Made by a program: the position numbers and the translations under genes. Positions 1 through 64,000 of a stretch of 64,000 bases of DNA are shown here, piece after piece. The notes beneath the pieces were generated by a model. It made no database searches, had not been told where the DNA came from, and worked only from the letters and a program-made list of their open reading frames with translations. Position 1 is the first letter of the stretch; every line of letters begins with the position of its first letter. This stretch comes from Sandaracinus amylolyticus (lineage in GTDB: Bacteria > Myxococcota_A > Polyangia > Polyangiales > Sandaracinaceae). The DNA lies in assembly GCF_000737325.1 (NCBI RefSeq), contig NZ_CP011125.1:2542001-2606000 (forward strand), written 5' to 3'.

Positions 1-1545
<1,545 letters not shown>

Positions 1546-1625
1546 GCGCGGCCCGAGTCTACGCTGTGCGCGACGTCGCCACCGGCGCTCGACGCGCGCC
1601 CGCAGCGCGCTAGGGCAGCGCCACC

Positions 1626-2636
1626 ATGCGTCCCACCCTCGCTTGCGTCGCGCTCGCGCTCGCCGGCTGCGCCTCGACGACCCCCTCGCAGCCAACCACC
1701 CCCGCGCGCGCCGGCGTTGCGAACCGGCCCTCGGCGGCGCCCGACGGCAGCTGCCAGCTCGACCGCGCGATGGCGCTCGCCGAGGTGATCGAGGTGCCCG
1801 GGACGCGCGTGTCGCTGCGCCTGCCGCGCGTCGACGAGCTCGTCATGGTGCGCGGCGAGCCCTTCGTGGTGCACGAGTGCGGCCTCGCGATCTCGATCGA
1901 CGCCGCGCCGCCCGGGCTCGCCACCCGGACGTACCTCGACGACGTGAGCCAGGCGCTGCGCACCTCGTCGCTCGGCTGCCGCGAGTCGCGCTCGTCGCAG
2001 GGCGAGACGCTGTGGTCGTGCGACGCGAACGGCATGGTGATGCGCGCGCGGCGCATCGAGATCGGCGGCACGGGCGCGCTCGTGTCGGTGCTCGGCCCCG
2101 CGGCGGACGTGCGCGCGGTCGACGCCATCGTGTCCAGCGCGCGCGTCGACCCCGCCGCGACGTACGACGCGCTCGCGCAGATGAGCGTCGCGCTGGTGCC
2201 GCCCGAGGGCATGGCCCTGCGCGAGACCTCGACCGGCGGCGCGCTCGAGTACGCGCTCGTGGGATCGGCGCTGGTCCCGCCGCGCACCCAGCCCGCGCTG
2301 GTGTGGCTCTTCGTGCCCTGGGACGCCGACGAGCAGCACGCCGACGGCAGCCCGTGGACCGATCTCGAGCTCGGGCGCTTCGTGGGCGGGCTCGTCGGCG
2401 CGAGCGATCTCGATCAGGTCCGCGAGGGCACGATGCGCGGCGGGCCGGTCGCGCCCGGCGTGTTCGAGATGACGATCGACGCGACGATCGAGGCCACCCC
2501 GATGACGGTGTGGACCTGGACGCTGCGCGACGAGCACGGCGCGTACGTCGTGATGGGCCGCTCGCCGTCGTCGGAGTCGACGCTGTGGATCGACCGCTGG
2601 CGCGCGCACGCACGCACGCTGTCGTTCATCGACTGA
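1626..2636 (+). CDS. predicted lipoprotein of unknown function
   Basis: 336 residues starting with a short lipoprotein signal peptide. The lipobox LAGC puts the lipidated cysteine at residue 15, so the protein should be anchored in a membrane on the periplasmic side. The mature part is a mixed alpha/beta sequence with several tryptophans near the C terminus and no domain I recognise. A second block (from about residue 195) may repeat the fold of the first, since both begin with a short strand-rich stretch followed by 'ALV' segments, but this is weak. The start at 1626 is chosen because it sits right before the hydrophobic signal; no strong ribosome binding site is seen. It stands alone between the divergent kinase and the convergent M48 remnant. 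Confidence 0.85.
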   Translation: MRPTLACVALALAGCASTTPSQPTTPARAGVANRPSAAPDGSCQLDRAMALAEVIEVPGTRVSLRLPRVDELVMVRGEPFVVHECGLAISIDAAPPGLATRTYLDDVSQALRTSSLGCRESRSSQGETLWSCDANGMVMRARRIEIGGTGALVSVLGPAADVRAVDAIVSSARVDPAATYDALAQMSVALVPPEGMALRETSTGGALEYALVGSALVPPRTQPALVWLFVPWDADEQHADGSPWTDLELGRFVGGLVGASDLDQVREGTMRGGPVAPGVFEMTIDATIEATPMTVWTWTLRDEHGAYVVMGRSPSSESTLWIDRWRAHARTLSFID

Positions 2637-2643
2637 CGCCGCG

Positions 2644-2921
2644 TCATCGACCGAGGCAGAGCGCGCGCTGCACCGCCGCGAGATCGTGCTCGAGCGGGAC
2701 GCGCATCGCGGTCTCGCCGCGCGCCAGCTCGTGCACCTGCGCGATGCGCTGCGCGGTGTCGGGGTGGCTCGAGAGCCACGCCAGCCCGATCGCGTCCTCG
2801 GGCCGCTCCATCGTCTCGCCTCGTCGCGCACCGCCCGGAGCACGCCCGCCTCGATCGTGATCGTGACCGCGTGCGGCCGCGGATCGTCGGCCGTGGTGAG
2901 CGTGCCCCGGAACGTCGTCAC
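2644..2921 (-). pseudogene. internally deleted M48-type metallopeptidase gene
   Basis: Two pieces of what looks like one peptidase gene are joined out of frame. From the GTG at 2921, which overlaps the TGA of the oxidoreductase (GTGA), the first frame reads VTTFRGTLTTADDPRPHAV and so on for about 35 residues, resembling the small N-terminal domain before some M48 peptidases. Near 2815-2820 the match moves to another frame, which reads AWLSSHPDTAQRIAQV and runs to a TGA at 2644. The motif W-L-S-S-H-P-x-T-A-x-R-I is the usual C terminus of M48 peptidases. The whole catalytic core, including HExxH, is missing. I infer a single internal deletion with frameshift; family assignment of the N-terminal piece is less certain than that of the C-terminal piece. 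Confidence 0.7.
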
Positions 2922-3931
2922 CGCAGATCCACGAGCTGCTTGCCGAAGTTCTTGCCCTTCAGCATGCCGAGGAACGCCTCGGGCGCCGACGACAGGCCCT
3001 TCGCGATCGTCTCCCGGTACTTCAGCTTCCCGGTCGCGACGAGCTCGCCGAGCTCCTTCAGCGCGGCGGGCCAGTGCTCCGGGTGCTCGCTCACGATGAA
3101 GCCCTCCACGCGCAGCCGGTTCGTCAGGATGAGCTGGGGGAACGCCATCGGGATCGGCTGTCCGTCGTAGCCCGCGATCATCCCGCACACCGCGACGCGC
3201 GCGAACGGGCTCGTCCGCACCATCACCGCGTCCATCACCATCCCGCCGACGTTCTCGAAGAGCCCGTCGACTCCGTCGGGGCACGCCTCGGCGATCGCGC
3301 GCGAGAGCGACTGCAGGTCGCGGTGCTCCTTGTAGTCGACGCACGCGTCGAAGCCGAGCTCGTCGCGCACGTAGCCGCACTTCTCCGGGCCGCCCGCGAT
3401 GCCCACCGCGCGGCACCCGCGCGCCTTCGCGAGCTGCCCCACGACGCTCCCCACCGCGCCGCTCGCCGCGCTCACCACGACCGTCGCGCCCGGCTTCGGC
3501 GCGATGATCTGCGTGAGCCCGTACCACGCGGTCACCCCGGGCATGCCCACCGCGCCGAGGTACGCCGAGAGCGGCACCCGCGACGTGTCCACCTTGCGCA
3601 GCGTGCTCGCGCTCACCTTCGCGTGGGTCTGCCAGCCGCCCATGCCGACCACGAGGTCGCCCGCCGCGAAGCGTCGATCGCGCGACGCGAGCACCTCGCC
3701 GGCGGTGCCGCCGACCATCACCTCGCCGAGCGGCTGGGGCGCCGCGTAGCTCTTCGCGTCGCTCATGCGGCCGCGCATGTAGGGATCGAGCGAGAGGAAG
3801 TGGTGCTTCACCAGCACCTGTCCTTCGTCGAGGTGCTCGTCGAGCGGTGCCTCGACGAGCTCGAAGTTCGCGGTCGACGCCTCGGCCTTCGGGCGAGACG
3901 CGAGGAGGATGCGCTGGTGGGTCGTGGTCAT
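2918..3931 (-). CDS. NADP-dependent oxidoreductase, medium-chain (CurA/prostaglandin reductase-like)
   Basis: 337 residues, usual length for this family of zinc-free medium-chain reductases, which reduce the C=C bond of alpha,beta-unsaturated carbonyls with NADPH. Diagnostic segments are HHFLSLDPYMRGRM near residue 48, the nucleotide-binding loop SAASGAVGSVVGQLAK, and the C-terminal LKGKNFGKQLV. No zinc-binding cysteine pattern is seen. The ATG at 3931 is followed at once by the family N terminus (MTTTHQRILLASRP). Downstream, its stop overlaps the GTG of the collapsed M48 gene by GTGA, so the two were once translationally coupled. The 96 bp to the divergent gene at 4028 should hold both promoters. 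Real substrate unknown. Confidence 0.93.
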   Translation of the reverse strand: MTTTHQRILLASRPKAEASTANFELVEAPLDEHLDEGQVLVKHHFLSLDPYMRGRMSDAKSYAAPQPLGEVMVGGTAGEVLASRDRRFAAGDLVVGMGGWQTHAKVSASTLRKVDTSRVPLSAYLGAVGMPGVTAWYGLTQIIAPKPGATVVVSAASGAVGSVVGQLAKARGCRAVGIAGGPEKCGYVRDELGFDACVDYKEHRDLQSLSRAIAEACPDGVDGLFENVGGMVMDAVMVRTSPFARVAVCGMIAGYDGQPIPMAFPQLILTNRLRVEGFIVSEHPEHWPAALKELGELVATGKLKYRETIAKGLSSAPEAFLGMLKGKNFGKQLVDLR

Positions 3932-4027
3932 CGCGCCGGAGCATAGGGCCGGCGCCACGACCCCGTCCGCGGTCTTGCCTCGGCTGCCGCCGTTTGCGAG
4001 CGTCGCGCCCGAAAGGCAGGGGCAGCC

Positions 4028-4798
4028 ATGACAGCACGACTCTCCAGGCAGGCATCGGGGCAGCGGCACTTGCGATGGGGGCGCGAGATCCACGCGACCC
4101 TCCGCGCGCACATCGCGCACGACGATCTCCTGAGCGACGCCCAGCGCGCGGCGCTCGACGCCGAGTCGGCGCGCCTCGGCGCGACGCTCACCACGCTCGA
4201 GACCGCGACCGCCGCGTACGGGCGCTGGCTCTCGGGCGCGCACGTCGAGTCGCGCGCGAGCCTCCGCGTCGCGAACTACGTCGCGGACGAGGCGCAGCGC
4301 GCGGTCGACGCGACGCTCCGCCCCCACCGCGACACCCTCGCGCGCTTCCTTCCCGGCGGCTGGAGCACGCTGTTCGGGGATCTCTCGCTCTCGCGCGTGC
4401 TGCGCGCCGGTCACGCGCGCACCGCGAAGCTCGCGGCCGACGGCGCGTCGATGCTGCGCAGCCTGCCGTCGTCGGTGCCGGGCGCGGGCGCGCTGCCTCC
4501 GGTGAGCGCGCTCGCCGATCGTCTCGACACCGCGGCGACGCGCATCCGCGGCCTGCTCGATCACGTCGAGCGCGAGGTCGAGCCGCAGCGCCGCCCGCTC
4601 AAGAGCGCGGTCGAGCGCGGCGTGTTCGACCTGCGCGAGGGGCTCGAGCAGATGGACGCCCGCCTGCGCGCGACGTTCCCGGCGTCGTTCATCGAGAGCC
4701 TCTATCCCGAGCTGACGCGCGGGGGGACCGCGATCGCGGACGAGCCCGACGAGGACGACGACGACACCGACCCGCCCGCGCCCGCGCCCGCCAGCTGA
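4028..4798 (+). CDS. hypothetical helical protein
   Basis: 256 residues; I do not recognise a family. The sequence is almost entirely predicted alpha-helix, rich in Ala, Arg, Leu and Glu, with one short Pro/Gly break (LPGGWSTLFGD, about residues 110-120) and a strongly acidic tail (DEPDEDDDD) followed by a Pro/Ala stretch. There is no signal peptide or membrane segment, so it is probably cytoplasmic. The ATG at 4028 has a purine-rich AGGGGCAG upstream. Codon use matches the neighbours, with G/C in nearly every third position, supporting a real gene. A perfect 8-bp hairpin follows the stop within 6 bp. Confidence 0.75.
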   Translation: MTARLSRQASGQRHLRWGREIHATLRAHIAHDDLLSDAQRAALDAESARLGATLTTLETATAAYGRWLSGAHVESRASLRVANYVADEAQRAVDATLRPHRDTLARFLPGGWSTLFGDLSLSRVLRAGHARTAKLAADGASMLRSLPSSVPGAGALPPVSALADRLDTAATRIRGLLDHVEREVEPQRRPLKSAVERGVFDLREGLEQMDARLRATFPASFIESLYPELTRGGTAIADEPDEDDDDTDPPAPAPAS

Positions 4799-4803
4799 GA
4801 CGA

Positions 4804-4822
4804 CTGCGCCATTGTGGCGCAG
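4804..4822 (+). terminator. hairpin after the helical-protein gene
   Basis: CTGCGCCA and TGGCGCAG form a perfect 8-bp stem around a 3-nt TTG loop, starting 6 bp after the stop at 4798. No T-run follows, so if it terminates transcription it does so without the classic U-tract. Confidence 0.5.
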
Positions 4823-4860
4823 TGGTCCGCCCGGAAGCGCGGAACAGCCGGCGATGAGGG

Positions 4861-5246
4861 CTCGAAGAGGCATCCGTCCGAGCTGACGGGTGCCTCTTCG
4901 AGTCTCGAAGAGGCGTCCGTCAGAGCTGACGGGTGCACCTTCGAGTCGCATGGAGGCGCCCGCCACGGCGGACGGGTGCTCCTTCGAGGTGCGTGGATGC
5001 ATCCGTCAGCTCTGACGGGTGGATCGTGGGATCTCGAAGATGCGTCCGTCCGAGCTGACGGGTGCCTCTTCGAGCCTCGACGACGCGGTCGTCAGGTCGG
5101 ACGGGTGGATCGCGGAGACGACGAGGCGCGGTCCGCGGCGCCGACGGGTGGGTCGTCTCGACACGAGGATGTGGTCGGCGGTGCCGACGCGGGGCTCGTC
5201 GACGCGCGATCGACGGGTGCGACCGGCGGACGAGCGCGGCGTCGAC
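4861..5246. repeat. nine-unit tandem array of 43-bp palindromic repeats
   Basis: The landmark GACGGGTG, or a decayed form of it, occurs at 4885, 4928, 4971, 5014, 5057, 5100, 5143, 5186 and 5229: exactly 43 bp each time, with no indels. Each 42-bp unit is itself an inverted repeat. In unit 1 (4861-4902) the left arm CTCGAAGAGGCATCCGTC pairs with GACGGGTGCCTCTTCGAG around a 6-nt loop, with a single mismatch that would be a G-U pair in RNA. Units 1, 2 and 5 are near-identical; units 3 and 4 are diverged, and units 6-9 decay progressively toward the regulator gene at 5296. The 43-bp period is close to four helical turns. It fills the 497-bp gap between 4798 and 5296 and encodes nothing convincing. 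Confidence 0.93.
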
Positions 5247-5295
5247 GCGGCTTCCCGCCGCGCCCGCATCGCGGTATGCCGGACGTCCAGGAGCG

Positions 5296-7118
<1,823 letters not shown>

Positions 7119-7119
<1 letters not shown>

Positions 7120-7988
7120 TGAAGACCAAGGTCGGTGTGGTGCAGATGACGTCGACCGGCGACGTCGAGGCGAACCTGCGCACGGTCGAGCGTCTGGTCG
7201 GCGAGGCGGCGGCGGACGGCGCGAAGCTGGTCGTGATCCCCGAGTGCTTCGCGTACCTCGGCCCCGAGAACGGCAAGCTCGAGATCGCCGAGGAGCTGCC
7301 TTCCCCGGAGGGCTCCGCCCCCCTGTCGACCCCCGGCCGCGCTGCGACCCCGGGCGGTCCGATCCTGGCGCGGATGGGCGAGCTCGCGAAGCGCAGCGGC
7401 GCGCAGCTGGTGCTCGGCGGGTTCTGGGAGAAGGGCGCGAGCGCCGGCAAGGTGCGCAACGCGTGTGTGCACGTCGACGAGCACGGCGCGGTGCGCGCGG
7501 TGTACCGCAAGATCCATCTCTTCGACGTCGACCTGCCCGACGGCACGAAGCTCGAGGAGTCCGCGACGGTCGAGCCGGGCTCGGAGCTGGTCGTCGCCGA
7601 CGCGCCGTTCGGCAAGCTGGGACTGAGCGTCTGCTACGACGTGCGCTTCCCCGAGCTCTACCGCGGGCTCGTCGATCGCGGCGCGATCGCGCTGGCGGTG
7701 CCCGCGGCGTTCACGCTGACGACCGGCAAGGATCACTGGCACGTGCTGCTGCGAGCGCGGGCGATCGAGGCGCAGTCGTACGTGCTCGCGGCCGCGCAGA
7801 CCGGGCACCACTTCGGGCAGCGCCGCAGCTACGGCCACGCGCTGATCTGCGATCCGTGGGGCACGATCCTCGCGGAGTGCGGCGAGGGCGAGGGCTTCGC
7901 GACGGCGTGGATCGACACCACCGTGGTCGAGAAGGTGCGCGGGAGCCTGCCCTCGCTGCGCCATCGAGTGATCGGCGCGACGCGCTGA
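7119..7988 (+). CDS. nitrilase-superfamily amidase (Nit1-like carbon-nitrogen hydrolase)
   Basis: 289 residues of the C-N hydrolase fold. The catalytic triad is visible: E42 in VVIPECF, K131 in VYRKIHLFD, and C172 in VCYDVRFPELYR. The last motif and KIHLFDVD are typical of the Nit1/omega-amidase branch, whose bacterial members hydrolyse deaminated glutathione or 2-oxo-omega-amides; the exact substrate is inferred only. A Pro/Ser-rich stretch at about residues 62-80 (PSPEGSAPLSTPGR) is longer than in most relatives. The ATG overlaps the stop of the FHA regulator by one base, so the pair is probably co-translated, although a functional link is not obvious. Confidence 0.94.
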
Positions 7989-8002
7989 GACTCGGGGGGA
8001 TG

Positions 8003-8088
8003 CACCGCAAAGGGCCGCGGAGGGCCGCAGAGATGGTGCAGGAGGATGTCCTGCGCGCTCTCTGCGGCTCTCTGTGATCTCTGCGGTG
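8003..8088. repeat. long imperfect hairpin between convergent genes
   Basis: Three nested stems occupy the gap between two convergent genes: CACCGCA (8003-8009) with TGCGGTG (8082-8088), GCCGCAGAGA (8024-8033) with TCTCTGCGGC (8059-8068), and an inner GCAGGA/TCCTGC. The CTCTGCGG/CCGCAGAG wording resembles dispersed repeat families known in several large bacterial genomes. It could act as a two-way terminator, a transposable repeat, or both. Confidence 0.7.
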
Positions 8089-8102
8089 GATTCTCGATCG
8101 GC

Positions 8103-10193
8103 TCAGCGCCGGACGGTGTGCACCACGACCTCGCGGCCGCGTCGCGTGCGCGGGAAGGTGCGCGGGCGGACCAGCGGCTCGACGCACGGCTGGAGCTCGG
8201 GCGGGGTGACCGAGACGGTCTGGATCGCGCCCTGCTCGTCGATCATCAGCGCGATGCGCGCGGACGGGAGCGGGTCGCCCTCGGCGCGCTCGAGGCAGCG
8301 GCGCAGGCGCGCCTGCACCGGGGCCATCACCGCGTCGGTCATCTCGGTGGTGATCGCCTCGGGGAGATCCGCGGCGGGCTCGGGCGGAGGCTCGGGCGCG
8401 GGCTGCCGCGGGGGCGGCGTCGCCGCGGCCGGCGCGGGCTCGGGCGTCGGCGGCACGAGCGCGTGTGCGAGCCGCTCTCGCACCGGCGCGGGCGCGAGCG
8501 GATCGTCGGCGAGGCCGCGCACCGAGTCGAGCCGCGCGGGCGCGAGCGCGAGGATCGCGCGCGCCGCCGCGGCGAGCGCATCGATCATGCGCGCGTCGGT
8601 CGCGTCCGCGTGATAGAGGCGCAGGAAGCGCTCGATCGGCGGGAGCGCGCGGGGATCGCCGAGCGCGGCGAGCCCCTCGAAGAGCCCCGGCAGCTCGTCG
8701 ACCGGCGTCGCGGGATCTTCGAGGTGGGTGACGAGGTACGGCAGCGCCTGGCGCAGGCGCATCGTCCCCGCGGCGCGCGCGAGCGCCGCGATCGGCGGCG
8801 CGGGGCGCTGCTCGAGGTACGACGCGCCGCCGCGCAGCGCCGCGAGCACGTGCTGCTCGCCCTGCGCGCGCTGCGCGACCTGCTCGCACGCCGCGGTGCG
8901 CGCCTGGGAGGTGTCGGTGCGATCGGCGCACAGCGCGACGAGCTGCGCGGTGACGTCGGCGCTGGGATCGCGCGCGAGGAAGCGGATCGCGAACGCGCGG
9001 CCCGCGCCGATGCGCACGTCGTCGAGCGACGCGATCTGGTGCAGCTGCTCGCGCAGCGGCGCCGCCGGCGCGGTGGTGCTCGCGTCGGGCACCGCGAGCC
9101 CGTCGGCGCGCACGTCGGCGGCGCGCACCGGGACGCCGAGGCTCGCCTCGAGGCGAGGGCGACCGTCGCGCGCGCCGAGCAACGAGATGCGCCCGTCGTC
9201 GGTGAGCACGACGATGCCACCGGGCACCGCGTCGGCGCCGACGACGTCGTGCTCGCGATCGTGCACCCACCGGACCTCGTCCTCGCCCGACGCGAGCCCG
9301 AACACGAGCCGGTAGAACACGAAGTAGAGCGCGTCGTCGGCGAACGACGCGGGCTCTCCGTCGGCGAGCGACCACGCGAGGCGCACGCGGTTGCGCGCGC
9401 TCTCCGCGTTCATGCGCGGCTCGTACGCGTCGGGCAGCAGCGGCGGCTGTCCGGGCAGCGGACGCCCGCGCGGCTCGATGCCGGCGCGGCGCTGTGCGCG
9501 CTCGTCTTCGAAGAGCTCGGCGGTGACCGGGTACAGGCGGTGCTGTCCGACCATCACGCGCCCGCCGTCGTGCATCGCGTGGCCGAGCACGCCGTGCTCC
9601 ATGCGCAGCCGGAGCCGCTCGACGCCGGTGGTCGCGTCGAGGATCGAGAGGCGCTGGTGGCCCCACGGGACGAGCACGAGCGCGCCCGCGACCGCGGGGC
9701 TGCCCACCGAGAGCGAGAGCTCGTGCGACCACGCGACGCCTCCGTCGCGCACGCCGACGACGTAGCCGAGCGGGGTCTCGCCTTCGCCGCGCGCGAGCGC
9801 GACGACGAGCGTGCCGGCCTCGCCGTCGGCGCCGACGAGGTGGAGATCCTCCTCGTCGAGCGCGAGCACGCGCCCGCCGTCGGCGAGCCTGCGGACGACG
9901 ACAGCGTCCGCCTCGGTCGTGACGACGTGCTCGCCTGCGACGATCGGCGTCGAGCGCGCGTCGGTCTCCACGCGCCAGCGCTCGCGTCCCGCGCGCAGAT
10001 CCCAGCACAGCAGGCCGGGCGGCGAGGTCGTGACCGCGACGATCACGGGATCGGCGGTGCGCGGCGGCGTCTGCGCGAGCTCGCGCATCACGCCGCTCAT
10101 GTGCGGCTCCTGACGCTCGGGGTACTGCGGCTCGAACGCGCCGCCGCCGCACGCGGCGAGCGCGCACGCGAGCACGAGGATCGCGCGCCTCAC
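8103..10193 (-). CDS. beta-propeller lipoprotein (PQQ-like repeats)
   Basis: 696 residues from a GTG at 10193 that overlaps the TGA of the HEAT-repeat gene (GTGA), so the two are translationally coupled. The signal peptide ends in the lipobox LAAC, cysteine 15. Residues about 45-330 contain repeated propeller-like blades of the PQQ/WD type (for example LLCWDLRAGRERWRVETD and ISLLGARDGRPRLEASLG). Residues about 340-560 are helical and HEAT-like. After a Pro/Ala linker the last 85 residues resemble the AgmX/PglI-type C-terminal domain (ARIALMIDEQGAIQTV). It probably works as a periplasm-facing scaffold together with the HEAT protein; no catalytic motif is seen. Confidence 0.88.
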   Translation of the reverse strand: MRRAILVLACALAACGGGAFEPQYPERQEPHMSGVMRELAQTPPRTADPVIVAVTTSPPGLLCWDLRAGRERWRVETDARSTPIVAGEHVVTTEADAVVVRRLADGGRVLALDEEDLHLVGADGEAGTLVVALARGEGETPLGYVVGVRDGGVAWSHELSLSVGSPAVAGALVLVPWGHQRLSILDATTGVERLRLRMEHGVLGHAMHDGGRVMVGQHRLYPVTAELFEDERAQRRAGIEPRGRPLPGQPPLLPDAYEPRMNAESARNRVRLAWSLADGEPASFADDALYFVFYRLVFGLASGEDEVRWVHDREHDVVGADAVPGGIVVLTDDGRISLLGARDGRPRLEASLGVPVRAADVRADGLAVPDASTTAPAAPLREQLHQIASLDDVRIGAGRAFAIRFLARDPSADVTAQLVALCADRTDTSQARTAACEQVAQRAQGEQHVLAALRGGASYLEQRPAPPIAALARAAGTMRLRQALPYLVTHLEDPATPVDELPGLFEGLAALGDPRALPPIERFLRLYHADATDARMIDALAAAARAILALAPARLDSVRGLADDPLAPAPVRERLAHALVPPTPEPAPAAATPPPRQPAPEPPPEPAADLPEAITTEMTDAVMAPVQARLRRCLERAEGDPLPSARIALMIDEQGAIQTVSVTPPELQPCVEPLVRPRTFPRTRRGREVVVHTVRR

Positions 10194-10969
10194 TGGGTCA
10201 CCTCCGGCGCCGCGGCGTCCTCGGTGGCGAGCGCCTGATCGATCGCGCGTCGCACCGGGTCGTTCTCGGGGAGCGTCGCGCCGACCTCGCGCAGCACGCG
10301 CGCCGAGAGCGGGCCCTCGAGCGCGGCGAGGCGCTGCACGATCGCGAGCTTCGTGGGGCGCTGCACGTTCGCGCGCTCGAGCAGGATGCGCAGCGCGGGC
10401 GCGCTCGCCTCGAGCGCCGTCGCGTCGAGGCGGCGCAGGAAGCGCGCGACGTCCTGCGCGCTCGCCTGGGTGCCGAAGAGGATCGCGGCCTCGGGCACGC
10501 CGCGCAGCGTGGCGAGCATGACCGTGTCCATCACGCCCTGCGCGCCGACCTCGCCGAGCGCGACGGCGGCGGCGGAGCGCACCTCGGCCTCGGGGTCGTC
10601 GAGCAGATCGGCGAGCGCGCTGCGCGCGTTGGCGGATCGCGATCGCACGAGGCCGCGCGCGACCTGCGCGCGCACCGCGCCGCGCCGGTGGTGCGCGAGC
10701 GTGAGCAGCGCCGAGACCGCGGGCGGCGATCCGTTCTGCACGAGCGACTCGATCGCGCGCGAGAGCAGCGGCGCGGGCAGCCCCGCGTCGATGCGCGCGG
10801 CGAGCTGGGTCGCGAGCGCGCGATCTCCGGGACGCGCGGCCGCCGTGATCGCGCGCTCGATCTCGACGGGGTCGGTGGCCTCGAGCGACTGCCCGGCGGC
10901 CGGCGTGACGAAGGTGAAGAAGAAGAAGGCGAAGCAGAGCACCAGGGCGAGATCAACGCGTCGACGCAT
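10190..10969 (-). CDS. secreted HEAT-repeat protein
   Basis: 259 residues from the ATG at 10969, chosen because GGAGAATGG precedes it closely and a hydrophobic signal segment (LALVLCFAFFFFTFV) follows; longer in-frame starts exist upstream without support. After a likely signal-peptidase site near AAGQS, the mature protein is a run of HEAT-type helix pairs such as LLDDPEAEVRSAAAVALGEV and RRGAVRAQVARGLVRS. HEAT solenoids bind protein partners, so a structural or adaptor role in the cell envelope is likely. It is the first gene of a two-gene operon with the propeller lipoprotein. Confidence 0.88.
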   Translation of the reverse strand: MRRRVDLALVLCFAFFFFTFVTPAAGQSLEATDPVEIERAITAAARPGDRALATQLAARIDAGLPAPLLSRAIESLVQNGSPPAVSALLTLAHHRRGAVRAQVARGLVRSRSANARSALADLLDDPEAEVRSAAAVALGEVGAQGVMDTVMLATLRGVPEAAILFGTQASAQDVARFLRRLDATALEASAPALRILLERANVQRPTKLAIVQRLAALEGPLSARVLREVGATLPENDPVRRAIDQALATEDAAAPEVTQ

Positions 10970-11061
10970 CCATTCTCCTCGGCTCCCCGCCGCAGCGTAC
11001 CCGAGACGCGGGAATGGAGGTGACGGCGACACGCATCGCATGGCAGATCGGCACGAGACCG

Positions 11062-11706
11062 ATGCGATTCCTCTTCGACTTCCTCTCCCCGTACGCGTAC
11101 CTCGCGTGGTCGCGCATCCACGGCGTCGCGGCGTGCGCCGGGCGCGAGGTCGAGCCGGTGCCGGTGCTCTTCGCGGGGCTGCTCGGCGCGCACGGCACCC
11201 GCGGGCCCGCGGAGGTCGACGCGAAGCGGCGCTACCTCGTGCGCGACGTGCTGCGCATCGCGAGCGCGTGGGACGTGCCGATCGCGGCGCCGCGCGCGAT
11301 CCCGTTCCGCTCGCTGACCGCGCTGCGGCTCACGTCGATCGAGATGGATCGCGCGACGCGGCGCGCGCTGATCGATCGGCTGTTCGCGGGCGCGTGGGCG
11401 CGCGGTGAGGACCTCGCGGATTCCGAGACGCTCGCCGCGATCGCGCGCGAGGTCGGGCTGGGCGACGACGCGCTCGCGCGCGCGGAGTCGTCGGAGGTCA
11501 AAGCGTCGCTGCGCCGCGTGACCGACGAGGCGATCGCGGCGGGCGTGTTCGGCGTGCCGACGGTGCTGGTCGACGGCGAGATGTTCTGGGGCTGCGACTC
11601 GTTCCCGCACCTCGAGCGCTTCCTCGCGGGCGAGCTCGCGGTCGATCGCGACGTGCTCGCGGCGTTCGACGCCGCGCCGGTGGGTGCGCGGCGCAGCGGC
11701 GCATGA
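11062..11706 (+). CDS. DsbA-fold isomerase, 2-hydroxychromene-2-carboxylate isomerase-like
   Basis: 214 residues from the ATG at 11062 (MRFLFDFLSPYAYLAW); this is the canonical N terminus of the kappa-class GST/HCCA isomerase family, with the glutathione-activating serine in LSPYAY. An earlier in-frame ATG at 11014 would add 16 unsupported residues. The C terminus has the cis-proline loop FGVPTVLVDG and the usual MFWGCD motif (GEMFWGCDSFPHLERFL). The substrate cannot be told from the sequence; family members act on aromatic breakdown intermediates or as glutathione-dependent oxidoreductases. It is divergent from the HEAT gene and is followed by the YdcF-like gene on the same strand. Confidence 0.92.
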   Translation: MRFLFDFLSPYAYLAWSRIHGVAACAGREVEPVPVLFAGLLGAHGTRGPAEVDAKRRYLVRDVLRIASAWDVPIAAPRAIPFRSLTALRLTSIEMDRATRRALIDRLFAGAWARGEDLADSETLAAIAREVGLGDDALARAESSEVKASLRRVTDEAIAAGVFGVPTVLVDGEMFWGCDSFPHLERFLAGELAVDRDVLAAFDAAPVGARRSGA

Positions 11707-11761
11707 CTCTCCTCGGCATCGCCACGATCGCGCCACGACGGGTCGGCATGCTGGGCGGTGG

Positions 11762-12319
11762 ATGCTGCGGCGGTGGAGCGTGATGCTCGTGGGCGCGGCG
11801 GTCGCGGCGTGGGTCGCGGCCGCGGTCGCGATCGAAGCGCGCGGCGCGCGCGTCGCGCCCGAGGGCGCCTACGACGCGATCGTCGTGCTGGGGTGCCGCG
11901 TGAACGAAGACGGGCGCGCCTCGCGCGTGCTCGCGCGCCGCGCCCGTCGCGCGGCGTCGCTGTGGCTGGACGGGCGCGCGCCGCTCGTGGTGCTGACCGG
12001 GGGCGTCGGGTCGCATCCGCCGAGCGAAGCGCGCGCGGCCGCCGCGATCCTGCGCGAGCGCGGCGTGCCCGACGACGCGATGATCCTCGAGGAGCGCTCG
12101 ACGTCGACCGCGGAGAACGCGCGGTTCGCGCGCGCCCTCACCGACGCGCGCCGCGTGCTGATCGTCACCGACGGCTTCCACGCGACGCGCGCCGCGCTCG
12201 TCTTCGCGCGCGAGTTCGACGAGGTCGCGGTGTCGCCGGTCACCGCGGGGCCGTGGGTGCGCACCAAGGGCGCGCTGCGCGAGGTGCCGCTGCTCGTGCG
12301 CGACTGGGCACTGCGGTGA
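11762..12319 (+). CDS. YdcF/SanA-like DUF218 membrane protein
   Basis: 185 residues. A single N-terminal membrane helix (VMLVGAAVAAWVAAAVAI) is followed by the DUF218 fold: YDAIVVLGCRVNEDG, then LTGGVGSHPPSEA, then STSTAENARFA and LIVTDGFHATRA. Relatives such as SanA and ElyC affect envelope integrity and lipid-carrier recycling; the biochemical reaction is not established. The ATG at 11762 is preferred over an in-frame one at 11684 because it places the membrane helix at the N terminus. It is followed by a strong hairpin. Confidence 0.9.
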   Translation: MLRRWSVMLVGAAVAAWVAAAVAIEARGARVAPEGAYDAIVVLGCRVNEDGRASRVLARRARRAASLWLDGRAPLVVLTGGVGSHPPSEARAAAAILRERGVPDDAMILEERSTSTAENARFARALTDARRVLIVTDGFHATRAALVFAREFDEVAVSPVTAGPWVRTKGALREVPLLVRDWALR

Positions 12320-12346
12320 CGACGACGCTGTGCTGACGGACGTGAC

Positions 12347-12382
12347 GAGGCCGCCCGACCTCGCGCGAGGTGGGGCGGCCTC
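12347..12382. terminator. two-way hairpin between ydcF-like and yceI-like genes
   Basis: GAGGCCGCCC (12347-12356) pairs perfectly with GGGCGGCCTC (12373-12382), and the enclosed ACCTCGCGCGAGGT is itself a perfect palindrome. The element lies midway between two convergent genes, as expected for a bidirectional terminator; no T-run is present. Confidence 0.75.
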
Positions 12383-12403
12383 CGTCGTGGGGATCGTGGG
12401 CGA

Positions 12404-13075
12404 TCAGCTCGCGCTGCGCGGAGCGCGCACGTCGAAGCGGATCACGACCTCGTCGCGGATGAGGTCGTCGGGCATGCCCGGGTACACGATGCCGAAGTCG
12501 CGGCGGTTGATGGTGAACTCGCTCTGCGCGCGCACGCCCGTCGGCTCGACGGAGACGATCGCGGGGAACGAGACCGCGCGCGTCGTGCCGCGCATCGTGA
12601 GGTTGCCCGTGACGGTGTGGGTCGCGGGCTGACCGCCCACCTGGCCCTCGCCGCCGGCGCGCACCGCCGTCGACTCGAAGGTCGCGGTCGGGAACTGAGG
12701 CGCGTCGAAGAAGTCGGGCGTGAGCAGGTGCGTGGAGAGCTGCGCGGGCTCGATGCTGAGCGACGCCATCTGCACGGTGATGCGCACCGCGCTCGCGGTG
12801 ACGTCCGCCGGGTTCAGGTCGATCGTGCCGGCGAAGTCCGAGAACGACCCGTCGTGGGTCGCGGTGATCTTCGCGCCGGTGAAGCCGACCGACGACGACG
12901 CGCGATCGATCTGGAGGGTCTCGCGCGCGGCGGGCGCAGCGGCCGTGGGCTCGGCCGCGGGCGCGGCAGCGGCGGCGGGCTCGGCGACGGTGGCGGTCGA
13001 GACGCCTTCGGTGTGATCGCTGCCGCACGCGGCGAGCGCGAGAAGCGAAGCGAGGGCGAGCGCAGTGCGATTCAT
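12404..13075 (-). CDS. YceI-family lipoprotein
   Basis: 223 residues. The lipobox LAAC gives a lipidated cysteine 17, followed by an Ala/Pro-rich tether of about 35 residues and then a YceI lipocalin-like barrel (SSVGFTGAKITATHDGSFSD; LTPDFFDAPQFPTATFES; VTGNLTMRGTTRAVSFP; FTINRRDFGIVYPG). YceI barrels bind long isoprenoid or other hydrophobic molecules in the periplasm. Family members are often secreted free; here the barrel is tethered to a membrane. Length and motifs are complete. It stands alone, with convergent YdcF-like gene downstream. Confidence 0.95.
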   Translation of the reverse strand: MNRTALALASLLALAACGSDHTEGVSTATVAEPAAAAAPAAEPTAAAPAARETLQIDRASSSVGFTGAKITATHDGSFSDFAGTIDLNPADVTASAVRITVQMASLSIEPAQLSTHLLTPDFFDAPQFPTATFESTAVRAGGEGQVGGQPATHTVTGNLTMRGTTRAVSFPAIVSVEPTGVRAQSEFTINRRDFGIVYPGMPDDLIRDEVVIRFDVRAPRSAS

Positions 13076-13138
13076 GTCCAGCTCTCCTTGGTGCGCCGAC
13101 TCTGGGGCCCGGTGGGTCTCGACGGAAGTGATGGTTTT

Positions 13139-13175
13139 CGACGGGAACCATCGATGCGATCGATGGTTCCCGTCG
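13139..13175. terminator. 37-bp perfect hairpin downstream of the reductase pair
   Basis: CGACGGGAACCATCGAT and ATCGATGGTTCCCGTCG form a perfect 17-bp stem around GCG. It begins 6 bp after the minus-strand reductase stop at 13181, which fits termination of that operon. The bases after it on the minus strand are A-rich, not T-rich, so it is not a textbook intrinsic terminator. A diverged partial copy of the arm lies just beyond it, at about 13120-13140. Confidence 0.7.
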
Positions 13176-13180
13176 CGTGC

Positions 13181-14041
13181 TCAGGAAACCGGGCGGATCA
13201 CGTCGATCAGGCGCCCCAGATCGTCCGCGCCGTGGCCTGCGTCGACGCACGCGCGCATCCACCCCTGCATCGTGGTGAGGAGCGTGGTGTCGGTGCCGGA
13301 CTCGCGGCTCGCCTCGATCAGGTTGTCGAGCGCGAGGACCTGCATCGCGAGGCTCGAGCCGCCCTCGAACCGGCGGGTGTCGACCGACGTCGCGATCGCC
13401 GGCACGAGGCCGTTCATCGCGTGCAGCCACGGCACGAGGAGGCCCGCGAATTCCTCGGCCGCGACGCCGCCGTGGCGCGCCATCGCGATCGCCTGGAGCG
13501 CGCCCGCGAAGAGCCCGCACATCCCGGTGAGCAGCGCGAGATCGAGCAGCGCTGCGCGCCCGGGATCGTCGCCGACGAAGCGCGGCGCGCCGAAGCGCGC
13601 GAGCACGTCGCGATGCTGCTCGAACGCGGCGGCGTCGCCCGCGTAGAGCACGAGCGCGTGCGGCGCGCCGATCATCTCGGGTGTCGCCATGATCCCGCCG
13701 TCCACGTAGCGGACGTCGTGGTCGCTCGCCCAGCGCGCCATGCGACGCGCCTGCGCGGGCGTGCCGTTCGTGAGGTTGACGAGCGTCTTGCCGCGCAGGC
13801 GCGTCGCGAGCGGGTCGAGCACCGCGCGCGTCGCGTCGTCGTTCGAGAGGCAGACGACGACGAGATCCGCGTCACGGATCGCGTCGTCGGGCGTCGCGGC
13901 CCGCGTGGCGCCGAGCGCGTCCAGCGACGGAGCCTTGCCCGGGGTGCGGTTCCACACCGCGACCGACGCGCCGCCCTCGAGCTGCACGCGCGCGAGCTCG
14001 CTGCCCATCGCGCCGAGGCCCAGCATCGCGATGCGCGTCAT
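13181..14041 (-). CDS. imine-reductase-like NAD(P)-dependent oxidoreductase
   Basis: 286 residues of the beta-hydroxyacid dehydrogenase/6PGDH-related fold, with Rossmann loop GLGAMG at residues 8-13 and the NADPH-type WNRTPGK at 30-36. Where hydroxyisobutyrate dehydrogenases keep a catalytic lysine, this protein has D167 in [11 protein letters not shown]. That Asp, with [12 protein letters not shown] and [10 protein letters not shown], is typical of the imine reductase branch, which reduces cyclic imines. I infer an imine or similar C=N or ketone substrate; the natural one is unknown. It overlaps the SDR gene upstream by 4 bp (ATGA), so the two are co-translated and probably act in one pathway controlled by the divergent LysR gene. 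Confidence 0.88.
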
Positions 14042-14823
14042 GCGCCCTCCTTCGCCGGCACGCCGAGGCGCTGGCCGAGGCCGCCGTCGATCGCGAGCTT
14101 CGCGCCGGTGGTGAACGTCGCGTCGAACGCGAGGAAGAGCACGGCGCGCGCGACCTCCTCCGGGCTCCCGTTGCGGCCCATCGGCGTGACCGAGTCGCCG
14201 AGCGCCGCGAACGCGGCGCGCTCCGCCGCGCCCAGGCCCGCGACGCCCTTCGTCGGCGTGTCGATGAACCCGGGAGACACGCAGTTGACGCGGACGCGGC
14301 GCGGCAGGAGCTCCGCCGCGAACGACGACGTGAACGACACGAGGGCGGCCTTCGTCGCGGAGTAGACGGCCATGCCGGGCTCACCGCCGGTGTCGGCGAC
14401 CGACGACGTCAATACGATCGCGCCTCCGTCGCGCACGATCGGCGCGATCGCCTGCACGGTGAAGAACGCCCCGCGGGTGTTGACGGCGAACTGCCGGTCG
14501 TACGACTCGGGCGTCACCTCGTGGACGGGGCCGAGCTCGGCGATGCCCGCGTTGACGAAGAGCAGATCGATCACGTCGAGCCGCGATCGGGCCTCGCGCG
14601 CGAGCGCGGCGACGTCGGAGAGGCTCGAGACGTCGGATCGGAGCGCGTGACCGCGCGCGCCGAGCCTCTCGGCGGCGGCGCGGACGTTCGCCTCGTTGTG
14701 GCCGGTGACCAGGACCTCTGCGCCGCCCGCGATCAACGCCTCTGCGGTGGCGAGCCCGATTCCGTGCGTTCCGCCGACGACGACTGCGCGCCGGCCCTTG
14801 TAGCGATGGATGCTGTCGACCAT
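14038..14823 (-). CDS. short-chain dehydrogenase/reductase
   Basis: 261 residues, complete classical SDR. The cofactor loop is GGTHGIG (about 17-23), followed by NAG in [10 protein letters not shown], serine in IVLTSSVAD, and YSATK as the catalytic Tyr-Lys pair. GG near the C terminus ([11 protein letters not shown]) is typical. The substrate is unknown. First gene of the two-gene operon with the imine-reductase-like enzyme, 80 bp from the divergent LysR gene. Confidence 0.94.
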
Positions 14824-14868
14824 CGTCGTGGTCTACGCGCGCCGACTCGGCTCGAACATGTCGCAGTC

Positions 14869-14885
14869 GTGGACGCATCGTTCAC
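14869..14885. promoter_or_regulatory. candidate operator in the LysR/SDR intergenic region
   Basis: GTGGACG-cat-CGTTCAC is a 7+7 bp dyad with one mismatched pair, lying 18 bp before the LysR start and 45 bp from the SDR start. Its place between a LysR gene and its divergent target operon is where such regulators bind, but it is short. Confidence 0.4.
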
Positions 14886-14903
14886 GCGCGTGGACTTCGC
14901 TGC

Positions 14904-15797
14904 ATGCTGAATCTCAACGACGTGCACCTCTTCGTCCAGGCCGTGGACCGCAATGGCTTCACAGCTGCAGCCCGCGCGCTGGGGATCCCGAAGTCGACGA
15001 TGAGCAAGCGGATCGCCGCGCTCGAAGAGGCGCTCGGCGTCACGCTGGTGCACCGGAATTCGCGGCGGTTCGCGCTGACCGACGTGGGGCGCGAATTCCA
15101 TCGACACGCATCCGCGATGATCGTCGAGGCCGAGGCCGCCGAGCGAGTCGTGAAAGGGCGCTTGGCGGAGCCGAGCGGACTGGTGCGAATCACGTGCTCG
15201 ATTCCGACCGCGCGGCGATGGATGGGTGAATTGTTGCCGGAGATCGCCAATCGATATCCCGCGCTCCGCGTGTCGCTGCACGCGACGGATCGATTCGTCG
15301 ATCTCGCGTACGAGGGATTCGATCTGGCGATTCGATCGCATTTCGGCGATCTGCCGGACTCCGATCTCGTGCAGCGGCGCGTCGCGGTGGATCCGTTCTG
15401 GATCGTCGCGTCTCCGGACTACCTCGCTCGACGGGGGACTCCGGCGCATCCGTCGGAGCTCGCGGCGCACGACGCGCTGCTGGTCGACCCGGCGCGCCCG
15501 CAGTGGCGGCTCGAGGGCCCGCGCGGCGCGACGCTCGAGGTGCGCCCGGTCGCGCGGATGTTCGCCGACGATTCCCTGGTGCTCTCTCGCGCGGCGGCCG
15601 GCGGTCTGGGGATCACCGTGCTGCCGAGCCAGCTGTGCCGCGCCGAGATCGAGTCGGGCACGCTGATGCGCGTGCTCCCGGCGTGGACCGCGGGGAAGGT
15701 GACGACGACGATCCTGACGCCGAGCCGCCGCGCAATGCTGCCCGCCGTGCGCGCGGTCTCGGACTTCCTGGCGACGCGCATGGCAGAGCGCGCCTGA
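14904..15797 (+). CDS. LysR-family transcriptional regulator
   Basis: 297 residues. The N-terminal winged helix-turn-helix (GFTAAARALGIPKSTMSKRI) is followed by the periplasmic-binding-protein-like effector domain; FDLAIRSHFGDLPDSDLV and GLGITVLPSQL are typical of the CrgA/YafC-type subgroup. It is divergent from the SDR/imine-reductase pair with 80 bp between start codons, the standard layout for a LysR protein that controls that operon and itself. Effector unknown. Its third codon positions are slightly less GC-biased in the first 400 bp than those of the neighbours. Confidence 0.95.
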   Translation: MLNLNDVHLFVQAVDRNGFTAAARALGIPKSTMSKRIAALEEALGVTLVHRNSRRFALTDVGREFHRHASAMIVEAEAAERVVKGRLAEPSGLVRITCSIPTARRWMGELLPEIANRYPALRVSLHATDRFVDLAYEGFDLAIRSHFGDLPDSDLVQRRVAVDPFWIVASPDYLARRGTPAHPSELAAHDALLVDPARPQWRLEGPRGATLEVRPVARMFADDSLVLSRAAAGGLGITVLPSQLCRAEIESGTLMRVLPAWTAGKVTTTILTPSRRAMLPAVRAVSDFLATRMAERA

Positions 15798-15806
15798 CGC
15801 GCGCGA

Positions 15807-18071
15807 TCAGGTGCGCAGCAGCGTGAGGTGCGGCGCCGGGGCGAGCGCGGCGAGGTGGCCGCTCTCCTCCGCGACGAACACCCAGCCGCGCTCGTCGACG
15901 TGCATCACGTCGGGCACGAGATCGCAGGGCAGGGCGCCGCCGATCGAGCTGCCGTCCGCGGTGCGCAGCACGTGCACGGTCGCCGCGGGGACGAACAGCG
16001 CGCCGCCGCGCAGCACCGGGTCGAGCCGGCGCGGCACGTCGTCGCTGACGGGGTGCGCGAGGTTGCGCGACCAGAGCGCCTCGCCCGTCGCGAGATCGAG
16101 CGCGTGCACGCTGCCGCGAGGCGTGTTGATCACGAGCGCGCGATCGAGCGCGAGCGCCGCGCCGCCGATGCCGAGGCCGGGATCGGGGCTCGACCAGCGC
16201 AGCGCGCCGGTCCCGGGATCGAACGCGACGAGCGAGCCGCGACGGCCGCCGCCGACCGCGACCACGGCGAGCGATCCCGCGGCGATCGGTGCGCTGACGC
16301 AGGGCCCGCCGAGCGCGCGGCGGAAGCGCTCGCGGCCGCTGTAGAGATCGAGACCGACGATCTCGCCCTCGCCGCGGCCGGGCTCGCCGGTCACCGCGAT
16401 CACGGTCTCGCCGCAGACCAGCGGGCGCAGACAGAAGCGCGTGCTCGCCGTGTGCCGCCACGCGACCTCGCCGTTGACCGCGTCGATCGCGTGGACCGCT
16501 CCGTCGCCCGCGACGACCAGCAAGAGACGGCCGCTGCGCACCACCTGGAAGTCGCCCGCGCCGCGTCCCGAGAAGCGCCAGCGCAGCTCGCCGGTGCGCA
16601 GATCGACCGCGGCCAGGCGATCGCGTCCTTCGGCGATCACCGCGGTCGGCGGGATCGGACCGCCGGAGACGACGAGCCCGGCGGGCGGGCCGCCGAGGCG
16701 CGGCGCGAGCTTCGTGCGCAGCAGCGCCTCGCCGCTGCCCACGTCGCGCAGCTCGACGAGCCCGTCGAGCCCGAGCCGCACCAGCGCGGTCCCCGCGAGC
16801 ATCGCGAGCGCGCCTGCGCCCTCGCGCTGCCAGATCACCTGACCGTCGTCGCGATGGAGCGCGAGCACGCGGCGCGGCGTCGCGACCACGAGGCGATCGC
16901 CGCAGAGGAACGTCGTCGCCGCGTCGAGCCCGTCGATCGCGGCGCTCCAGCGAGGCGTGAAGCGCAGGTGCCCCGGGCTCGTGGTGCTCGCGACCGTGCG
17001 CGGCGCGTCGGGCGGCGACGACGCGCGCAGGCGATCGGGATCGCCGTTGACGAAGCCCTCGGTGCGCGAGCGCGCGCGGACGGTGCGGCGCAGGCGGCGC
17101 ACCTCGTCGCGGAGCGCGGTGATGCGGAGGTTGCGCGTCTGCGCGCGATCGACGCCGACGAGCGCGCGCACGAGGTCCGATGCGATGCGCAGGATCGGCA
17201 GGGTCGCGCCGGGGAGATCGAGCGCGGGGATCGTCACCACGCCGTCCTCGTCGCTGCCGAGCGTGAGCGCGATCTCGCCGTCCTTGTCGCGGCGCAGGCC
17301 GATCACGAACCCGCCCGAGCGCAGGCGCACGTTCATCGTGCGCTCGTTCTCCGCGGCCTCGATCAGCGCGCGCACCGCGCTCACCATCCGCTGCACCGCG
17401 AGCATGATCGGGCCGCGCGCGAGCGGGATGCGACGGCCGCGCACCCACGCCCAGAGCGCGCCGCCGAAGAGCATCGCGTGCACGTCGGCGTGCGCGACCA
17501 CGTCGCGCGGGCTCTCGGGCGACGCGAAGATCGCCGCCTCGAACCCGAACGAGAGCGGCTGCTTCTCGCCGGGATCCTCGAGCGCGCCGCCCATGCGGCG
17601 GGTCGCGCAGAGGCCGCTGTCGGCGTCGGCGGCGATCACGACCTCGGTCGCGCGCTGCACGAGCCGCGCGCCGAGCTCGCGGGTCCACGGATCGTCCTCG
17701 CCATCGAGCCGCGCCGCGAGCGCGCTGCTCGTCGCCTCGAGGAGCGCGCGCAGCGGCACGCGTCGATCGAGCACCACCACGTCGGGCGTCGAGTCCGTGT
17801 GGTAGTAGGACACGAGCACGTTCGCGCCGCGCCGCAGGATCGCCCACTCCGCGGGGTGCGCGGTGATCGGCAGCAGCGACTTGCGCCGCGTGCCCTCGGC
17901 CATCGCGAGCAGCGCGCCGAGCAGGTCGCCGAGCGCCGGGAGCTCGGTGAGCGGAGCGTCGCCCGTCGCCGCGGCGCCGAGCAGGAGCGTCAGGAGCGAG
18001 CCCTCGGTGGCGAGGGGAAGAGCCTTCTCGTCGTCGTGACGCGGCCGCGGGTGGAGCTGGATCACCGTCAT
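15807..18071 (-). CDS. beta-propeller (PQQ-like) protein with N-terminal unknown domain
   Basis: 754 residues from the ATG at 18071. The first about 370 residues are an unknown alpha/beta region with no signal peptide. The C-terminal half is a PQQ-type propeller; blades such as VLALHRDDGQVIWQREG, LAAVDLRTGELRWRF, VHAIDAVNGEVAWRHT and VHALDLATGEALWSRN carry the repeated Gly-x-x-x-Trp. No cysteine pair or cofactor residues typical of quinoprotein dehydrogenases are seen, so this is probably a non-enzymatic propeller, possibly a sensor or scaffold. Absence of a signal peptide suggests a cytoplasmic location. It converges on the LysR gene with only 9 bp between the stop codons. Confidence 0.87.
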   Translation of the reverse strand: MTVIQLHPRPRHDDEKALPLATEGSLLTLLLGAAATGDAPLTELPALGDLLGALLAMAEGTRRKSLLPITAHPAEWAILRRGANVLVSYYHTDSTPDVVVLDRRVPLRALLEATSSALAARLDGEDDPWTRELGARLVQRATEVVIAADADSGLCATRRMGGALEDPGEKQPLSFGFEAAIFASPESPRDVVAHADVHAMLFGGALWAWVRGRRIPLARGPIMLAVQRMVSAVRALIEAAENERTMNVRLRSGGFVIGLRRDKDGEIALTLGSDEDGVVTIPALDLPGATLPILRIASDLVRALVGVDRAQTRNLRITALRDEVRRLRRTVRARSRTEGFVNGDPDRLRASSPPDAPRTVASTTSPGHLRFTPRWSAAIDGLDAATTFLCGDRLVVATPRRVLALHRDDGQVIWQREGAGALAMLAGTALVRLGLDGLVELRDVGSGEALLRTKLAPRLGGPPAGLVVSGGPIPPTAVIAEGRDRLAAVDLRTGELRWRFSGRGAGDFQVVRSGRLLLVVAGDGAVHAIDAVNGEVAWRHTASTRFCLRPLVCGETVIAVTGEPGRGEGEIVGLDLYSGRERFRRALGGPCVSAPIAAGSLAVVAVGGGRRGSLVAFDPGTGALRWSSPDPGLGIGGAALALDRALVINTPRGSVHALDLATGEALWSRNLAHPVSDDVPRRLDPVLRGGALFVPAATVHVLRTADGSSIGGALPCDLVPDVMHVDERGWVFVAEESGHLAALAPAPHLTLLRT

Positions 18072-18224
18072 CCGTGCATCGCCTCGTGCGCTCTCGGTGC
18101 GTCGCTCGTGCTGATCGACGACCCGTGCGAATCGTAGGTAGGCGCACGTACGCAGATCCATTTTTCGCGCGTTTTCGTCGCTTGTTTGACGGCGCGCGCG
18201 AGATCGGGATCCGTGCGCGATCCG

Positions 18225-18662
18225 ATGTCGATCGCGCGCGCAGAAGAGAAGGACGCGTTCGTCGTCGCGGTCGTCGCGGTGATCGTGCGCGACGATCCCG
18301 ACGGCGCGCGGCGCGTGCTCGCGATGCGACGCGCGGCCACGAAGGACGCGGGCGCGGGCATCTGGGAGACGTGCTCGGGGCGGCTCGAGGCGGACGAGCA
18401 GCCGATCGACGCGGTGACGCGCGAGGTGCGCGAAGAGACCGGCCTCGAGGTGCGCGTCGATGCGACGCCGATCGACGCGTATGCGATGCGACGCCGCGAG
18501 CGACCGATGGCGCTGATCGTCTACCGCGCGGCGTGGATCGCGGGCGAGGTGCGGCGCTCGGACGAGCACGACGCGCACGCGTGGTGGACGCTCGCCGAGG
18601 TCGAAGCGAGCCCGATGCCGACGCGCCTGGTCGAAGCGGTGAAGCGCGCGCTCGCGCGCTGA
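18225..18662 (+). CDS. Nudix hydrolase
   Basis: 145 residues from the ATG at 18225. The Nudix box is complete: G at the start of GRLEADE, five residues on a glutamate, then REVREETGL, giving GX5EX7REUXEEXGU. This motif holds the metal for cleaving nucleoside diphosphates linked to another group. The N-terminal strands (DAFVVAVVAVIV) and late tryptophans in HAWWTL are usual. The exact substrate cannot be told. An in-frame start 13 codons upstream (18186) is possible. Divergent from the propeller gene. Confidence 0.92.
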   Translation: MSIARAEEKDAFVVAVVAVIVRDDPDGARRVLAMRRAATKDAGAGIWETCSGRLEADEQPIDAVTREVREETGLEVRVDATPIDAYAMRRRERPMALIVYRAAWIAGEVRRSDEHDAHAWWTLAEVEASPMPTRLVEAVKRALAR

Positions 18663-18663
18663 C

Positions 18664-18861
18664 TCAGCCGACCTCGAAGCCGGCGTCCTGGATCGCGGCG
18701 ACGAGCGCGTCGCGTCGCACGTGCTCCTCGCACTCGACGGTCGCCTTGCCGATCTCGACGTCGTAGCGGCGCACACCGTCGACGAGGCGCAGCGCGTCCT
18801 CGACGGCCTTCACGCAGTGCCCGCAGCTCATGCCCTGCACCTGGAGGTCGACCTTCTTCAT
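18664..18861 (-). CDS. heavy-metal-associated (HMA) copper-chaperone-like protein
   Basis: 65 residues, the normal size of a free-standing CopZ/Atx1-type domain. The metal-binding loop is MSCGHC (about residues 11-16) after the first strand KKVDLQVQG. The rest follows the ferredoxin-like order, with AVEDALRLVDGV as helix one. It probably carries Cu(I) in the cytoplasm. No P-type ATPase is nearby in this window, so its partner must lie elsewhere. Its upstream neighbour is the glycosyltransferase, which stops 11 bp before its ATG. Confidence 0.93.
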   Translation of the reverse strand: MKKVDLQVQGMSCGHCVKAVEDALRLVDGVRRYDVEIGKATVECEEHVRRDALVAAIQDAGFEVG

Positions 18862-18871
18862 GCCCGAGCGT

Positions 18872-20044
18872 CTAGTGCTCGGAGAGCACGCCGTCGAGCA
18901 CCGCGAGGAAGCGCGACGCGGAGAGCTCGCGCGCGACGAAGCGCGGTCCCGCAGTGGCGAGCTGCGCGCGCAGCTCGCGATCGTCGAGCGCACGATCGAT
19001 CGCATCGGCGAGCTGGGGCGACGCGAGGACCACGTCGTCGAGCGCGAGGCCGGCGGTCGCGCGCGGCACGCACACGGCCGGCACCCCGCGCGCGAGCGCG
19101 TCGATGAGCTTGATCGGCAGCCCGCCTTCGGACTCGCGCGGGACCACGACGAGATCCGCTGCCGCGTGGAGCGCGCGTCGCTGCGCTTCGCTTCCGTCGA
19201 GCGCGACGACGCGTCCCGGCGCGTCGCGCGTGTCGCTCGCGGTCGCGACGACGAGCTGCAGCGCAGGGCGCCGCGCACGAAGCGCGGCGAACGCCGACCA
19301 CAACGCATCGAGGCCCTGATAACGATCGAGGTTGCCCGCGTAGAGCAGCACCTCGTCGTGCGCCGCGAGGCCGAGCGCGGCCCGCGCCGCGACGCGCTCG
19401 TCGGGCGTGATCGGCGCGGCGAGCGCCCACGGGATCGGGAGCCAGCGCACCTCGCGATCGGCGAGCGTCGAGAGGGTACGCGCGAGCACCGGAGACACCG
19501 CGAGCGCGGCGTCGGCGCGGCGCACCAGCGCGCGATCGAGCGCGTCTCCCGCGCGCATGGCAATCCCTCCCCAGCGCGCCGCGAAGTACGTCGGGAGCTC
19601 GGGGCCGAGCGCGGTGTGCGCGACGAAGACCACTCTCGGCGCGCGCGCCATCAGCGCCGCGCCCGCGGCTTCGACGTGGTGCGCGACGACGATCTCCGGT
19701 CGCGCCTGCGCGATCGCGCGAGCGAGCGCGACGTCCTGCGCGATCTTGGCGAGCGACGGGCCCGAGCGCAGCGAGCGATCGCCGTACGCGCGTCGCAACC
19801 GCAGGTGCGTGAAGCGCGGCGGCTCGCTCTCCGCGGCGCCGTGCGCGTAGGTCAGGAGGCGCGCGTCGCGATCGGCATCGGCGAGCGCGCGCATCATCGC
19901 GGCGATCGCGGCCTGCGTGCCCTGGGGCGAAGGGAAGGGCAGCGCGGCGACGTGCAGCACGTCGGCCGAGACGTGTTGCTCAATCGACACGCGGCGCTCA
20001 GTCGACACGCGGCGCTCAGTCGACACGCGGCGCTCAGTCGACAT
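18872..20044 (-). CDS. glycosyltransferase, family 4-like
   Basis: 390 residues of GT-B fold. The N-terminal Rossmann starts at VLHVAALPFPSPQGTQAAIAA; the C-terminal one has VLLYAGNLDRYQGLDALW and the donor-binding PRESEGGLPIKLIDALARG, close to the EX7E motif. It would move a sugar from a nucleotide donor to a lipid or glycan acceptor. The ATG at 20044 lies 11 bp inside the upstream phosphodiesterase gene. The first 20 residues are three exact copies of STERRV encoded by a perfect 18-bp repeat, plus a degenerate SIEQHV, placed just before the conserved fold. The start may therefore be variable; a GTG inside the degenerate copy is an alternative. Confidence 0.9.
   Translation of the reverse strand: MSTERRVSTERRVSTERRVSIEQHVSADVLHVAALPFPSPQGTQAAIAAMMRALADADRDARLLTYAHGAAESEPPRFTHLRLRRAYGDRSLRSGPSLAKIAQDVALARAIAQARPEIVVAHHVEAAGAALMARAPRVVFVAHTALGPELPTYFAARWGGIAMRAGDALDRALVRRADAALAVSPVLARTLSTLADREVRWLPIPWALAAPITPDERVAARAALGLAAHDEVLLYAGNLDRYQGLDALWSAFAALRARRPALQLVVATASDTRDAPGRVVALDGSEAQRRALHAAADLVVVPRESEGGLPIKLIDALARGVPAVCVPRATAGLALDDVVLASPQLADAIDRALDDRELRAQLATAGPRFVARELSASRFLAVLDGVLSEH
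19984..20043. repeat. 18-bp minisatellite at a gene junction
   Basis: Three perfect copies of TCGACACGCGGCGCTCAG (19984-20037) followed by the first bases of a fourth. The array covers the stop codon of the upstream phosphodiesterase gene (TGA on the minus strand at 20036-20034) and the start codon of the glycosyltransferase. Because 18 is a multiple of 3, copy-number change would lengthen or shorten the glycosyltransferase N terminus without a frameshift. Confidence 0.9.
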
Positions 20045-21710
20045 AGCCGAGGGCGCGCAGGCGCGCCTCGGTGCGCGCGAGATCGCCGCTCGATCCCCGC
20101 TCGCTGCGGTCGACGGCGGGCAGCTCGCGCGACGGAGCCGCGCCGCGCACCAACGCCTCGCGCAGCACACGCCCGGCGAGCTCGGCGCCCGGACGCACGT
20201 CGAGCCGCGCGAGCAGCGTCGCGGTCGCGTCGGCGATGCGCGCGTCGATCTCGCCGGCCGCGCGCACCCGCGGTCCCGCCGCGACGAAGAGGCCGCGCGC
20301 GCGATGGCTCCCCGGGAGCGATCGACCCTTGCGCCCGAGGTGCTCGCTCGGCGCGAGCTTGCGGAACGCGCCGGTGCCGGGCGGTGCGCTCGCCGACGGC
20401 AAGAGGTTCCACGAGTGCCCCCGATCGAGCGCGAGCTCGAGCAGCAGATCGGGCGCGCGGAACACGAAGGGCCCACGATAGAGCTCCTCGCGCGACCACA
20501 CGTTCGTGATCACGCGCTCACCGGTCCACGGATCGCGCAGCGCCTCCGCGAGCGACTCGACGCGCGCGCGCAGCGCGGGGACCTCGCGCGGATCGACGAC
20601 GCCCTCGGGCTCGCGCCCGCGCAGGTTGAAGTGCAGCGCCGGGAAGTAGTTGAGCTCGTCGGAGAACACGCGCGTCCGCGCGAAGTCGATCGCGCCGAAG
20701 CGCGCGCGCGACTCGAGCCGACCCGGCAGCGCCTGGCCCATCGCGCGGAACACGAGGTCGCGCCCGCGCGGGCCGAGCACGCCGAGGCCGAGGTCCTTGA
20801 TGCGCGCGACCGGGCTCGTGCCCTCGTGACCGGGCCGGAACGCGAGCAGCCCCGCCTCCGCGAGCGCGCGGTTCAGATACAGAACCTTGTCCGAGGCACC
20901 GCCCGATCCGTGATCGCTCACGATCGTGATCTCGACGCCCTCACCGGCGCGCGCGACGAGCGAGCCCACCGCGCGATCGAGCGCTTCGTACACCCGCGCG
21001 AGCCCGGTGCGCGCCTCGTCCGACACGCGATCGGGATGCCGCGGCGAGCTCGGATCGTGATGCGCCCAGAGGTGGTGCGACGCGGTGTCGCTCTCGCCGA
21101 AGTAGATCGCGAAGAGGTCCCACGCGCGCCGCTCGAGCATCCACGTCGCGAGCGCGACGCGCTCGTCGATGCGCGCGACGAGCTTGCCCGCGAGCGCGTC
21201 GTGCCAGCCCGGACGATCGGCATCGAACTCGTCCACGTCGCCCCAGCGGATCGCGCCGAAGCGCGCGCGCACCTCGCTCCACAGCGAAGGCGGCCACACG
21301 AACGAGCGATCCGCCTCGAACGCGACCGGCGAGTCCCAGCCGCTCACGAACGCGCCGTGCTCGAGGCGCTCGGGCGGCCACGTCGCGGGGAAGCCCAGCA
21401 CCGCGCACGCCATGCCGAGGCGATCGAGGCGCGCCGCGATCGTCGGGGCCTCGCGCACCGTGCCGCCGGCGAACCGCACGCTCGTCCCGTCGCGCACCGT
21501 GAAGTCGAACACGCCGTGCCCGCCGGGGTCGACGCCGGTGAGGAACGTCGTCCAGTTGGGCAGCGTCGCGGGCGGCATCACGCTGCGCAGGCGCGCCCAC
21601 GCGCCGCGCGCCATGAGCGCGTGCAGGTGCGGCAGGCGCGACGCGCCGAGCGCCGTGATCACGTCCACGTCGGCGCCGTCGAGCCCGATCACCAGCGCAC
21701 GCGTGCTCAT
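20034..21710 (-). CDS. alkaline-phosphatase-superfamily phosphodiesterase (type I PDE/nucleotide pyrophosphatase), copy 1
   Basis: 558 residues. Metal-binding and catalytic parts are all present: ALVIGLDGAD at the N terminus, the nucleophile threonine in PPATLPNWTTFLTG, FGESDTASHHLWAH, and VSDHGSGG. No signal peptide, so a cytoplasmic or unusual export route. Relatives cleave phosphodiester or pyrophosphate bonds, or move phosphate groups on glycans and lipids. It shares the fold with the next gene upstream, whose stop overlaps its ATG by 4 bp, and overlaps the glycosyltransferase downstream by 11 bp. The three genes form one operon, which suggests work on a surface glycan or lipid; this is inference. 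Confidence 0.9.
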   Translation of the reverse strand: MSTRALVIGLDGADVDVITALGASRLPHLHALMARGAWARLRSVMPPATLPNWTTFLTGVDPGGHGVFDFTVRDGTSVRFAGGTVREAPTIAARLDRLGMACAVLGFPATWPPERLEHGAFVSGWDSPVAFEADRSFVWPPSLWSEVRARFGAIRWGDVDEFDADRPGWHDALAGKLVARIDERVALATWMLERRAWDLFAIYFGESDTASHHLWAHHDPSSPRHPDRVSDEARTGLARVYEALDRAVGSLVARAGEGVEITIVSDHGSGGASDKVLYLNRALAEAGLLAFRPGHEGTSPVARIKDLGLGVLGPRGRDLVFRAMGQALPGRLESRARFGAIDFARTRVFSDELNYFPALHFNLRGREPEGVVDPREVPALRARVESLAEALRDPWTGERVITNVWSREELYRGPFVFRAPDLLLELALDRGHSWNLLPSASAPPGTGAFRKLAPSEHLGRKGRSLPGSHRARGLFVAAGPRVRAAGEIDARIADATATLLARLDVRPGAELAGRVLREALVRGAAPSRELPAVDRSERGSSGDLARTEARLRALGYVD

Positions 21711-23140
21711 CGCAGCCTCCTCAGATCACCGCCGAGCCAGCCCTCGGGCACGTCCACGCCGGAGAGCCGCAGCGCGCTCACGCCGACGTCGTGGATCGAT
21801 GCGCCCTCGACGCGTCCCGCGCGCGGCACCTCGGGCCCGGCGAGCACGAACATGCCGTCCCAGTCGTGGTTGCATCCATCCGCGCCACGACCGCGCGACG
21901 CGCCCGCTTCGTCGGGACCCGCGAACACGCGCCCGGTGCCCACCTCGCCGAGCGCGCGACGATCGAGATCGTCGAGGAACACCATGAGGTCGGGCGGCGT
22001 GCCGTTCGTCGCGCGGTACTCGCGCGAAGGGCGCACCACGCGGTTGCGCATCGCGCGCCCGTGCTCGTCGCGCATCGATACGAGCGCATCCTCGAGCGCA
22101 TCCAGCGAGCTCGCCTCGTCGCGCGGATCGATCGCGCCGTCGGGGAAGCGCCCCGCGACGTTGAGCACCACGCGCGCGAAGTACCCGCCCTCGGCCCACG
22201 CGCGGGTGCGCGGCCAGTCGACGTCCGCGTGCTCGATCGTGCACGGCGCGTCGGGCTCGCGCCGCAGCACGAGCCATCCCTCGCGGCGCAGCCACTCGTT
22301 CAGGTACACGCCGCCGCGCAGCGGGCGCGCGCCGTGATCGCTCACGAGCATCACGGTGACGTCGCGCCCCGCGCGCTCCATCAGCCGTCCGATGCGCGCG
22401 TCGAGGAACGCGTAGAAGTCGCGCGCGTCGCGCACCCGCGGCGAGCTCGGATCGTGCCGCGGATCGCTGGGATCGAGCGCGGGCCACATCGCGTGGTGCA
22501 GTCGATCGGTGCCCATCTCGACCATCATCAAGAGGTCGGGGCGCTGCGTCGCGAGCACGTGCTCGGCGACGTCGAAGTGCTGCGTCGCCGCGTCGTGCAG
22601 CGCGTCGATCAGCGCGTCGTCGCTCTGGTCCGAATGGGACGCGGTGCCGTGCGGCACGTCGGGCGTGTGCGGGCCGAAGCGCGCCGCGAGCTCGGCGCCG
22701 AGCGACGTGGGCCAGGTGTGCGCCTCGTCGGCGCCCGGCGTGAGCAGGCACGAGACCATCGTGCCGTTCACGATCTCGCGCGGCGGCCAGGTCGGCGGCA
22801 CGTACAGCGCAGCGCTGCGACGTCCCGCCGCGCCGAGCACGTCCCACACGCGCGGCGCGCGCACGTCGTCGGCGGTCGCGACGCGCAGCGCGCGCGAGCC
22901 CGGCACGCGGTTGCGGAAGCCGTAGATGCCGAGCTCGCCGGGATCGCGCCCCGAGACCATGCACGCCCACGCCGGCATCGTGATCGGCGGCACCGTCGAG
23001 CGGAGCGCGCCGTAGGTCCCGCGCGCACGCAAGGAGCCGATCACCGGCAGGTGTGCGTGCAGTCGATCGAAGACGAGCGCAGGCGGCGCGCAGTCGAGGC
23101 CGAGGACCAGGAGCACGCGGCGGCCTACCACGTCCTCCAC
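21707..23140 (-). CDS. alkaline-phosphatase-superfamily phosphodiesterase, copy 2
   Basis: 477 residues from a GTG at 23140; a second GTG 9 bp on (23131), with GGAGGAC before it, is as likely. Key segments: LLVLGLDCAPPALVFD, the nucleophile threonine in PPITMPAWACMVSG, ARPDLLMMVEMGTDRLHH-like metal region (LMMVEMGTDRLHHAMW), and VSDHGARPL. It keeps the same catalytic layout as copy 1 but is shorter and clearly diverged, so the duplication is old. It is the first gene of the operon; the divergent scaffold-protein gene starts at 23304. Confidence 0.88.
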   Translation of the reverse strand: MEDVVGRRVLLVLGLDCAPPALVFDRLHAHLPVIGSLRARGTYGALRSTVPPITMPAWACMVSGRDPGELGIYGFRNRVPGSRALRVATADDVRAPRVWDVLGAAGRRSAALYVPPTWPPREIVNGTMVSCLLTPGADEAHTWPTSLGAELAARFGPHTPDVPHGTASHSDQSDDALIDALHDAATQHFDVAEHVLATQRPDLLMMVEMGTDRLHHAMWPALDPSDPRHDPSSPRVRDARDFYAFLDARIGRLMERAGRDVTVMLVSDHGARPLRGGVYLNEWLRREGWLVLRREPDAPCTIEHADVDWPRTRAWAEGGYFARVVLNVAGRFPDGAIDPRDEASSLDALEDALVSMRDEHGRAMRNRVVRPSREYRATNGTPPDLMVFLDDLDRRALGEVGTGRVFAGPDEAGASRGRGADGCNHDWDGMFVLAGPEVPRAGRVEGASIHDVGVSALRLSGVDVPEGWLGGDLRRLR

Positions 23141-23303
23141 GCCTCCGGGAGCCCGATCGAGCGCCCGCGCGATGGGATCTTCCGCACCCGGGCATGCAGG
23201 CAGGAGGAGCTGCCGATCCCGGCGGTCCGGGCGCTCGCGTCGGAAATCGGCGAGAGCGTGCAGCTTTCCGTTATCCTCGTCCGGTCGGAGCCCGTTCCTC
23301 CCG

Positions 23304-26300
23304 ATGAACTCGCCGAGCAAGCGCGCCGCGCCTCTCACCCGGTCCGGCGACGATCGTCCGACCGTGCTCCTCGTCGGAGGCGGCGATCGGATGCAGGAGG
23401 CGCTCGCGAGCGCGCTCGAGCGGCACGCGGTCTCGGTGGAGCAGGCGAGCACGCCGAGCGCGGTCGACGCCGTGTTCGTCGGCGCGCCCGATCTCGTGAT
23501 GTTGCTCGGCGACGCAGCCGACGACGACGGCAGCGCGGTGCTCGCGCGGCTCGCGGCGAACGTCGCGACCGCGGTGGTCCCGGTCGCGATCCTCGGCGGC
23601 GACGCGGCGCTCGATCGCAGGCTGCAGGCGTTCCGCTTCGGCGCGGTCGCGGTGGTCGAGCGCAGCGCGAGCGTCGACGCGATGGCGCGTCGCATCGCGG
23701 AGCTCGCGCACGAGCTGCCGGAGCGCTCCGGCGAGACCGCGGGTGAGCTCGGCGAGGCGAGCCTCGACGAGGTCGTCGAGCTCTTCTCGCGCCGGCTGCG
23801 CAGCGGGATCCTCGCGGTGACCACGCCGGGCACCGAAGAGGGCGCGCGCATCGTGCTGCGCGGGGATCGCCCGGTGACCGAGGCGATCGAGGAGTTCGTG
23901 CAGCGCATCCGCCCGCTGGTGAGCCGCGCGGAGCCGCTGGTCTGGGAGTTCCAGGAGTCGCCGACGGGCAAGCTACGCCAGCTCGATCTCGGCGAGCCCT
24001 CGGGCGAGATCGATCTCGGCGCGGTGTTCGGTGATCGCCGCATCGTGCTCGTCGAGCGCAGCCCGGCGCGCGCGGACGACCTCGTGCAGTCGCTGCGTCA
24101 GCGCGGCGCGCACGTCGTGGTGATCGACGGCGAGGGCACGAACGTCGCGAAGGCGCGCTCGATCGATCCCGACGTCGTGGTGGTCGACGTCGACGGAGTC
24201 GGCGGCTGGGCCGCGAGCACGATGCGCACGATCCGGCGCGACACGCGGCTGCGCTGGGCGTCGCTGCTCGTCGTGCGCGCGCAGGAGCTGTGGCCCGAGA
24301 GCGCGCCCGAGCCCGACGTGGTGCGGCTCGCGGCCGGTCTGCGCCCGCTGATCGAAGCGGACGACGCGATCGCACGGCGCGCGCGCGACGCGAAGACGCC
24401 GTTCGAGCTGCGCATGGAGACGACGGGCCCGGCGCGCATGCTGCGCGCGCTGGCGCGCACGCAGCGCACGCTGCACCTGACGGTGCGGCACCGCCGCGCG
24501 CAGATCGCGATCGACGTCGCGGAGGGTCTGCTGGTCGGCGCGAGCGCGAAGCTCGAGGGCGCGACGCCGAGTGCCGAGAAGACGGAAGTGCTGGGCGCGA
24601 CGGCGCTCGCGGCGCTGCTCGCGCTGGGCTCGGGGCGCGTGCGCGTCGAGCCGCGCACCGCGCCGTCGCTCGCGAACCTGATGGCCCCCGTCGACGCGGC
24701 GATCGCGGCGGCGGATCGCGAGACGCCGCCGCTACGTCCCTCGCTGCCGCCCGCGAGCATGCCGCCGCCTGCGACGCCCGGCGCGATGGGGCGACCGCTC
24801 GGGATCACGGTGCCGCGCCCGCCCGGCGCGCCTGCACTGCACGTCCCGCCGCCCGCGGCGGCGCCGGCAGTCGCGAGCACGGCGCGGTCGAGCGATCCGC
24901 GCGAGCTGGTGCAGCAGCTCGAGTCCCTGCTCGACAAGCTGCGCGCGACGCTGCCCCTCGACGTCGCCGCGCCCAGCGGCGCCCCGGCGGCTCCCACCCG
25001 CGCGGCGGCCGCGCCCGCGCCGGCATCGATCGCCGCGCCCGCACCGGCCGCGCCGGCACCGGCATCGATCGCTGCGCCCGCAACGCCGGCACCGCGGTCG
25101 ATCGCTGCGCCCGCACCCGCAGCGGCATCGATCGCGCCTGCCGAGGCACCGCCTGCTGCGCTCAGCGCGGCGCCCCGCCCTCGCACCGCGGCGAACGCGC
25201 CCGCGCCCGGCTTCACCCGCGCGAAGAAGAAGACGATCGTCGGCCTCGCGCCGCCCTCGTCGCCGCCGCCCGCGCCCGAGCCCGCGGCCGCGCCCGCCGC
25301 CGCTCCGACCGCGTCGCTGCGTCCGCCGATCCCGCTCGACGAGATCCTCGGCGAGGAGCCGACGCGCGAGGTCGCGCCGCTCGAGATCAACGCGCTCGCC
25401 GCGGCCGCGCGCGCGGGGCTCGCGCCCGTCGATCCCCGCCACGTGCCGGAGCCGCTGCCCACGACGCGCGCGCAGCCGAAGAGCGCGCTTCCCGCGCCGA
25501 AGCTCTCGGTGACCGAGCTCGCCGCGGTCCCGAGCCCGACGCGCGCCGTGCCCCCGCCCGCGATGCCCGAGCCCGAAGCGCTCGCGTCGACGCCGGAGCC
25601 GCCCGCGCACGCGCCGTCGCCGAGCACCGCGCCGGAGCGCTCGGTCGAGATCGATCCGTCGTTCGATCTCGACGTCGCGCTCGCGCAGCTCCCGAGCGTG
25701 CCGCCCTCGGCCGGCGCCGAGCCGATCGAGCTCGCGCCGCAGCCCACGTCGGCGGCGCCTCCGTACTCGCCGGTGTCGGCCGCCGCGCCGAGCCTCGCGC
25801 CGGTGCCCGCGATCCCGACCCCGCGTCTGCCATCGGAGGAGACGACGCTGATGCCGGCGCGACGCAAGCGCGCGCCGTCGATCCTGCTCGCGCCCTTCGC
25901 GCTCGTCCTCGTGCTCGCGATCGTGAGCCTCGGCGCGTACGTCGCGTACGCGCGCGGCCTCATCGGCGCGACCGCGGCGGAGCCCACGCAGCAGCTCCCG
26001 GTCGTCACGGCGCGCCCGACCGAGCTCGCGGGCGTGCGTCCGACCGCGACGACGTCGGCGCCCGTCACGCCGCCGCCCGACCCCGAGGTCGAGGCCGAGA
26101 TCGCCACGCCGCCGGTGGTGATCGAGCCCGAGGTCGAACCCGAGGTCGAAGTCGAGCTCGAACCCGCGACCGAGCCCGAGCCCGACGTCGAGGCCGGGGC
26201 AGACGTCGACCCCGAGCCCGAGGGCGAGCAGCGCTCGCCGACGGACCAGCTGATCGCGCGCGCGAATTTCCGGCGCAACAACGGCGAGCTGCAGGCCGCC

Positions 26301-26576
26301 GAGGGCGACTACCTGCGCGTGCTGCGCACCGATCCGCGCAACGCGCGCGCGATCGCGGGTCTGGTCCGGCTGCACATGGCGCGTCGCGACGCGCGCGCTG
26401 CGACGCAGTGGGCGCGCCGTCTCGTCGCAGCACGCCCGAACCTTCCCGCGAACCACGTGCTGCTCGGGGACGCGCTGATGCTCGGTGGTGATCGCGACGG
26501 CGCACGCCGCGCGTGGCAGCACGCGCTCCAGATCAGCCCGGGCTTCCGCGACGCGCGCCGCCGCCTCGGCGAGTGA
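23304..26576 (+). CDS. large multidomain scaffold: two receiver-like domains, Pro/Ala linker, membrane helix, TPR
   Basis: 1,090 residues from the ATG at 23304. Residues about 20-130 and 240-330 look like degenerate response-regulator receiver domains (PTVLLVGGGDRM; RRIVLVERSPARADDL), in which the phospho-acceptor Asp region reads DLVMLLGD and DVVVVDVDGV. A DUF4388-like region lies between (ASLDEVVELFSRRLRSGIL) and again at about 370-470. Then come about 380 residues of Pro/Ala-rich linker with repeated PAPASIAAPA units, one membrane helix (about 860-885), an acidic Glu/Pro spacer, and TPR-like repeats at the C terminus. It may join cytoplasmic signalling to an envelope partner. Many myxobacterial gliding and polarity proteins have this shape, but I cannot name the function. 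Confidence 0.88.
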   Translation: MNSPSKRAAPLTRSGDDRPTVLLVGGGDRMQEALASALERHAVSVEQASTPSAVDAVFVGAPDLVMLLGDAADDDGSAVLARLAANVATAVVPVAILGGDAALDRRLQAFRFGAVAVVERSASVDAMARRIAELAHELPERSGETAGELGEASLDEVVELFSRRLRSGILAVTTPGTEEGARIVLRGDRPVTEAIEEFVQRIRPLVSRAEPLVWEFQESPTGKLRQLDLGEPSGEIDLGAVFGDRRIVLVERSPARADDLVQSLRQRGAHVVVIDGEGTNVAKARSIDPDVVVVDVDGVGGWAASTMRTIRRDTRLRWASLLVVRAQELWPESAPEPDVVRLAAGLRPLIEADDAIARRARDAKTPFELRMETTGPARMLRALARTQRTLHLTVRHRRAQIAIDVAEGLLVGASAKLEGATPSAEKTEVLGATALAALLALGSGRVRVEPRTAPSLANLMAPVDAAIAAADRETPPLRPSLPPASMPPPATPGAMGRPLGITVPRPPGAPALHVPPPAAAPAVASTARSSDPRELVQQLESLLDKLRATLPLDVAAPSGAPAAPTRAAAAPAPASIAAPAPAAPAPASIAAPATPAPRSIAAPAPAAASIAPAEAPPAALSAAPRPRTAANAPAPGFTRAKKKTIVGLAPPSSPPPAPEPAAAPAAAPTASLRPPIPLDEILGEEPTREVAPLEINALAAAARAGLAPVDPRHVPEPLPTTRAQPKSALPAPKLSVTELAAVPSPTRAVPPPAMPEPEALASTPEPPAHAPSPSTAPERSVEIDPSFDLDVALAQLPSVPPSAGAEPIELAPQPTSAAPPYSPVSAAAPSLAPVPAIPTPRLPSEETTLMPARRKRAPSILLAPFALVLVLAIVSLGAYVAYARGLIGATAAEPTQQLPVVTARPTELAGVRPTATTSAPVTPPPDPEVEAEIATPPVVIEPEVEPEVEVELEPATEPEPDVEAGADVDPEPEGEQRSPTDQLIARANFRRNNGELQAAEGDYLRVLRTDPRNARAIAGLVRLHMARRDARAATQWARRLVAARPNLPANHVLLGDALMLGGDRDGARRAWQHALQISPGFRDARRRLGE

Positions 26577-26589
26577 TCGAGCGCGCCGG

Positions 26590-27324
26590 TCAGCGCGGCT
26601 TGTGGCGCGCGACGATGCGATCACGCCACGCCAGCAGATCCTCGTGCTCGCGCGCGAGCGTCTCGTCGGTCCACGCCGCGCGCGTCGCCTCGCCGAGCGG
26701 CGCGAGGTGCTCCGACGGACGCACGACCTGCAGCGCCGCCGCCATCGCGACGTCCGCGAAGCTCGGCTCGCCGATCACGTGCTCGCCGCGCTCGAGCGCC
26801 TCGCGCAGCTTGCGGAGCGTCCATCGGATCGTGCCGCGATCCTGCTCCGCCTCCTCGGCGCGCACCCCGTGCTTGCGCACGAGGTACCTCAGCGTCGCGT
26901 CGGCCGCGGGCAGCGACGCGCGCCGGAGCGCACGCGGGATCCACGGCGGCATGCTCTCCTCGAGCGCGCTCGGGCTCTTCTGCATGCGCGGGGTGAGCAG
27001 CGCGCGCCCTGCGCGCATCACCACGTCGGAGAGCCCGGTCCAGTGCACGACGTCGGCCTCGCGCCCCTCGGGGAAGAGCGGCGTGCCGCTCCCGACGCGG
27101 TCCGCGTGGCGCGCGATCGCGACCGACTCGCGCACCACGAGCGTGCCCTCGAACAGCACCGGCACGGTGACCGCGCCGCGCGGCCAGCCCATGCGCGCGC
27201 GCAGCACGGGCTCGCCCAGCATCGGCGTGTAGATCTCGTACTCGTACTCGAGCGCGTGGTGATCGAGCGCCCAGCGCGCTTGGATCGACCAGGGCGAGTA
27301 GGGCATCGCGACGAGCCGGCGCAT
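26590..27324 (-). CDS. glutathione S-transferase family protein
   Basis: 244 residues with an N-terminal thioredoxin-like domain (MPYSPWSIQARWALDHH, in which the serine after Tyr is a candidate catalytic residue, and VTVPVLFEGTLVVRESVAIA with the cis-Pro loop and the glutathione-binding ES) and a C-terminal helical domain (GEPSFADVAMAAALQVV, the usual N-capping motif). It is complete. Substrate unknown. The two-gene block is divergent from the 3-hydroxyacyl-CoA dehydrogenase, with 95 bp between, and convergent with the scaffold gene, with 13 bp between stop codons. Confidence 0.92.
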   Translation of the reverse strand: MRRLVAMPYSPWSIQARWALDHHALEYEYEIYTPMLGEPVLRARMGWPRGAVTVPVLFEGTLVVRESVAIARHADRVGSGTPLFPEGREADVVHWTGLSDVVMRAGRALLTPRMQKSPSALEESMPPWIPRALRRASLPAADATLRYLVRKHGVRAEEAEQDRGTIRWTLRKLREALERGEHVIGEPSFADVAMAAALQVVRPSEHLAPLGEATRAAWTDETLAREHEDLLAWRDRIVARHKPR

Positions 27325-27419
27325 GGCGCGCGGACTCTATCGCAATCTCCGCTCGCGTGAGAGATCGCGCCGCAACGCCCGGACGAGCGTGGTACCGCGG
27401 CGTTCGGAGGACGAGGCGG

Positions 27420-28289
27420 ATGAGCGAGATCGCGAAGGTGGTGGTGGTCGGCGCGGGCACGATGGGCCACGGCATCGCGCAGGTCTGCGCGCAGAGCGGT
27501 CTGCGCGTGACGCTCACCGACGTCAGCGAGGGCGCAGTCGCCAAGGGCGTGAGCGCGATCGACAAGAGCCTCGAGCGCATGGTGCAGAAGGGCAAGCTCG
27601 CCGCCGAAGCGCGCGAGCGCGCGCGCGCCGCGATCGCCACCTCCACCGATCCCGCGGGCGCGAGCGCCGACGCCGATCTCGTGATCGAGGCCGTGCCCGA
27701 GAACATGGCGCTGAAGCTCGATCTCTTCCGCGCGATCTCGGCGCGCGCGCCCTCGCACACGATCTTCGGCACCAACACCTCATCGCTCAGCGTCACCGAG
27801 ATCGCGGGCGCGACGAACGATGCGGCGCGCGTGATCGGCCTCCACTTCTTCAACCCGGTGCCGGTGATGGAGCTGCTCGAGATCGTGCGCGGCCTCGGCA
27901 CGAGCGACGCGACGACCGACGCGGCGCGCGCGTTCGCGTCGCGCATCGGCAAGCGCCCGATCGTCGTGAAGGACTCGCCCGGATTCGCGACGAGCCGCCT
28001 CGGCGTGATCCTCGGCTGCGAAGCGATCCGCATGCTCGAGACCGGCGTGGCGAGCGCGGAGGACATCGACGCCGCGATGGAGCTCGGCTACCGCCACCCG
28101 ATGGGCCCGCTGCGCCTGACCGATCTCGTCGGGCTCGACGTGCGCCTCGCGATCCTCGAGCACCTGCACCGCGAGCTCGGCGAGCAGTTCCGTCCGCCGG
28201 CGCTGCTGCGCCAGATGGTGCGCGCGGGGCGCCTCGGGAAGAAGGTCGGCCGCGGCTTCTACGAGTATCCGGCCGACGAGAAGAAGTGA
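27420..28289 (+). CDS. 3-hydroxyacyl-CoA (3-hydroxybutyryl-CoA) dehydrogenase
   Basis: 289 residues, typical single-domain length. NAD-binding loop GAGTMGHGIAQ at about 10-20; catalytic histidine in VIGLHFFNPVPVM; serine/asparagine region in NTSSLSVTEI; KDSPGF and the C-terminal helical domain YRHPMGPLRLTDLVGLD. It oxidises (S)-3-hydroxyacyl-CoA to the 3-keto form with NAD in fatty-acid breakdown or butyrate-type metabolism. The ATG at 27420 follows GGAGGACGAGG. It is the only beta-oxidation gene at this locus; others lie at 54.5-58.8 kb. Confidence 0.96.
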   Translation: MSEIAKVVVVGAGTMGHGIAQVCAQSGLRVTLTDVSEGAVAKGVSAIDKSLERMVQKGKLAAEARERARAAIATSTDPAGASADADLVIEAVPENMALKLDLFRAISARAPSHTIFGTNTSSLSVTEIAGATNDAARVIGLHFFNPVPVMELLEIVRGLGTSDATTDAARAFASRIGKRPIVVKDSPGFATSRLGVILGCEAIRMLETGVASAEDIDAAMELGYRHPMGPLRLTDLVGLDVRLAILEHLHRELGEQFRPPALLRQMVRAGRLGKKVGRGFYEYPADEKK

Positions 28290-28387
28290 GCCGGGCTCAT
28301 TTCCGTCGGGCGTCGATCGATCCGCTCGCTCCGTTCCTCACAGGACCCTCGTTGCGCTCGCACGCGTGACGCTTCTATCGTCGTCGG

Positions 28388-29959
28388 ATGCCTCGCTCTC
28401 GACGTTCGCGAGCGCTCGTCGTCGCCGCGTGCGCGCTCGCGCTCGGATGCGTCGGCGAGCTCGACGCGGGCGCGGCGGGCCCGGCGCCGCCCCAGGCGTG
28501 TGATCCAGGCACGATCGGTGCGCCGGTGCCGATGCGTCGCCTCACCGCGGAGCAGGTCGAGCGCACCGTGCGCGACGTGCTCGAGCTGCCGGCGAGCGAG
28601 CCGCTCGCGGTGCCCGACGAGCGGCTCTTCCACTACCGGAGCAACATCTCGAGCGCGATCGACGTCGCGATGGCGCGCGGCTACCTCGACTTCGCGGAGT
28701 CGAGCGCGTCGCGCGCGGACGTCTCGCGCTGCTCGTCGAGCGATGCATGCCTCGGGTGGCTGCTCGACGACGTGGGACTGCGCCTCTTCCGCAGGCCGCT
28801 GCGCGACGACGAGCGCGCGCGGTACGGCGCGCTCTACGCGGACGCGAGCACGCACGTGGGCGCGACCGAGGGCGCGCGCTGGGTGCTCGAGGCGATGCTC
28901 CAGAGCCCGACGTTCCTCTACCTCGACGAGGGCACCGACGAAGACGGGCTGCTCGACGATCACGCGCTCGCGTCGCGCCTCGCGCTGACGCTCTGGGGCG
29001 CGGGGCCCGATCGCGAGCTGCTCGACGTCGCGGCCGCCGGCGGCCTCTCGAGCGCGGAGGACGTGCGCGCGCAGGCGGAGCGAATGCTCGACGATCCGCG
29101 CAGCGAAGGCGGGCTCTCCGACTTCGTCGATCAGTGGCTCGAGCTGCATCGCCTCGACAGCACCAGCGCGCGACCCGACATCGCCGCGCTCGGTCCCGAC
29201 GTGCTCGCGGCGCTGCGCAGTGAGCCCTCCGCGTTCTTCCGCGACGCGGTGGTCGGCGGCCGGGGGCTGCGCGCGCTGCTCACGTCGAGCGAGACGCCGT
29301 CCTTCGACGCGCTCGCGTCGATCTACGGCGACGACGTCGTCGAGGAGCGCGACGGAACGCGCGTGCTCGATCCCGAGTGGCGCGCCGGCATCCTCACGCT
29401 GCCCGGCGTGCAGGCTGCGCTCTCCCATGCCGAGTCGACGTCGCCGACGCTGCGCGGCTACGCGGTGCTCGCGGGCTTCCTCTGCACGCCGCCGGGCCCG
29501 CCGCCCGCGGGCGTGAGCGTCACGCTGCCGCCGCCGATGCCGGGCGCGACCACGCGCGAGCGCCTCGAGCTGCACTTCAGCAACGAGACGTGCGGCGCGT
29601 GCCACCGCACCATGGACGGGATCGGCTTCGCGTTCGAGCGCTACGACTGGCTCGGGCGCTCGCGCGATCACGAGGGCGATCGCGAGATCGACGACACCGG
29701 CACGTTCGCGCTGGGCGGCCGCGAGATCACCGTCGACGGCGCGATCGAGCTCGCCGATCACATGGCCGACGACGCCGCGGTCGCGCAGTGCATCGCGCGG
29801 CAGTGGACGCAGTACGCGACGGGCATCCCGACGACGAGCGCGACCTCGTGCCTCGTCGACGGCATGGCGCGCGACCTGCGCGGCGACACTGGGCTCCGCG
29901 AGATGATCCTCGCGCAGGTGACGTCGGACTGGTTCCGTCGTGGAGGCGAGGCGCGATGA
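28388..29959 (+). CDS. DUF1592/DUF1588-family lipoprotein with c-type haem-like motif
   Basis: 523 residues. A lipoprotein signal peptide ends ALGC with cysteine 21. The protein follows the domain order seen in planctomycete and myxobacterial cytochrome-like proteins: a DUF1587-like start (MRRLTAEQVERTVRDVL), DUF1595/1592 in the middle (FRRPLRDDERARY; LASRLALTLWGAGPD) and DUF1588 with CGACH followed by RTMDGIGFAFERYD, a possible c-type haem site, then DUF1585 at the C terminus. The start is an ATG at 28388. Its stop overlaps the ATG of the DUF1552 gene, the usual partner. Activity not established for the family. Confidence 0.92.
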   Translation: MPRSRRSRALVVAACALALGCVGELDAGAAGPAPPQACDPGTIGAPVPMRRLTAEQVERTVRDVLELPASEPLAVPDERLFHYRSNISSAIDVAMARGYLDFAESSASRADVSRCSSSDACLGWLLDDVGLRLFRRPLRDDERARYGALYADASTHVGATEGARWVLEAMLQSPTFLYLDEGTDEDGLLDDHALASRLALTLWGAGPDRELLDVAAAGGLSSAEDVRAQAERMLDDPRSEGGLSDFVDQWLELHRLDSTSARPDIAALGPDVLAALRSEPSAFFRDAVVGGRGLRALLTSSETPSFDALASIYGDDVVEERDGTRVLDPEWRAGILTLPGVQAALSHAESTSPTLRGYAVLAGFLCTPPGPPPAGVSVTLPPPMPGATTRERLELHFSNETCGACHRTMDGIGFAFERYDWLGRSRDHEGDREIDDTGTFALGGREITVDGAIELADHMADDAAVAQCIARQWTQYATGIPTTSATSCLVDGMARDLRGDTGLREMILAQVTSDWFRRGGEAR

Positions 29960-31245
29960 TGCGCATCACGCGACGCCGCGCCCTCGCGGCGCTGGGCATC
30001 GGAGGCGGCGCGGCCGCGCTCTTCCCGTGGCTCGCACGTCGCGCGCTCGCGGGCGGCGCGCCGCGACGGCTGGTCCTCTTCTTCACGCCGCACGGCACGG
30101 TGTGGGATCGCTGGCGCCCGACGGGCGGCGAGACCGACTTCGCGTTCTCGCCGATCCTCGCGCCGATCGAGCGCCACCGCGAGCGCCTCGTGATCGTCGA
30201 CGGCGTGCGGATGGAGAGCGGCACCGAGTACTACATCCCGCACACGTACACGATGCCGCTCCTCTGGACCGGCTCGCCGATCGACACGAGCGCCGGGATG
30301 TTCTGCCGCGACGATCACGGCGGTCGGTGCTTCGGCTGGAACACCGGCGTCTCCGTCGATCAGCACATCGCGTCGCGCCTGCCCTCGACGACGCCGTACC
30401 GCACGATCGAGCTCGGCTTCCGCTGCGGCGGCGCGCACCCCGCGTCGCGCATGATCTACACCGGCGCGTCGATGCCGAAGACGCCGGTCGACGATCCGCG
30501 CCGTGCGTGGACGACGCTCTTCGGGTCGGTGATGACCGACGCCGACGCGATCCGCCGTCGCAGCGTGCTCGACACGGTGCACAAGGACTTCGCGACGCGG
30601 CGCGCGCGGCTCTCGAGCTCGGATCGTGCGCGCCTCGACGCGCATGCGAGCGCGCTCGAGGAGCTCGAGCGCACGCTGGTCCCGCCGAGCGCGGTCTGCG
30701 ATCGACCGACGGAGCCCACGTTCGACGACGAGACCGCGATCGATCGCCAGTCCGATCTGCTCGCGGCGGCGCTCGGATGCGGGCTCACCGACGTCGCGAG
30801 CTTCCAGCTGCGCATCGCCGACAACGACAACAGCCTCTACCCCTGGACCGGCCTCGCGAGCGGCGGGCATCACACGCTGAGCCACGACTCGGGACCCGAC
30901 GCGCAGGCGACGCTCGCGGCGCTCTACACCTGGTACAGCGACCGCTTCGCGTACCTGCTCGATCGGCTCGCGGCGACGCCCGACGTCGACGGCACGTCGG
31001 TGCTCGACAACACGCTGGTGATCTGGGGCAGCGAGCTCGGTCGCGCGTGGGATCACGACATCAGCAACATCCCGTTCGTCCTCGCGGGCGGCGCGGTGCG
31101 CGGCGGTCGGTACCTGCGCGTGAGCGACATGCAGCTCAACCGCGTGCTGGTCACGGCGTGCCACGCGATGGGCCTGAACGACGTCGAGACCTACGGCTCG
31201 CTCGATCGCGGCGCGGGCGCGCTGCCCGGCGTGCTCGGCGCGTAG
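29956..31245 (+). CDS. DUF1552 (Tat-exported) protein
   Basis: 429 residues. The N terminus TRRRALAALGIGGGAA, then a hydrophobic stretch and LARRALAGG, is a twin-arginine signal, so the protein is exported folded. The rest is the DUF1552 domain (RLVLFFTPHGTVWDRW; LVIVDGVRM; HTYTMPLLWTG; NTLVIWGSELGR; GGRYLRVSDMQLNRVL), related to sulfatase-like and DUF1501 folds. It is coupled to the DUF1592 lipoprotein by a 4-bp overlap; the ATG at 29959 is a second possible start. The last 55 bp overlap the 3' end of the convergent glycosyltransferase gene. Confidence 0.93.
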   Translation: MMRITRRRALAALGIGGGAAALFPWLARRALAGGAPRRLVLFFTPHGTVWDRWRPTGGETDFAFSPILAPIERHRERLVIVDGVRMESGTEYYIPHTYTMPLLWTGSPIDTSAGMFCRDDHGGRCFGWNTGVSVDQHIASRLPSTTPYRTIELGFRCGGAHPASRMIYTGASMPKTPVDDPRRAWTTLFGSVMTDADAIRRRSVLDTVHKDFATRRARLSSSDRARLDAHASALEELERTLVPPSAVCDRPTEPTFDDETAIDRQSDLLAAALGCGLTDVASFQLRIADNDNSLYPWTGLASGGHHTLSHDSGPDAQATLAALYTWYSDRFAYLLDRLAATPDVDGTSVLDNTLVIWGSELGRAWDHDISNIPFVLAGGAVRGGRYLRVSDMQLNRVLVTACHAMGLNDVETYGSLDRGAGALPGVLGA

Positions 31246-32738
31246 GGCGGCTCGAGCGAGCCCACGCGCAGCGCCTCGGGCAGCGCGGGCAGCGCGAGAT
31301 CGCTGCGCGCCCACACGTCGTAGTAGCGCTGGTGGTGCTGCCGCACGCGGCCGAGGAACGTGTACGGCTCGCGCAACGACGCGAACACCGCGCGATCCAT
31401 CTCGTAGAACGGCGCGCGCGCGTGGGGATCCTCGACGGTGAGCACCACGAGATCGGGCCGCTCGGGCACCACGTCGCGCGGATCGAGATCGCGCCCTCCG
31501 GGGTGCGGCTGCGTGAGCGCGCGCGGATGGATCTCGGCGACGTGCACGTGCGCGCCGACGAAGTACGCGAGCACGCCCGCGTCGCGCGTCACGAGCCACG
31601 CGCCCTCGGGCAGCTGCGCGCCGAGCGATCGCATCGCGCGTTCCGCCGCGTTGCGGGGCTGGGCGGAGTGCGCGACGTCGGCGGCGCGCACCACGCGTGC
31701 CCACGGCGTGACCGGCAGCAGCACGAGGTCCGCCGCGATCACCAGCGCGGTGATGCGCGTCATCGGCAGGCGCACCCGCGCGAGCGCACCGGCGAAGAGC
31801 GACCACGCGAGCGCGAGCGGCGCGAGCAGGAGACGCCCGCCCGGCATCCACATGTCGACCGAGAACGCGACCGCGACCAGCAGGATGACCAGCGAGCCCA
31901 CGGCCGTCGCGGCGACGCGCGCCCCGGTGCGCCACGCGAGCACTTGGCCGAAAAACGCAATTCCGAGCCCGATCATCCAGAATCCGCCATCGGGCCGGAG
32001 GTACGCGACGTCGAACGCGAGCCGCTCCGCGAGCGGCTTCCCTGCTTTCGCGGCGAACGTGTTCGGCACGAGCGAGCCGTACTGCACGATCCGGAAGAGC
32101 GTGATCGCCGCGAGCGTCACCGCGCCCGCACCGCCGATCGCCCAGTGCTCGGGCTTCGAGATCCCGCGCGCGAGATCGAGCGTCGCGAGCACCGCGACGA
32201 CCGCCGCGCCCTCGGGCCGAAGCGCGATCGTCGCGATCGCGAAGAGCGCCCCGAGGCCCCGCTGCTCCGCGACCACCGCCCACGTCGTGCCGAGCACCGC
32301 CGCGAGGAAGAGGCTGCTCTCGAGCCCGTTGGTCGTGACCACCGCGAGGTGCGGATCGAGCGCGAGCCCGAAGGGCGCGAGCAGCGCGACCGCGGAGACC
32401 CGACCATCGCGATCGCGCGCGACCTCGTTCGCGAGGGCGGCGCTGGCGAACACCGAGAGCACGCCGCCGACGAGACCGGCGCTGATCATCGTCGCGTGGA
32501 GCGACACGCCGGCGCGCGACGCGAGCGCGAGCATCAGCGTCCACAGCAGGTTCGTGAAGCCTTCGATCGGCGGCTGCCCCGCGTCGTAGACGAGCCCGTG
32601 ACCGAGCGCGAAGCTGCGCGCGTAGCGCGCGGAGATCCACGCGTCGTCGACGACCGAGGGCGCGGTCGGCCACGCGAGCACGAGCAGCACGGCCGCCGCG
32701 AGCAACGTCGCGATCGCGAACGTGCGCTGGGTGATCAC
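31191..32738 (-). CDS. GT-C family membrane glycosyltransferase
   Basis: 515 residues from a GTG at 32738. About ten hydrophobic segments follow an N-terminal helix. The first outer loop has VVDDAWISARYARSFALGHG and then QPPIEGFTNLLWT: the paired Asp and the EGFTN motif are typical of polyprenyl-phosphate-sugar-using GT-C enzymes related to AftB and to bacterial O-mannosyl/arabinosyl transferases. It would act at the outer face of the inner membrane. The start overlaps the TGA of the M24 gene (GTGA), so it is the last gene of a four-gene operon. Its 3' end runs 55 bp into the convergent DUF1552 gene (31191-31245). Confidence 0.86.
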   Translation of the reverse strand: MITQRTFAIATLLAAAVLLVLAWPTAPSVVDDAWISARYARSFALGHGLVYDAGQPPIEGFTNLLWTLMLALASRAGVSLHATMISAGLVGGVLSVFASAALANEVARDRDGRVSAVALLAPFGLALDPHLAVVTTNGLESSLFLAAVLGTTWAVVAEQRGLGALFAIATIALRPEGAAVVAVLATLDLARGISKPEHWAIGGAGAVTLAAITLFRIVQYGSLVPNTFAAKAGKPLAERLAFDVAYLRPDGGFWMIGLGIAFFGQVLAWRTGARVAATAVGSLVILLVAVAFSVDMWMPGGRLLLAPLALAWSLFAGALARVRLPMTRITALVIAADLVLLPVTPWARVVRAADVAHSAQPRNAAERAMRSLGAQLPEGAWLVTRDAGVLAYFVGAHVHVAEIHPRALTQPHPGGRDLDPRDVVPERPDLVVLTVEDPHARAPFYEMDRAVFASLREPYTFLGRVRQHHQRYYDVWARSDLALPALPEALRVGSLEPPYAPSTPGSAPAPRSSEP

Positions 32739-33943
32739 GTCCCGCCGCGCGCGACCACGCGGATCGCGTCCTGCCCCGGATCGAGCACCACGACGTCGTC
32801 GCGCTCGCGCATCACGCTCGCGCTGGCGCGCACCCCGAGCTCCTCGCGGTACACGCCGGGATGCACCGACCACGCGAGCCCCGGGAGCACCTCGCGCGTG
32901 TCGTGGATCTCGAACGCGTCGAACGTGCAGCCCTCGCCCGAGAACGGCACGCGACCGAGGTGGTGCCCGGTGCGGTGCGCGACGTGGCCCGCGTCGCCCG
33001 TGCGCGCGAGGACGGCGCGCGCGTGCTCGTCGACCTCGAAGCCGAGCAGTCGTGCGCCGCGCCGTGCGCGCTCGCGCACGAGATCGATCGCGGCCTCGCG
33101 CGCCCCGCGTGCCGCGGCGAACGTGCTCGCCGCCTCGCGCGTGACCTCGTCCATCGCGAGGACGATGCCGCGATGCGCGAACGGAGTGGAGCGCTGGTCC
33201 TCGCGCGCGACCAGCTCGATCAGCACGACGTCGCGCGGCACGATGCGCCGATCGCGCTCGCCCGAGCGCTGGTGTCGCTCGCGCGCGTGCCGGGCGCTCG
33301 TGACGATCGTCGGATGCCCGAGCACGAGCCCGCGCGTCCGGATCGCCTCGTCGGCGCGCGCGCGGATCTCGCTCTCGAGCGGCGTGCGCTGGGTCGCGAG
33401 CATCGCGACGAGCTCGGCGTCGACCTCGACGAGCTTCGCGAGGGTGCGCGCGTGGCTCGCGCGCTGCGCCGCGCTCCACGGCGCGAGGAAGCGATTGACG
33501 AGGTCCGCGCTCGACACGACGCGCGGTCCGTAGCTGCGCACGAGCTCGACGGTGCCCGCGTCGACGCGCGAGAGATCGGGATTGCCCCCGATGTCCTGGT
33601 GCTCCATCGCGATCGCGCCGCGGCGCGGGAGCGTCCGCTCGAGCTGCGCGCGCAGCGAGCCCCACGCGTCGTAGCGCAGCTCGTCGCCGGGCAGCTCGCC
33701 GAACGACTCGACGTCGATCGCGTGCGCGATCAGCGCGGGCATGCCGTCGGCGGGCACCCAATAGAAGAAGCGGCGCATCGGCGCGACGTGCTCGAGCCCG
33801 AGCGCGCGCACGGCGATGCCGTTCTGCCCGCGATGGTCGTAGAGCAGCCAGCCCTCGAGCCGCGCATCGCGCAGCGCGAGCTGGATCTCGCCGAGGCGCG
33901 CCGCGATCGTCCCGCCGGTCTCGCTCTCCTCGCCCGCGCTCAT
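32735..33943 (-). CDS. M24-fold (Xaa-Pro aminopeptidase/creatinase-like) protein lacking metal ligands
   Basis: 402 residues. The N-terminal creatinase-like domain (LYDHRGQNGIAVRALGL; WVPADGMPALIAHAIDVE) and the C-terminal pita-bread fold are clear. Active M24 peptidases use two Asp, one His and two Glu to hold metals. Here the first Asp region reads VLIELVARED, the second has no matching Asp (STPFAHRGIVL), the first Glu position reads SVHPGVY and the last GVRASASV. Only the TGHHLG histidine is left. It is therefore probably not a metallopeptidase; a metal-free activity like that of creatinase, or a binding role, is possible. It starts 5 bp after the rhodanese gene and overlaps the glycosyltransferase downstream. 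Confidence 0.88.
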   Translation of the reverse strand: MSAGEESETGGTIAARLGEIQLALRDARLEGWLLYDHRGQNGIAVRALGLEHVAPMRRFFYWVPADGMPALIAHAIDVESFGELPGDELRYDAWGSLRAQLERTLPRRGAIAMEHQDIGGNPDLSRVDAGTVELVRSYGPRVVSSADLVNRFLAPWSAAQRASHARTLAKLVEVDAELVAMLATQRTPLESEIRARADEAIRTRGLVLGHPTIVTSARHARERHQRSGERDRRIVPRDVVLIELVAREDQRSTPFAHRGIVLAMDEVTREAASTFAAARGAREAAIDLVRERARRGARLLGFEVDEHARAVLARTGDAGHVAHRTGHHLGRVPFSGEGCTFDAFEIHDTREVLPGLAWSVHPGVYREELGVRASASVMRERDDVVVLDPGQDAIRVVARGGT

Positions 33944-33948
33944 CGTCG

Positions 33949-35373
33949 TCAGGGCACGTGCCCGACGTGCTCGACGCTCACCCGACCGCGTCGATCGAAC
34001 GTGAGGTCGTAGATGGGAAGACCCTTCGCGAGACGCCCGAGCGTCGCCATGAGGCGCACCTGCGAGAGCGCGCTCATCTCCGTGAGCAGCGCCTCGCGAC
34101 GGCTCGCGTCGATCGGCACGAGATCGCCCTGCTCGCAGAGGAAGCTCGCCGTCTCGAGGCGCAGCGCGTCCACGACCTGCGGGTGGTTCACGAACATCTG
34201 CGTGCCCATGCCCTTCGGCGACACCAGCGGGACCGGCGTGTACGAGCGCAGCTCGTCGTGCACGCGCACGTTCACGACGGCGCCCTCCTGATGACCGCCG
34301 GGGAGCGGCACGAACTCGACGTCGGCCGCGCCGTTCCAGCGCAGTCGATGGAACGCGCGCAGCACGTCGCGCACGAGCTGCGGGCGCGCCTCGTATTGGG
34401 CGTGCTCCTGCATCATCAGCTTGAGGTGCCCGCACCCTACGTGCGGCGGCTGCACCGAGTACTCGAGCAGGAGCTCGCGCACCGGCTCGGGCGGACGCTC
34501 GAAGAACCGGCGCCACTGCATCGTCTCGTCGATGCCGTCGAGCGCTTCGTCGAACCGGCGATCGCCGCGCAGCGCCGCGATCATCGTGTTCGCTGCGTGC
34601 ACGTCGCCGTGCATGTAGAAGCGGCCGAAGGTGTCGACGCGGCGCGCGAGCAGCTCCGCCACCTCACCGGCGCGTAGCTCGCGCCCGATGACGCGCTCGA
34701 GCGCGTGCAGCGCGAGCAGCAGCTCGCCGGAGTCGCCGCCCGGCGTGCCGATCACGCCGGTCTCGTCGCGCCCGTCGACGCACGAGAGCCGACCGTGAAG
34801 CAGGAGCGACGCCATCTTCACCCAGCGCACGGTGAGCGGATCGCCGACGTGCTCGCGCACCGCGTCGATGCCGAGCGGACCCGGGCGCGCAGGGACGTCG
34901 GAGACGTCGCGCAGCACGTCCCGCCGGGCGAGGATCGAGGAGTCGCGCGACACCGCGAAGCCGAGCGAGCGCCACGCGACCATGCCGCCGATCATCGACG
35001 CGACGAAGCGCATCCCCGCGACCTCGAGCTCGCGCGCGAGCGGGCCCGAGCGCTCGCCGGCGCGCGAGACGAGGACGATCTTCGCGTCGCGATCGAGGCG
35101 CTCGACGAGCGAGCCCACTCGGCTCGCGGGGATCCAGTCGCAGCCCGGGATGTGACCGAGCGGGCCGACGAGCTCGTCGGGCTCGCGCACGTCGATCACG
35201 CGCACCGCGCGGCCTTGTCGCGCGACGAACTCGGGCCAGAGCAGCGGAAAGCCGTTCGGCGAGCGCTCGACGCTGGAGATCCAGTTCGCGCGCAGCATGC
35301 GCTCCTCGGGGGGCGCGGCGCCGATCGGTGGAACCAGGTGGTCGAGCGCTCCGCTCTCGTTCGCGTCGCTCAT
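33949..35373 (-). CDS. rhodanese-domain protein with Ser at the active site and a second, unassigned domain
   Basis: 474 residues. Residues about 40-140 are a rhodanese domain (VIDVREPDELVGPLGHIPG), but the catalytic loop reads LVSRAGERSG, with S103 where sulfurtransferases have Cys, so it should not carry persulfide. Residues about 175-474 are not a family I can name. They include SCVDGRDETG (C198, D200, R202), the C-x-D-x-R arrangement of beta-type carbonic anhydrases; possible further ligands are H255 (FYMHGDVHAAN) or H311/C314 (PHVGCGH). The later spacing does not fit the classic family, so this is only a lead. The ATG overlaps the acyltransferase stop (ATGA). Second gene of the operon. 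Confidence 0.85.
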   Translation of the reverse strand: MSDANESGALDHLVPPIGAAPPEERMLRANWISSVERSPNGFPLLWPEFVARQGRAVRVIDVREPDELVGPLGHIPGCDWIPASRVGSLVERLDRDAKIVLVSRAGERSGPLARELEVAGMRFVASMIGGMVAWRSLGFAVSRDSSILARRDVLRDVSDVPARPGPLGIDAVREHVGDPLTVRWVKMASLLLHGRLSCVDGRDETGVIGTPGGDSGELLLALHALERVIGRELRAGEVAELLARRVDTFGRFYMHGDVHAANTMIAALRGDRRFDEALDGIDETMQWRRFFERPPEPVRELLLEYSVQPPHVGCGHLKLMMQEHAQYEARPQLVRDVLRAFHRLRWNGAADVEFVPLPGGHQEGAVVNVRVHDELRSYTPVPLVSPKGMGTQMFVNHPQVVDALRLETASFLCEQGDLVPIDASRREALLTEMSALSQVRLMATLGRLAKGLPIYDLTFDRRGRVSVEHVGHVP

Positions 35374-36218
35374 CGATCCTCCTGGGGCTCCGCGCTGGCC
35401 TCGGGCGGCACGGCCGTCTCGGGCAGCACAGCGGCGGGCTCGGGTAAGGCAGGGCGCGCGCGATCACCGAGCGCGTCGATCGACGCGCGGCGGCTGCGCT
35501 CGACGAGCGACTGCACGTGACCTCGCACTTCGTCCTCGAAGCCGCGTCGCACGGACGGCATCTCGAGCGGCTCGCCGATCGACACCCACGCCGGCGTGCG
35601 AGGACGCGCGAGGAACGCACGCACGTGCGCGCCGAGGCTGCCGTCGGCGTACTCGTGGCCCGGCGTGTACGCGATGCCCACCGGCACGACGTCGACCTGC
35701 AGGCCCGCGGCAGCGCTGAACGCGCCGCCCTTGAACGGACGGACCTCGTCGCCCGCGAAGGTGGTGCCCTCGGGGAACACGATGACGGTGCGCTTCGCCT
35801 CGAGCAGCGCGCGCATCTGACGGATCGCGGCGGCCCCACTGCGGCGATCGCCGCGATCGACGAACACGGTGCCGATGCGGTGCGCGCCGCGCCCGACGAT
35901 CGGCGCGCGCGAGACCTTGTGGTTCGCGAGGAAGTGACCGCCGAAGAGCGAGAGCAGCGTGACGATGTCGAGCGGTGTGCGGTGGTTCGCGACGATCAGC
36001 CGACCGCGCTCGGACGAGAGCGAGGGCTCGCCGTGCACGAGCGTGGGATCGAGCCCGACGATGCTGCGCATCCCGCGCGCCCAGCGCAGCTTCCAGTCGT
36101 CGATGACCGCGTCACGATCGCGCGAGAAGCGCTCGATGACGCCGGCGCACGAGAGCACCCACGAGGTCCAAGCGGCGACGCGGACGAGGCGCGACTGGCG
36201 GCGAATGAGCGTGAGCAT
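35370..36218 (-). CDS. 1-acyl-sn-glycerol-3-phosphate acyltransferase-like protein
   Basis: 282 residues from the ATG at 36218 (MLTLIRRQSRL), with a hydrophobic segment near the N terminus that would dock it on the inner membrane. The PlsC motifs are present: NHRTPLD (H-x4-D), FVDRGDRRSG, FPEGTT and VVPVGIAYTP. It would acylate a glycerolipid or related acceptor. A Pro/Ala/Glu-rich tail of about 35 residues is extra to the family. It is the first of four coupled genes (acyltransferase, rhodanese-like, M24-like, GT-C), which suggests a lipid-linked product. An earlier in-frame ATG at 36302 is possible but adds an unusual N terminus. Confidence 0.92.
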   Translation of the reverse strand: MLTLIRRQSRLVRVAAWTSWVLSCAGVIERFSRDRDAVIDDWKLRWARGMRSIVGLDPTLVHGEPSLSSERGRLIVANHRTPLDIVTLLSLFGGHFLANHKVSRAPIVGRGAHRIGTVFVDRGDRRSGAAAIRQMRALLEAKRTVIVFPEGTTFAGDEVRPFKGGAFSAAAGLQVDVVPVGIAYTPGHEYADGSLGAHVRAFLARPRTPAWVSIGEPLEMPSVRRGFEDEVRGHVQSLVERSRRASIDALGDRARPALPEPAAVLPETAVPPEASAEPQEDR

Positions 36219-36308
36219 CGCTGAGAGGTGGGCATCGTCGCACGGTGAGGCGGGATCGGCGAGGTCTCGGCGCGGGCGCAGGCTCGAGAGCGCGCTCGTC
36301 ACTCGCGA

Positions 36309-36719
36309 TCACGAAGCGGGCAGGACCTCGATCGGGGCGCTCGCTTCCACCACCAGCGCGCGGCAGTGGCCGGCTTCGCACTCGAAGCCGTCGATGCGCA
36401 CGCGCATCACCGCGGTGCCCGCGGTGCGCGCGACGATCGGCACGCGGAATCGGAGCTCGCCGCTCGCGTCCTCCGCGTCGCCGCGCGTCAGCCTGCCGCG
36501 CACGACCTCGATCGCGCTGCCTTCGCTGCTCGGCGTGATCAGCATCGGGCGACCGGCGCGCTCGCCGGCGCGGACTCGCACGATCACTTCCGCGCGCGCT
36601 CCGACCGCGATGCGCGCGGGTGGATCCAGCGCGACCTCGATCGCCGGCGCCGACTGCGCGCGCGCCACGAACGTCGCGATCGAGATCGCGAGCACGAGGG
36701 CAGCGGCGAGGGGGCGCAC
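36309..36719 (-). CDS. small secreted protein, Ig-like beta fold
   Basis: 136 residues. A clear signal peptide (LAAALVLAISIATFVARAQS) is followed by a beta-rich domain with alternating hydrophobic strands (IEVALDPPARIAVGARAEV and GTAVMRVRIDGFECEAGHC) and a possible disulfide between the two cysteines in FECEAGHC. This looks like a bacterial Ig-like or chaperone-usher-adjacent domain but no family is certain. It is divergent from the thioesterase gene, with about 38 bp between starts. Function unknown. Confidence 0.8.
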   Translation of the reverse strand: MRPLAAALVLAISIATFVARAQSAPAIEVALDPPARIAVGARAEVIVRVRAGERAGRPMLITPSSEGSAIEVVRGRLTRGDAEDASGELRFRVPIVARTAGTAVMRVRIDGFECEAGHCRALVVEASAPIEVLPAS

Positions 36720-36757
36720 GCGACGGATATACCGCGACGACGTGCTACTACGCTCGC

Positions 36758-37237
36758 GTGAGCCACGAAGGAACGCCCCCGCCTCGTTCTCCGCGCGCGT
36801 CGTACACCGAGATGACGGAGCTCGTGCTGCCGCAGCACTCGAACGCGATCGGGAGCGCGTTCGGCGGCACCGTGCTCGCCTGGATGGACGTGTGCGCTGC
36901 GATCGCCGCGCAGCGCCACTGCGGGCGCGTCGCGGTCACGGCCGCGATCGACAACGTGAAGTTCCTCGCGCCCATGCGGGTCGGCGACGTCGTCGTCCTC
37001 GCGGCGCGCGTGAACGCGGCGTTCTCGAGCTCGGTCGAGGTCGAGATCGAGGTGCAGGTCGAGGATCGCGCGACGATGCACCGCCGCCTCTGCGTCGATG
37101 CGTTCATGACCTTCGTGTGCGTCGACGAGACGGGCAAGGCGGTGAAGGTCCCGCCGCTCCTCTGCGAGACCGCGGACGACGAGCGGCGCGCGAAGGAAGC
37201 CGCAGCGCGCAGGGCGCGGAGGCTCGCGGAGCGGTGA
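36758..37237 (+). CDS. acyl-CoA thioesterase, hot-dog fold
   Basis: 159 residues from a GTG at 36758. The motif LPQHSNAIGSAFGGTVLAWMD is the signature of the YciA/BACH-type acyl-CoA thioesterases: the asparagine and the helix with GG and Asp form the active site. VKFLAPMRVGDVV and VEIEVQV strands follow. It cleaves acyl-CoA to free acid and CoA. A basic tail (AAARRARRLAER) ends the protein. An alternative start at the inner ATG (MTELVLPQ) is close to the motif, so the GTG is preferred. It leads the AraC gene by 5 bp. Confidence 0.9.
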   Translation: MSHEGTPPPRSPRASYTEMTELVLPQHSNAIGSAFGGTVLAWMDVCAAIAAQRHCGRVAVTAAIDNVKFLAPMRVGDVVVLAARVNAAFSSSVEVEIEVQVEDRATMHRRLCVDAFMTFVCVDETGKAVKVPPLLCETADDERRAKEAAARRARRLAER

Positions 37238-37242
37238 CGTCG

Positions 37243-38100
37243 ATGCGCGGTCCGCGGCCGGTGCGAGAGGCGCCCGCTTCTCGCGTCACGAGCATCACGG
37301 TCCATCGACCGAGCGCGCCGCTCGCGGATCTCGTCGAGCTCTTCTGGGCGGCCGACAGCTACGTCGCGCAGGCCCCGCGCGAGCGGGTGCTTCCGAGCGG
37401 CGCGCAGTCCCTCGTCATCCATCTCGACGAGCGCCCGCTGCGCATCTACGCCGGCGAGGACGCGACCGACGCGACCGACGTCCCGGGCGCGATCCTGTGC
37501 GGCGCGCGGCAGGCTCCGCTCGTGATCGACACCGCGCTCGGCCCCACCGTCGGCGTCGAGTTCAAGCCGGGGGGCGCGCGCCCGTTCTTCGACCTGCCCG
37601 CCGACGCGCTCACCGGCCAGGTCGTCTCGCTCGACGCGCTATGGGGCACGTCGGCGCGCGCGCTGCGCGAGCGGCTGATGGAGACGCCGTCGCCGCTCGC
37701 GCGGGCGCAGCTCCTCGAAGCGCTGCTGCTGCGCCGCCTGGATCGCTCGTTCGAGCTCGGCGCGGCGCTGCGCTTGTCGCTCGAGGCGTTCGAGCATCGC
37801 GAGCTCACGTCGGTGGCCGAAGTGAATCGCCGCACCGGCCTCTCGCCGAAGCGTCTCTTGGCGCTGTTCCGCGAGGAGATCGGCTTGAGCCCCAAGGCGT
37901 TCTGGCGGATCCGTCGGTTCCGGGCCGCGCTGCGCGATCTCGATCACGGCGCGCTCCGCGGCGCCGCGCTGGCCGCCGAGCACGGCTACTTCGATCAAGC
38001 GCACTTCGTGCGCGAGTTCCGCTCGCTCGCAGGATCGACGCCTCGCGAGTACCTGTCGGCCCGCGTCGTCGGCAGCGACCACGTCTCGGTCCTCCGGTAA
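37243..38100 (+). CDS. AraC-family transcriptional regulator (DUF6597-type sensor)
   Basis: 285 residues. The N-terminal half resembles the DUF6597 sensor of AraC proteins (PLADLVELFWAADSY; ERVLPSGAQSLVIHLDE; GVEFKPGGARPFF). The C-terminal pair of helix-turn-helices is typical (RRTGLSPKRLLALFREEIGL and AAEHGYFDQAHFVREFRSL, then PREYL). The DNA after the stop is A-rich (AAAAAGATCC), and 44 bp further the first ABC half-transporter starts, so they are probably one transcription unit. In Yersinia an AraC protein (YbtA) sits beside the ybtP/ybtQ pair; the same layout here is inference from organisation. Confidence 0.94.
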   Translation: MRGPRPVREAPASRVTSITVHRPSAPLADLVELFWAADSYVAQAPRERVLPSGAQSLVIHLDERPLRIYAGEDATDATDVPGAILCGARQAPLVIDTALGPTVGVEFKPGGARPFFDLPADALTGQVVSLDALWGTSARALRERLMETPSPLARAQLLEALLLRRLDRSFELGAALRLSLEAFEHRELTSVAEVNRRTGLSPKRLLALFREEIGLSPKAFWRIRRFRAALRDLDHGALRGAALAAEHGYFDQAHFVREFRSLAGSTPREYLSARVVGSDHVSVLR

Positions 38101-38144
38101 AAAGATCCAATACGCGATCGCCGTCGCGCGCTTGACTCGGCGGC

Positions 38145-39938
38145 ATGGGACCGAGTGAGAGCGAACGACCCACGCTGAAGGGCCTGACCCGGCTGCTCGC
38201 GATGGAGGGCCGGCTCGTCACCGCCGCCGCGCTCTCGGCGACGGCGGCCGCGGCGCTCGCGCTGGTGCCGTTCTTCGTCGTCGCGCGCATGGCGACCGCG
38301 ATCTACGCGACGCCTCCGGACCTCGGCACGGTCCGCTCGCTGGCGCTCGTCGCCGCGGTCGCGCTCGCGCTGCGATACGTGCTCGTCGCGGGCGCGAACG
38401 TGCTCGCGCACGTCGCGGCGTTCCGCACGCTCCACGCGCTGCGCCTCGCGCTCGCGAAGAAGCTCGGCGCGGTGCCGCTCTCGTTCTTCGGCCGTCGCAG
38501 CGCGGGCGAGCTGCGCAAGACGCTGATGGACGACGTGAGCCAGATCGAGGTGTTCGTCGCGCATCACTTCCCCGACGCCGTCGCGGCCTCGGTCGTGCCC
38601 ATCGCCACCGCGATCGCGCTGCTCTGGATCGACTGGCGCATGGCGCTCGCGAGCATCGCGATGGCGCCGCTCGCCGTCGGGGCGATGGCGGTCGCGATGC
38701 GCGGCGCCGGCGCGGCGCACGAGCAGTGGAACGAGATCCAGAGCCGCACGAACCGATCGCTGCTCGAGTACCTGCGCGGGATCCAGGTCATCAAGACGTT
38801 CGGTCTCTCCGCGCAGCGCTTCGGCGAGCTCTCGCGCTCGATCGAAGAAGGGCTCGCGTGGATGGAGGGCTTCATGCGCACGAACGGCCGCGGATACGGC
38901 GCGTTCGGGGCGCTGATCGGCTCGAGCCTCGTCGTGCTGGTGCCGCTCGGCGGCGCGCTCTACGCGGGCGGGACGCTCTCGCTCGACTCGTTCGTGCTCT
39001 TCCTCGTGCTCGGCCCGCAGCTCCTCATGTCGCTGATGCGGCTGATGTTCGCGTGGGGGAACGTCGAGCGCATCGAGGCCGGCAACGCGCGCATCCAGGC
39101 GATCCTCGCGGCGCCCGATCTCGAGAACGCGCCCGGCACCGCCCGCCCTGCGCACGACGGCATCGCGTTCCGTGGCGTCGGCTTCCGCTACGACGACGAC
39201 GGCCCCGAGGTGCTCCACGACGTCTCGTTCGAGGTCCCCGCGGGGAAGGTCACGGCGCTGGTCGGACCTTCGGGCGCGGGCAAGACCACGCTCGTCCGGC
39301 TCGTCCCGCGGCTGTGGGACACGACGAGCGGCGCCGTCGAGCTCGGCGGCGTCGACGTGCGCGCGCTCCCGCTCGACGCGCTGCTCTCGCGCGTCTCGAT
39401 GGTGTTCCAGGACGTGTTCCTCTTCCACGGCACCGTCCGCGACAACCTCCGTCTCGCGCGGCCCGACGCGACCGATGCGGAGATCGACGCAGCCTGCCGT
39501 GCCGCGCGCGCGTACGACTTCATCCAGGCGTTGCCCCAGCGCTACGACACGCTGCTCGGCGAGCGCGGCGCGAGGCTCTCCGGCGGCGAGAAGCAGCGCC
39601 TCTCGATCGCGCGCGCGCTGCTCAAGGACGCGCCGGTGCTGCTGCTCGACGAGGCGACCGCGTTCGCCGATCCCGAGAACGAAGCGCGCATCCAGGAGGC
39701 GCTCTCCGAGCTGTGCGCGGGCCGGACGGTGCTCGTCGTCGCGCACCGGCTGTCGACCGTCGCGACCGCGGATCACATCGTCGTGCTCGATGACGGCCGC
39801 GTGTCGGATCGCGGCACGCACGAGGAGCTGCTCGCGCGCTGCGCGCTCTACCAGCGTCTGTGGAAGAGCCACACCGACGCGCTGGACTGGTCGTTGGGCG
39901 ACACGGACGAGCCTCCGGTCGCGCAGGAGGTGGCGTGA
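38145..39938 (+). CDS. ABC half-transporter (membrane + ATPase), YbtP/IrtA-like
   Basis: 597 residues: six membrane helices (about 30-300), then an ATPase domain with Walker A GPSGAGKT, signature LSGGEKQR, and Walker B LLLDEATAFADPENE. The ATAFADPENE wording is characteristic of the exporter-fold siderophore importers YbtP/YbtQ and IrtA/IrtB, so uptake of a metal-siderophore complex is plausible though export cannot be excluded. It ends in TGATG, sharing one base with the ATG of the second subunit. No siderophore biosynthesis genes are visible here. The AraC gene upstream is a likely regulator. Confidence 0.93.
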   Translation: MGPSESERPTLKGLTRLLAMEGRLVTAAALSATAAAALALVPFFVVARMATAIYATPPDLGTVRSLALVAAVALALRYVLVAGANVLAHVAAFRTLHALRLALAKKLGAVPLSFFGRRSAGELRKTLMDDVSQIEVFVAHHFPDAVAASVVPIATAIALLWIDWRMALASIAMAPLAVGAMAVAMRGAGAAHEQWNEIQSRTNRSLLEYLRGIQVIKTFGLSAQRFGELSRSIEEGLAWMEGFMRTNGRGYGAFGALIGSSLVVLVPLGGALYAGGTLSLDSFVLFLVLGPQLLMSLMRLMFAWGNVERIEAGNARIQAILAAPDLENAPGTARPAHDGIAFRGVGFRYDDDGPEVLHDVSFEVPAGKVTALVGPSGAGKTTLVRLVPRLWDTTSGAVELGGVDVRALPLDALLSRVSMVFQDVFLFHGTVRDNLRLARPDATDAEIDAACRAARAYDFIQALPQRYDTLLGERGARLSGGEKQRLSIARALLKDAPVLLLDEATAFADPENEARIQEALSELCAGRTVLVVAHRLSTVATADHIVVLDDGRVSDRGTHEELLARCALYQRLWKSHTDALDWSLGDTDEPPVAQEVA

Positions 39939-41692
39939 TGCTCCGGGAGGTCTTCCTGCTGGGCGAGCGGCTCGCGGGGCGGCGCGACGCGCGCCTGCGG
40001 CGCGGTCTGGTGCTCGCGTTCGTCGAGGCGCTCACGATCGCGGCGCCGTACGGCGTCGTGCTCTTCGTCGTCCGCGAGGCGCTCGAGCAGCGGCTCACGA
40101 CGACGCTGACGTGGTGGGCGACGTGCGCGATCGCGGTGTCGGTGCTCTTGCGTCTCGTCTTCTCACGCGGCGCGATGTCGAACATCTTCACCGCCGCGCA
40201 CGCGCTCATGGGCCAGGCGCGCATCCGCGCGGCGGACCACATGAGACGCCTGCCGATGGGGTTCTTCACGCGGCGCCGCAGCGGCGAGCTCGCAGGCGTG
40301 CTGACGACGGACCTCGCGCTCGTCGAGGACGTGTGGTCGCACACCGTGGGTGTGTTCGCGGCGAGCTTCGCGCTGCCGATGCTCGTCGGGCTCGGCCTGT
40401 GTGTGCTCGACTGGCGCCTCGGGCTCGTCGTGCTCGCCGCGCTGCCGGTCGCGCTCGTCGTCCTGGCCGCGACCACGCCCGTCTTCGTGCGTGAGATCGA
40501 CGCGGTGCTCGACGCAGGCGCCGACGTGAGCGCGCGCGTCGTCGAGTACGTGCAGGGCATCGCCGTGCTCCGCGCGTTCGGCCGCCACGGTGACGTCTAC
40601 CAGCGCCTCGTGAGCGCGATGGAGCGCCTGCGCGACGCGCTGATCCGCGCCGACGTGTTTCCGTCGCCGCTCCTCGCGGCGTTCGGCTTCGTGATCGAGG
40701 TGAGCTTCGTCGCGGTCGCGTACGCCGGCAGCGAGCTCGCTCTCCGCGGATCGATCGAGCCCGGCGTGCTGCTCGTGTTCCTCGTCGTGACGGTCGGCGT
40801 CGTGCAGCAGGTGGCTGGACTCGGCGTGGCGTTGCTGCTCTTGCGCGCGTCGCAGCGCGCGCTCGGCCGCGTGGACCGGCTGCTCGCCGAGGTGCCGCTC
40901 GCGGAGCCGGCGGTGAGCGCGCGGCCGATCGAGAGATTCGACGTCGAGGTCGACGCTGTGTCGTTCGCGTACGAGGAGCACGCGGTGCTCGAAGGAGTCT
41001 CCGTCACGTTCCCCGAGCGCTCGCTCACCGCGCTCGTCGGCGCTTCGGGATCGGGCAAGTCGACGCTGGTCCATCTCGTCGCGCGCCTCTGGGACGTCCC
41101 GCGGGGCCGAGGCGCGATCCGCATCGGCGGCGTCGATGTCCGCGACGTGCCGTTCGAGCAGCTGCACCAGCACATCGCGATGGTGCTCCAGGACGTCGTG
41201 CTCTTCTCCGGCACGATCCTCGAGAACCTGCTCGTCGGGCGACCCGACGCCTCGCGCGAGGACGTCGAGCGGGCCGCGAAGGCCGCGCGCGCGCACGACT
41301 TCATCACCGCGCTGCCGGACGGCTACGACACGGTGCTCGGCGAGGGCGGCGGAACGTTGTCGGGCGGCGAGCGCCAGCGTCTGTCGATCGCGCGCGCGAT
41401 CCTCAAGGACGCGCCGATCGTGCTGCTCGACGAGGCGACGGCCTCCGTCGATGCATCCGCGGAAGCCGAGATCCAGCGCGCGATCGACGAGCTCGTGGCG
41501 AAGAAGACGGTCGTGGTGATCGCGCATCGGCTCCGCACGGTTCGTCGCGCGCATCGCATCGTCGTGCTCGATCGAGGTCGTGTCGCCGAGTGCGGCACGC
41601 ACGACGCGCTGATCGCCGCGGACGGCGTCTACGCCGCGCTGTGGCGCGAGCAGGAGCGCGCGAAGGGCTGGCGCCTCGCGAGGTCGGCCTGA
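39938..41692 (+). CDS. ABC half-transporter, second subunit (YbtQ/IrtB-like)
   Basis: 584 residues. Membrane helices are followed by the ATPase domain: Walker A GASGSGKS, signature LSGGERQR, and Walker B LLDEATASVDASAE. The Walker B region differs from that of the first subunit, as usual in heterodimers. The start ATG overlaps the upstream stop by one base. Together the two genes make a heterodimeric type IV ABC transporter. Only 6 bp separate its stop codon from the stop of the convergent membrane protein. Confidence 0.93.
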   Translation: MLREVFLLGERLAGRRDARLRRGLVLAFVEALTIAAPYGVVLFVVREALEQRLTTTLTWWATCAIAVSVLLRLVFSRGAMSNIFTAAHALMGQARIRAADHMRRLPMGFFTRRRSGELAGVLTTDLALVEDVWSHTVGVFAASFALPMLVGLGLCVLDWRLGLVVLAALPVALVVLAATTPVFVREIDAVLDAGADVSARVVEYVQGIAVLRAFGRHGDVYQRLVSAMERLRDALIRADVFPSPLLAAFGFVIEVSFVAVAYAGSELALRGSIEPGVLLVFLVVTVGVVQQVAGLGVALLLLRASQRALGRVDRLLAEVPLAEPAVSARPIERFDVEVDAVSFAYEEHAVLEGVSVTFPERSLTALVGASGSGKSTLVHLVARLWDVPRGRGAIRIGGVDVRDVPFEQLHQHIAMVLQDVVLFSGTILENLLVGRPDASREDVERAAKAARAHDFITALPDGYDTVLGEGGGTLSGGERQRLSIARAILKDAPIVLLDEATASVDASAEAEIQRAIDELVAKKTVVVIAHRLRTVRRAHRIVVLDRGRVAECGTHDALIAADGVYAALWREQERAKGWRLARSA

Positions 41693-41698
41693 CGGCCG

Positions 41699-42298
41699 CT
41701 ACGCCGCGTCCTCCGCGTCGCCCGCGTCCTCCCGCTCCTGCGCATCGAGGCGCGCCGCCGCGACGTCGATGCGCGCTTGCATGAAGAGCTGTCGCTCGTC
41801 CATCGGCGGCCGGCCCGCGAGCGCCGCGCCCGCGCCGCCGGCGCCGGCGACGATCCAGTCGAGCGGCGTGCGCCCCGCGATCCAGCCGCCGACGTCGGCG
41901 TGCGTGATCACCGTCAGCCAGTCGATGCCATCCCGCGCGGCGACGAGCGCGGTCGTCGCGTAGAGATCTCCGAGCGCGCCCATCGCGAAGCCCAGCACGA
42001 AGAGCAGCGCGGCCCAGCGTCGATCGAAGAGCGCGCCGAGCGAGCGACACGGACGACCGAGCACCACGCCGAGCGCGACGGCCGAGCCCGCCATCCCGTA
42101 CCAGTGCATCGCGAACCCGGTCCATCGGTTGAGCTCGCCCCACAGCACGATGCCGATGATCGTGCTCGGGATCGCGTAGCCCATCGCGCGACCCGGGCGC
42201 TGCGCCGCGCGCGCGGCGTCGATCCAAGAGCGCGCGAGCGCGACCGCCTCGGGATCGTTCTCGGGTGGAAGCTGGTGCGCGTAGACCATCCGGCTCAT
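41699..42298 (-). CDS. hypothetical inner-membrane protein
   Basis: 199 residues with a hydrophilic N terminus (residues 1-38) and four predicted helices (near 40-58, 67-80, 92-112 and 140-158). I recognise no family. Motifs: WGELNRWTGFAMHWYG, FAMGALGDLYATT and ITHADVGGWIAGRTPLDW. The late part after the last helix is helical and charged (DERQLFMQARIDVAAARLD). The ATG at 42298 is chosen because it precedes the conserved-looking YAHQLPPENDPEAVA; an inner ATG at 42289 is an alternative. It is divergent from the ThDP lyase, with 99 bp between starts. Confidence 0.8.
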   Translation of the reverse strand: MSRMVYAHQLPPENDPEAVALARSWIDAARAAQRPGRAMGYAIPSTIIGIVLWGELNRWTGFAMHWYGMAGSAVALGVVLGRPCRSLGALFDRRWAALLFVLGFAMGALGDLYATTALVAARDGIDWLTVITHADVGGWIAGRTPLDWIVAGAGGAGAALAGRPPMDERQLFMQARIDVAAARLDAQEREDAGDAEDAA

Positions 42299-42397
42299 GG
42301 CCGCGAGTCTACGAGATTGTCGTCCTCGCGATAGAAATGGCCTTCTCGCCTCGCTACCATCGCGACCCACCTTTCTCAGGGGATCGGGAGGACACCC

Positions 42398-44029
42398 ATG
42401 CTCCACGGCGGTCGGATCGTCGCACGCGCGCTCAAGAACGAAGGGATCACCCACGTCTTCACGCTCTGCGGCGGGCACATCCAGAACATCTACGACGGGT
42501 GTCTCGACGAGGGCATCCGCGTGGTCGACACGCGCCACGAGCAGACCGCGGGACACGCCGCCGACGGCTACGCGCGCGTGACCGGCAAGCCGGGCGTCGC
42601 GCTCGTCACCGCGGGCCCGGGCGTGACCGACGTCGTCACCGCGGTCGCGAACGCGCAGCGCGCGGGCGTGCCGATGATCTGCATCGGCGGCGCGGGCCCG
42701 GTCGCGTACAAGCACATGGGCTCGCTGCAGGACATGGATCACGTCGAGCTCATGAAGCCGATCACGAAGTGGTCGGCGACCGTGACCGAGACGCGACGCC
42801 TCGAGGAGTTCGTCACGACCGCGTTCCGCGTGGCGACGACCGGCGTGCCCGGCCCGGTGTTCCTCGAGGTCCCGCTCGACATCCTCATGAACTTCGCGAC
42901 GGACCAGCAGATCATCCGTCCGACGCAGTACCGCAGCGAGCTCACGCCCTCACCCTCGAAGGAGGCGATCGAGGCCGCCGCCAAGCTGATCGACGGCGCA
43001 GAGCGCCCGATGGTGATCTGCGGCTCGCAGCTTCGCTGGTCGCGCGACAAGGGCGCGCTCGAGCGCTTCCTCGCGAAGCGTCCGATGCCGGCGTTCCTCA
43101 ACGGCATGGCGCGCGGCGCGCTCGCGCCCTCGCACCCGTGCTTCATGTCGCGCTCGCGTCGTGCAGCGCTCGCGGGCGCCGACGTCGTGATCGTGCTCGG
43201 CACGCCGTTCGACTTCCGCGTCGACTACGGCCGCGAGGGCACGTGGGCGAAGGACGTGAAGGTCATCCAGATCGACCTCGATCCCGAGGAGCTCGGGCGC
43301 AATCGCGCGGTCGACGTCGGCATCCCCGCGGACAGCGGCCACGCGCTCGCGGCGCTCGAGCAGGCGATCGCGAAGAAGGACGGCGGCGACTGGCTCGCGA
43401 CGATCCGCGCCGACGAAGAGGGCCGTCAGGGCAAGATGCGCGCGGAGATCGCGAGCGGCGCGACGAGCCCGCCGAACCCGCTCTGGGTCTGCAGCGAGCT
43501 CGCGAAGTACGTGCAGGACGACACGATCGTGATCGGCGACGGCGGTGACTTCGTCGCGACCGCGGCGTACACGCTGCCGATCCGCTGGCCGGGGCTCTGG
43601 ATGGATCCCGGGCCGCTCGGCACGCTCGGCGTCGGTCCGGGCTACGCGATGGCGGCGAAGCTCGCGCGCCCCGAGAGCCGCGTGATCCTGGTGTACGGCG
43701 ACGGCAGCTTCGGCCTGCACGGCCTCGAGTTCGAGGCGATGGCGCGCCAGGGCATCAAGGTCGTCGGCGTGGTCGGCAACGACGCGTGCTGGACGCAGAT
43801 CTATCGCGGTCAGCGCGACATCTTCGGCGCGGAGCGCACGCCCGCGACGAAGCTCGCGTACACGCGCTACGACCTCGTCGCGGAAGCGGTCGGCGCGAAG
43901 GGCTTCTACGCCGAGACGCCGGACCAGGTGAAGGACGCGCTCCAGAAGGCATTCGAGTGCCCCGAGCCGGCGCTGGTGAACGTGAAGATCGGCTCGTCTG
44001 ATTTCAGAAAGGGCGCGATCTCGGTCTGA
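42398..44029 (+). CDS. ThDP-dependent lyase of the ILVBL/2-hydroxyacyl-CoA lyase branch
   Basis: 543 residues in the acetolactate-synthase-like fold. The catalytic Glu lies in RHEQTAGHAADGYA, and the ThDP motif begins with GDGS (VYGDGSFGLHGLEFEA) and ends with an Asn (VVGNDACW). Overall wording (GGHIQNIYDGCLDEG, VDTRHEQTA, LQDMDHVELMKPITKW, GPVFLEVPLDIL) is closer to the ILVBL/HACL2 branch than to biosynthetic acetolactate synthase, so cleavage of 2-hydroxyacyl-CoA or a related carboligation is likely. No acetolactate synthase small subunit is adjacent. GGGAGGAC precedes the ATG at 42398. Confidence 0.9.
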   Translation: MLHGGRIVARALKNEGITHVFTLCGGHIQNIYDGCLDEGIRVVDTRHEQTAGHAADGYARVTGKPGVALVTAGPGVTDVVTAVANAQRAGVPMICIGGAGPVAYKHMGSLQDMDHVELMKPITKWSATVTETRRLEEFVTTAFRVATTGVPGPVFLEVPLDILMNFATDQQIIRPTQYRSELTPSPSKEAIEAAAKLIDGAERPMVICGSQLRWSRDKGALERFLAKRPMPAFLNGMARGALAPSHPCFMSRSRRAALAGADVVIVLGTPFDFRVDYGREGTWAKDVKVIQIDLDPEELGRNRAVDVGIPADSGHALAALEQAIAKKDGGDWLATIRADEEGRQGKMRAEIASGATSPPNPLWVCSELAKYVQDDTIVIGDGGDFVATAAYTLPIRWPGLWMDPGPLGTLGVGPGYAMAAKLARPESRVILVYGDGSFGLHGLEFEAMARQGIKVVGVVGNDACWTQIYRGQRDIFGAERTPATKLAYTRYDLVAEAVGAKGFYAETPDQVKDALQKAFECPEPALVNVKIGSSDFRKGAISV

Positions 44030-44045
44030 TTCGGTCTCGGCGTGA

Positions 44046-44227
44046 GGCGCGGGGTGGTGGCTCCGGCGCCCTGGTACTCGCGGCTGCCGGACTGTGGCGG
44101 CGCGAGCTTCGGGCATCGGAGCTTCGCTCGCTCGTGCGCTGCGCGCACAGCGCTCGCTCGCCGACGATCTCGCTTTGCCGTCTACCCGACCCGCTGCGTG
44201 AGGGCGCCGGAGCCACCACCCCGCGCC
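44046..44227. repeat. 27-bp perfect inverted repeat enclosing 128 bp
   Basis: The 27-nt arm at 44046-44072 (GGCGCGGGGTGGTGGC then TCCGGCGCCCT) is exactly reverse-complementary to 44201-44227. The 128 bp between the arms contain no open frame with good codon use but do have secondary inverted pieces such as GCGCTGCGCGC and CTCGCTCG. No flanking target duplication is obvious. It lies between the ThDP lyase stop (44029) and the DUF695 gene. A MITE-like element, a long RNA hairpin or a structured terminator are all possible. Confidence 0.92.
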
Positions 44228-44439
44228 CGAACGCGGCGTCTGCCGCCTCTTTGGGGGAGGCTGGGGAGAGCGAACGACCGAGTCGCGCTGCTCGCGCGCC
44301 TCGGACGTTCGCGGGTAGCAGCGCGCTGCGCGCGACTGCGCGCTGCGCGCGGTGATGGAGGACGCGCTCCGCGCGCGAATGTGGCGACACGCGCGACTGG
44401 TTCGCACGCTCGCTCGTTCTCGCGTGATGATGCGCTGCG
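44228..44439. other. gene-free stretch before the DUF695 gene
   Basis: About 210 bp with repeated short words (GCGCTGCGCGC, CGCGCTG, GCTCGCTCG), at 44315-44345 and 44390-44420. No ORF with the genome's third-position GC bias, and no obvious terminator or tRNA. Probably the promoter and leader of the gene at 44440. Confidence 0.4.
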
Positions 44440-45441
44440 ATGACAGACGACATAGGGCGTGCGATCGGGGCGTTCTGGGAGTGGTGGGCTGCGAACCGCT
44501 CGAACATCGAGCGCGCGATCCACGACGGGACCCTCCGCGAGTGGGTCGAGCCGCTGGGAGCGCGGGTCACGGCGATCCATCCGAAGCTCGACTGGGAGCT
44601 CGGCGCGGGCAAGCACGCCGAGCATTACGTGTGCGTGTCGGCGAAGGGCGACCCCGTGCTGCGTGTCATCGCCGAGCGATGGAAGAGCGCCGCGCCGCCT
44701 GTGGATGCGGTGTTCGAATATCACGCGGCGCGGCCTGGCGGCGGAGCGCACGGAGCCATGTTGCTGGATTTCGGACCGGTGTCTTTCGCGGTGCAGGATT
44801 TCCGGTTCGTCATCGAGGTCGACGACGCTCGGAGGCGGGTCCACGTGGACGCCTGGCATCCTTCGTTTGCGACTGCGCCGCAGAAGCTGCGGATGACCGC
44901 GACGTTCATCGCGCTCGACAGCGTCCTGGGCGAGGACGACGTCGAGCGATGGATCGGCTCCGTCGACGTGCTCCCGCGTGCCCCCGACGGCGGCATCGAT
45001 TTCTTCGCGCTGTTGCAGGTGACCGATCGCCTCCGTCCCCGCGCAGCGGAGCGTCGGTTCGCGATTCTGCGCGGCGCGCTGCCGAGCGGCGACCCGCTTT
45101 TCGTTTCGGTGGATCTCGCGCTCAAGCGCGTCGACCACCTCTTGCTCGATACGCATGCCGAGCTCGAGTCGCAGCTCCACGATCCGACTTCCGACGGACT
45201 CTCGACGAGTGTCGAAGCGCAGGCGCTGAGCCGAGCTGAGGACGCGCTCCATGCTCGGCTCGGCGACCGCGCGGTGTTCATCGCGCGCGAGACGCGTGAG
45301 GGCCGACGCGTTCTCCACTTCCACATCGCGTCGGACGGCGGGGCGCTCGCCACGATGCGCACGTGGGCGCGTGAGATCGACTGGGAGACACTCGTCCGCG
45401 CGAGCCCGGATCCATCGTGGCGCGTCCTCGAGCGTTGGTGA
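44440..45441 (+). CDS. DUF695-like protein of unknown function
   Basis: 333 residues, no signal or membrane segment. The C-terminal third (VFIARETREGRRVLHFHIA) resembles DUF695, a domain of unknown role. The middle (residues about 90-190) is a beta-rich region. The gene follows 410 bp of non-coding sequence and is slightly less GC-biased at third codon positions than its neighbours, including GATTTC, TTTCGTTTCG and ATTTC stretches. The start at 44440 was chosen because it is the first in-frame ATG before good coding signal; GTGATG lies 10 bp upstream. A hairpin follows its stop. Confidence 0.75.
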   Translation: MTDDIGRAIGAFWEWWAANRSNIERAIHDGTLREWVEPLGARVTAIHPKLDWELGAGKHAEHYVCVSAKGDPVLRVIAERWKSAAPPVDAVFEYHAARPGGGAHGAMLLDFGPVSFAVQDFRFVIEVDDARRRVHVDAWHPSFATAPQKLRMTATFIALDSVLGEDDVERWIGSVDVLPRAPDGGIDFFALLQVTDRLRPRAAERRFAILRGALPSGDPLFVSVDLALKRVDHLLLDTHAELESQLHDPTSDGLSTSVEAQALSRAEDALHARLGDRAVFIARETREGRRVLHFHIASDGGALATMRTWAREIDWETLVRASPDPSWRVLERW

Positions 45442-45463
45442 CGCGGCGCACCACGTGATCCCG

Positions 45464-45493
45464 CTCGGAGCGGGCCACGCTCTCCGCTCCGAG
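45464..45493 (+). terminator. hairpin after the DUF695 gene
   Basis: CTCGGAGCGG and CCGCTCCGAG form a perfect 10-bp stem with a 10-nt loop, 23 bp after the stop, followed by TTTG. The stem fits intrinsic termination apart from the short T-run. A direct repeat of AATTCCGCG follows at about 45504-45525 and may be part of the next promoter. Confidence 0.65.
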
Positions 45494-45571
45494 TTTGCTC
45501 ACGAATTCCGCGAAAATTCCGCGGGCACACACGGTGCACACCGCGCTGCCCTCGTGAGCGTCACCGTCTCC

Positions 45572-46927
45572 ATGTGGCTGGGCGTTGCGTTCCTGGCGCT
45601 ATGCCTCATCGCCGTCCTCCTCCAGGCCTGGCTGTGGAACCCGAAATACTGGGATCCGGTCGCCAAGAAGAGCCACGCGCCGCCGTTCTGGATGGCCGTG
45701 CATCGCGTCGTCGGATACGCGTACGCGGCGATCTACGTCGTGATGATGATCTACATGGTGCCGCGGCTCTGGGAGTACCAAGTCGAGCTCCCGGCACGCA
45801 CCGTCATCCACGCGGTCGCCGCGATCACGATCGGCGTCGTCCTCTTCACGAAGATCTTCATCCTCCGGTTCTTCCGGTACTTCGAGGAGTCCATGCCCGC
45901 GCTCGGGCTCGTGCTGCTCGTGTGCACGATCCTGCTCGGCACGCTCTCGCTGCCCTTCGCGATCCGCGCGCACGGGAGCGCCGAGGTGCTGCACGACGAG
46001 AACCGCGAGCGCGTGCGCGGCATCCTCGCGACGCTCGATCTGCCGTCGGGCTACACGCCCGAGGGGCTCTCGAGCGTGTCCTCGCTCGAGCAAGGTCGTG
46101 AGGTCGTCACGCGCGAGTGCACCCTCTGCCACGACCTGCGCACGATCCTCAGCGAGCCGCGCACCGGCTCGGGCTGGCTGAGCCTCTGTCGCCGCATGCA
46201 GAACAAGCCGACGCTCGGCACGCCGCTCAGCGACGTCGACGTGCACGTCGCGACCGCGTACCTCATCGCGATCACGCCGAACCTGCAGGAGGATCTGCAG
46301 CAGCGTCGCGACGAGGAGGCGGATCGCGAGGACGTCGTCGCGGACCTCGAGGCCGATCTCGGATCCGCGCCCGCCGAAGGCGCGCCCGCCGAGGGTGCCG
46401 CGCCGGCCGCCGAAGGGGCGGCGCCCGCCGAGGCTGCCGCCGCGCCCGCTGGCGATGGTGGCGTGCCGCCCGACGGAGGCACCGTCGCGCCGCAGACCGA
46501 TGCGCCGCTGGTGATCGCGGCCGCCGAGGAGCCCGAGCGTCGCAGCCGTGGTCGCCGCGGTCGTCGCGGTCGCCGCTCGCGTGGCGGCAGCTCGTCGAGC
46601 TCGAGCGCGACGCTCGCTGCGACCGCGCCCGCTGCAGCATCCGGGGGGAGCGCGTCGAGCGGCAGCAGCGGTGGTGGATCGGCGCCTGCCGCATCGGGCT
46701 CCGCGACTCCGCAGCTGCGCTACAGCCCGTCGCTCGCGCGTGAGCTGCTGCAGCGCGCGTGCACCGACTGCCACGGTCTGTCGGACATCGACGAGCACGG
46801 CGGCGACGATCGCGCGGGCTGGGCCGCGGTCGTGCGGCGCATGATCCGCGAGGGCGCGGAGCTCTCGACCGACGAAGCGCGCATCATGGTGACGTACCTG
46901 GCGCAGCGTTATCCGGCACAGCAGTGA
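45572..46927 (+). CDS. membrane-anchored dihaem cytochrome c
   Basis: 451 residues from the ATG at 45572. Four hydrophobic helices (about 2-15, 38-55, 68-90, 105-130) precede two c-type haem sites: CTLCH at 183-187 and CTDCH at 397-401. The two sites lie in separate domains joined by a long Ala/Pro/Glu-rich linker that includes an unusual Arg/Gly-rich block (RSRGRRGRRGRRSRGG) and a Ser/Gly run. A methionine ligand is likely but not certain. It would carry electrons on the periplasmic side. Unclear partner: no oxidase or dehydrogenase is adjacent. A GTG at 45554 is an alternative start. Confidence 0.9.
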   Translation: MWLGVAFLALCLIAVLLQAWLWNPKYWDPVAKKSHAPPFWMAVHRVVGYAYAAIYVVMMIYMVPRLWEYQVELPARTVIHAVAAITIGVVLFTKIFILRFFRYFEESMPALGLVLLVCTILLGTLSLPFAIRAHGSAEVLHDENRERVRGILATLDLPSGYTPEGLSSVSSLEQGREVVTRECTLCHDLRTILSEPRTGSGWLSLCRRMQNKPTLGTPLSDVDVHVATAYLIAITPNLQEDLQQRRDEEADREDVVADLEADLGSAPAEGAPAEGAAPAAEGAAPAEAAAAPAGDGGVPPDGGTVAPQTDAPLVIAAAEEPERRSRGRRGRRGRRSRGGSSSSSSATLAATAPAAASGGSASSGSSGGGSAPAASGSATPQLRYSPSLARELLQRACTDCHGLSDIDEHGGDDRAGWAAVVRRMIREGAELSTDEARIMVTYLAQRYPAQQ

Positions 46928-47296
46928 GCTGAGCGCGGCGAGCCACCGAGCCGACACGAAGAGAGCGGAAGAGCAGAGAAGAGCGCGCGAGCGACGGCCA
47001 GGTCGCTCGCGCGCTCTCGCGTTTCGGAGCTCGCGAGCGTGATCTCGAGGACGATCTGGGTGCTCACCGGGGGCTTCGGTGTGCACGTTCGCGCAAGGGC
47101 GCGCTGGCGCGCGCTCGCGCTCACCGCTGTTTCGTTGGGGTCTCGTCGAGCGGGCCGCTCGTGATGGGGTTGCTCCGCGGTCGAGGCGATCTCGATCCCC
47201 GGAGATCATGCTCGGTCGTCGCGATCGCGAGACCGGTCGCGAAGCGCGTGCGTCCTCGCGATCCGTGCGCGTGCTCGTGCACACGCGCTCGATCGC
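46928..47296. other. gene-free stretch between the cytochrome and DedA genes
   Basis: About 370 bp. The main feature is the perfect 15-bp hairpin at 46981-47016. The remainder (47020-47296) contains no open frame with good codon use. Motifs such as CTCGCGAGC repeat but nothing else stands out, and no tRNA-like fold was found. Confidence 0.6.
46981..47016. terminator. 15-bp perfect hairpin after the cytochrome gene
   Basis: GAGCGCGCGAGCGAC pairs exactly with GTCGCTCGCGCGCTC around GGCCAG, 53 bp after the stop. A TTTC follows a few bases later. It probably ends transcription from the cytochrome gene and could also protect the convergent DedA transcript. Confidence 0.75.
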
Positions 47297-48004
47297 TCAC
47301 TCTGCGATCGCGTCCTTGCCCGACGACGACGACGACGGCGGCGGCGTGCTCGACGACTCTTCCCGCGCCTCCGCGACGACCTCGCGGTCCACCTTCTCCG
47401 CGAGCTTCTTCTTGATCGACTTGCTCACGTAGTGTCCGACCACGAGCACCACGACGATGATCAGCACCCCGATCATCACCGCGCGCTCGGCCGTCTGCGT
47501 GTGGCTGAAGAGCTCGTCCCAGCTGTCCGCGAAGAACCAGCCGAGGCCCATCCACAGCGGCAGCGAGATCGCGAGCGCGAGCATGTCCGCGATGATGAAG
47601 CGCGGGTACGAGATGCCGTGGATCGCCGCGATCGCGAACGTCGGTCCGCGGAACCCCGCGACGTGGCGCGCGAAGAACACGACGAGCGTGCCGTGCTTCT
47701 CCATCAGGCCCTCGACGTAGCGACGCCGCGGCTCGGGCATCATCCGCTGGATCGGCCGCCACTTGTAGATCCCGGGCCCGATCCGCTTCGCGAGGAAGAA
47801 GAGCGCGCTGTCGCCCGCGAACACCCCGAACGCGAGCGCCGCGACGGTGAGCCAGAGATCGGTGAGCCCACGCTGCGCGAGGATCGCGCCCGAGATCATC
47901 ACGATGTCCTCGGGGAGCGGCAGGCCGAGCCCTGCGGCGATCAGCGCCGCGATCATCAGCCCGTACGACCCGTTCTCGACGAAGAATTGGACCGCTTGCT
48001 CCAT
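47297..48004 (-). CDS. DedA-family (SNARE-associated) membrane protein
   Basis: 235 residues with the DedA pattern: LPLPEDIVMISGAILAQRG at about residue 28-46, LFFLAKRIG, FFARHVAGFRGPTFAIAA (the conserved basic-residue segment needed for membrane lipid transport or homeostasis), and four to five hydrophobic helices. It ends in a charged, Ser/Pro-rich tail (REESSSTPPPSSSSSGKD). Family members are undecaprenyl-phosphate or phospholipid flippases. It stands alone, divergent from purH, with 330 bp between starts. Confidence 0.93.
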   Translation of the reverse strand: MEQAVQFFVENGSYGLMIAALIAAGLGLPLPEDIVMISGAILAQRGLTDLWLTVAALAFGVFAGDSALFFLAKRIGPGIYKWRPIQRMMPEPRRRYVEGLMEKHGTLVVFFARHVAGFRGPTFAIAAIHGISYPRFIIADMLALAISLPLWMGLGWFFADSWDELFSHTQTAERAVMIGVLIIVVVLVVGHYVSKSIKKKLAEKVDREVVAEAREESSSTPPPSSSSSGKDAIAE

Positions 48005-48334
48005 CGACCTCGGACCCGGTTCTAGCGGCCGCGCCGGCCCGCGACAAATGGACGCGGGACGTCGCGCCGCGCGATCAGTGGAGCAAGACGACGGCCACCT
48101 CGCCCGTGAAGAAACGTGGCGCTCGATCTCACGCTCCGACGTGCGCTGCGCGTCCTCCGAGATCGATGCCGCGGTGTCGATCGCCACGGGCGCGTCGACC
48201 TCGCCACACACCCTCGCGATGGTCTGCTGCGTGAGATGCGCGCGGGCGCACAACTCTCGTTGACGCATCGCGTTGCGTCCAGTACCTCGCGGCCCGGGCG
48301 CACGGTGCCCACGCTTCGCAGAGGAGGATTCGCG
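48005..48334. other. leader and promoter region between dedA and purH
   Basis: About 330 bp between divergent starts. It must hold both promoters. AGAGGAGG at 48319-48326 is the purH ribosome binding site. I see no clear riboswitch, operator palindrome or repeat; a weak CGCGGGACGTCGCG dyad lies near 48050-48065. Confidence 0.45.
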
Positions 48335-49894
48335 ATGGCTCGAATCGAGAGGGCGCTGGTCTCGGTGTCGGACAAGCGCGGTGTGATCGAGCTCTGCCGC
48401 ACGCTCGCCGACAAGGGCGTCGAGATCCTGTCGACCGGCGGCACCGCGAAGGCGCTGCGCGGCGCGGGCATCGCGGTGGTCGACGTCGCCGAGTACACGG
48501 GCTCGCCGGAGGTGATGGACGGACGCGTGAAGACGCTCCATCCGCGCGTGCACGGCGGGATCCTGATGCGCGACACGATCGGTGATCGCACCCAGCTCAC
48601 CGAGCTCGGCGGTCACGCGATCGATCTCGTCGTTGTGAACCTCTATCCCTTCGAGGCCACCGTCGCGCGCAACGCGCCGCACGACGAGATCGTCGAGAAC
48701 ATCGACATCGGCGGGCCCTCGATGATCCGAAGCGCGGCGAAGAACCACGCGCGCGTGACCGTCGTCGTCGACCCCGCGGACTACGACGAGGTGTGTGCAT
48801 CGCTCGACACGCCCGAGGGCCCGAGCGCCGCGCTCCGCGCGCGCCTCGCGGCGAAGGCGTTCGCGCAGACCGCCGCGTACGACGGAGCGATCGCGGCGTA
48901 CCTCACGTCGGTCGACGCGAGCGGCGCGCGCGCCGAGTACCCGGGCACGCTGACGTTCTCGCTGGAGAAGGCGTACGGGCTCCGCTACGGCGAGAACCCG
49001 CACCAGAGCGGCGCGTTCTACGTCGAGCGCAACGCGCCGACGGGCTCGCTCGCGCGCTCGGAGTCGGTCGGTGCGGGCGGCAAGGAACTCTCGTTCAACA
49101 ACCTCGTCGACTGCGACGCGGCGCTCGAGGCGGTCCGTGAATTCGACGAGCCCGCGGCCGTCGTGGTCAAGCACACGAACCCGTGCGGCGTCGCGACGCG
49201 CGGCACGCTGCACGACGCGTATCTCGCGGCGCGCGAGGCCGACGCGCTCAGCGCGTTCGGCGGCATCGTCGCCCTCAATCGTCCGGTCGATCTCGCGACG
49301 GCGAAGCACCTCGTGGAGACGTTCCTCGAGTGCGTGATCGCGCCGAAGTTCGCGGACGGCGCGCTCGAGCTGCTGCGCACGAAGAAGAACCTGCGCCTGC
49401 TCGCGACGGGCGAGTGGCTGCGCGCCGACCACCGCGCGCTCACGGCGAAGAAGGTCGACGGCGGGTTCGTGGTGCAGCAGCGCGACGCGAGCGCGGGCGT
49501 CGAGACGGCGAACGCGAAGGTGGTGACGCAGCGCCGCCCGACGCCCGAGGAGCTCGCCTCGCTCGACTTCGCGTGGCGCGTCTGCAAGCACGTGAAGAGC
49601 AACGCGATCGTGCTCGCGCAGGGCACGACGACGGTGGGCGTCGGCGCGGGCCAGATGTCGCGCGTGGTGAGCGTCGAGATCGCGGTGAAGAAGGCGGGCG
49701 ACAAGTCGCGCGGCAGCGTGCTCGCGAGCGACGCGTTCTTCCCGTTCCCCGACGGAGTCGAGGCCGCGGCGAAGGCGGGCGTCACCGCGGTGGTGCAGCC
49801 CGGCGGCTCGGTGAAGGACGCGGACGTGATCGCAGCCGCGGACGCGGCGGGCATCGCGATGCTGTTCACCGGAGTCCGTCACTTCCGTCACTGA
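48335..49894 (+). CDS. purH: bifunctional phosphoribosylaminoimidazolecarboxamide formyltransferase/IMP cyclohydrolase
   Basis: 519 residues, the normal length. The N-terminal IMP cyclohydrolase domain starts ALVSVSDKRGVIELCRTL, with STGGTAKAL and VMDGRVKTLHPRVHGG; the C-terminal AICAR transformylase includes GLRYGENPHQSGAFY, VVVKHTNPCGVA, LSAFGGIVALN, SNAIVLAQ and ASDAFFPFPDG. It catalyses the last two steps of purine synthesis, AICAR to IMP. GAGGAGG lies 8 bp before the ATG. It precedes purD on the same strand by 291 bp, an interval filled with repeats. Confidence 0.98.
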   Translation: MARIERALVSVSDKRGVIELCRTLADKGVEILSTGGTAKALRGAGIAVVDVAEYTGSPEVMDGRVKTLHPRVHGGILMRDTIGDRTQLTELGGHAIDLVVVNLYPFEATVARNAPHDEIVENIDIGGPSMIRSAAKNHARVTVVVDPADYDEVCASLDTPEGPSAALRARLAAKAFAQTAAYDGAIAAYLTSVDASGARAEYPGTLTFSLEKAYGLRYGENPHQSGAFYVERNAPTGSLARSESVGAGGKELSFNNLVDCDAALEAVREFDEPAAVVVKHTNPCGVATRGTLHDAYLAAREADALSAFGGIVALNRPVDLATAKHLVETFLECVIAPKFADGALELLRTKKNLRLLATGEWLRADHRALTAKKVDGGFVVQQRDASAGVETANAKVVTQRRPTPEELASLDFAWRVCKHVKSNAIVLAQGTTTVGVGAGQMSRVVSVEIAVKKAGDKSRGSVLASDAFFPFPDGVEAAAKAGVTAVVQPGGSVKDADVIAAADAAGIAMLFTGVRHFRH

Positions 49895-50185
49895 TCGAGC
49901 CCTCTCAGGAGAGCAGGAATCGACGGCAGAGACGAGGAGCCGACTCCTTCTCTCGTCGGCGGTGGTTTCGGAAACCGATGTGACTCTTCCGCTCTGTCCT
50001 CCTGCAGCTCCTGCTCTCCTCAGCGGCTCTCTCCGAAATGTAGGGAATTCCGCTCAAAAGAGCAGGAATGCAGGAGAGACGAGCAGCGCGATTCCCCTTC
50101 TCTCCCTCCTGCAACTCCTGCTCTCCTCAGCGACTCTTCTCCTGCTCTCCTCAGCGGCTCTCTTCTCCTGCTCTCCCGAGGCGCG
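49895..50185. repeat. purH-purD intergenic repeat cluster with polypyrimidine tract
   Basis: The + strand carries CTCCTGCTCTCC words at 50008, 50115, 50139 and 50165, in three cases followed by TCAGCGGCTCT or TCAGCGACTCT. The last three are spaced 24 and 26 bp. Two copies of a larger unit can be aligned (from about 49990 and 50095). Inverted pieces (GAGAGCAGGAAT, GAGCAGGAATGCAGGAGAG) lie at 49912 and 50060. GGTTTCGGAAACC (49964-49976) is a perfect palindrome. From about 50091 to 50176 the + strand is almost all C and T, just before the purD start. No ORF. Confidence 0.8.
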
Positions 50186-51457
50186 ATGAAGGTATTGGTC
50201 GTCGGTTCCGGTGGGCGCGAGCACGCGATGGCGTGGAAGATCGCGCAGTCGCCGCAGGTCCACGAGGTCATCGCAGCGCCTGGAAACGCGGGGATCGCCG
50301 CGGTCGCGCGATGTGTCGACGTGCGCGCCGACGACGTGGCGGGGATCGTCGCGCTCGCGCTGCGCGAGCAGGTCGGGCTCGTCGTGATCGGGCCCGAGGC
50401 GCCGCTCGTGATCGGCCTCGCCGACGCGCTGCGCGACGCAGGCGTCGCGACGTTCGGCCCCTCGCGCGCCGCTGCGCAGCTCGAGGGCTCCAAGGTGCTC
50501 AGCAAGGAGCTGATGGCCGAAGCGCGCATCCCGACCGCCGGCTTCCGGATCTTCGACGACGCCGACGCCGCCGAGGCCTACGTGCGAGAGGCGCGGAGGC
50601 CGTTGGTGGTCAAAGCAGACGGGCTCGCCGCAGGGAAGGGCGTGATCGTCGCGTCGGACACCGACGAGGCGCTCGACGCGATCCGCACCATCATGCGCGA
50701 CCGTGCGTTCGGCGACGCGGGCGCGCGCGTGGTGGTCGAGGAGGTCCTGCGCGGGCCCGAGGTCAGCTACCACGTCGTGTGCGACGGGACGCGCTACGTG
50801 GCGCTCGCGTCGGCGCAGGATCACAAGCGCCTCGGCGACGGTGATCGCGGGCCGAACACCGGTGGCATGGGCGCGTACTCGCCCGCCGCGCCGGTCACCC
50901 CCGAGCTCGAGCAGCAGATCCTCGCGCGCTGTGTCGAGCCCACGCTCGCGGCGATGCGCGCGCGCGGCACCCCGTTCGTCGGCGCGCTCTTCGTCGGCCT
51001 GATGATCGTCGACGGCGCGCCGATGGTGCTCGAGTACAACGTGCGCTTCGGCGATCCCGAGACCGAGGTGCTGATGGCGCGCTGGCAGGGCGACGTGCTG
51101 CCGCTCTTCCTCGGTGCCGCGCAGGGCGATCTGTCGGGCGTACGTCCGAGCGCGACGAGCGGCGCCGCGCTGTGCGTCGTGATCGCCGCGCACGGCTATC
51201 CCGGCACCCCGCGCAAGGGTGACGTCATCGAGGGCCTCGACGACGCCGCGTCGCTCGAAGGCGTGCAGGTCTTCCACGCAGGTACTCAGCGCGCGGGTGA
51301 TCGCGTCGTGAGCGCGGGCGGCCGCGTGCTCTGCGTCACCGCGAACGGCGAGGACGTCGACGCCGCCGCGCAGCGCGCCTACGCCGCGGTCGACCGCATC
51401 CGTCTCGCGGGATCGCAGCATCGCCGCGACATCGGGTGGCAGGCGCGCACCCGCTGA
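50186..51457 (+). CDS. purD: phosphoribosylamine-glycine ligase
   Basis: 423 residues, complete. MKVLVVGSGGREHAMAWKI, GPEAPLVIGLADALR, FGPSRAAAQLEGSK, VVKADGLAAGKGV, DHKRLGDGDRGPNTGGMGAY and EYNVRFGDPETEVLM are the standard GARS segments of the ATP-grasp fold. It joins glycine to phosphoribosylamine in purine synthesis. GAGG lies 5 bp before the ATG at 50186. Upstream the polypyrimidine tract is unusual for a leader and may reflect expanded repeats rather than regulation. Confidence 0.98.
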   Translation: MKVLVVGSGGREHAMAWKIAQSPQVHEVIAAPGNAGIAAVARCVDVRADDVAGIVALALREQVGLVVIGPEAPLVIGLADALRDAGVATFGPSRAAAQLEGSKVLSKELMAEARIPTAGFRIFDDADAAEAYVREARRPLVVKADGLAAGKGVIVASDTDEALDAIRTIMRDRAFGDAGARVVVEEVLRGPEVSYHVVCDGTRYVALASAQDHKRLGDGDRGPNTGGMGAYSPAAPVTPELEQQILARCVEPTLAAMRARGTPFVGALFVGLMIVDGAPMVLEYNVRFGDPETEVLMARWQGDVLPLFLGAAQGDLSGVRPSATSGAALCVVIAAHGYPGTPRKGDVIEGLDDAASLEGVQVFHAGTQRAGDRVVSAGGRVLCVTANGEDVDAAAQRAYAAVDRIRLAGSQHRRDIGWQARTR

Positions 51458-51501
51458 CGCGGTGTTGTTCGCGCGAAGGGGCTGCGGCATCCTCGCGGGC
51501 G

Positions 51502-52401
51502 GTGCGTTCCGTCCTCGTGCTCTCGCTCGCGCTGCTCGTCTCGATCCTCGTGGCGCCACGCGTCGCGGCGCAGGGCGCGCACACCGGCGGTGCGCACACC
51601 GGCGGCGCCGCCGTCCCGCCACCGCGCGATCTCTTCGCGGAGCAGTACACCGAGGCCTCGCGCGCGTGGCACGAAGGGCGATACGAGGACGCGCTCGCGC
51701 GCTTCCGCGCGCTCTACGCGTCGAGCGGTCGTGCCGAGCTCCTCTACGACATCGGCGTGACCGCGGATCGACTCGGGCGGCTCGAGGAGTCGATCATCGC
51801 GTTCGAGCAGTACCTCGAGTCGGTGCCGGACGCGCGGAACCGCGCCGAGGTCGAGCAGCGCCTCGCCTCGCTGCGCGACGATCTCCGCGAGCAGCAGCAC
51901 GTCGAGGTCGCGCCGCCGCCACGTGCGACGCCGCGCCGTGACGATCGTCCGGTGATGACGCTGATGGGCAGCGAGCCCGCGCCGCCGAGCGACTCGCGCT
52001 CGGTCGTGCTCGCGGGCCCACTGCCCAGCGACACGCAGCCGGTCGACGAGGTCGTCGAGGGCGGTCCTTCGTTCGTGTGGACCTGGCCGCTGCTCGTGCT
52101 CACCGTCGGCGCGGCGATCGCGTCGCCGATCGTGTGGGTCGAAGGAGAAGGGCGGCGCGACGAGCTCCGAGCGCAGTGCGCGCTCACGCCGTGCACGCGC
52201 GACTTCGTGAGCGACGAGCTCGAGGGCTACGAGATCGCGACGAACGCGCTGTGGATCTCCGCGGCCTCGCTCGGCGTGCTCACCGCAATCGTGTTCTTCG
52301 TCGAGGGCTCGGCGCGCACGACCGTCGTGCGCCACGCCGATCGCGAAGGCGTGCGTCTGCAGGTCGGGCTCGGTGGGCTCGGGCTCGAGGGGACGTTCTG
52401 A
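51502..52401 (+). CDS. TPR-type protein with C-terminal membrane segments
   Basis: 299 residues from a GTG at 51502; an ATG at 51436 would overlap purD by 22 bp and add residues without hydrophobic signal logic. The N-terminal signal (VLVLSLALLVSILVAP, then AAQGAH) suggests export. Residues about 50-135 make a TPR-like helical pair (ASRAWHEGRYEDALARFRAL; LEESIIAFEQYLESVPDA). A Pro-rich spacer is followed by two membrane helices (WPLLVLTVGAAIASPIV; ALWISAASLGVLTAIVFF). It overlaps the next gene by one base (TGATG). This layout, TPR in the periplasm and helices at the C terminus, is common in Polyangiales proteins of unknown role. Confidence 0.82.
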   Translation: MRSVLVLSLALLVSILVAPRVAAQGAHTGGAHTGGAAVPPPRDLFAEQYTEASRAWHEGRYEDALARFRALYASSGRAELLYDIGVTADRLGRLEESIIAFEQYLESVPDARNRAEVEQRLASLRDDLREQQHVEVAPPPRATPRRDDRPVMTLMGSEPAPPSDSRSVVLAGPLPSDTQPVDEVVEGGPSFVWTWPLLVLTVGAAIASPIVWVEGEGRRDELRAQCALTPCTRDFVSDELEGYEIATNALWISAASLGVLTAIVFFVEGSARTTVVRHADREGVRLQVGLGGLGLEGTF

Positions 52402-52820
52402 TGCGGTCCGCGCTCGTCGTGCTCTCGCTGCTGCTCGCGTCGTGCAGCTACGACCTGTCGGGCTTCGAATTCGTCGGCGAGGACGGAGGCACGACCTCGC
52501 CGCGCGTCGACGGCGGCGGCTCGTGCAATCCGTTCACGAGCGCCGAGTGCGGCGCGATGACGACGTGCAGCGTGCTCGTTCGCCCCGCGACGACGGTCGC
52601 GCGCTGTGCGGGCGAGGGCCGGGGCACGCCCGGCACGCCCTGCGCCGGCACCGGGAGCTGCCTGCCGATGCTCGTCTGCGACGCGCCGGCGACCGGCGAC
52701 GGAACGTGCACCGCGTTCTGCACTGCGACGCGCGCGTGCCCGACCGGGATGACTTGCGACACCGCCGCGCGCACACCCTTCTTCACGTGGGACGGCACGG
52801 ACGCGTTCCGCTGTCGCTGA
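52401..52820 (+). CDS. small Cys-rich lipoprotein
   Basis: 139 residues. The lipobox LLASC gives lipidated cysteine 15. The mature part has about ten cysteines in a regular spacing (CNPFTSAEC; CSVLV; CAGEGRG; CAGTGSC; CDAPATGDGTC; CTATRAC; CDTAA), so it is probably disulfide-rich and folded outside the cytoplasm. No domain match recognised. It is coupled to the TPR gene upstream by one base, which suggests they work together. Confidence 0.82.
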   Translation: MRSALVVLSLLLASCSYDLSGFEFVGEDGGTTSPRVDGGGSCNPFTSAECGAMTTCSVLVRPATTVARCAGEGRGTPGTPCAGTGSCLPMLVCDAPATGDGTCTAFCTATRACPTGMTCDTAARTPFFTWDGTDAFRCR

Positions 52821-52884
52821 GTCCGCGCGGGAGTGTTCGTCCGCAGGTCCCGGACGGAGCGCGTGGTGGACAGTCCGCGAGCGA

Positions 52885-53727
52885 TCACGCCTCGTCGTTC
52901 CGGAGCGCGCGCACCGGCGCGCGACGCAGCCGAGCGAGCACCGCGAGCGCGTCCTCGAGCAGCTCCACCGTCGGCGACGAGTGCATGCGCACGACCGCCT
53001 CGCCCGCGTCGAGATCGACGCGCAGGTCCGCGCAGCGCGCGTCGAGCCGCAGCAAGCGCCCGCGCGTCTCGCGATCGAGCACCGCGCGCACGGTCGGCTC
53101 GTGGCCGCGCACGAGGAACGCGCCGTCGAAGCGATCGTCGCCGACGTCGATGTCGGTGAGCACGCCCGCGACCTTGCGCAGATCGTCGAGCAGCCGCTCG
53201 GGCTCGAGCCGCACCGCGCCCACGCCGCGCGGCGCCGAGGTCGCGATCGCCCAGTGCACGCGGAGCGCTCCGTTCGGCTTCACGCGCACGTCGACCGGCA
53301 GGCGAGGGCGCAGCTCGCGCAGCATCGACTCGATGCGCTCGCGCGCGAGCACCGTCTCGACCGTCGGATCCGCGCCGCCGCTGCGCGATCCGTCGCCGCG
53401 CGGCGCGCGCGACGCGGGGCGACGCCACGCACGCGTGAGCGAGCTCCATCTCGCGATGACGCGCTCGAGCGCCGCGATGCGGACGCCGAGCTCGGCGACC
53501 TGATCCTCGATGCGCGTGCTCCGCGCGGCCTCGCTGCGCATCAGCGCGTCGCGCGCGGCGAGCTCCGCGCTGCGCGGCGCGTCCTCGAGGCTCCATCGCG
53601 ACACGCCGAGCCCGGCCGCGAGCTCCTGCCAGAACACGTCGGTGAAGCGCGACTCGAGATCCTTGAGCTCGGCGAGCATTCGCGCTCGCTCTCGCCCGAG
53701 CGCCGAGGCGTCCGTGCGATAAGGCAC
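52885..53727 (-). CDS. hypothetical protein with coiled-coil N-terminal half
   Basis: 280 residues. The first 105 residues are helical with heptads (LKDLESRFTDVFWQEL; RIEDQVAELGVRIAALER). A linker rich in Arg/Ser/Pro (RRPASRAPRGDGSRSGGA) follows; the C-terminal half is alpha/beta with many charged residues (RELRPRLPVDVRVKPNGALR; LDARCADLRVDLDAGEAVV). No family is recognised, and there is no signal or membrane segment. Codon use is normal. It is divergent from the TetR gene, about 155 bp between starts, so the operator at 53841-53874 may affect it also. Confidence 0.75.
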   Translation of the reverse strand: MPYRTDASALGRERARMLAELKDLESRFTDVFWQELAAGLGVSRWSLEDAPRSAELAARDALMRSEAARSTRIEDQVAELGVRIAALERVIARWSSLTRAWRRPASRAPRGDGSRSGGADPTVETVLARERIESMLRELRPRLPVDVRVKPNGALRVHWAIATSAPRGVGAVRLEPERLLDDLRKVAGVLTDIDVGDDRFDGAFLVRGHEPTVRAVLDRETRGRLLRLDARCADLRVDLDAGEAVVRMHSSPTVELLEDALAVLARLRRAPVRALRNDEA

Positions 53728-53840
53728 GACTCCACTCTAGCGCAACAAATGTTTCGTGGCTGTTCCGATCGAACGCGACCGGATCACGCGCAGCGACAAG
53801 CCCGCGCCGTGAGACCCGCGCCGTCGCTTGCGACAGCCTC

Positions 53841-53874
53841 TAACGAGTGGTAGGGATCTCCCGACCGAGCGTTA
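53841..53874. promoter_or_regulatory. 34-bp dyad, probable TetR operator
   Basis: The sequence has TAACG, GGT and GGGA in the left half and TCCC, ACC and CGTTA in the right half, placed symmetrically around a 2-bp centre, with 12 of 17 half-site positions paired. It ends 10 bp before the TetR start and is in the gap to the divergent hypothetical gene. Long dyads of this size bind a TetR dimer pair in well-known systems. It should control the TetR gene and the operon behind it. Confidence 0.75.
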
Positions 53875-53883
53875 GGGAGAGTC

Positions 53884-54561
53884 GTGGCCGCCCCCGCAAG
53901 CCGTCGCACCAGCGCACCCAAGAAGCCCGACGCGAAGCCGCGGCCCGAGCCGGACGCGCGTGATCGGATTCTCCGCGCAGCGACGAAGCTCATCGCGCAG
54001 AAGGGGCTCGACGCGACCTCGCTGCAGGACATCGCCGACGCGGTCGGGATGCGGAAGCCCTCGCTGCTCTGGCACTTCGCGAGCAAGGACGAGCTGCACC
54101 GCGCGGTGCTCGACGCCCTGCTCTCGCGATGGAACGAGGCGCTCCCCGCGCTGATGCGCGCCGCGACGCGCGAAGATCGGTTCGACGCGGTGCTCGACGA
54201 GACGATCGCGTTCTTCGCCGAGGATCCCGATCGCGCGCGCTTGCTGCTGCGCGAGGCGCTCGATCGACCCGACGCGATGCGCGCGCTGCTCGCGACGTAC
54301 GCGTCGCCGTGGATGGCGGTGGTGACCGAGTCGATCCAGCGCGGGCAGAGCGCGGGCGCGCTGCGCGCCGACGTCGATCCCGAGGCCTACGTCGTGATGG
54401 TCATCCACCTCGTGATCGGAAACGTCGCGACGACCGGCACGGTGTCGATGCTCGCCGCCGCGCGCGGGAGCAACGGGGCGCGGAGCGCGGGGACGAAGCT
54501 CCCCGCGCGCATCGCGAACGAGATCAAGCGCGTCGCGCGTGCGGCGCTGATGGCGGACTGA
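53884..54561 (+). CDS. TetR-family transcriptional regulator
   Basis: 225 residues from a GTG at 53884. A basic, Pro-rich N-terminal arm (KKPDAKPRPEPD) precedes the helix-turn-helix (AATKLIAQKGLDATSLQDIADAVG then MRKPSLLWHFASKDEL). The C-terminal domain is ligand-binding and all-helical. Because the next genes encode acyl-CoA enzymes, an acyl-CoA effector, as for FadR-type TetR proteins, is likely but inferred. It leads the operon; only 10 bp separate its stop from the acyl-CoA dehydrogenase. Confidence 0.94.
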   Translation: MAAPASRRTSAPKKPDAKPRPEPDARDRILRAATKLIAQKGLDATSLQDIADAVGMRKPSLLWHFASKDELHRAVLDALLSRWNEALPALMRAATREDRFDAVLDETIAFFAEDPDRARLLLREALDRPDAMRALLATYASPWMAVVTESIQRGQSAGALRADVDPEAYVVMVIHLVIGNVATTGTVSMLAAARGSNGARSAGTKLPARIANEIKRVARAALMAD

Positions 54562-54571
54562 GGGGCAGCAG

Positions 54572-56518
54572 ATGGGCAACTTCTACAAGGACAACGACGA
54601 CCTCCGCTGGTACTTCGAGAAGGGGCTCGACTGGGACGCGCTGGTGCGCGTGACCGAGCACGAATTCCGGAGCCCCGGCGGCCCGAAGAGCACGAAGGAA
54701 GCGGTCGAGCTCTATCTCGAGATCGCCGACATGGTCGGTCAGTTCGTCGCCGACGAGATCGCGCCGCACGTCGCGCGCATCGATCGCGAGGCGGTGATCT
54801 TCGAGAAGGGCGAAGCGCGCCTGCCGGACTTCCTCCAGGGCATCTTCGATCGGATCAAGCAGATGGAGCTCCACGGGCTCTGCGTGCCGCGCGAGCTCGG
54901 CGGGATGAACGCGCCGCTCGCGCTCTACTACCTGACGAGCGAGATCTTCGGTCGCGCCGACGTCAGCACGATGGCGCACCACGGCTTCCACGGAGGCATG
55001 GCGCTCGCGGCGCTCATGTTCTCGATCCGCGAGGGCACGACCGAGGTCGATCCCACGACCGGCGAGATCCAGAAGACGCGCTTCGAGAACGTGATCCGCG
55101 AGATCGCGCGCGGCGAGTCGTGGGGCTGCATGGACATCACCGAGCCCGACGCCGGCAGCGACATGGCGCAGCTGCGCGCAGTCGGCGAGCAGGACGAGAA
55201 GGGCGACTGGTTCGTCACCGGGCAGAAGATCTTCATCACGTCGGGCCACGGGAAGTGGCACTTCGTGATCGCGCGGACCGAGAAGGCGGGCGCGCCCGAC
55301 GATCCGTTCGCGGGCCTCAAGGGGCTCTCGATGTTCCTCGTGCCGACCTACGAGGATCTGCCCGACGGAACGCGCCGCCGCGTGGTCACGCTCGAGCGCG
55401 TCGAGGAGAAGCTCGGCCACCACGCATCGGTCACCGCGGCGCTCTCGTTCGAGCGCGCGCCCGCGATGCTGATCGGCAAGAGGGGCGAGGGCTTCGAGTA
55501 CATGCTCACGCTGATGAACGGCGCCCGCGTCGGCGTCGGCTTCGAGTGCGTGGGCCTGTGCGAGGCCGCGATCCGCACCGCCGAGGAGTACGCGGCGCAG
55601 CGTCGATCGATGGGCAAGACGATCGATCGTCACGAGATGATCGCGGACTACCTCGAGGAGATGAGGACGGATGTCGCGGGCATCCGCGCGCTCTGCGTCG
55701 AGGGCGTGTTCCACGAGGAGATGGGCCAGAAGCTCGGCCTGCAGCTGAAGTTCCGCGGCGACCTCTCGGGCGAGGAGCGCAAGTCGATCGAGAAGCGCGC
55801 CGCGAAGCACCGCCGCGCCGCGCGCCGCGTCACGCCGCTGCTCAAGTACCTCGGCGCCGAGAAGGCGGTCGAGATGGCGCGCCGCTGCGTGCAGATCCAC
55901 GGGGGCGTCGGCTACACGACCGAGTACGGCGCGGAGAAGCTGCTGCGCGACGCGATGGTGATGCCGATCTACGAGGGCACCTCGCAGATCCAGGCGCTCA
56001 TGGCGATGAAGGACACGCTCGGCGGGATCATCAAGAACCCGCAGCGCTTCGTGCGTCGCGGCGCGCAGGCGCGATGGCGCGCGGTGAGCGCGCGCGACGG
56101 GCTCGAGAAGAAGCTCGCGCGCATCCAGGCGATGTCGCACCAGGCGCAGCAGCACCTGATCATGCGCACCGCGAGCGACAAGCTGCGCGGCCTCGGTGCC
56201 GTGTTGGCCGGCGGAGACGTGCCCATCACCGAGTGGGCGGATCGCTTCGCGAAGAACTGGGATCCCAAGCGCGACTTCGCGTTCGCGATGCTCCACGCGG
56301 AGCGCCTCACGCGCATCCTCTGCGACGAGGCGATCGGCGAGATCCTCTTCGAGCAGTCGAAGAAGGATCCCGCGCGCCGCGAGATCCTCGAGCGCCACCT
56401 CGAGCGCGCCGAGCCGCGCGTGCGCTTCCTGCTCGACGAGATCACGACCACGGGTGATCGCCTGCTCGCGAAGCTCGGTCACGAGCTCGGTGCGTCGCAT
56501 CGCGAAGCGGCGGAGTGA
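54572..56518 (+). CDS. acyl-CoA dehydrogenase (long form)
   Basis: 648 residues, longer than classic acyl-CoA dehydrogenases, with the usual core: MDITEPDAGSDMAQLRAVG, FITSGHGKWHFVIAR, GLSMFLVP, VGVGFECVGLCEAAIRTA, and catalytic glutamate E468 in VMPIYEGTSQIQ. The C-terminal extension (about 170 residues) is helical and typical of the FadE/AcdB-like long branch. FAD and acyl-CoA binding are expected. It is the second gene of an operon after TetR and 4 bp before the MaoC-like gene, and would perform the first step of a beta-oxidation-like pathway. Confidence 0.95.
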   Translation: MGNFYKDNDDLRWYFEKGLDWDALVRVTEHEFRSPGGPKSTKEAVELYLEIADMVGQFVADEIAPHVARIDREAVIFEKGEARLPDFLQGIFDRIKQMELHGLCVPRELGGMNAPLALYYLTSEIFGRADVSTMAHHGFHGGMALAALMFSIREGTTEVDPTTGEIQKTRFENVIREIARGESWGCMDITEPDAGSDMAQLRAVGEQDEKGDWFVTGQKIFITSGHGKWHFVIARTEKAGAPDDPFAGLKGLSMFLVPTYEDLPDGTRRRVVTLERVEEKLGHHASVTAALSFERAPAMLIGKRGEGFEYMLTLMNGARVGVGFECVGLCEAAIRTAEEYAAQRRSMGKTIDRHEMIADYLEEMRTDVAGIRALCVEGVFHEEMGQKLGLQLKFRGDLSGEERKSIEKRAAKHRRAARRVTPLLKYLGAEKAVEMARRCVQIHGGVGYTTEYGAEKLLRDAMVMPIYEGTSQIQALMAMKDTLGGIIKNPQRFVRRGAQARWRAVSARDGLEKKLARIQAMSHQAQQHLIMRTASDKLRGLGAVLAGGDVPITEWADRFAKNWDPKRDFAFAMLHAERLTRILCDEAIGEILFEQSKKDPARREILERHLERAEPRVRFLLDEITTTGDRLLAKLGHELGASHREAAE

Positions 56519-56522
56519 CGCG

Positions 56523-57392
56523 ATGACGAGCACCACCGAGGAGGCGCTCCGGTTCGCGCGGCTGCAGAAGGACACGCTGCGCGGGATGGGCTCGCTCGCG
56601 CTCGCGGGGCTCGTGCCCGGGCCGCTGCGCGGCATGCCGCCGATCGTGCCCGGCGAGTGGATCGAGCGGCGGGTCCCGGCGCCGCCCGACGCGCTGATCG
56701 ACGCGTACTGCGACGCGGTCGGCGCGCGGCGCGACGGCACCGTGCCGGCGCATCTCTTCCCGCAGTGGGCGTTCGCGATGAGTGGCGAGCTCCTCGGCGG
56801 GCTGCGCTATCCGCTGCTGCGCGCGGTCAACGCGGGGTGTCGCCTCGAGGTGCGCGGCGAGCTCCCGCGTGGTCGCGATCTGATCGTGCGCGGCCGGCTC
56901 GCAGCGATCGACGACGACGGACGGCGCGCGGTGATCACCCAGCGCTTCACCACCGGCGTCGAGGGCGCGACGCAGCTCGTCAACGCGGAGGTGCGCGCGT
57001 TCGTGCCGCTCGCGAAGGGCCGTCGCGGCGACGGCGCGAAGAAGGACGCGCCGAAGGCGAGCGCGGGCGCGCGCGAGCTCGGTCGCTTCGAGGTCGGGCC
57101 GCGCGCCGGTTGGGAGTTCGCGCTGCTCACCGGCGACTTCAATCCGATTCACTGGGCGCGTCCCTGGGCACGCGCGAGCGGGTTCCGCGGTGTGATCCTG
57201 CACGGGTTCGGGACCTACTCGCGCGCTTGGGAGATCGTGCGCCGCGCGCGCGGCGGGCTCGCGGAGCTCGATGCGCGCTTCACGCGTCCGCTGGTGCTCC
57301 CGGGCAGCGCGCGCGTCCTCGCGGACGGCGACGCGATCTGGGTCGTCGACGCGAACGACGCGGTCGTGATGGAAGGTCGAGCCGTTCGTTGA
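56523..57392 (+). CDS. MaoC-like enoyl-CoA hydratase/dehydratase
   Basis: 289 residues. The C-terminal hot-dog domain carries the hydratase-2 motif LTGDFNPIHWA with the DxxxxH pair, then RASGFRGVILHGFGTYSRAW. The N-terminal half is probably a second hot-dog domain that has lost catalytic residues, as in double hot-dog dehydratases (HtdX-type). It would hydrate a trans-2-enoyl thioester or do the reverse in synthesis. It follows the dehydrogenase by 4 bp and precedes the FabG-like gene by 19 bp. Confidence 0.92.
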   Translation: MTSTTEEALRFARLQKDTLRGMGSLALAGLVPGPLRGMPPIVPGEWIERRVPAPPDALIDAYCDAVGARRDGTVPAHLFPQWAFAMSGELLGGLRYPLLRAVNAGCRLEVRGELPRGRDLIVRGRLAAIDDDGRRAVITQRFTTGVEGATQLVNAEVRAFVPLAKGRRGDGAKKDAPKASAGARELGRFEVGPRAGWEFALLTGDFNPIHWARPWARASGFRGVILHGFGTYSRAWEIVRRARGGLAELDARFTRPLVLPGSARVLADGDAIWVVDANDAVVMEGRAVR

Positions 57393-57411
57393 ACGAGTCG
57401 GAGGGGACGAG

Positions 57412-58764
57412 ATGAGCGACGTACTCCTGGAGATCGCGAAGCGCCCGGCCGCGCGCAGCCTCGTGCAGCGCATCGGGCTTCCACTGCCCGTGCCCGAGCC
57501 GCTCCGTCGCGCCGATGGTGCGTGGCGCGAGCAGGAGCTCGCAGGGCTCGACGTCGTGATCGCGCTGCACGGACCGCTCGCAGGCGACGTCGCGCAAGTG
57601 CTCCGCGGCGCGGGCGCGCGCGTGCTCTCCGAGGCGCCGAGCGAAGGGACGATCGGCGCGCTCGTGGTCGACGCGACCGGGCTCGCGCGTGTCGCGGATC
57701 TGCGCTCGCTCTACGACGCGCTGCACGGGCCGATCGGCAGGATCGCGCGCTCGGGACGCGTGATCGTCCTCGGTCGCGCGCCCGAGTCCGCCGCGTCGCC
57801 GGAGGCCGCGGCCGCGCAGCAGGCGCTCGAGGGGTTGGTGCGCAGCGTCGCGAAGGAGGTCGGACGTCGCGGCGCCACCGCGAACCTCGTCGTGATCGGC
57901 GAGGGCGCCGAGGAGCGCGCGCGCGGTGTGATCGTGTTCCTCGCGAGCGCACGCTCGGCGTTCGTCACCGCGCAGCCGTTCCGCGTGACGCGCACCGCCG
58001 CACCGCTCGTGGGCGAGATCCCGCGCGCCCGATCGCTGCACGGCAAGGTCGCGCTCGTCACCGGCGCGGCGCGCGGCATCGGCGCGGCCACCGCGCGCCT
58101 GCTCGCGGCGGAGGGCGCGCGCGTCGTGCTCCTCGATCGACCCGATGACGAGCGCGAGACGCTCGCCGTGGCGCGCGCGATCGGCGGTAGCACGATCTCC
58201 GCCGACATCACCGACCGCGACGCGCCCGCGCGCATCGCGCGCGCGATCACCGACTCGCACGGCGGCCTCGACGTCGTGGTGCACAACGCGGGTGTCACCC
58301 GCGATCGCACGCTCGCGAAGATGTCGACGAAGGAGTGGGATCAGGCCGTCGACGTGAACCTCGGCGCGGTGGTGCGCATCACCGACGCGCTCGCGAAGGG
58401 CCCGCTGCGCGACGGCGGTCGCGTGATCCTCCTCTCGTCGATCGCGGGGCTCGCGGGCAACGTCGGCCAGGCCAACTACGCCGCATCCAAGGCGGGCATC
58501 GCCGGCTTGGCCCGCGCGCTCGCGCCGCAGCTCGCGCCGCGCGCGATCACGGTCAACGCGATCGCGCCGGGCTTCATCGAGACCCGCCTCACCGCCGCGA
58601 TCCCGCTCGTGATCCGCGAGGCTGGTCGGCGGCTCGCGGCGCTCGGTCAGGGCGGTCAGCCCGACGACGTCGCGCACGCGATCACGTTCCTCGCGACGCC
58701 CCACGCACATGGCCTGACCGGCCAGGTCCTGCGCGTGTGTGGTGGTGCGCTCGTCGGCGCGTGA
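57412..58764 (+). CDS. large FabG-like 3-oxoacyl reductase (SDR, FabG4-type)
   Basis: 450 residues. The N-terminal 205 residues form a degenerate Rossmann domain and the C-terminal half a complete SDR (VALVTGAARGIGAATARLL; HNAGVTRDRTLAKMS; LLSSIAGLAGNVGQANYAASK; IAPGFIETRLT). This two-domain architecture is that of HMwFabG/FabG4, which reduces 3-oxoacyl-CoA or -ACP with NADH. In Mycobacterium FabG4 lies next to HtdX, matching the MaoC-like neighbour here. The start is an ATG 5 bp after GGAGGGGACGAG. A thiolase gene is not seen in the window. Confidence 0.94.
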   Translation: MSDVLLEIAKRPAARSLVQRIGLPLPVPEPLRRADGAWREQELAGLDVVIALHGPLAGDVAQVLRGAGARVLSEAPSEGTIGALVVDATGLARVADLRSLYDALHGPIGRIARSGRVIVLGRAPESAASPEAAAAQQALEGLVRSVAKEVGRRGATANLVVIGEGAEERARGVIVFLASARSAFVTAQPFRVTRTAAPLVGEIPRARSLHGKVALVTGAARGIGAATARLLAAEGARVVLLDRPDDERETLAVARAIGGSTISADITDRDAPARIARAITDSHGGLDVVVHNAGVTRDRTLAKMSTKEWDQAVDVNLGAVVRITDALAKGPLRDGGRVILLSSIAGLAGNVGQANYAASKAGIAGLARALAPQLAPRAITVNAIAPGFIETRLTAAIPLVIREAGRRLAALGQGGQPDDVAHAITFLATPHAHGLTGQVLRVCGGALVGA

Positions 58765-58781
58765 TCGAACGGCGCGCAGGT

Positions 58782-58798
58782 TGAGGCAACTTGCCTCA
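58782..58798. promoter_or_regulatory. perfect TGAGGCAA dyad
   Basis: TGAGGCAA-c-TTGCCTCA is a perfect 17-bp palindrome, 17 bp after the FabG-like stop and 133 bp before the histidine kinase start. It could be a protein-binding site or, with a 5-nt loop, a short terminator stem. Confidence 0.5.
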
Positions 58799-58842
58799 GC
58801 ACGCGCGCCAACGCCGCACGTCGAGCGCGGCCGAGCACGCTC

Positions 58843-58864
58843 GACACCCGTGAAAACAGGTGTC
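58843..58864. terminator. short hairpin before the histidine kinase gene
   Basis: GACACC and GGTGTC form a 6-bp stem around CGTGAAAACA. No T-run follows. Confidence 0.35.
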
Positions 58865-58931
58865 CCGAGGTTGCCAGCGCGCGAGGGAGCCCGTATCCCG
58901 TCATTCGCGCGCGCACGGTCGATGAGCGGCC

Positions 58932-61010
58932 GTGGCGATCACTGGGTCTCGCACCCACGGAGCACCGCCTCACGTGAGCTCGTCGCTCGTCTCCAGGTTG
59001 ATCGAACGACATAGCCGCGAGCTCGCTCTCGCGTGTGACGCGTCGTCGGCGATCACGTGGCGCGACGAGCGCGCGGTGCGTGTGCTCGGCGTCCGCGCCG
59101 GCCAACGGCTCACCGAGCTCGCGTGCCCCGGCGCCGAGGAGAAGCTCGGGATCTTCTGCGACCGCGCCAAGCGCGAGCCGCTCGAGGGCTGGGAGCTCTG
59201 CATGCTCGCGGGCGATCGCCCGGTGACGCTCGTCTGCGCGAGCGTGCCCGAGCCCGACGGCAGCGGCTTCGCGATCTTCGCGAGCGTGCTGCCCGAGGAG
59301 ATTGTCGCGGTGTCCGCGTCGACGTCGGACGCCCTGCGCGAGGTCGACTCCTTGAACCGCGAGCTCGCGCGCCAGGGCCGCGAGCTGCTGCGCGTCAACC
59401 ACGAGCTCTCGGAGTCGAACCGCGGCATCGTCCAGCTCCACGACGAGCTCGCGCAGCGCGCGGAAGAAGCGGCGACCAGCGCCGAGGTGAAGTCGCGCCT
59501 CGTCGCGAACGTGAGCCACGAGTTCCGCACGCCGATCCACTCGATCCTCGGCCTCTCGCAGCTCCTGCTCGACGAGACCGACGGGCCGCTCACCGAGGAG
59601 CAGCGCACCCAGGTCCGCTTCGTGCGCTCGGCCGCGGAGGAGCTCGCGCTGCTCGTGAACGACATGCTCGATCTCGCGCGCCTCGAGTCGGGCATCGCGA
59701 GCGTGCGCGCGTCGAAGTTCTCGATCGGCGAGCTGTTCGAGACGCTGCGCGGGATGTTGCGCCCGCTGCTCCCGGCGGACTCGCGCGTGCAGCTCTCGAT
59801 CGACGCGCCCGCCGAGGACGTCGTCCTCGAGACCGATCGCGGGAAGATCGCGCAGGTCCTCCGCAACCTCGTCACCAACGGCATCAAGTACACGGAGCAG
59901 GGCGAGGTCCGCGTCGACGTCACGGCGTCCGCGACCGACGTGCGCATCGCCGTCGTCGACACCGGCATGGGCATCTCGCCCAACGATCTGCCGCGCGTCT
60001 TCGAGGAGTTCTATCGCGCGCCCGCGGCGGCCCACCTGCGCGGCACCGGCCTCGGCCTGCCGCTCTCGCGCAAGCTCGCGGAGCTGCTCGGCGGCGCGAT
60101 CGAGGTCGAGAGCGAGCTCGGCAAGGGCTCGAGCTTCACCCTCGTGCTCCCCCGCGTGCACCCCGAGGTGCGCACCGTCGAGGAGATCCGCGCGCGGGGC
60201 AGCGTGCGCGATCCGTCGCGTCAGGCGGTGCTCGTCGTGGAGGACGATCGCAAGACGATCTTCGTCTACGAGCGCTACCTCTCGCTCGCCGGCTACCAGG
60301 TCATCCCGGCGCGCTCGATCGCCGACGCGCGCGCGCTGCTCAACGAGGTGAACCCCGCCGCGATCGTCCTCGACATCATGCTCGAGGGCGAGACCAGCTG
60401 GGAGTTCCTCTCCGAGGTGAAGTCGAGCCCCGCGACGCGCGACATCCCGGTGCTCGTCGTGACCGTGATGAACCGCGAGCAGAAGGCGCGCGCGCTCGGC
60501 GCCGACGAGTTCTGGCTCAAGCCGCTCGATCAGGATCGCCTGCTCCGCCGCCTCCAGCAGATCCCGAGGCGCTCGAGCCCGACGAAGGTGCTCGTGATCG
60601 ACGACGATCCGCGCGCCCGCTACCTCGTCCGCCGGCTGCTCGACGGCACCGCGTTCGGGCTCATCGAGGCCGAGACGGGCCACGAAGGCGTGCGCCTCGC
60701 GCACGACCAGCAGCCGCAGGTGATCATCCTCGACTTCCTGCTCGAGGAGACCCCGACGACGGCGTCCGGCCGCATGACGGCCTTCGACGTGATCGACGCG
60801 CTCAAGTCCGACCCGCGCACGCGTCCGATCCCGGTGATCATCCTCTCGTCCCATGCGCTCGGCGACGCCGAGCGACAGCGCCTGGCCCAGACGACCGAGT
60901 CGATCCTCTCGAAGGAGAACCTGTCCCGAGAGCTGGCGATGCAGCGCATCCGTGATGCTCTGCACAAGGCGGGTATCCACCCGGTTTCGAGCCCTGGAAA
61001 CGGTGGCTAG
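58932..61010 (+). CDS. hybrid histidine kinase with two receiver domains
   Basis: 692 residues from a GTG at 58932; a GTG at 58974 (residue 15) is an equal alternative. An N-terminal sensor-like region (residues about 15-125, no membrane segment) and a coiled coil precede the HisKA domain with SHEFRTPIHSILG (histidine about residue 196) and the HATPase with NLVTNGIKYTEQGEVRV, VVDTGMGIS and GTGLGLPLSRKL. Two C-terminal receivers follow (VLVVEDDRKTIFV with IVLDIML; VLVIDDDPRARYLV with IILDFLLEE). The protein should be a cytoplasmic phosphorelay hub. It precedes another kinase/receiver hybrid by 32 bp. Confidence 0.95.
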   Translation: MAITGSRTHGAPPHVSSSLVSRLIERHSRELALACDASSAITWRDERAVRVLGVRAGQRLTELACPGAEEKLGIFCDRAKREPLEGWELCMLAGDRPVTLVCASVPEPDGSGFAIFASVLPEEIVAVSASTSDALREVDSLNRELARQGRELLRVNHELSESNRGIVQLHDELAQRAEEAATSAEVKSRLVANVSHEFRTPIHSILGLSQLLLDETDGPLTEEQRTQVRFVRSAAEELALLVNDMLDLARLESGIASVRASKFSIGELFETLRGMLRPLLPADSRVQLSIDAPAEDVVLETDRGKIAQVLRNLVTNGIKYTEQGEVRVDVTASATDVRIAVVDTGMGISPNDLPRVFEEFYRAPAAAHLRGTGLGLPLSRKLAELLGGAIEVESELGKGSSFTLVLPRVHPEVRTVEEIRARGSVRDPSRQAVLVVEDDRKTIFVYERYLSLAGYQVIPARSIADARALLNEVNPAAIVLDIMLEGETSWEFLSEVKSSPATRDIPVLVVTVMNREQKARALGADEFWLKPLDQDRLLRRLQQIPRRSSPTKVLVIDDDPRARYLVRRLLDGTAFGLIEAETGHEGVRLAHDQQPQVIILDFLLEETPTTASGRMTAFDVIDALKSDPRTRPIPVIILSSHALGDAERQRLAQTTESILSKENLSRELAMQRIRDALHKAGIHPVSSPGNGG

Positions 61011-61042
61011 GTACCGAGAGACCCCACTTCCGTCACCCTGCG

Positions 61043-62620
61043 ATGGGCGAATCCGACCGAGAAGCGCTGATCCTGAACGTCAACGACAACCTCGCTGCGC
61101 GTTACATGGTGACGCGCATGCTGAGGGGCGCGGGCTACCGCGTTGCGGAGGCGGCGACGGGACAGCGTGCGATCGAGCTCGCGCGCGGGCTACCACAGCC
61201 CGACGTGATCGTGCTCGACGTGAAGCTCCCGGACCTCGACGGCTTCGAGGTCTGCAGGCAGCTCAAGTCGTGCTCCGAGACGTCGAGCATCAAGGTGCTC
61301 CACACGTCGGCGGCGTTCGTCACGCCGGACAAGAAGGTGCTCGGCCTCGAGGTCGGCGCCGACGGCTACCTCACGCAGCCCTTCGAGCCGCAGGAGCTGA
61401 TCGCGACGGTGCGCTCGCTCTTGCGCCTGCGCTTCGCCGAGCTCGAGCTGCGCGCGCGGGCCGAGCGGCTGATCGAGGCAGATCGCCGCAAGGACGAGTT
61501 CCTCGCGATGCTCGGGCACGAGCTGCGCAACCCGCTCGCCGCGATCTCGAGCGCGCTGCCGCTGCTCGCGATGCAGCCGGCGCGCGACCCGCTCGAGGAC
61601 CGCGCGCGCGCGGTGATCGATCGCCAGACGAAGCAGCTCGCGCGCCTCGTCGGTGATCTCCTGGAGGTCGCGCGGGTCACGCGCGGCGCGATCGAGCTTC
61701 GCCGCGAGCGTCTCGATCTTCGCTCGTGGATCGCGACGCTCGCCGCGTCCGTGACCGACGCGCTCCCGAACGCGAACACGCGGCGCCTCGAGCTCGCGCT
61801 CGGCGAGGACCCGGTCTACGTCGAGGGCGACGCCGCGCGCATCGAGCAGATTTTCACGAACCTGCTCGACAACGCGATCCGGCACACGCGGCCCGGCGGG
61901 CGCATCGAGATCGCGCTCCGCACGCTGACCGACGTCGAGCCGCACCCCGGCGGCGTCGCCGAGCTCACGCTGCGCGACGACGGCGACGGCATCGCGCCCG
62001 AGGTGCTCCCGAAGCTCTTCGCGACCTTCTACCAAGCCGCGCCCGGCATCGCGCGCTCGGCGGGAGGGCTCGGGCTCGGCCTGTCGCTCGTGAAGCGCCT
62101 GATCGAGCTGCACGGCGGATCGGTGGCGGCGCGCAGCGACGGACTGGGCCGCGGCAGCGAGTTCGCGGTGCGCTTCCCGCTCGCGCGCCCCGAGGCCGCG
62201 AAGGACGGCGGCTCCGGCGAGCGCGCGGCTGGAGGCGTGGTGCTGCTCTCGCCGGACGATCGCACCGGCGAGACGCTGCGCGATCTGATCGGCCTGTGGG
62301 GCCACGCCGCGACGTTCGTGCGCGACCTGCCGGCCGCGCTCGACACCATCGCGCTCGCGGGCGCCGACCTGGTGCTGATCGACGTCGCGGGCATGAGCGG
62401 TGCGCGCGACGTCGTGCGCCGCGTGCGCGCCGCGACGAAGGCCGCGCCCCACGGCGAGGCGCGCATCGCGGCGATCGTCGCAGCCGACGATCACACTGCG
62501 CGCCGCCGCGTCGAGGACGCAGGGTTCGACGTGATGCTCGAAGCGCCGGTCGACGCGTCGAGCCTCCGCGAGGTCCTCGAGACCACGCTCCGGGCGCGGA
62601 GCCAGCGCCGGAGCGCGTAG
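61043..62620 (+). CDS. receiver-histidine kinase hybrid
   Basis: 525 residues. The N-terminal receiver begins LILNVNDNLAARYMVTRM, so the acidic pair before the phospho-acceptor is changed to Asn-Asp, but VIVLDVKLPD keeps the aspartate; its activity is uncertain. The HisKA motif is LGHELRNPLAAISS and the HATPase has NLLDNAIRHTRPGGRIEI, RDDGDGIAP and GLGLGLSLVKRLIELHGG. A short C-terminal receiver-like remnant (VVLLSPDDRTGETLRDL) ends the protein. No membrane helices. Probably in one operon with the hybrid kinase before it. Confidence 0.94.
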   Translation: MGESDREALILNVNDNLAARYMVTRMLRGAGYRVAEAATGQRAIELARGLPQPDVIVLDVKLPDLDGFEVCRQLKSCSETSSIKVLHTSAAFVTPDKKVLGLEVGADGYLTQPFEPQELIATVRSLLRLRFAELELRARAERLIEADRRKDEFLAMLGHELRNPLAAISSALPLLAMQPARDPLEDRARAVIDRQTKQLARLVGDLLEVARVTRGAIELRRERLDLRSWIATLAASVTDALPNANTRRLELALGEDPVYVEGDAARIEQIFTNLLDNAIRHTRPGGRIEIALRTLTDVEPHPGGVAELTLRDDGDGIAPEVLPKLFATFYQAAPGIARSAGGLGLGLSLVKRLIELHGGSVAARSDGLGRGSEFAVRFPLARPEAAKDGGSGERAAGGVVLLSPDDRTGETLRDLIGLWGHAATFVRDLPAALDTIALAGADLVLIDVAGMSGARDVVRRVRAATKAAPHGEARIAAIVAADDHTARRRVEDAGFDVMLEAPVDASSLREVLETTLRARSQRRSA

Positions 62621-62660
62621 CCGAATCGGCTGCGGAGGCCGCCGTGCGTGGCCGATTCGG
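62621..62660. terminator. hairpin between convergent genes
   Basis: CCGAATCGGC (62621-62630) is exactly complementary to GCCGATTCGG (62651-62660), with a 20-nt loop. It starts right after the kinase stop and lies 13 bp before the end of the convergent SDR gene, so it probably serves both. Confidence 0.75.
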
Positions 62661-62672
62661 CTGCGATCCGGG

Positions 62673-63470
62673 CTAGAAGCTCATCATTCCGCCCATCCCG
62701 GGCAGCCACGCGCCACCGTCGACGACGATCGTCTCGCCGTGCACGTACGACGCGGCGCCCGACACGAGCCACACCGCGCAGCTCGCGACGTCGTCGATGC
62801 GACCGAGGCGGCGCAGCGGGATCGTCTGCACGAGCTTCTCGACGTAGCCCGGCGGCGCGAGCCGCGAGAGCCCCTCGGTGTCGGCGATCGGCCCGGGCGC
62901 GATCCCGTTCACCTGGATCCCGAGCTGCCCCCACTCGAGCGCGAGGGAGCGCGTGATCGCGTCCACGCCCGCCTTCGCCGCCGACGCGTGCGCCTGCATC
63001 GGCGTCGCCGCGTAGTGCAGCGTCGCGGTGATGTTCACGATGTGCCCGCCGTGATCGCGCAGGTGCCGCTGGAACGCTGCCTTGCTCACGTTCCACGTGC
63101 CCAGCGTGTCGATCTCCACGACCGTGCGGAACGCGTTGTAGGAGAGCTGCGCCGCGGGCGCGAGGAAGTTCCCCGCCGCGCCGTTCACCACGACGTCGAG
63201 CGTGCCGAAGCGATCGAGCGTCTTCTCGATCGCACCCTCGACCTCCTGGGGATTGCGCACGTCCGCGGGGCACGCGACGCACTCGCGGCCGGTCTCGCTC
63301 GAGAGCTCGCGCGCCGCGTCCTCGAGGCGATCGGCCTTGCGGCCGACGATCGCCACGCGCGCGCCGTGCGCGAGGTATGCGCGCGCGATCCCCTTGCAGA
63401 TGCCGGATCCACCGCCGGTCACGAACGCGACCTTCTTCTCGAGCACGTCGTCGCGGAAGATGCTCTTCAT
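62673..63470 (-). CDS. 2,4-dienoyl-CoA reductase-like SDR (DECR2 type)
   Basis: 265 residues. VAFVTGGGSGICKGIARAYL, then VVVNGAAGNFLAPAAQLSYN and NITATLHYAATPMQAHAS, AAKAGVDAITRSLALEWG and GIAPGPIADTEGLSRL match the peroxisomal/mitochondrial-like 2,4-dienoyl-CoA reductases, in which the usual YxxxK is replaced by a different catalytic set (Asn/Lys in HASAAKAG). It would help degrade unsaturated fatty acids. Start ATG at 63470. Divergent from the membrane protein at 63600. Confidence 0.93.
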   Translation of the reverse strand: MKSIFRDDVLEKKVAFVTGGGSGICKGIARAYLAHGARVAIVGRKADRLEDAARELSSETGRECVACPADVRNPQEVEGAIEKTLDRFGTLDVVVNGAAGNFLAPAAQLSYNAFRTVVEIDTLGTWNVSKAAFQRHLRDHGGHIVNITATLHYAATPMQAHASAAKAGVDAITRSLALEWGQLGIQVNGIAPGPIADTEGLSRLAPPGYVEKLVQTIPLRRLGRIDDVASCAVWLVSGAASYVHGETIVVDGGAWLPGMGGMMSF

Positions 63471-63599
63471 CGCTCGCCGCCTCCCTGCTGCGCGAGGATG
63501 CCACAGCGGCGCGGGGCCACCGGCGCGCGTGGCGACACCTCGACGCGTCGACCTCGGTCGCGGCCGCCGCGCGGCCTCGCGTTTGCGTGTCCCTCGGGC

Positions 63600-64000
63600 G
63601 TGGCCACGAGCACCGATGCTCCTCGCCCCTCGACGCTGTCGCCCGCGCGCTCGAACACGCTCCGCGCGATCGCGGTCGCGCTGACGATCGCGAGCGCGAT
63701 CGTGCTCTCGCCGTACGTGCCCTGGCTCGTGCTCGCGGGGTGGACCGCCGCGCTCGCGACGCCGTGGGTCGATCGTCTCGCGCCGCGCCGCGATCGCCGT
63801 CGCACCGCGGCGGCGATGGTCACGCTCGCGATCCTCGTGATCGCCGCGGGCCCCGCGATCGCGACCGGCGCGGCGATGTGGGCGGACGCGCGCGAGCTGC
63901 TCCGCGAGGCACGCGCGACCGGCACCGGACGCGCCGCGCTCGAGCTCGTGATCTCCGAGCAGCAGGCGCCGCACGATCCGCTACGTCTCGTGTCGAGCCC
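63600..64000 (+). CDS. membrane protein, AI-2E transporter-like N terminus (3' end outside window)
   Basis: 134 codons seen from a GTG at 63600, cut by the edge. Two hydrophobic helices (AIAVALTIASAIVLSPYVPW and VLAGWTAALATPW) are followed by a basic loop (LAPRRDRRRTAAA), a third helix, and a soluble stretch. The spacing fits the start of AI-2E/PurR-regulated permease-like (DUF20) proteins, but so little is visible that the family is tentative. Codon bias is clearly coding on this strand. It is divergent from the DECR2-like gene with about 130 bp between starts. Confidence 0.6.
   Translation, partial: MATSTDAPRPSTLSPARSNTLRAIAVALTIASAIVLSPYVPWLVLAGWTAALATPWVDRLAPRRDRRRTAAAMVTLAILVIAAGPAIATGAAMWADARELLREARATGTGRAALELVISEQQAPHDPLRLVSS

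Follow-up and report, generated by a model that had tools for sequence, protein, structure and literature searches.

The window analyzed here is a 64,000-nucleotide stretch of the Sandaracinus amylolyticus genome (C1:2542001-2606000), which is assembled as one contig of 10,327,335 bp; a genome size of 10.33 Mb has been published for strain DSM 53668 (PMC5010890). In this window, a tandem array of palindromic 43-bp units lies between a 256-aa ORF and a gene encoding an FHA-sigma54 activator-HTH_8 protein (Table 1). The ORF product, which has an acidic tail, had no match in Pfam, PHROGs, NCBIfam or phage searches, and the ORF was not found at the corresponding loci of the relatives fetched. The ORF and nearly the whole array are contained in a segment that is missing from a sister species; the junction shows microhomology of about 3 bp.

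Table 1 Features of the array locus, in window coordinates, and genome positions of the array family
Feature	Position	Strand	Evidence or remarks
1288-bp segment missing at the orthologous sister-species site	3950..5237		blastn adjacency, junction sequences
256-aa ORF, no recognizable relatives	4028..4798	+	within the indel; stops 62 bp before the array
Unit 0, near-perfect palindrome	4861..4903		54.6 bits; exact core CCGTCCGAGCTGACGG at 4874-4889
Dyad B between units 0 and 1	4895..4911		exact TCTTCGA-NNN-TCGAAGA, 21.5 bp from dyad A
Unit 1	4904..4946		48.9 bits; core CCGTCAGAGCTGACGG at 4917-4932
Unit 2, diverged type CGCATGGAGGC...	4947..4989		25.0 bits
Unit 3	4990..5032		35.3 bits; core CCGTCAGCTCTGACGG at 5003-5018
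Unit 4	5033..5075		51.2 bits; core CCGTCCGAGCTGACGG at 5046-5061
Unit 5	5076..5118		32.2 bits; core with one mismatch at 5089-5104
Unit 6, decayed, 43-bp register kept	5119..5161		-2.8 bits, P 0.0002, best offset 0
Unit 7, decayed, register kept	5162..5204		7.0 bits, exceeds the entire background
Unit 8, marginal remnant	5205..5247		P 0.019
FHA-sigma54 activator-HTH_8 gene downstream of the array	5296..7119	+	97% protein identity in the array-less sister
Family arrays (genome positions)	2,546,861 (window); about 4,885,900; 6,169,710; 6,813,479		

The array is real. Its 43-bp spacing is exact from position 4861, without indels: TRF reported a period of 43 with 0% indels over 4861-5111, and a repeat search on the window returned successive spacings of 43, 43, 43, 43 and 43. 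Scoring used a matrix derived solely from the other three arrays of the genome, which was run over the window. Units 0-5 reached 25 to 55 bits, whereas the highest background score in the window was 1.0. Units 6 and 7 have decayed but remain significant in exact register (the latter at P <0.0001), and the array stops at the marginal ninth unit, with nothing after it. Of the nine exactly spaced units in the original prediction, the spacing therefore stands, with six strong units, two decayed but significant ones and a doubtful ninth. The predicted one-sided decay was likewise borne out by the matrix scores; the best units (0, 1 and 4) are not consecutive, units 2 and 3 being diverged. By eye, unit 2 matches one unit of the 6,169,710 array at 39/43 positions.

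Each 43-bp unit is approximately a single full-length degenerate palindrome, so that two dyads, A (CCGTC-MG-NN-CK-GACGG) and B (TCTTCGA-NNN-TCGAAGA), alternate every 21.5 bp. A second copy of dyad B, with one mismatch, was found at 5067-5083. As had been predicted, the units can form hairpins: the arms of unit 0 are 18 nt long, with 17 Watson-Crick pairs and 1 G.T pair. Predicted hairpin stability is -31 kcal/mol per unit, and three tandem consensus copies gave a folding z of about -5.9 on both strands relative to shuffled units. Placement of the units on one face of the DNA did not hold up, because 43 bp correspond to 4.1 helical turns, so that each unit is rotated by about 34 degrees relative to the one before.

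With a covariance model of the unit, four strong arrays and no more were detected in the genome: the window array and three others. The spacing is 43 bp in all four, except for one 44-bp unit, and 226 substitutions in 1075 unit bases stand against a single 1-bp indel. Across 10.3 Mb there are 17 copies of the exact 16-bp core CCGTCMGNNCKGACGG, every one within the four arrays. Neither a strong unit nor a solitary exact core was found elsewhere in the genome, which gives no sign of a regulator that uses this operator at other sites. The neighbors of the arrays are the FHA-sigma54 gene, esterase-like and YkuD genes, genes for a CAP protein and SecA (on either side of the array at 6.17 Mb), and genes for EamA and an FG-GAP amidase; a stop codon adjoins each array on at least one side. 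The original prediction had taken scattered copies lacking the 43-bp phasing as the mark of a neutral duplication: the copies are indeed scattered in unrelated contexts, but the phasing is kept in all four. Unit types are shuffled among arrays and arms, and the homologous orientation of the arrays does not track the neighboring genes. That orientation reads + + - - along the chromosome; replichore polarity was considered and dropped, since four sites are too few. The search of relatives proposed in the original prediction yielded no family array in 38 relatives, in 237 Myxococcota genomes or in about 85,000 species genomes, where the sole pattern match, in a Lentisphaeria MAG, was not a tandem array. 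Viral contigs, phages and plasmids were also without a family array, and a phage or plasmid origin was rejected on these searches.

In the sister genome (G002), which belongs to the same genus, the array flanks mostly show 88-96% DNA identity with those of S. amylolyticus, and the array family is absent from all four orthologous sites. At the SecA site there is no insert, and the array is precisely absent; at the amidase site, 48 bp take its place; at the window site, the 1288-bp segment is missing, again precisely. The gap at the esterase site (L204; orthologous to L056:5725-6237) contains an unrelated 21-bp tandem array (GCCGATCGACGAAACAGGGCC). This one orthologous intergenic gap thus carries unrelated arrays in the two species, of 43-bp units in S. 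amylolyticus and of 21-bp units in its sister. A common sequence of 3-5 bp was present at the presence-absence junctions. The difference between the species reflects either gain in one or loss in the other.

To place the family among other repeats of the genus, we surveyed 1.264 Mb of S. amylolyticus and 0.4 Mb of the sister genome (1.66 Mb in total) with TRF, separating coding from intergenic arrays by a simple codon-usage gene finder. Coding arrays had periods that are multiples of three. By contrast, 20 of the 29 intergenic arrays with periods of 25-60 bp had a period of 41-43 bp, and the same held for 16 of the 24 families of unrelated sequence (binomial P 2e-12 versus a uniform period). 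Arrays of this class, whose families are dispersed across both genomes, lay in convergent gaps in 11/20 cases, compared with 77/645 for gaps as a whole (odds ratio 9, P 7e-6), and avoided divergent gaps (P 0.017). Whole-unit palindromy was enriched in the class (8/20 arrays significant, combined P 7e-8; the other 12 without significant palindromy), an enrichment not seen in coding arrays. That two dyads lie exactly half a period apart was tried as a rule for the class and rejected, being true of some arrays only. Judged by coordinates alone, of flanks versus arrays, six sampled S. amylolyticus arrays are orthologously placed in the sister genome (L073, L084, L118, L123, L125 and L133); for seven others (L067, L082, L113, L117, L119, L136 and L140), the flanks mapped and the array was not at the orthologous place. 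Smaller samples of a relative (G007, 0.37 Mb) and of two other taxonomic families (G037 and G013, 0.27 Mb) contained no class arrays, and in another relative (G005), two 42-bp arrays were scored as intergenic yet resemble coding repeats; the comparison genomes of other genera are drafts, so that some arrays could be missing from the assemblies. The window array is one example of this wider, apparently undescribed Sandaracinus class, which by extrapolation would comprise well over a hundred loci. Searches of the open-access literature turned up no account of such a class, and in a term search the S. amylolyticus genome paper mentions repeats only in its methods for CRISPR and insertion elements.

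Several other arrays were seen alongside. A smaller intergenic group has non-palindromic units with a period of 20-22 bp, half that of the main peak (L064-L145 in S. amylolyticus, L086-L105 in the sister), and in one array (L083:1058-1331), periods of 21, 42 and 63 bp coexist. Next to a weak match of the unit model, we met by chance an unrelated array with a 41-bp unit in 8.5 copies, 10 bp past a stop codon (L059:1453-1798; genome positions 7,428,952-7,429,297). Units of 55 bp form a second dispersed intergenic family (L110:18066-18284 and L129:5173-5308). Intergenic units of 88-108 bp, often at a stop codon, occur at L081:2479, L137:2080, L139:10846, L078:16001, L134:6107, L098:15708 and L102:4781. 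One tandem array, probably very recent, overlaps a gene end and consists of 5.4 perfect (100%) copies of a 24-bp unit (L136:8986-9114).

The original prediction had linked the array to the FHA-sigma54 gene and offered a transcribed multi-hairpin RNA, a phased protein-binding array or a selfish tandem repeat as options. With a start codon 48 bp past the array end, the gene is close enough to invite an enhancer-like, cis-regulatory reading. This tie is not supported, because the neighbors of the other three arrays are unrelated and the sister keeps the gene without the array; we regard such a role as extremely improbable. A transcribed multi-hairpin RNA, bidirectional terminator or 3'-end protector between genes would suit the position at gene 3' ends, the enrichment in convergent gaps and the very stable predicted hairpins. 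However, the arms of one hairpin were not more complementary to each other than arms taken across units (P 0.36 and 0.72 for the two dyads), in an arm-permutation test that in simulation had 90% power at compensation of 10% of broken pairs. Half-sites in the family arrays vary independently. This lack of covariation despite good power argues against a conserved RNA hairpin, for the window array as for the family. In addition, no U-tract (T-tract) terminator followed the GC-rich hairpin (0 sites), an Rfam search gave nothing beyond spurious matches to microRNA models, with scores far short of gathering level, and array orientation, as noted, does not track neighboring genes. The excess of G.U versus A.C changes sign between arrays and not with gene direction, and was discarded as a sign of transcription. 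Taken together, these findings make an RNA or terminator function improbable; the two DNA-level options, a phased array or a selfish tandem repeat, fit the evidence.

Substitutions in the family bear on the choice between these two. Counted on a unit tree, substitution events are uneven along the unit, with a variance/mean of 2.6 where the null 99.9% limit is 1.85. They are also mirror-symmetric about the palindromic axis (r 0.86, matched in 0/20000 permutations; the next axis gave 0.37), and in every array, dyad-A core positions differ from the consensus less than outer positions do. Uneven, mirrored substitutions with a less variable core would be expected if a dimer were reading half-sites in the DNA. 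Part of the mirror signal is explained by exchange between arms, since outer half-sites are common to left and right arms beyond chance (33 versus 11 expected) and the mirror correlation, 0.70-0.86 depending on array orientation, falls to 0.29-0.53 within single arrays. We tentatively favor, at a little short of even confidence, the view that the arrays are a dispersed, lineage-specific tandem DNA family at gene 3' ends whose double-stranded DNA is recognized half-site by half-site by a dimeric protein, and, with modest confidence, we take recognition at the DNA level as the likeliest principle by which this family works. The putative dimeric protein, a candidate suggested by the pattern of sequence variation, might be the machinery by which such arrays are amplified and spread, or else a DNA-binding protein occupying them between genes. 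Besides the substitution pattern and the missing covariation, the same unit and spacing in four unrelated contexts, the near absence of indels, the confinement of the exact core to the arrays, the 41-43-bp period of the class, its preference for convergent gaps, the dispersal of its families through both genomes and its enrichment in palindromes all speak for recognition. Against it stand the confounding by arm exchange, the 12/20 class arrays lacking significant palindromy, the absence of a solitary core and the substitution patterns of most other class families, which are near uniform, as in neutral DNA (variance/mean 0.7-1.2; F1 1.8). Such uniformity is expected of a neutral or selfish minisatellite family without present function, generated by slippage or unequal crossing-over and spread by gene conversion or ectopic copying. 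Its arrays would be tolerated because gene 3' ends are safe places, and palindromy and period would be products of amplification. That explanation, a reasonable possibility to which we give rather lower credence, also accommodates the sister sites where the array is absent, replaced or swapped for an unrelated one, the one-sided decay in the window, the shuffling of unit types between arrays and arms, and the displacement of about half of the mapped class arrays from the orthologous position. Alone, it leaves unexplained why 16 unrelated families have 41-43-bp units, why indels are nearly absent and why substitutions in this family are uneven and mirrored. For the class as a whole, it is conceivable, though we think it unlikely, that a Sandaracinus machinery, either an amplifying enzyme or a DNA-organizing protein, builds or keeps arrays of about 42 bp (four helical turns) at gene 3' ends largely independently of sequence.

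Tandem repeats in bacteria are usually regarded as accidents that arise independently, with an arbitrary unit length. In a single genus, 16 unrelated intergenic families share a unit of 41-43 bp, prefer convergent gaps and are often palindromic, a regularity that needs explaining; something in Sandaracinus seems to measure DNA length. An enzyme acting in this way would represent a new route by which repeats are born and spread, and a DNA-binding protein would amount to a new type of chromosome organizer or 3'-end insulator in myxobacteria. Because two close species provide array-present and array-absent alleles, these possibilities are directly testable.

Among known systems, the arrays share regularly spaced palindromic units with CRISPR, but the units are contiguous and lack unique spacers, as the original prediction had already recognized in excluding a CRISPR array. 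REP/BIME elements are intergenic palindromes at gene 3' ends, mostly in convergent or unidirectional gaps, clustered and patchily distributed among relatives (PMC3733652), and BIME-2 elements are gyrase sites in E. coli (PMC6379681). The Sandaracinus arrays are similarly intergenic, clustered, patchy across relatives and placed at gene 3' ends, like the BIME/REP clusters of enterobacteria, with divergent gaps avoided in the class. They differ in having a constant 43-bp head-to-tail spacing, no dispersed singlets or dimers and no unpaired GTAG or CGTC tag, CGTC lying in the paired arm. Mobilization of the RAYT/IS200 type was ruled out, since the genome lacks the transposase domain (Y1_Tnp, PF01797) of the RAYT enzymes associated with GTAG-type REPs, for which an E. 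coli control was positive. Minisatellites such as the Borg tandem repeats consist of head-to-tail intergenic units with fast turnover between close relatives (PMC9879509), both of which apply here; by contrast, the Sandaracinus units are imperfect and palindromic, form an array family at several loci, and have lengths that cluster at 41-43 bp even between unrelated families. The F-plasmid centromere sopC (parS-F) is composed of tandem 43-bp direct repeats, each with a 16-bp inverted-repeat core (PMC6238139, PMC9178275). The Sandaracinus arrays are also 43-bp tandem direct repeats, with one 16-bp inverted-repeat core per unit, and this agreement in unit and core size would be the basis for viewing them as centromere-like or nucleoid-organizing sites bound by a ParB-type dimer. 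We consider that role very improbable: neither parA nor parB is among the neighbors of the four arrays, which at 2.5-6.8 Mb lie far from dnaA at 9.82 Mb. The Sandaracinus arrays further differ from sopC in being chromosomal, dispersed over four sites and built of an almost wholly palindromic unit with a second dyad. They do not belong to the sopC type, and the resemblance may be a coincidence, but sopC is their closest architectural parallel.

Follow-up and report, generated by a model that had tools for sequence, protein, structure and literature searches.

A perfect 27-bp inverted repeat in Sandaracinus amylolyticus as the putative outer stem of a dispersed, structured extragenic element, some copies of which are split by an IS110-family transposon

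Why should an intergenic region of the Sandaracinus amylolyticus genome carry an inverted repeat whose arms are both long and free of mismatches? The window, by which we mean the whole 64,000-nt stretch of DNA analysed here, sits in a single contig of 10,327,335 bases (the genome of strain DSM 53668 is described as 10.33 Mb with 72% GC; PMC5010890). At 44046-44072 and 44201-44227 it contains two arms of 27 nt each, 100% complementary and 128 nt apart, just as an earlier note on this DNA had reported. They form the longest perfect inverted repeat in the window, the runner-up having arms of 17 bp (spacers up to 300 nt). The note had considered such arms unlikely to arise by chance, and simulations bear this out: in 100 first-order Markov windows of 64 kb the longest arms measured 13-19 bp, which rules out a chance origin. 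Other perfect inverted repeats of the window, with arms of 16-17 bp (13139-13175, 13742-13807, 46980-47017 and 4917-5018), fall inside the simulated range. The repeat is intergenic, as had been claimed, with a TPP-enzyme gene (42398-44029) on one side of the core and a DUF695-domain gene (44440-45441; domain match E 5.9e-8) on the other. A codon-usage gene caller trained on the codon use of the window recovered these two genes and the next genes of the window and placed no gene in the core between the arms, in line with the claim that the core holds no gene of good codon use. The lower third-position GC remarked on for the DUF695 gene was also reproduced (0.832, versus 0.945 for the TPP gene and 0.886 for the next gene).

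The check proposed in that note, a search of the genome for further copies, was positive. With 44030-44240 as query we found about twenty further places in the same genome at 70-89% identity, and the following 211 bp downstream matched many of those same places, so the unit must be longer than the reported arms. The coordinates given earlier were therefore correct as far as they went, but incomplete, the conserved element beginning near 44028 and ending near 44335. We aligned 36 copies and derived a covariance model of 302 positions. Its matches number 36 in the own genome (G000), all scoring at least 138 bits, and 41 in a congener (G002), at 128 bits or above; these counts exclude shorter fragments and the minus-strand echoes of the palindrome. 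With 36 copies in the own genome, a single-copy reading is ruled out. The model found nothing in G001 (labelled as the same genus), G005 or G007, and a DNA query of 28 genomes, the own genome included, gave strong matches restricted to G000 and G002, with one to three short GC-rich matches in each of seven other genomes. Two exact-pattern scans of genome contigs gave no match in a collection that may omit the own genome and very near ones. Rfam had no match in the window at gathering score, with sub-threshold noise alone within 44000-44450, and we found no published description of the repeat in the titles and the starts of abstracts consulted. Subtypes, or subfamilies, exist among the copies.

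In the window, the conserved dispersed element occupies 44037-44335 of the plus strand and consists of the P1 hairpin module and a 3' module, as delimited by the 36-copy alignment and the covariance-model matches. It is preceded by a weakly conserved 5' edge (44028-44036, plus strand), defined by position frequencies over 75 loci that include nine transposon loci out of register: the consensus has G at -9 and G-C/T-T/C at -3 to -1 ahead of a conserved TCGG. This edge overlaps the end of the TPP-gene stop codon, TGA at 44027-44029. The two arms of the inverted repeat are the left and right strands of the outer stem P1 (44046-44072 and 44201-44227, plus strand), supported by their exact complementarity, fold prediction and pair counts. 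Just inside the left arm lies a variant of an IS110-family insertion site, GGTACTCGCGGCTGC (44073-44087, plus strand), with its CT core at 44077-44078; it is unoccupied in this copy, and occupied copies carry GTGCTCGCGGGCTGC instead. Single-copy folds and the alignment place an inner hairpin of the core at 44130-44151 (plus strand); other subtypes have a different sequence at that position, likewise self-complementary. The 3' module contains a covarying hairpin, P3 (44270-44312, plus strand), seen in the consensus fold, the pair counts and the single-copy fold. Behind it, copy comparison and the alignment show a variable GC-rich tail (44336-44375, plus strand), partly tandem-repeated in other copies. 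The tails of many copies (e.g. L009, L014, L022) consist of short, fast-evolving GC-rich tandem units of two kinds, GTAGCACCGCGC... and CGGGCTCTGC....

The window copy has the same orientation as the upstream TPP gene, and by the codon-usage gene caller the upstream gene was co-directional with the element in 55 of 80 loci. Nine of the remaining 25 hold a transposon, so that the neighbouring gene is the transposon's own, and fragments make up five of the 80. With transposon loci and fragments removed, the upstream gene and the element agreed in direction at 23 of 30 own-genome loci (p 0.005) and were opposed at the other 7. At the 23 sense loci, whose stop codons were TGA in 13 and TAG in 10, the conserved TCGG lay -9 to 58 nt from the stop codon, with a median of 10, and 18 of the loci fell between -9 and 14 nt. 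The downstream gene was usually far more distant from the element than the upstream gene, and over all 80 loci the gene arrangement was convergent at 23 and divergent at 10. We saw no functional theme among the upstream genes at the 10 sense-oriented own-genome loci scanned, and a consensus scan gave neither a terminator-like site with a T-run nor a sigma-70-like promoter. Close parallels exist among REPs: those within 15 nt of a stop codon are reported to lower translation (PMC12306157), and GTAG REPs frequently provide the stop codon with one of their ends (PMC3733652).

We also examined how the pairing is conserved. RNAalifold on 36 copies predicted P1 as a long outer stem enclosing the core and P3 as a hairpin within the 3' module, with 24 of 57 predicted pairs changed on both sides, and the pair kept, in at least one copy. 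For P1 we counted 27 pairs in 67 uninterrupted copies (31 from the own genome and 36 of 37 in the congener): 1657 cells were Watson-Crick, 4 G-U, 21 A-C, 77 other and 50 gapped, and sliding the 3' arm by 1-3 nt as a control reduced the Watson-Crick count to 731-783. The pair 44058/44215, for example, is T-A in 37 copies, A-T in 16 and G-C in 10. A tree calculated from the alignment minus its P1 columns requires at least 125 two-sided changes over 26 pairs, a number possibly inflated by recombination between copies. The 11 pairs of P3 gave 711 Watson-Crick, 4 G-U, 4 A-C, 10 other and 8 gapped cells. Insofar as the pairing of P1 and P3 is conserved through covariation, the suggestion of a hairpin in the earlier note was right.

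The same counts bear on the molecule in which the pairing matters. G-U wobble was tolerated no better than A-C, its counterpart on the other strand; a direct test of the two gave p 0.0009 but treats related copies as independent, and we do not rely on it. Nor do we read the excess of A-C as a sign of minus-strand RNA, because 11 of the 21 cells fall in one column. The many G-U intermediates expected of a plus-strand RNA are not seen, and their near absence speaks against plus-strand RNA as the sole thing selected. As single-stranded DNA, the element folded 6.4 standard deviations below its shuffles.

The congener allowed the age of the copies to be judged. At 18 of 35 own-genome loci the element is present at the same place in both species (17 matched by both flanks, and L102/L113 via the transposon comparison), and at two of the 18, L088/L151 and L102/L113, a transposon is present in one species only. 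Divergence was measured at 13 sites, namely the 14 transposon-free shared pairs minus L087/L116, which carry different subtypes; the copies of that pair share 78% identity, which looks as though another copy had replaced or converted one of them. Over the 13 sites, identity across the first 300 nt of the element is 91.8% and deletions take up 0.6%, compared with 85.5% identity at third codon positions and 94.2% at first and second, 73.2% identity with 18.7% deleted in other intergenic DNA, and 79.5% identity with 22.5% deleted on the tail side. Since it diverges less than third codon positions and other intergenic DNA, we read the element as being under purifying selection, in a comparison that covers retained copies alone. 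Within the element, 336 comparisons of P1 pairs between the species gave 15 that had changed on one side and 7 on both; the columns outside P1 changed more (8.8%).

We further examined 13 own-genome sites whose counterpart in the congener lacks a full element. Eight keep clear remnants (L073, L077, L080, L085, L090, L091, L096 and L100), several of them resembling hairpin deletions; three have short look-alikes alone (L095, L101 and L106) and two no remnant (L081 and L094). No convincing element-sized clean empty site or target duplication was found at these 13 counterparts, most of which carry remnants, and they gave no sign of recent transposition. Most sites therefore predate the split of the two species, with copies being lost since; and since the congener does without the full element at all 13, whether by loss or otherwise, single copies are dispensable. 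The earlier note had taken perfect arms to mean an origin that is either recent or constrained. Constraint fits, the pairs having been kept through two-sided changes, and recency does not, the sites largely predating the split. At the congener's counterpart of the window copy, the alignment breaks off near 44170 and starts again near 45445; what is missing there is one half of the element together with the DUF695 gene. The gene missing from this locus (L164; window 44170-45444) was either gained in S. amylolyticus beside the element or lost in the congener together with half of it.

Nine copies (five of the 36 in the own genome, four of the 41 in the congener) are split by a transposon of 1750 bp, both CTs counted. 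Copies of the element hold 9 of the 11 insertions of this transposon, and the nine share one exact point and one orientation, with CT at each junction (GTG-CT-transposon-CT-CGCGGGCTGC); L102/L113 provides an unoccupied counterpart of the insertion site. The five own-genome transposons are 100% identical to each other, and six in the congener are 96-97% identical to them. The DEDD transposase matches PF02371 (Transposase_20) above its cut-off (E 1.1e-11) and PF01548 at 20.6 bits, under the cut-off of 29. Once restored, the target core reads GTGCTCGCGGGCTGC in 9 of 9 occupied copies, and the 67 unoccupied ones have it in 37 cases (Fisher test: p 0.01, or p 0.04 with the sites occupied in both species, L082/L150 and L105/L149, counted once). 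Those two sites are shared in spite of 100% identity within the own genome and 3-4% divergence between the species, so that either homogenisation or repeated insertion may have occurred. The two insertions outside the element, L165 and L166 in the congener, have flanking DNA that shares GGAGTGCTCGC; their right flanks are alike (CTCGC-GGCGG-GG-CCCGCACGG-AGCGTGCGG...) and perhaps belong to another repeat family that carries this target core.

Downstream of the transposase frame lies a noncoding region of 361 nt in which GGGGTGCTCG matches the target's top strand and, immediately after it, AGCCCGCGAG matches the bottom strand. These two guide-like matches are adjacent, 10 nt long and one per target strand, and in IS1111-type seekRNAs the top-strand match likewise lies 5' of the bottom-strand match, in a noncoding region that is usually downstream (PMC11187229). 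We infer that the transposon makes a guide similar to a seekRNA or bridge RNA. That the element itself might be the transposon's own guide RNA, the covariance model having matched DNA beside a transposase gene, was rejected, the transposon being inserted inside the element.

What, then, is the inverted repeat? With moderate confidence, we take its arms to form the outer stem of a REP-like extragenic element, structured, dispersed and about 300 nt long, which spread before the two species split and has been kept for a hairpin function at gene 3' ends or in the chromosome. The spread would have used a non-autonomous mechanism, for which we found no enzyme, and the element would survive through a useful role of its hairpins. 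By analogy with E. coli REPs near stop codons, its likeliest use may be an effect on the upstream message at its end, through release of ribosomes or polymerase or by shielding from 3' exonucleases; extruded DNA hairpins could also be at work. The transposon uses the element as a gene-free landing pad. We rank action on the upstream message end first and DNA-level hairpins second, and the pairing pattern fits the DNA level at least equally. Against this explanation stand the lack of a common function among upstream genes (10 of 23 scanned), the 7 of 30 loci with an opposite upstream gene, the dispensability of single copies, the scarcity of G-U, and the lack of a T-run terminator or sigma-70-like promoter in the consensus scan.

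A tentative reading takes the element as DNA: it would be selected, or continually rewritten, as genus-specific chromosomal hairpins whose diverging 27-bp stems are kept strictly Watson-Crick, G-U wobble not being tolerated. When replication switches templates, perfect stems can be created and repaired (PMC8794818). Such template switching could yield the two-sided changes seen here, but it leaves the conservation of the unpaired parts unexplained. If the reading is true, the copies are a natural multi-copy record of arm copying by template switching combined with purifying selection, and also the address of an RNA-guided transposon.

Template switching also enters a reading that we hold unlikely, in which the element is a decayed, non-autonomous MITE-like transposon of no use to the host, its arms kept perfect because the switching copies one arm onto the other. 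Such a transposon would be dispersed and multi-copy with subfamilies, its copies would vanish as they do in the congener, several apparently by hairpin deletion, and two-sided changes would arise without G-U intermediates (PMC8794818). Neutral decay does not, however, account for an element that evolves more slowly than third codon positions and far more slowly than other intergenic DNA, unpaired parts included, or for its bias to sense orientation just behind stop codons. Of the MITE proposed in the earlier note, dispersal in many copies stands; no recent transposition and no convincing target duplication or clean empty site was seen at the 13 counterparts, the retained copies appear to be under purifying selection, and the same terminal inverted repeat in all copies, a criterion for MITEs, is not seen.

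A family of structured RNAs, derived from 3' UTRs or independent regulators and selected on the transcribed strand, would explain the conserved multi-hairpin fold, the covariation in P1 and P3 and the sense placement behind genes. We regard it as rather improbable, given 4 G-U against 21 A-C cells in P1 and equal numbers in P3, and neither an Rfam family nor a promoter-like site. More doubtful still is a reading of the elements as ordinary terminators that end transcription of the upstream genes and were copied to many places in the genome. Very stable hairpins immediately behind stop codons would suit them, as would the excess of convergent over divergent neighbours (23 and 10 of 80 loci), but there is no T-run, 300 nt with conserved unpaired parts far exceeds what a terminator needs, and at 7 of 30 own-genome loci the element does not follow the 3' end of the upstream gene. 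The invertible segment also suggested earlier, which a recombinase would flip through its arms, has perfect inverted arms in its favour and the Piv invertases within the IS110 transposase group as a precedent (PMC1525189), yet we reject it as next to impossible, since the core has one orientation in 67 of 67 copies and the arm sequence varies between copies.

With dozens of copies that have diverged but kept their structure, roughly half at sites shared by the two species, there is a direct test of how perfect stems survive, in which RNA selection, DNA selection and template switching can be separated. Together, the element and the transposon form a natural predicted target and guide pair for an IS110-family transposase.

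Among known repeat systems, the preferred reading as a REP-like element draws on REPs, BIMEs and GTAG REPs, which are likewise dispersed extragenic palindromes near stop codons, sometimes supplying the stop (PMC12306157, PMC3733652), and REPs too are targets of IS110-family transposons, insertions into them being already known (PMC1525189). The element differs in its length of about 300 nt with several hairpins and a 27-bp outer stem, as against 20-40 bp for REPs (PMC3733652), in having 36-41 copies rather than hundreds, and in a stem whose sequence varies from copy to copy with its pairing kept. Mobilisation as a REP by a RAYT was rejected, as the own genome has no match to the Y1 transposase (PF01797), a search that was positive in 5 of 14 control genomes. 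Small mobile sequences of the ERIC and IRU type, 100-300 bp intergenic palindromes in many copies (PMC2759123, PMC2229807), are also similar. In contrast to these and to MITEs, no target duplication or recent transposition of the element was seen at the sites examined, its arms are not a common terminal sequence, short edge blocks alone being shared, and it has a strong orientation and stop-codon bias. The transposon, for its part, resembles the IS110/IS1111 group in its PF02371 transposase, junction CTs, long noncoding region and adjacent matches to the two target strands (PMC11187229), with the noncoding region downstream as in IS1111 and a frame of about 430-450 codons, the length of the IS110 subgroup. 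It differs in its target, which is the present repeat family, distinct from the REP and attC targets known so far for IS110-family transposases.
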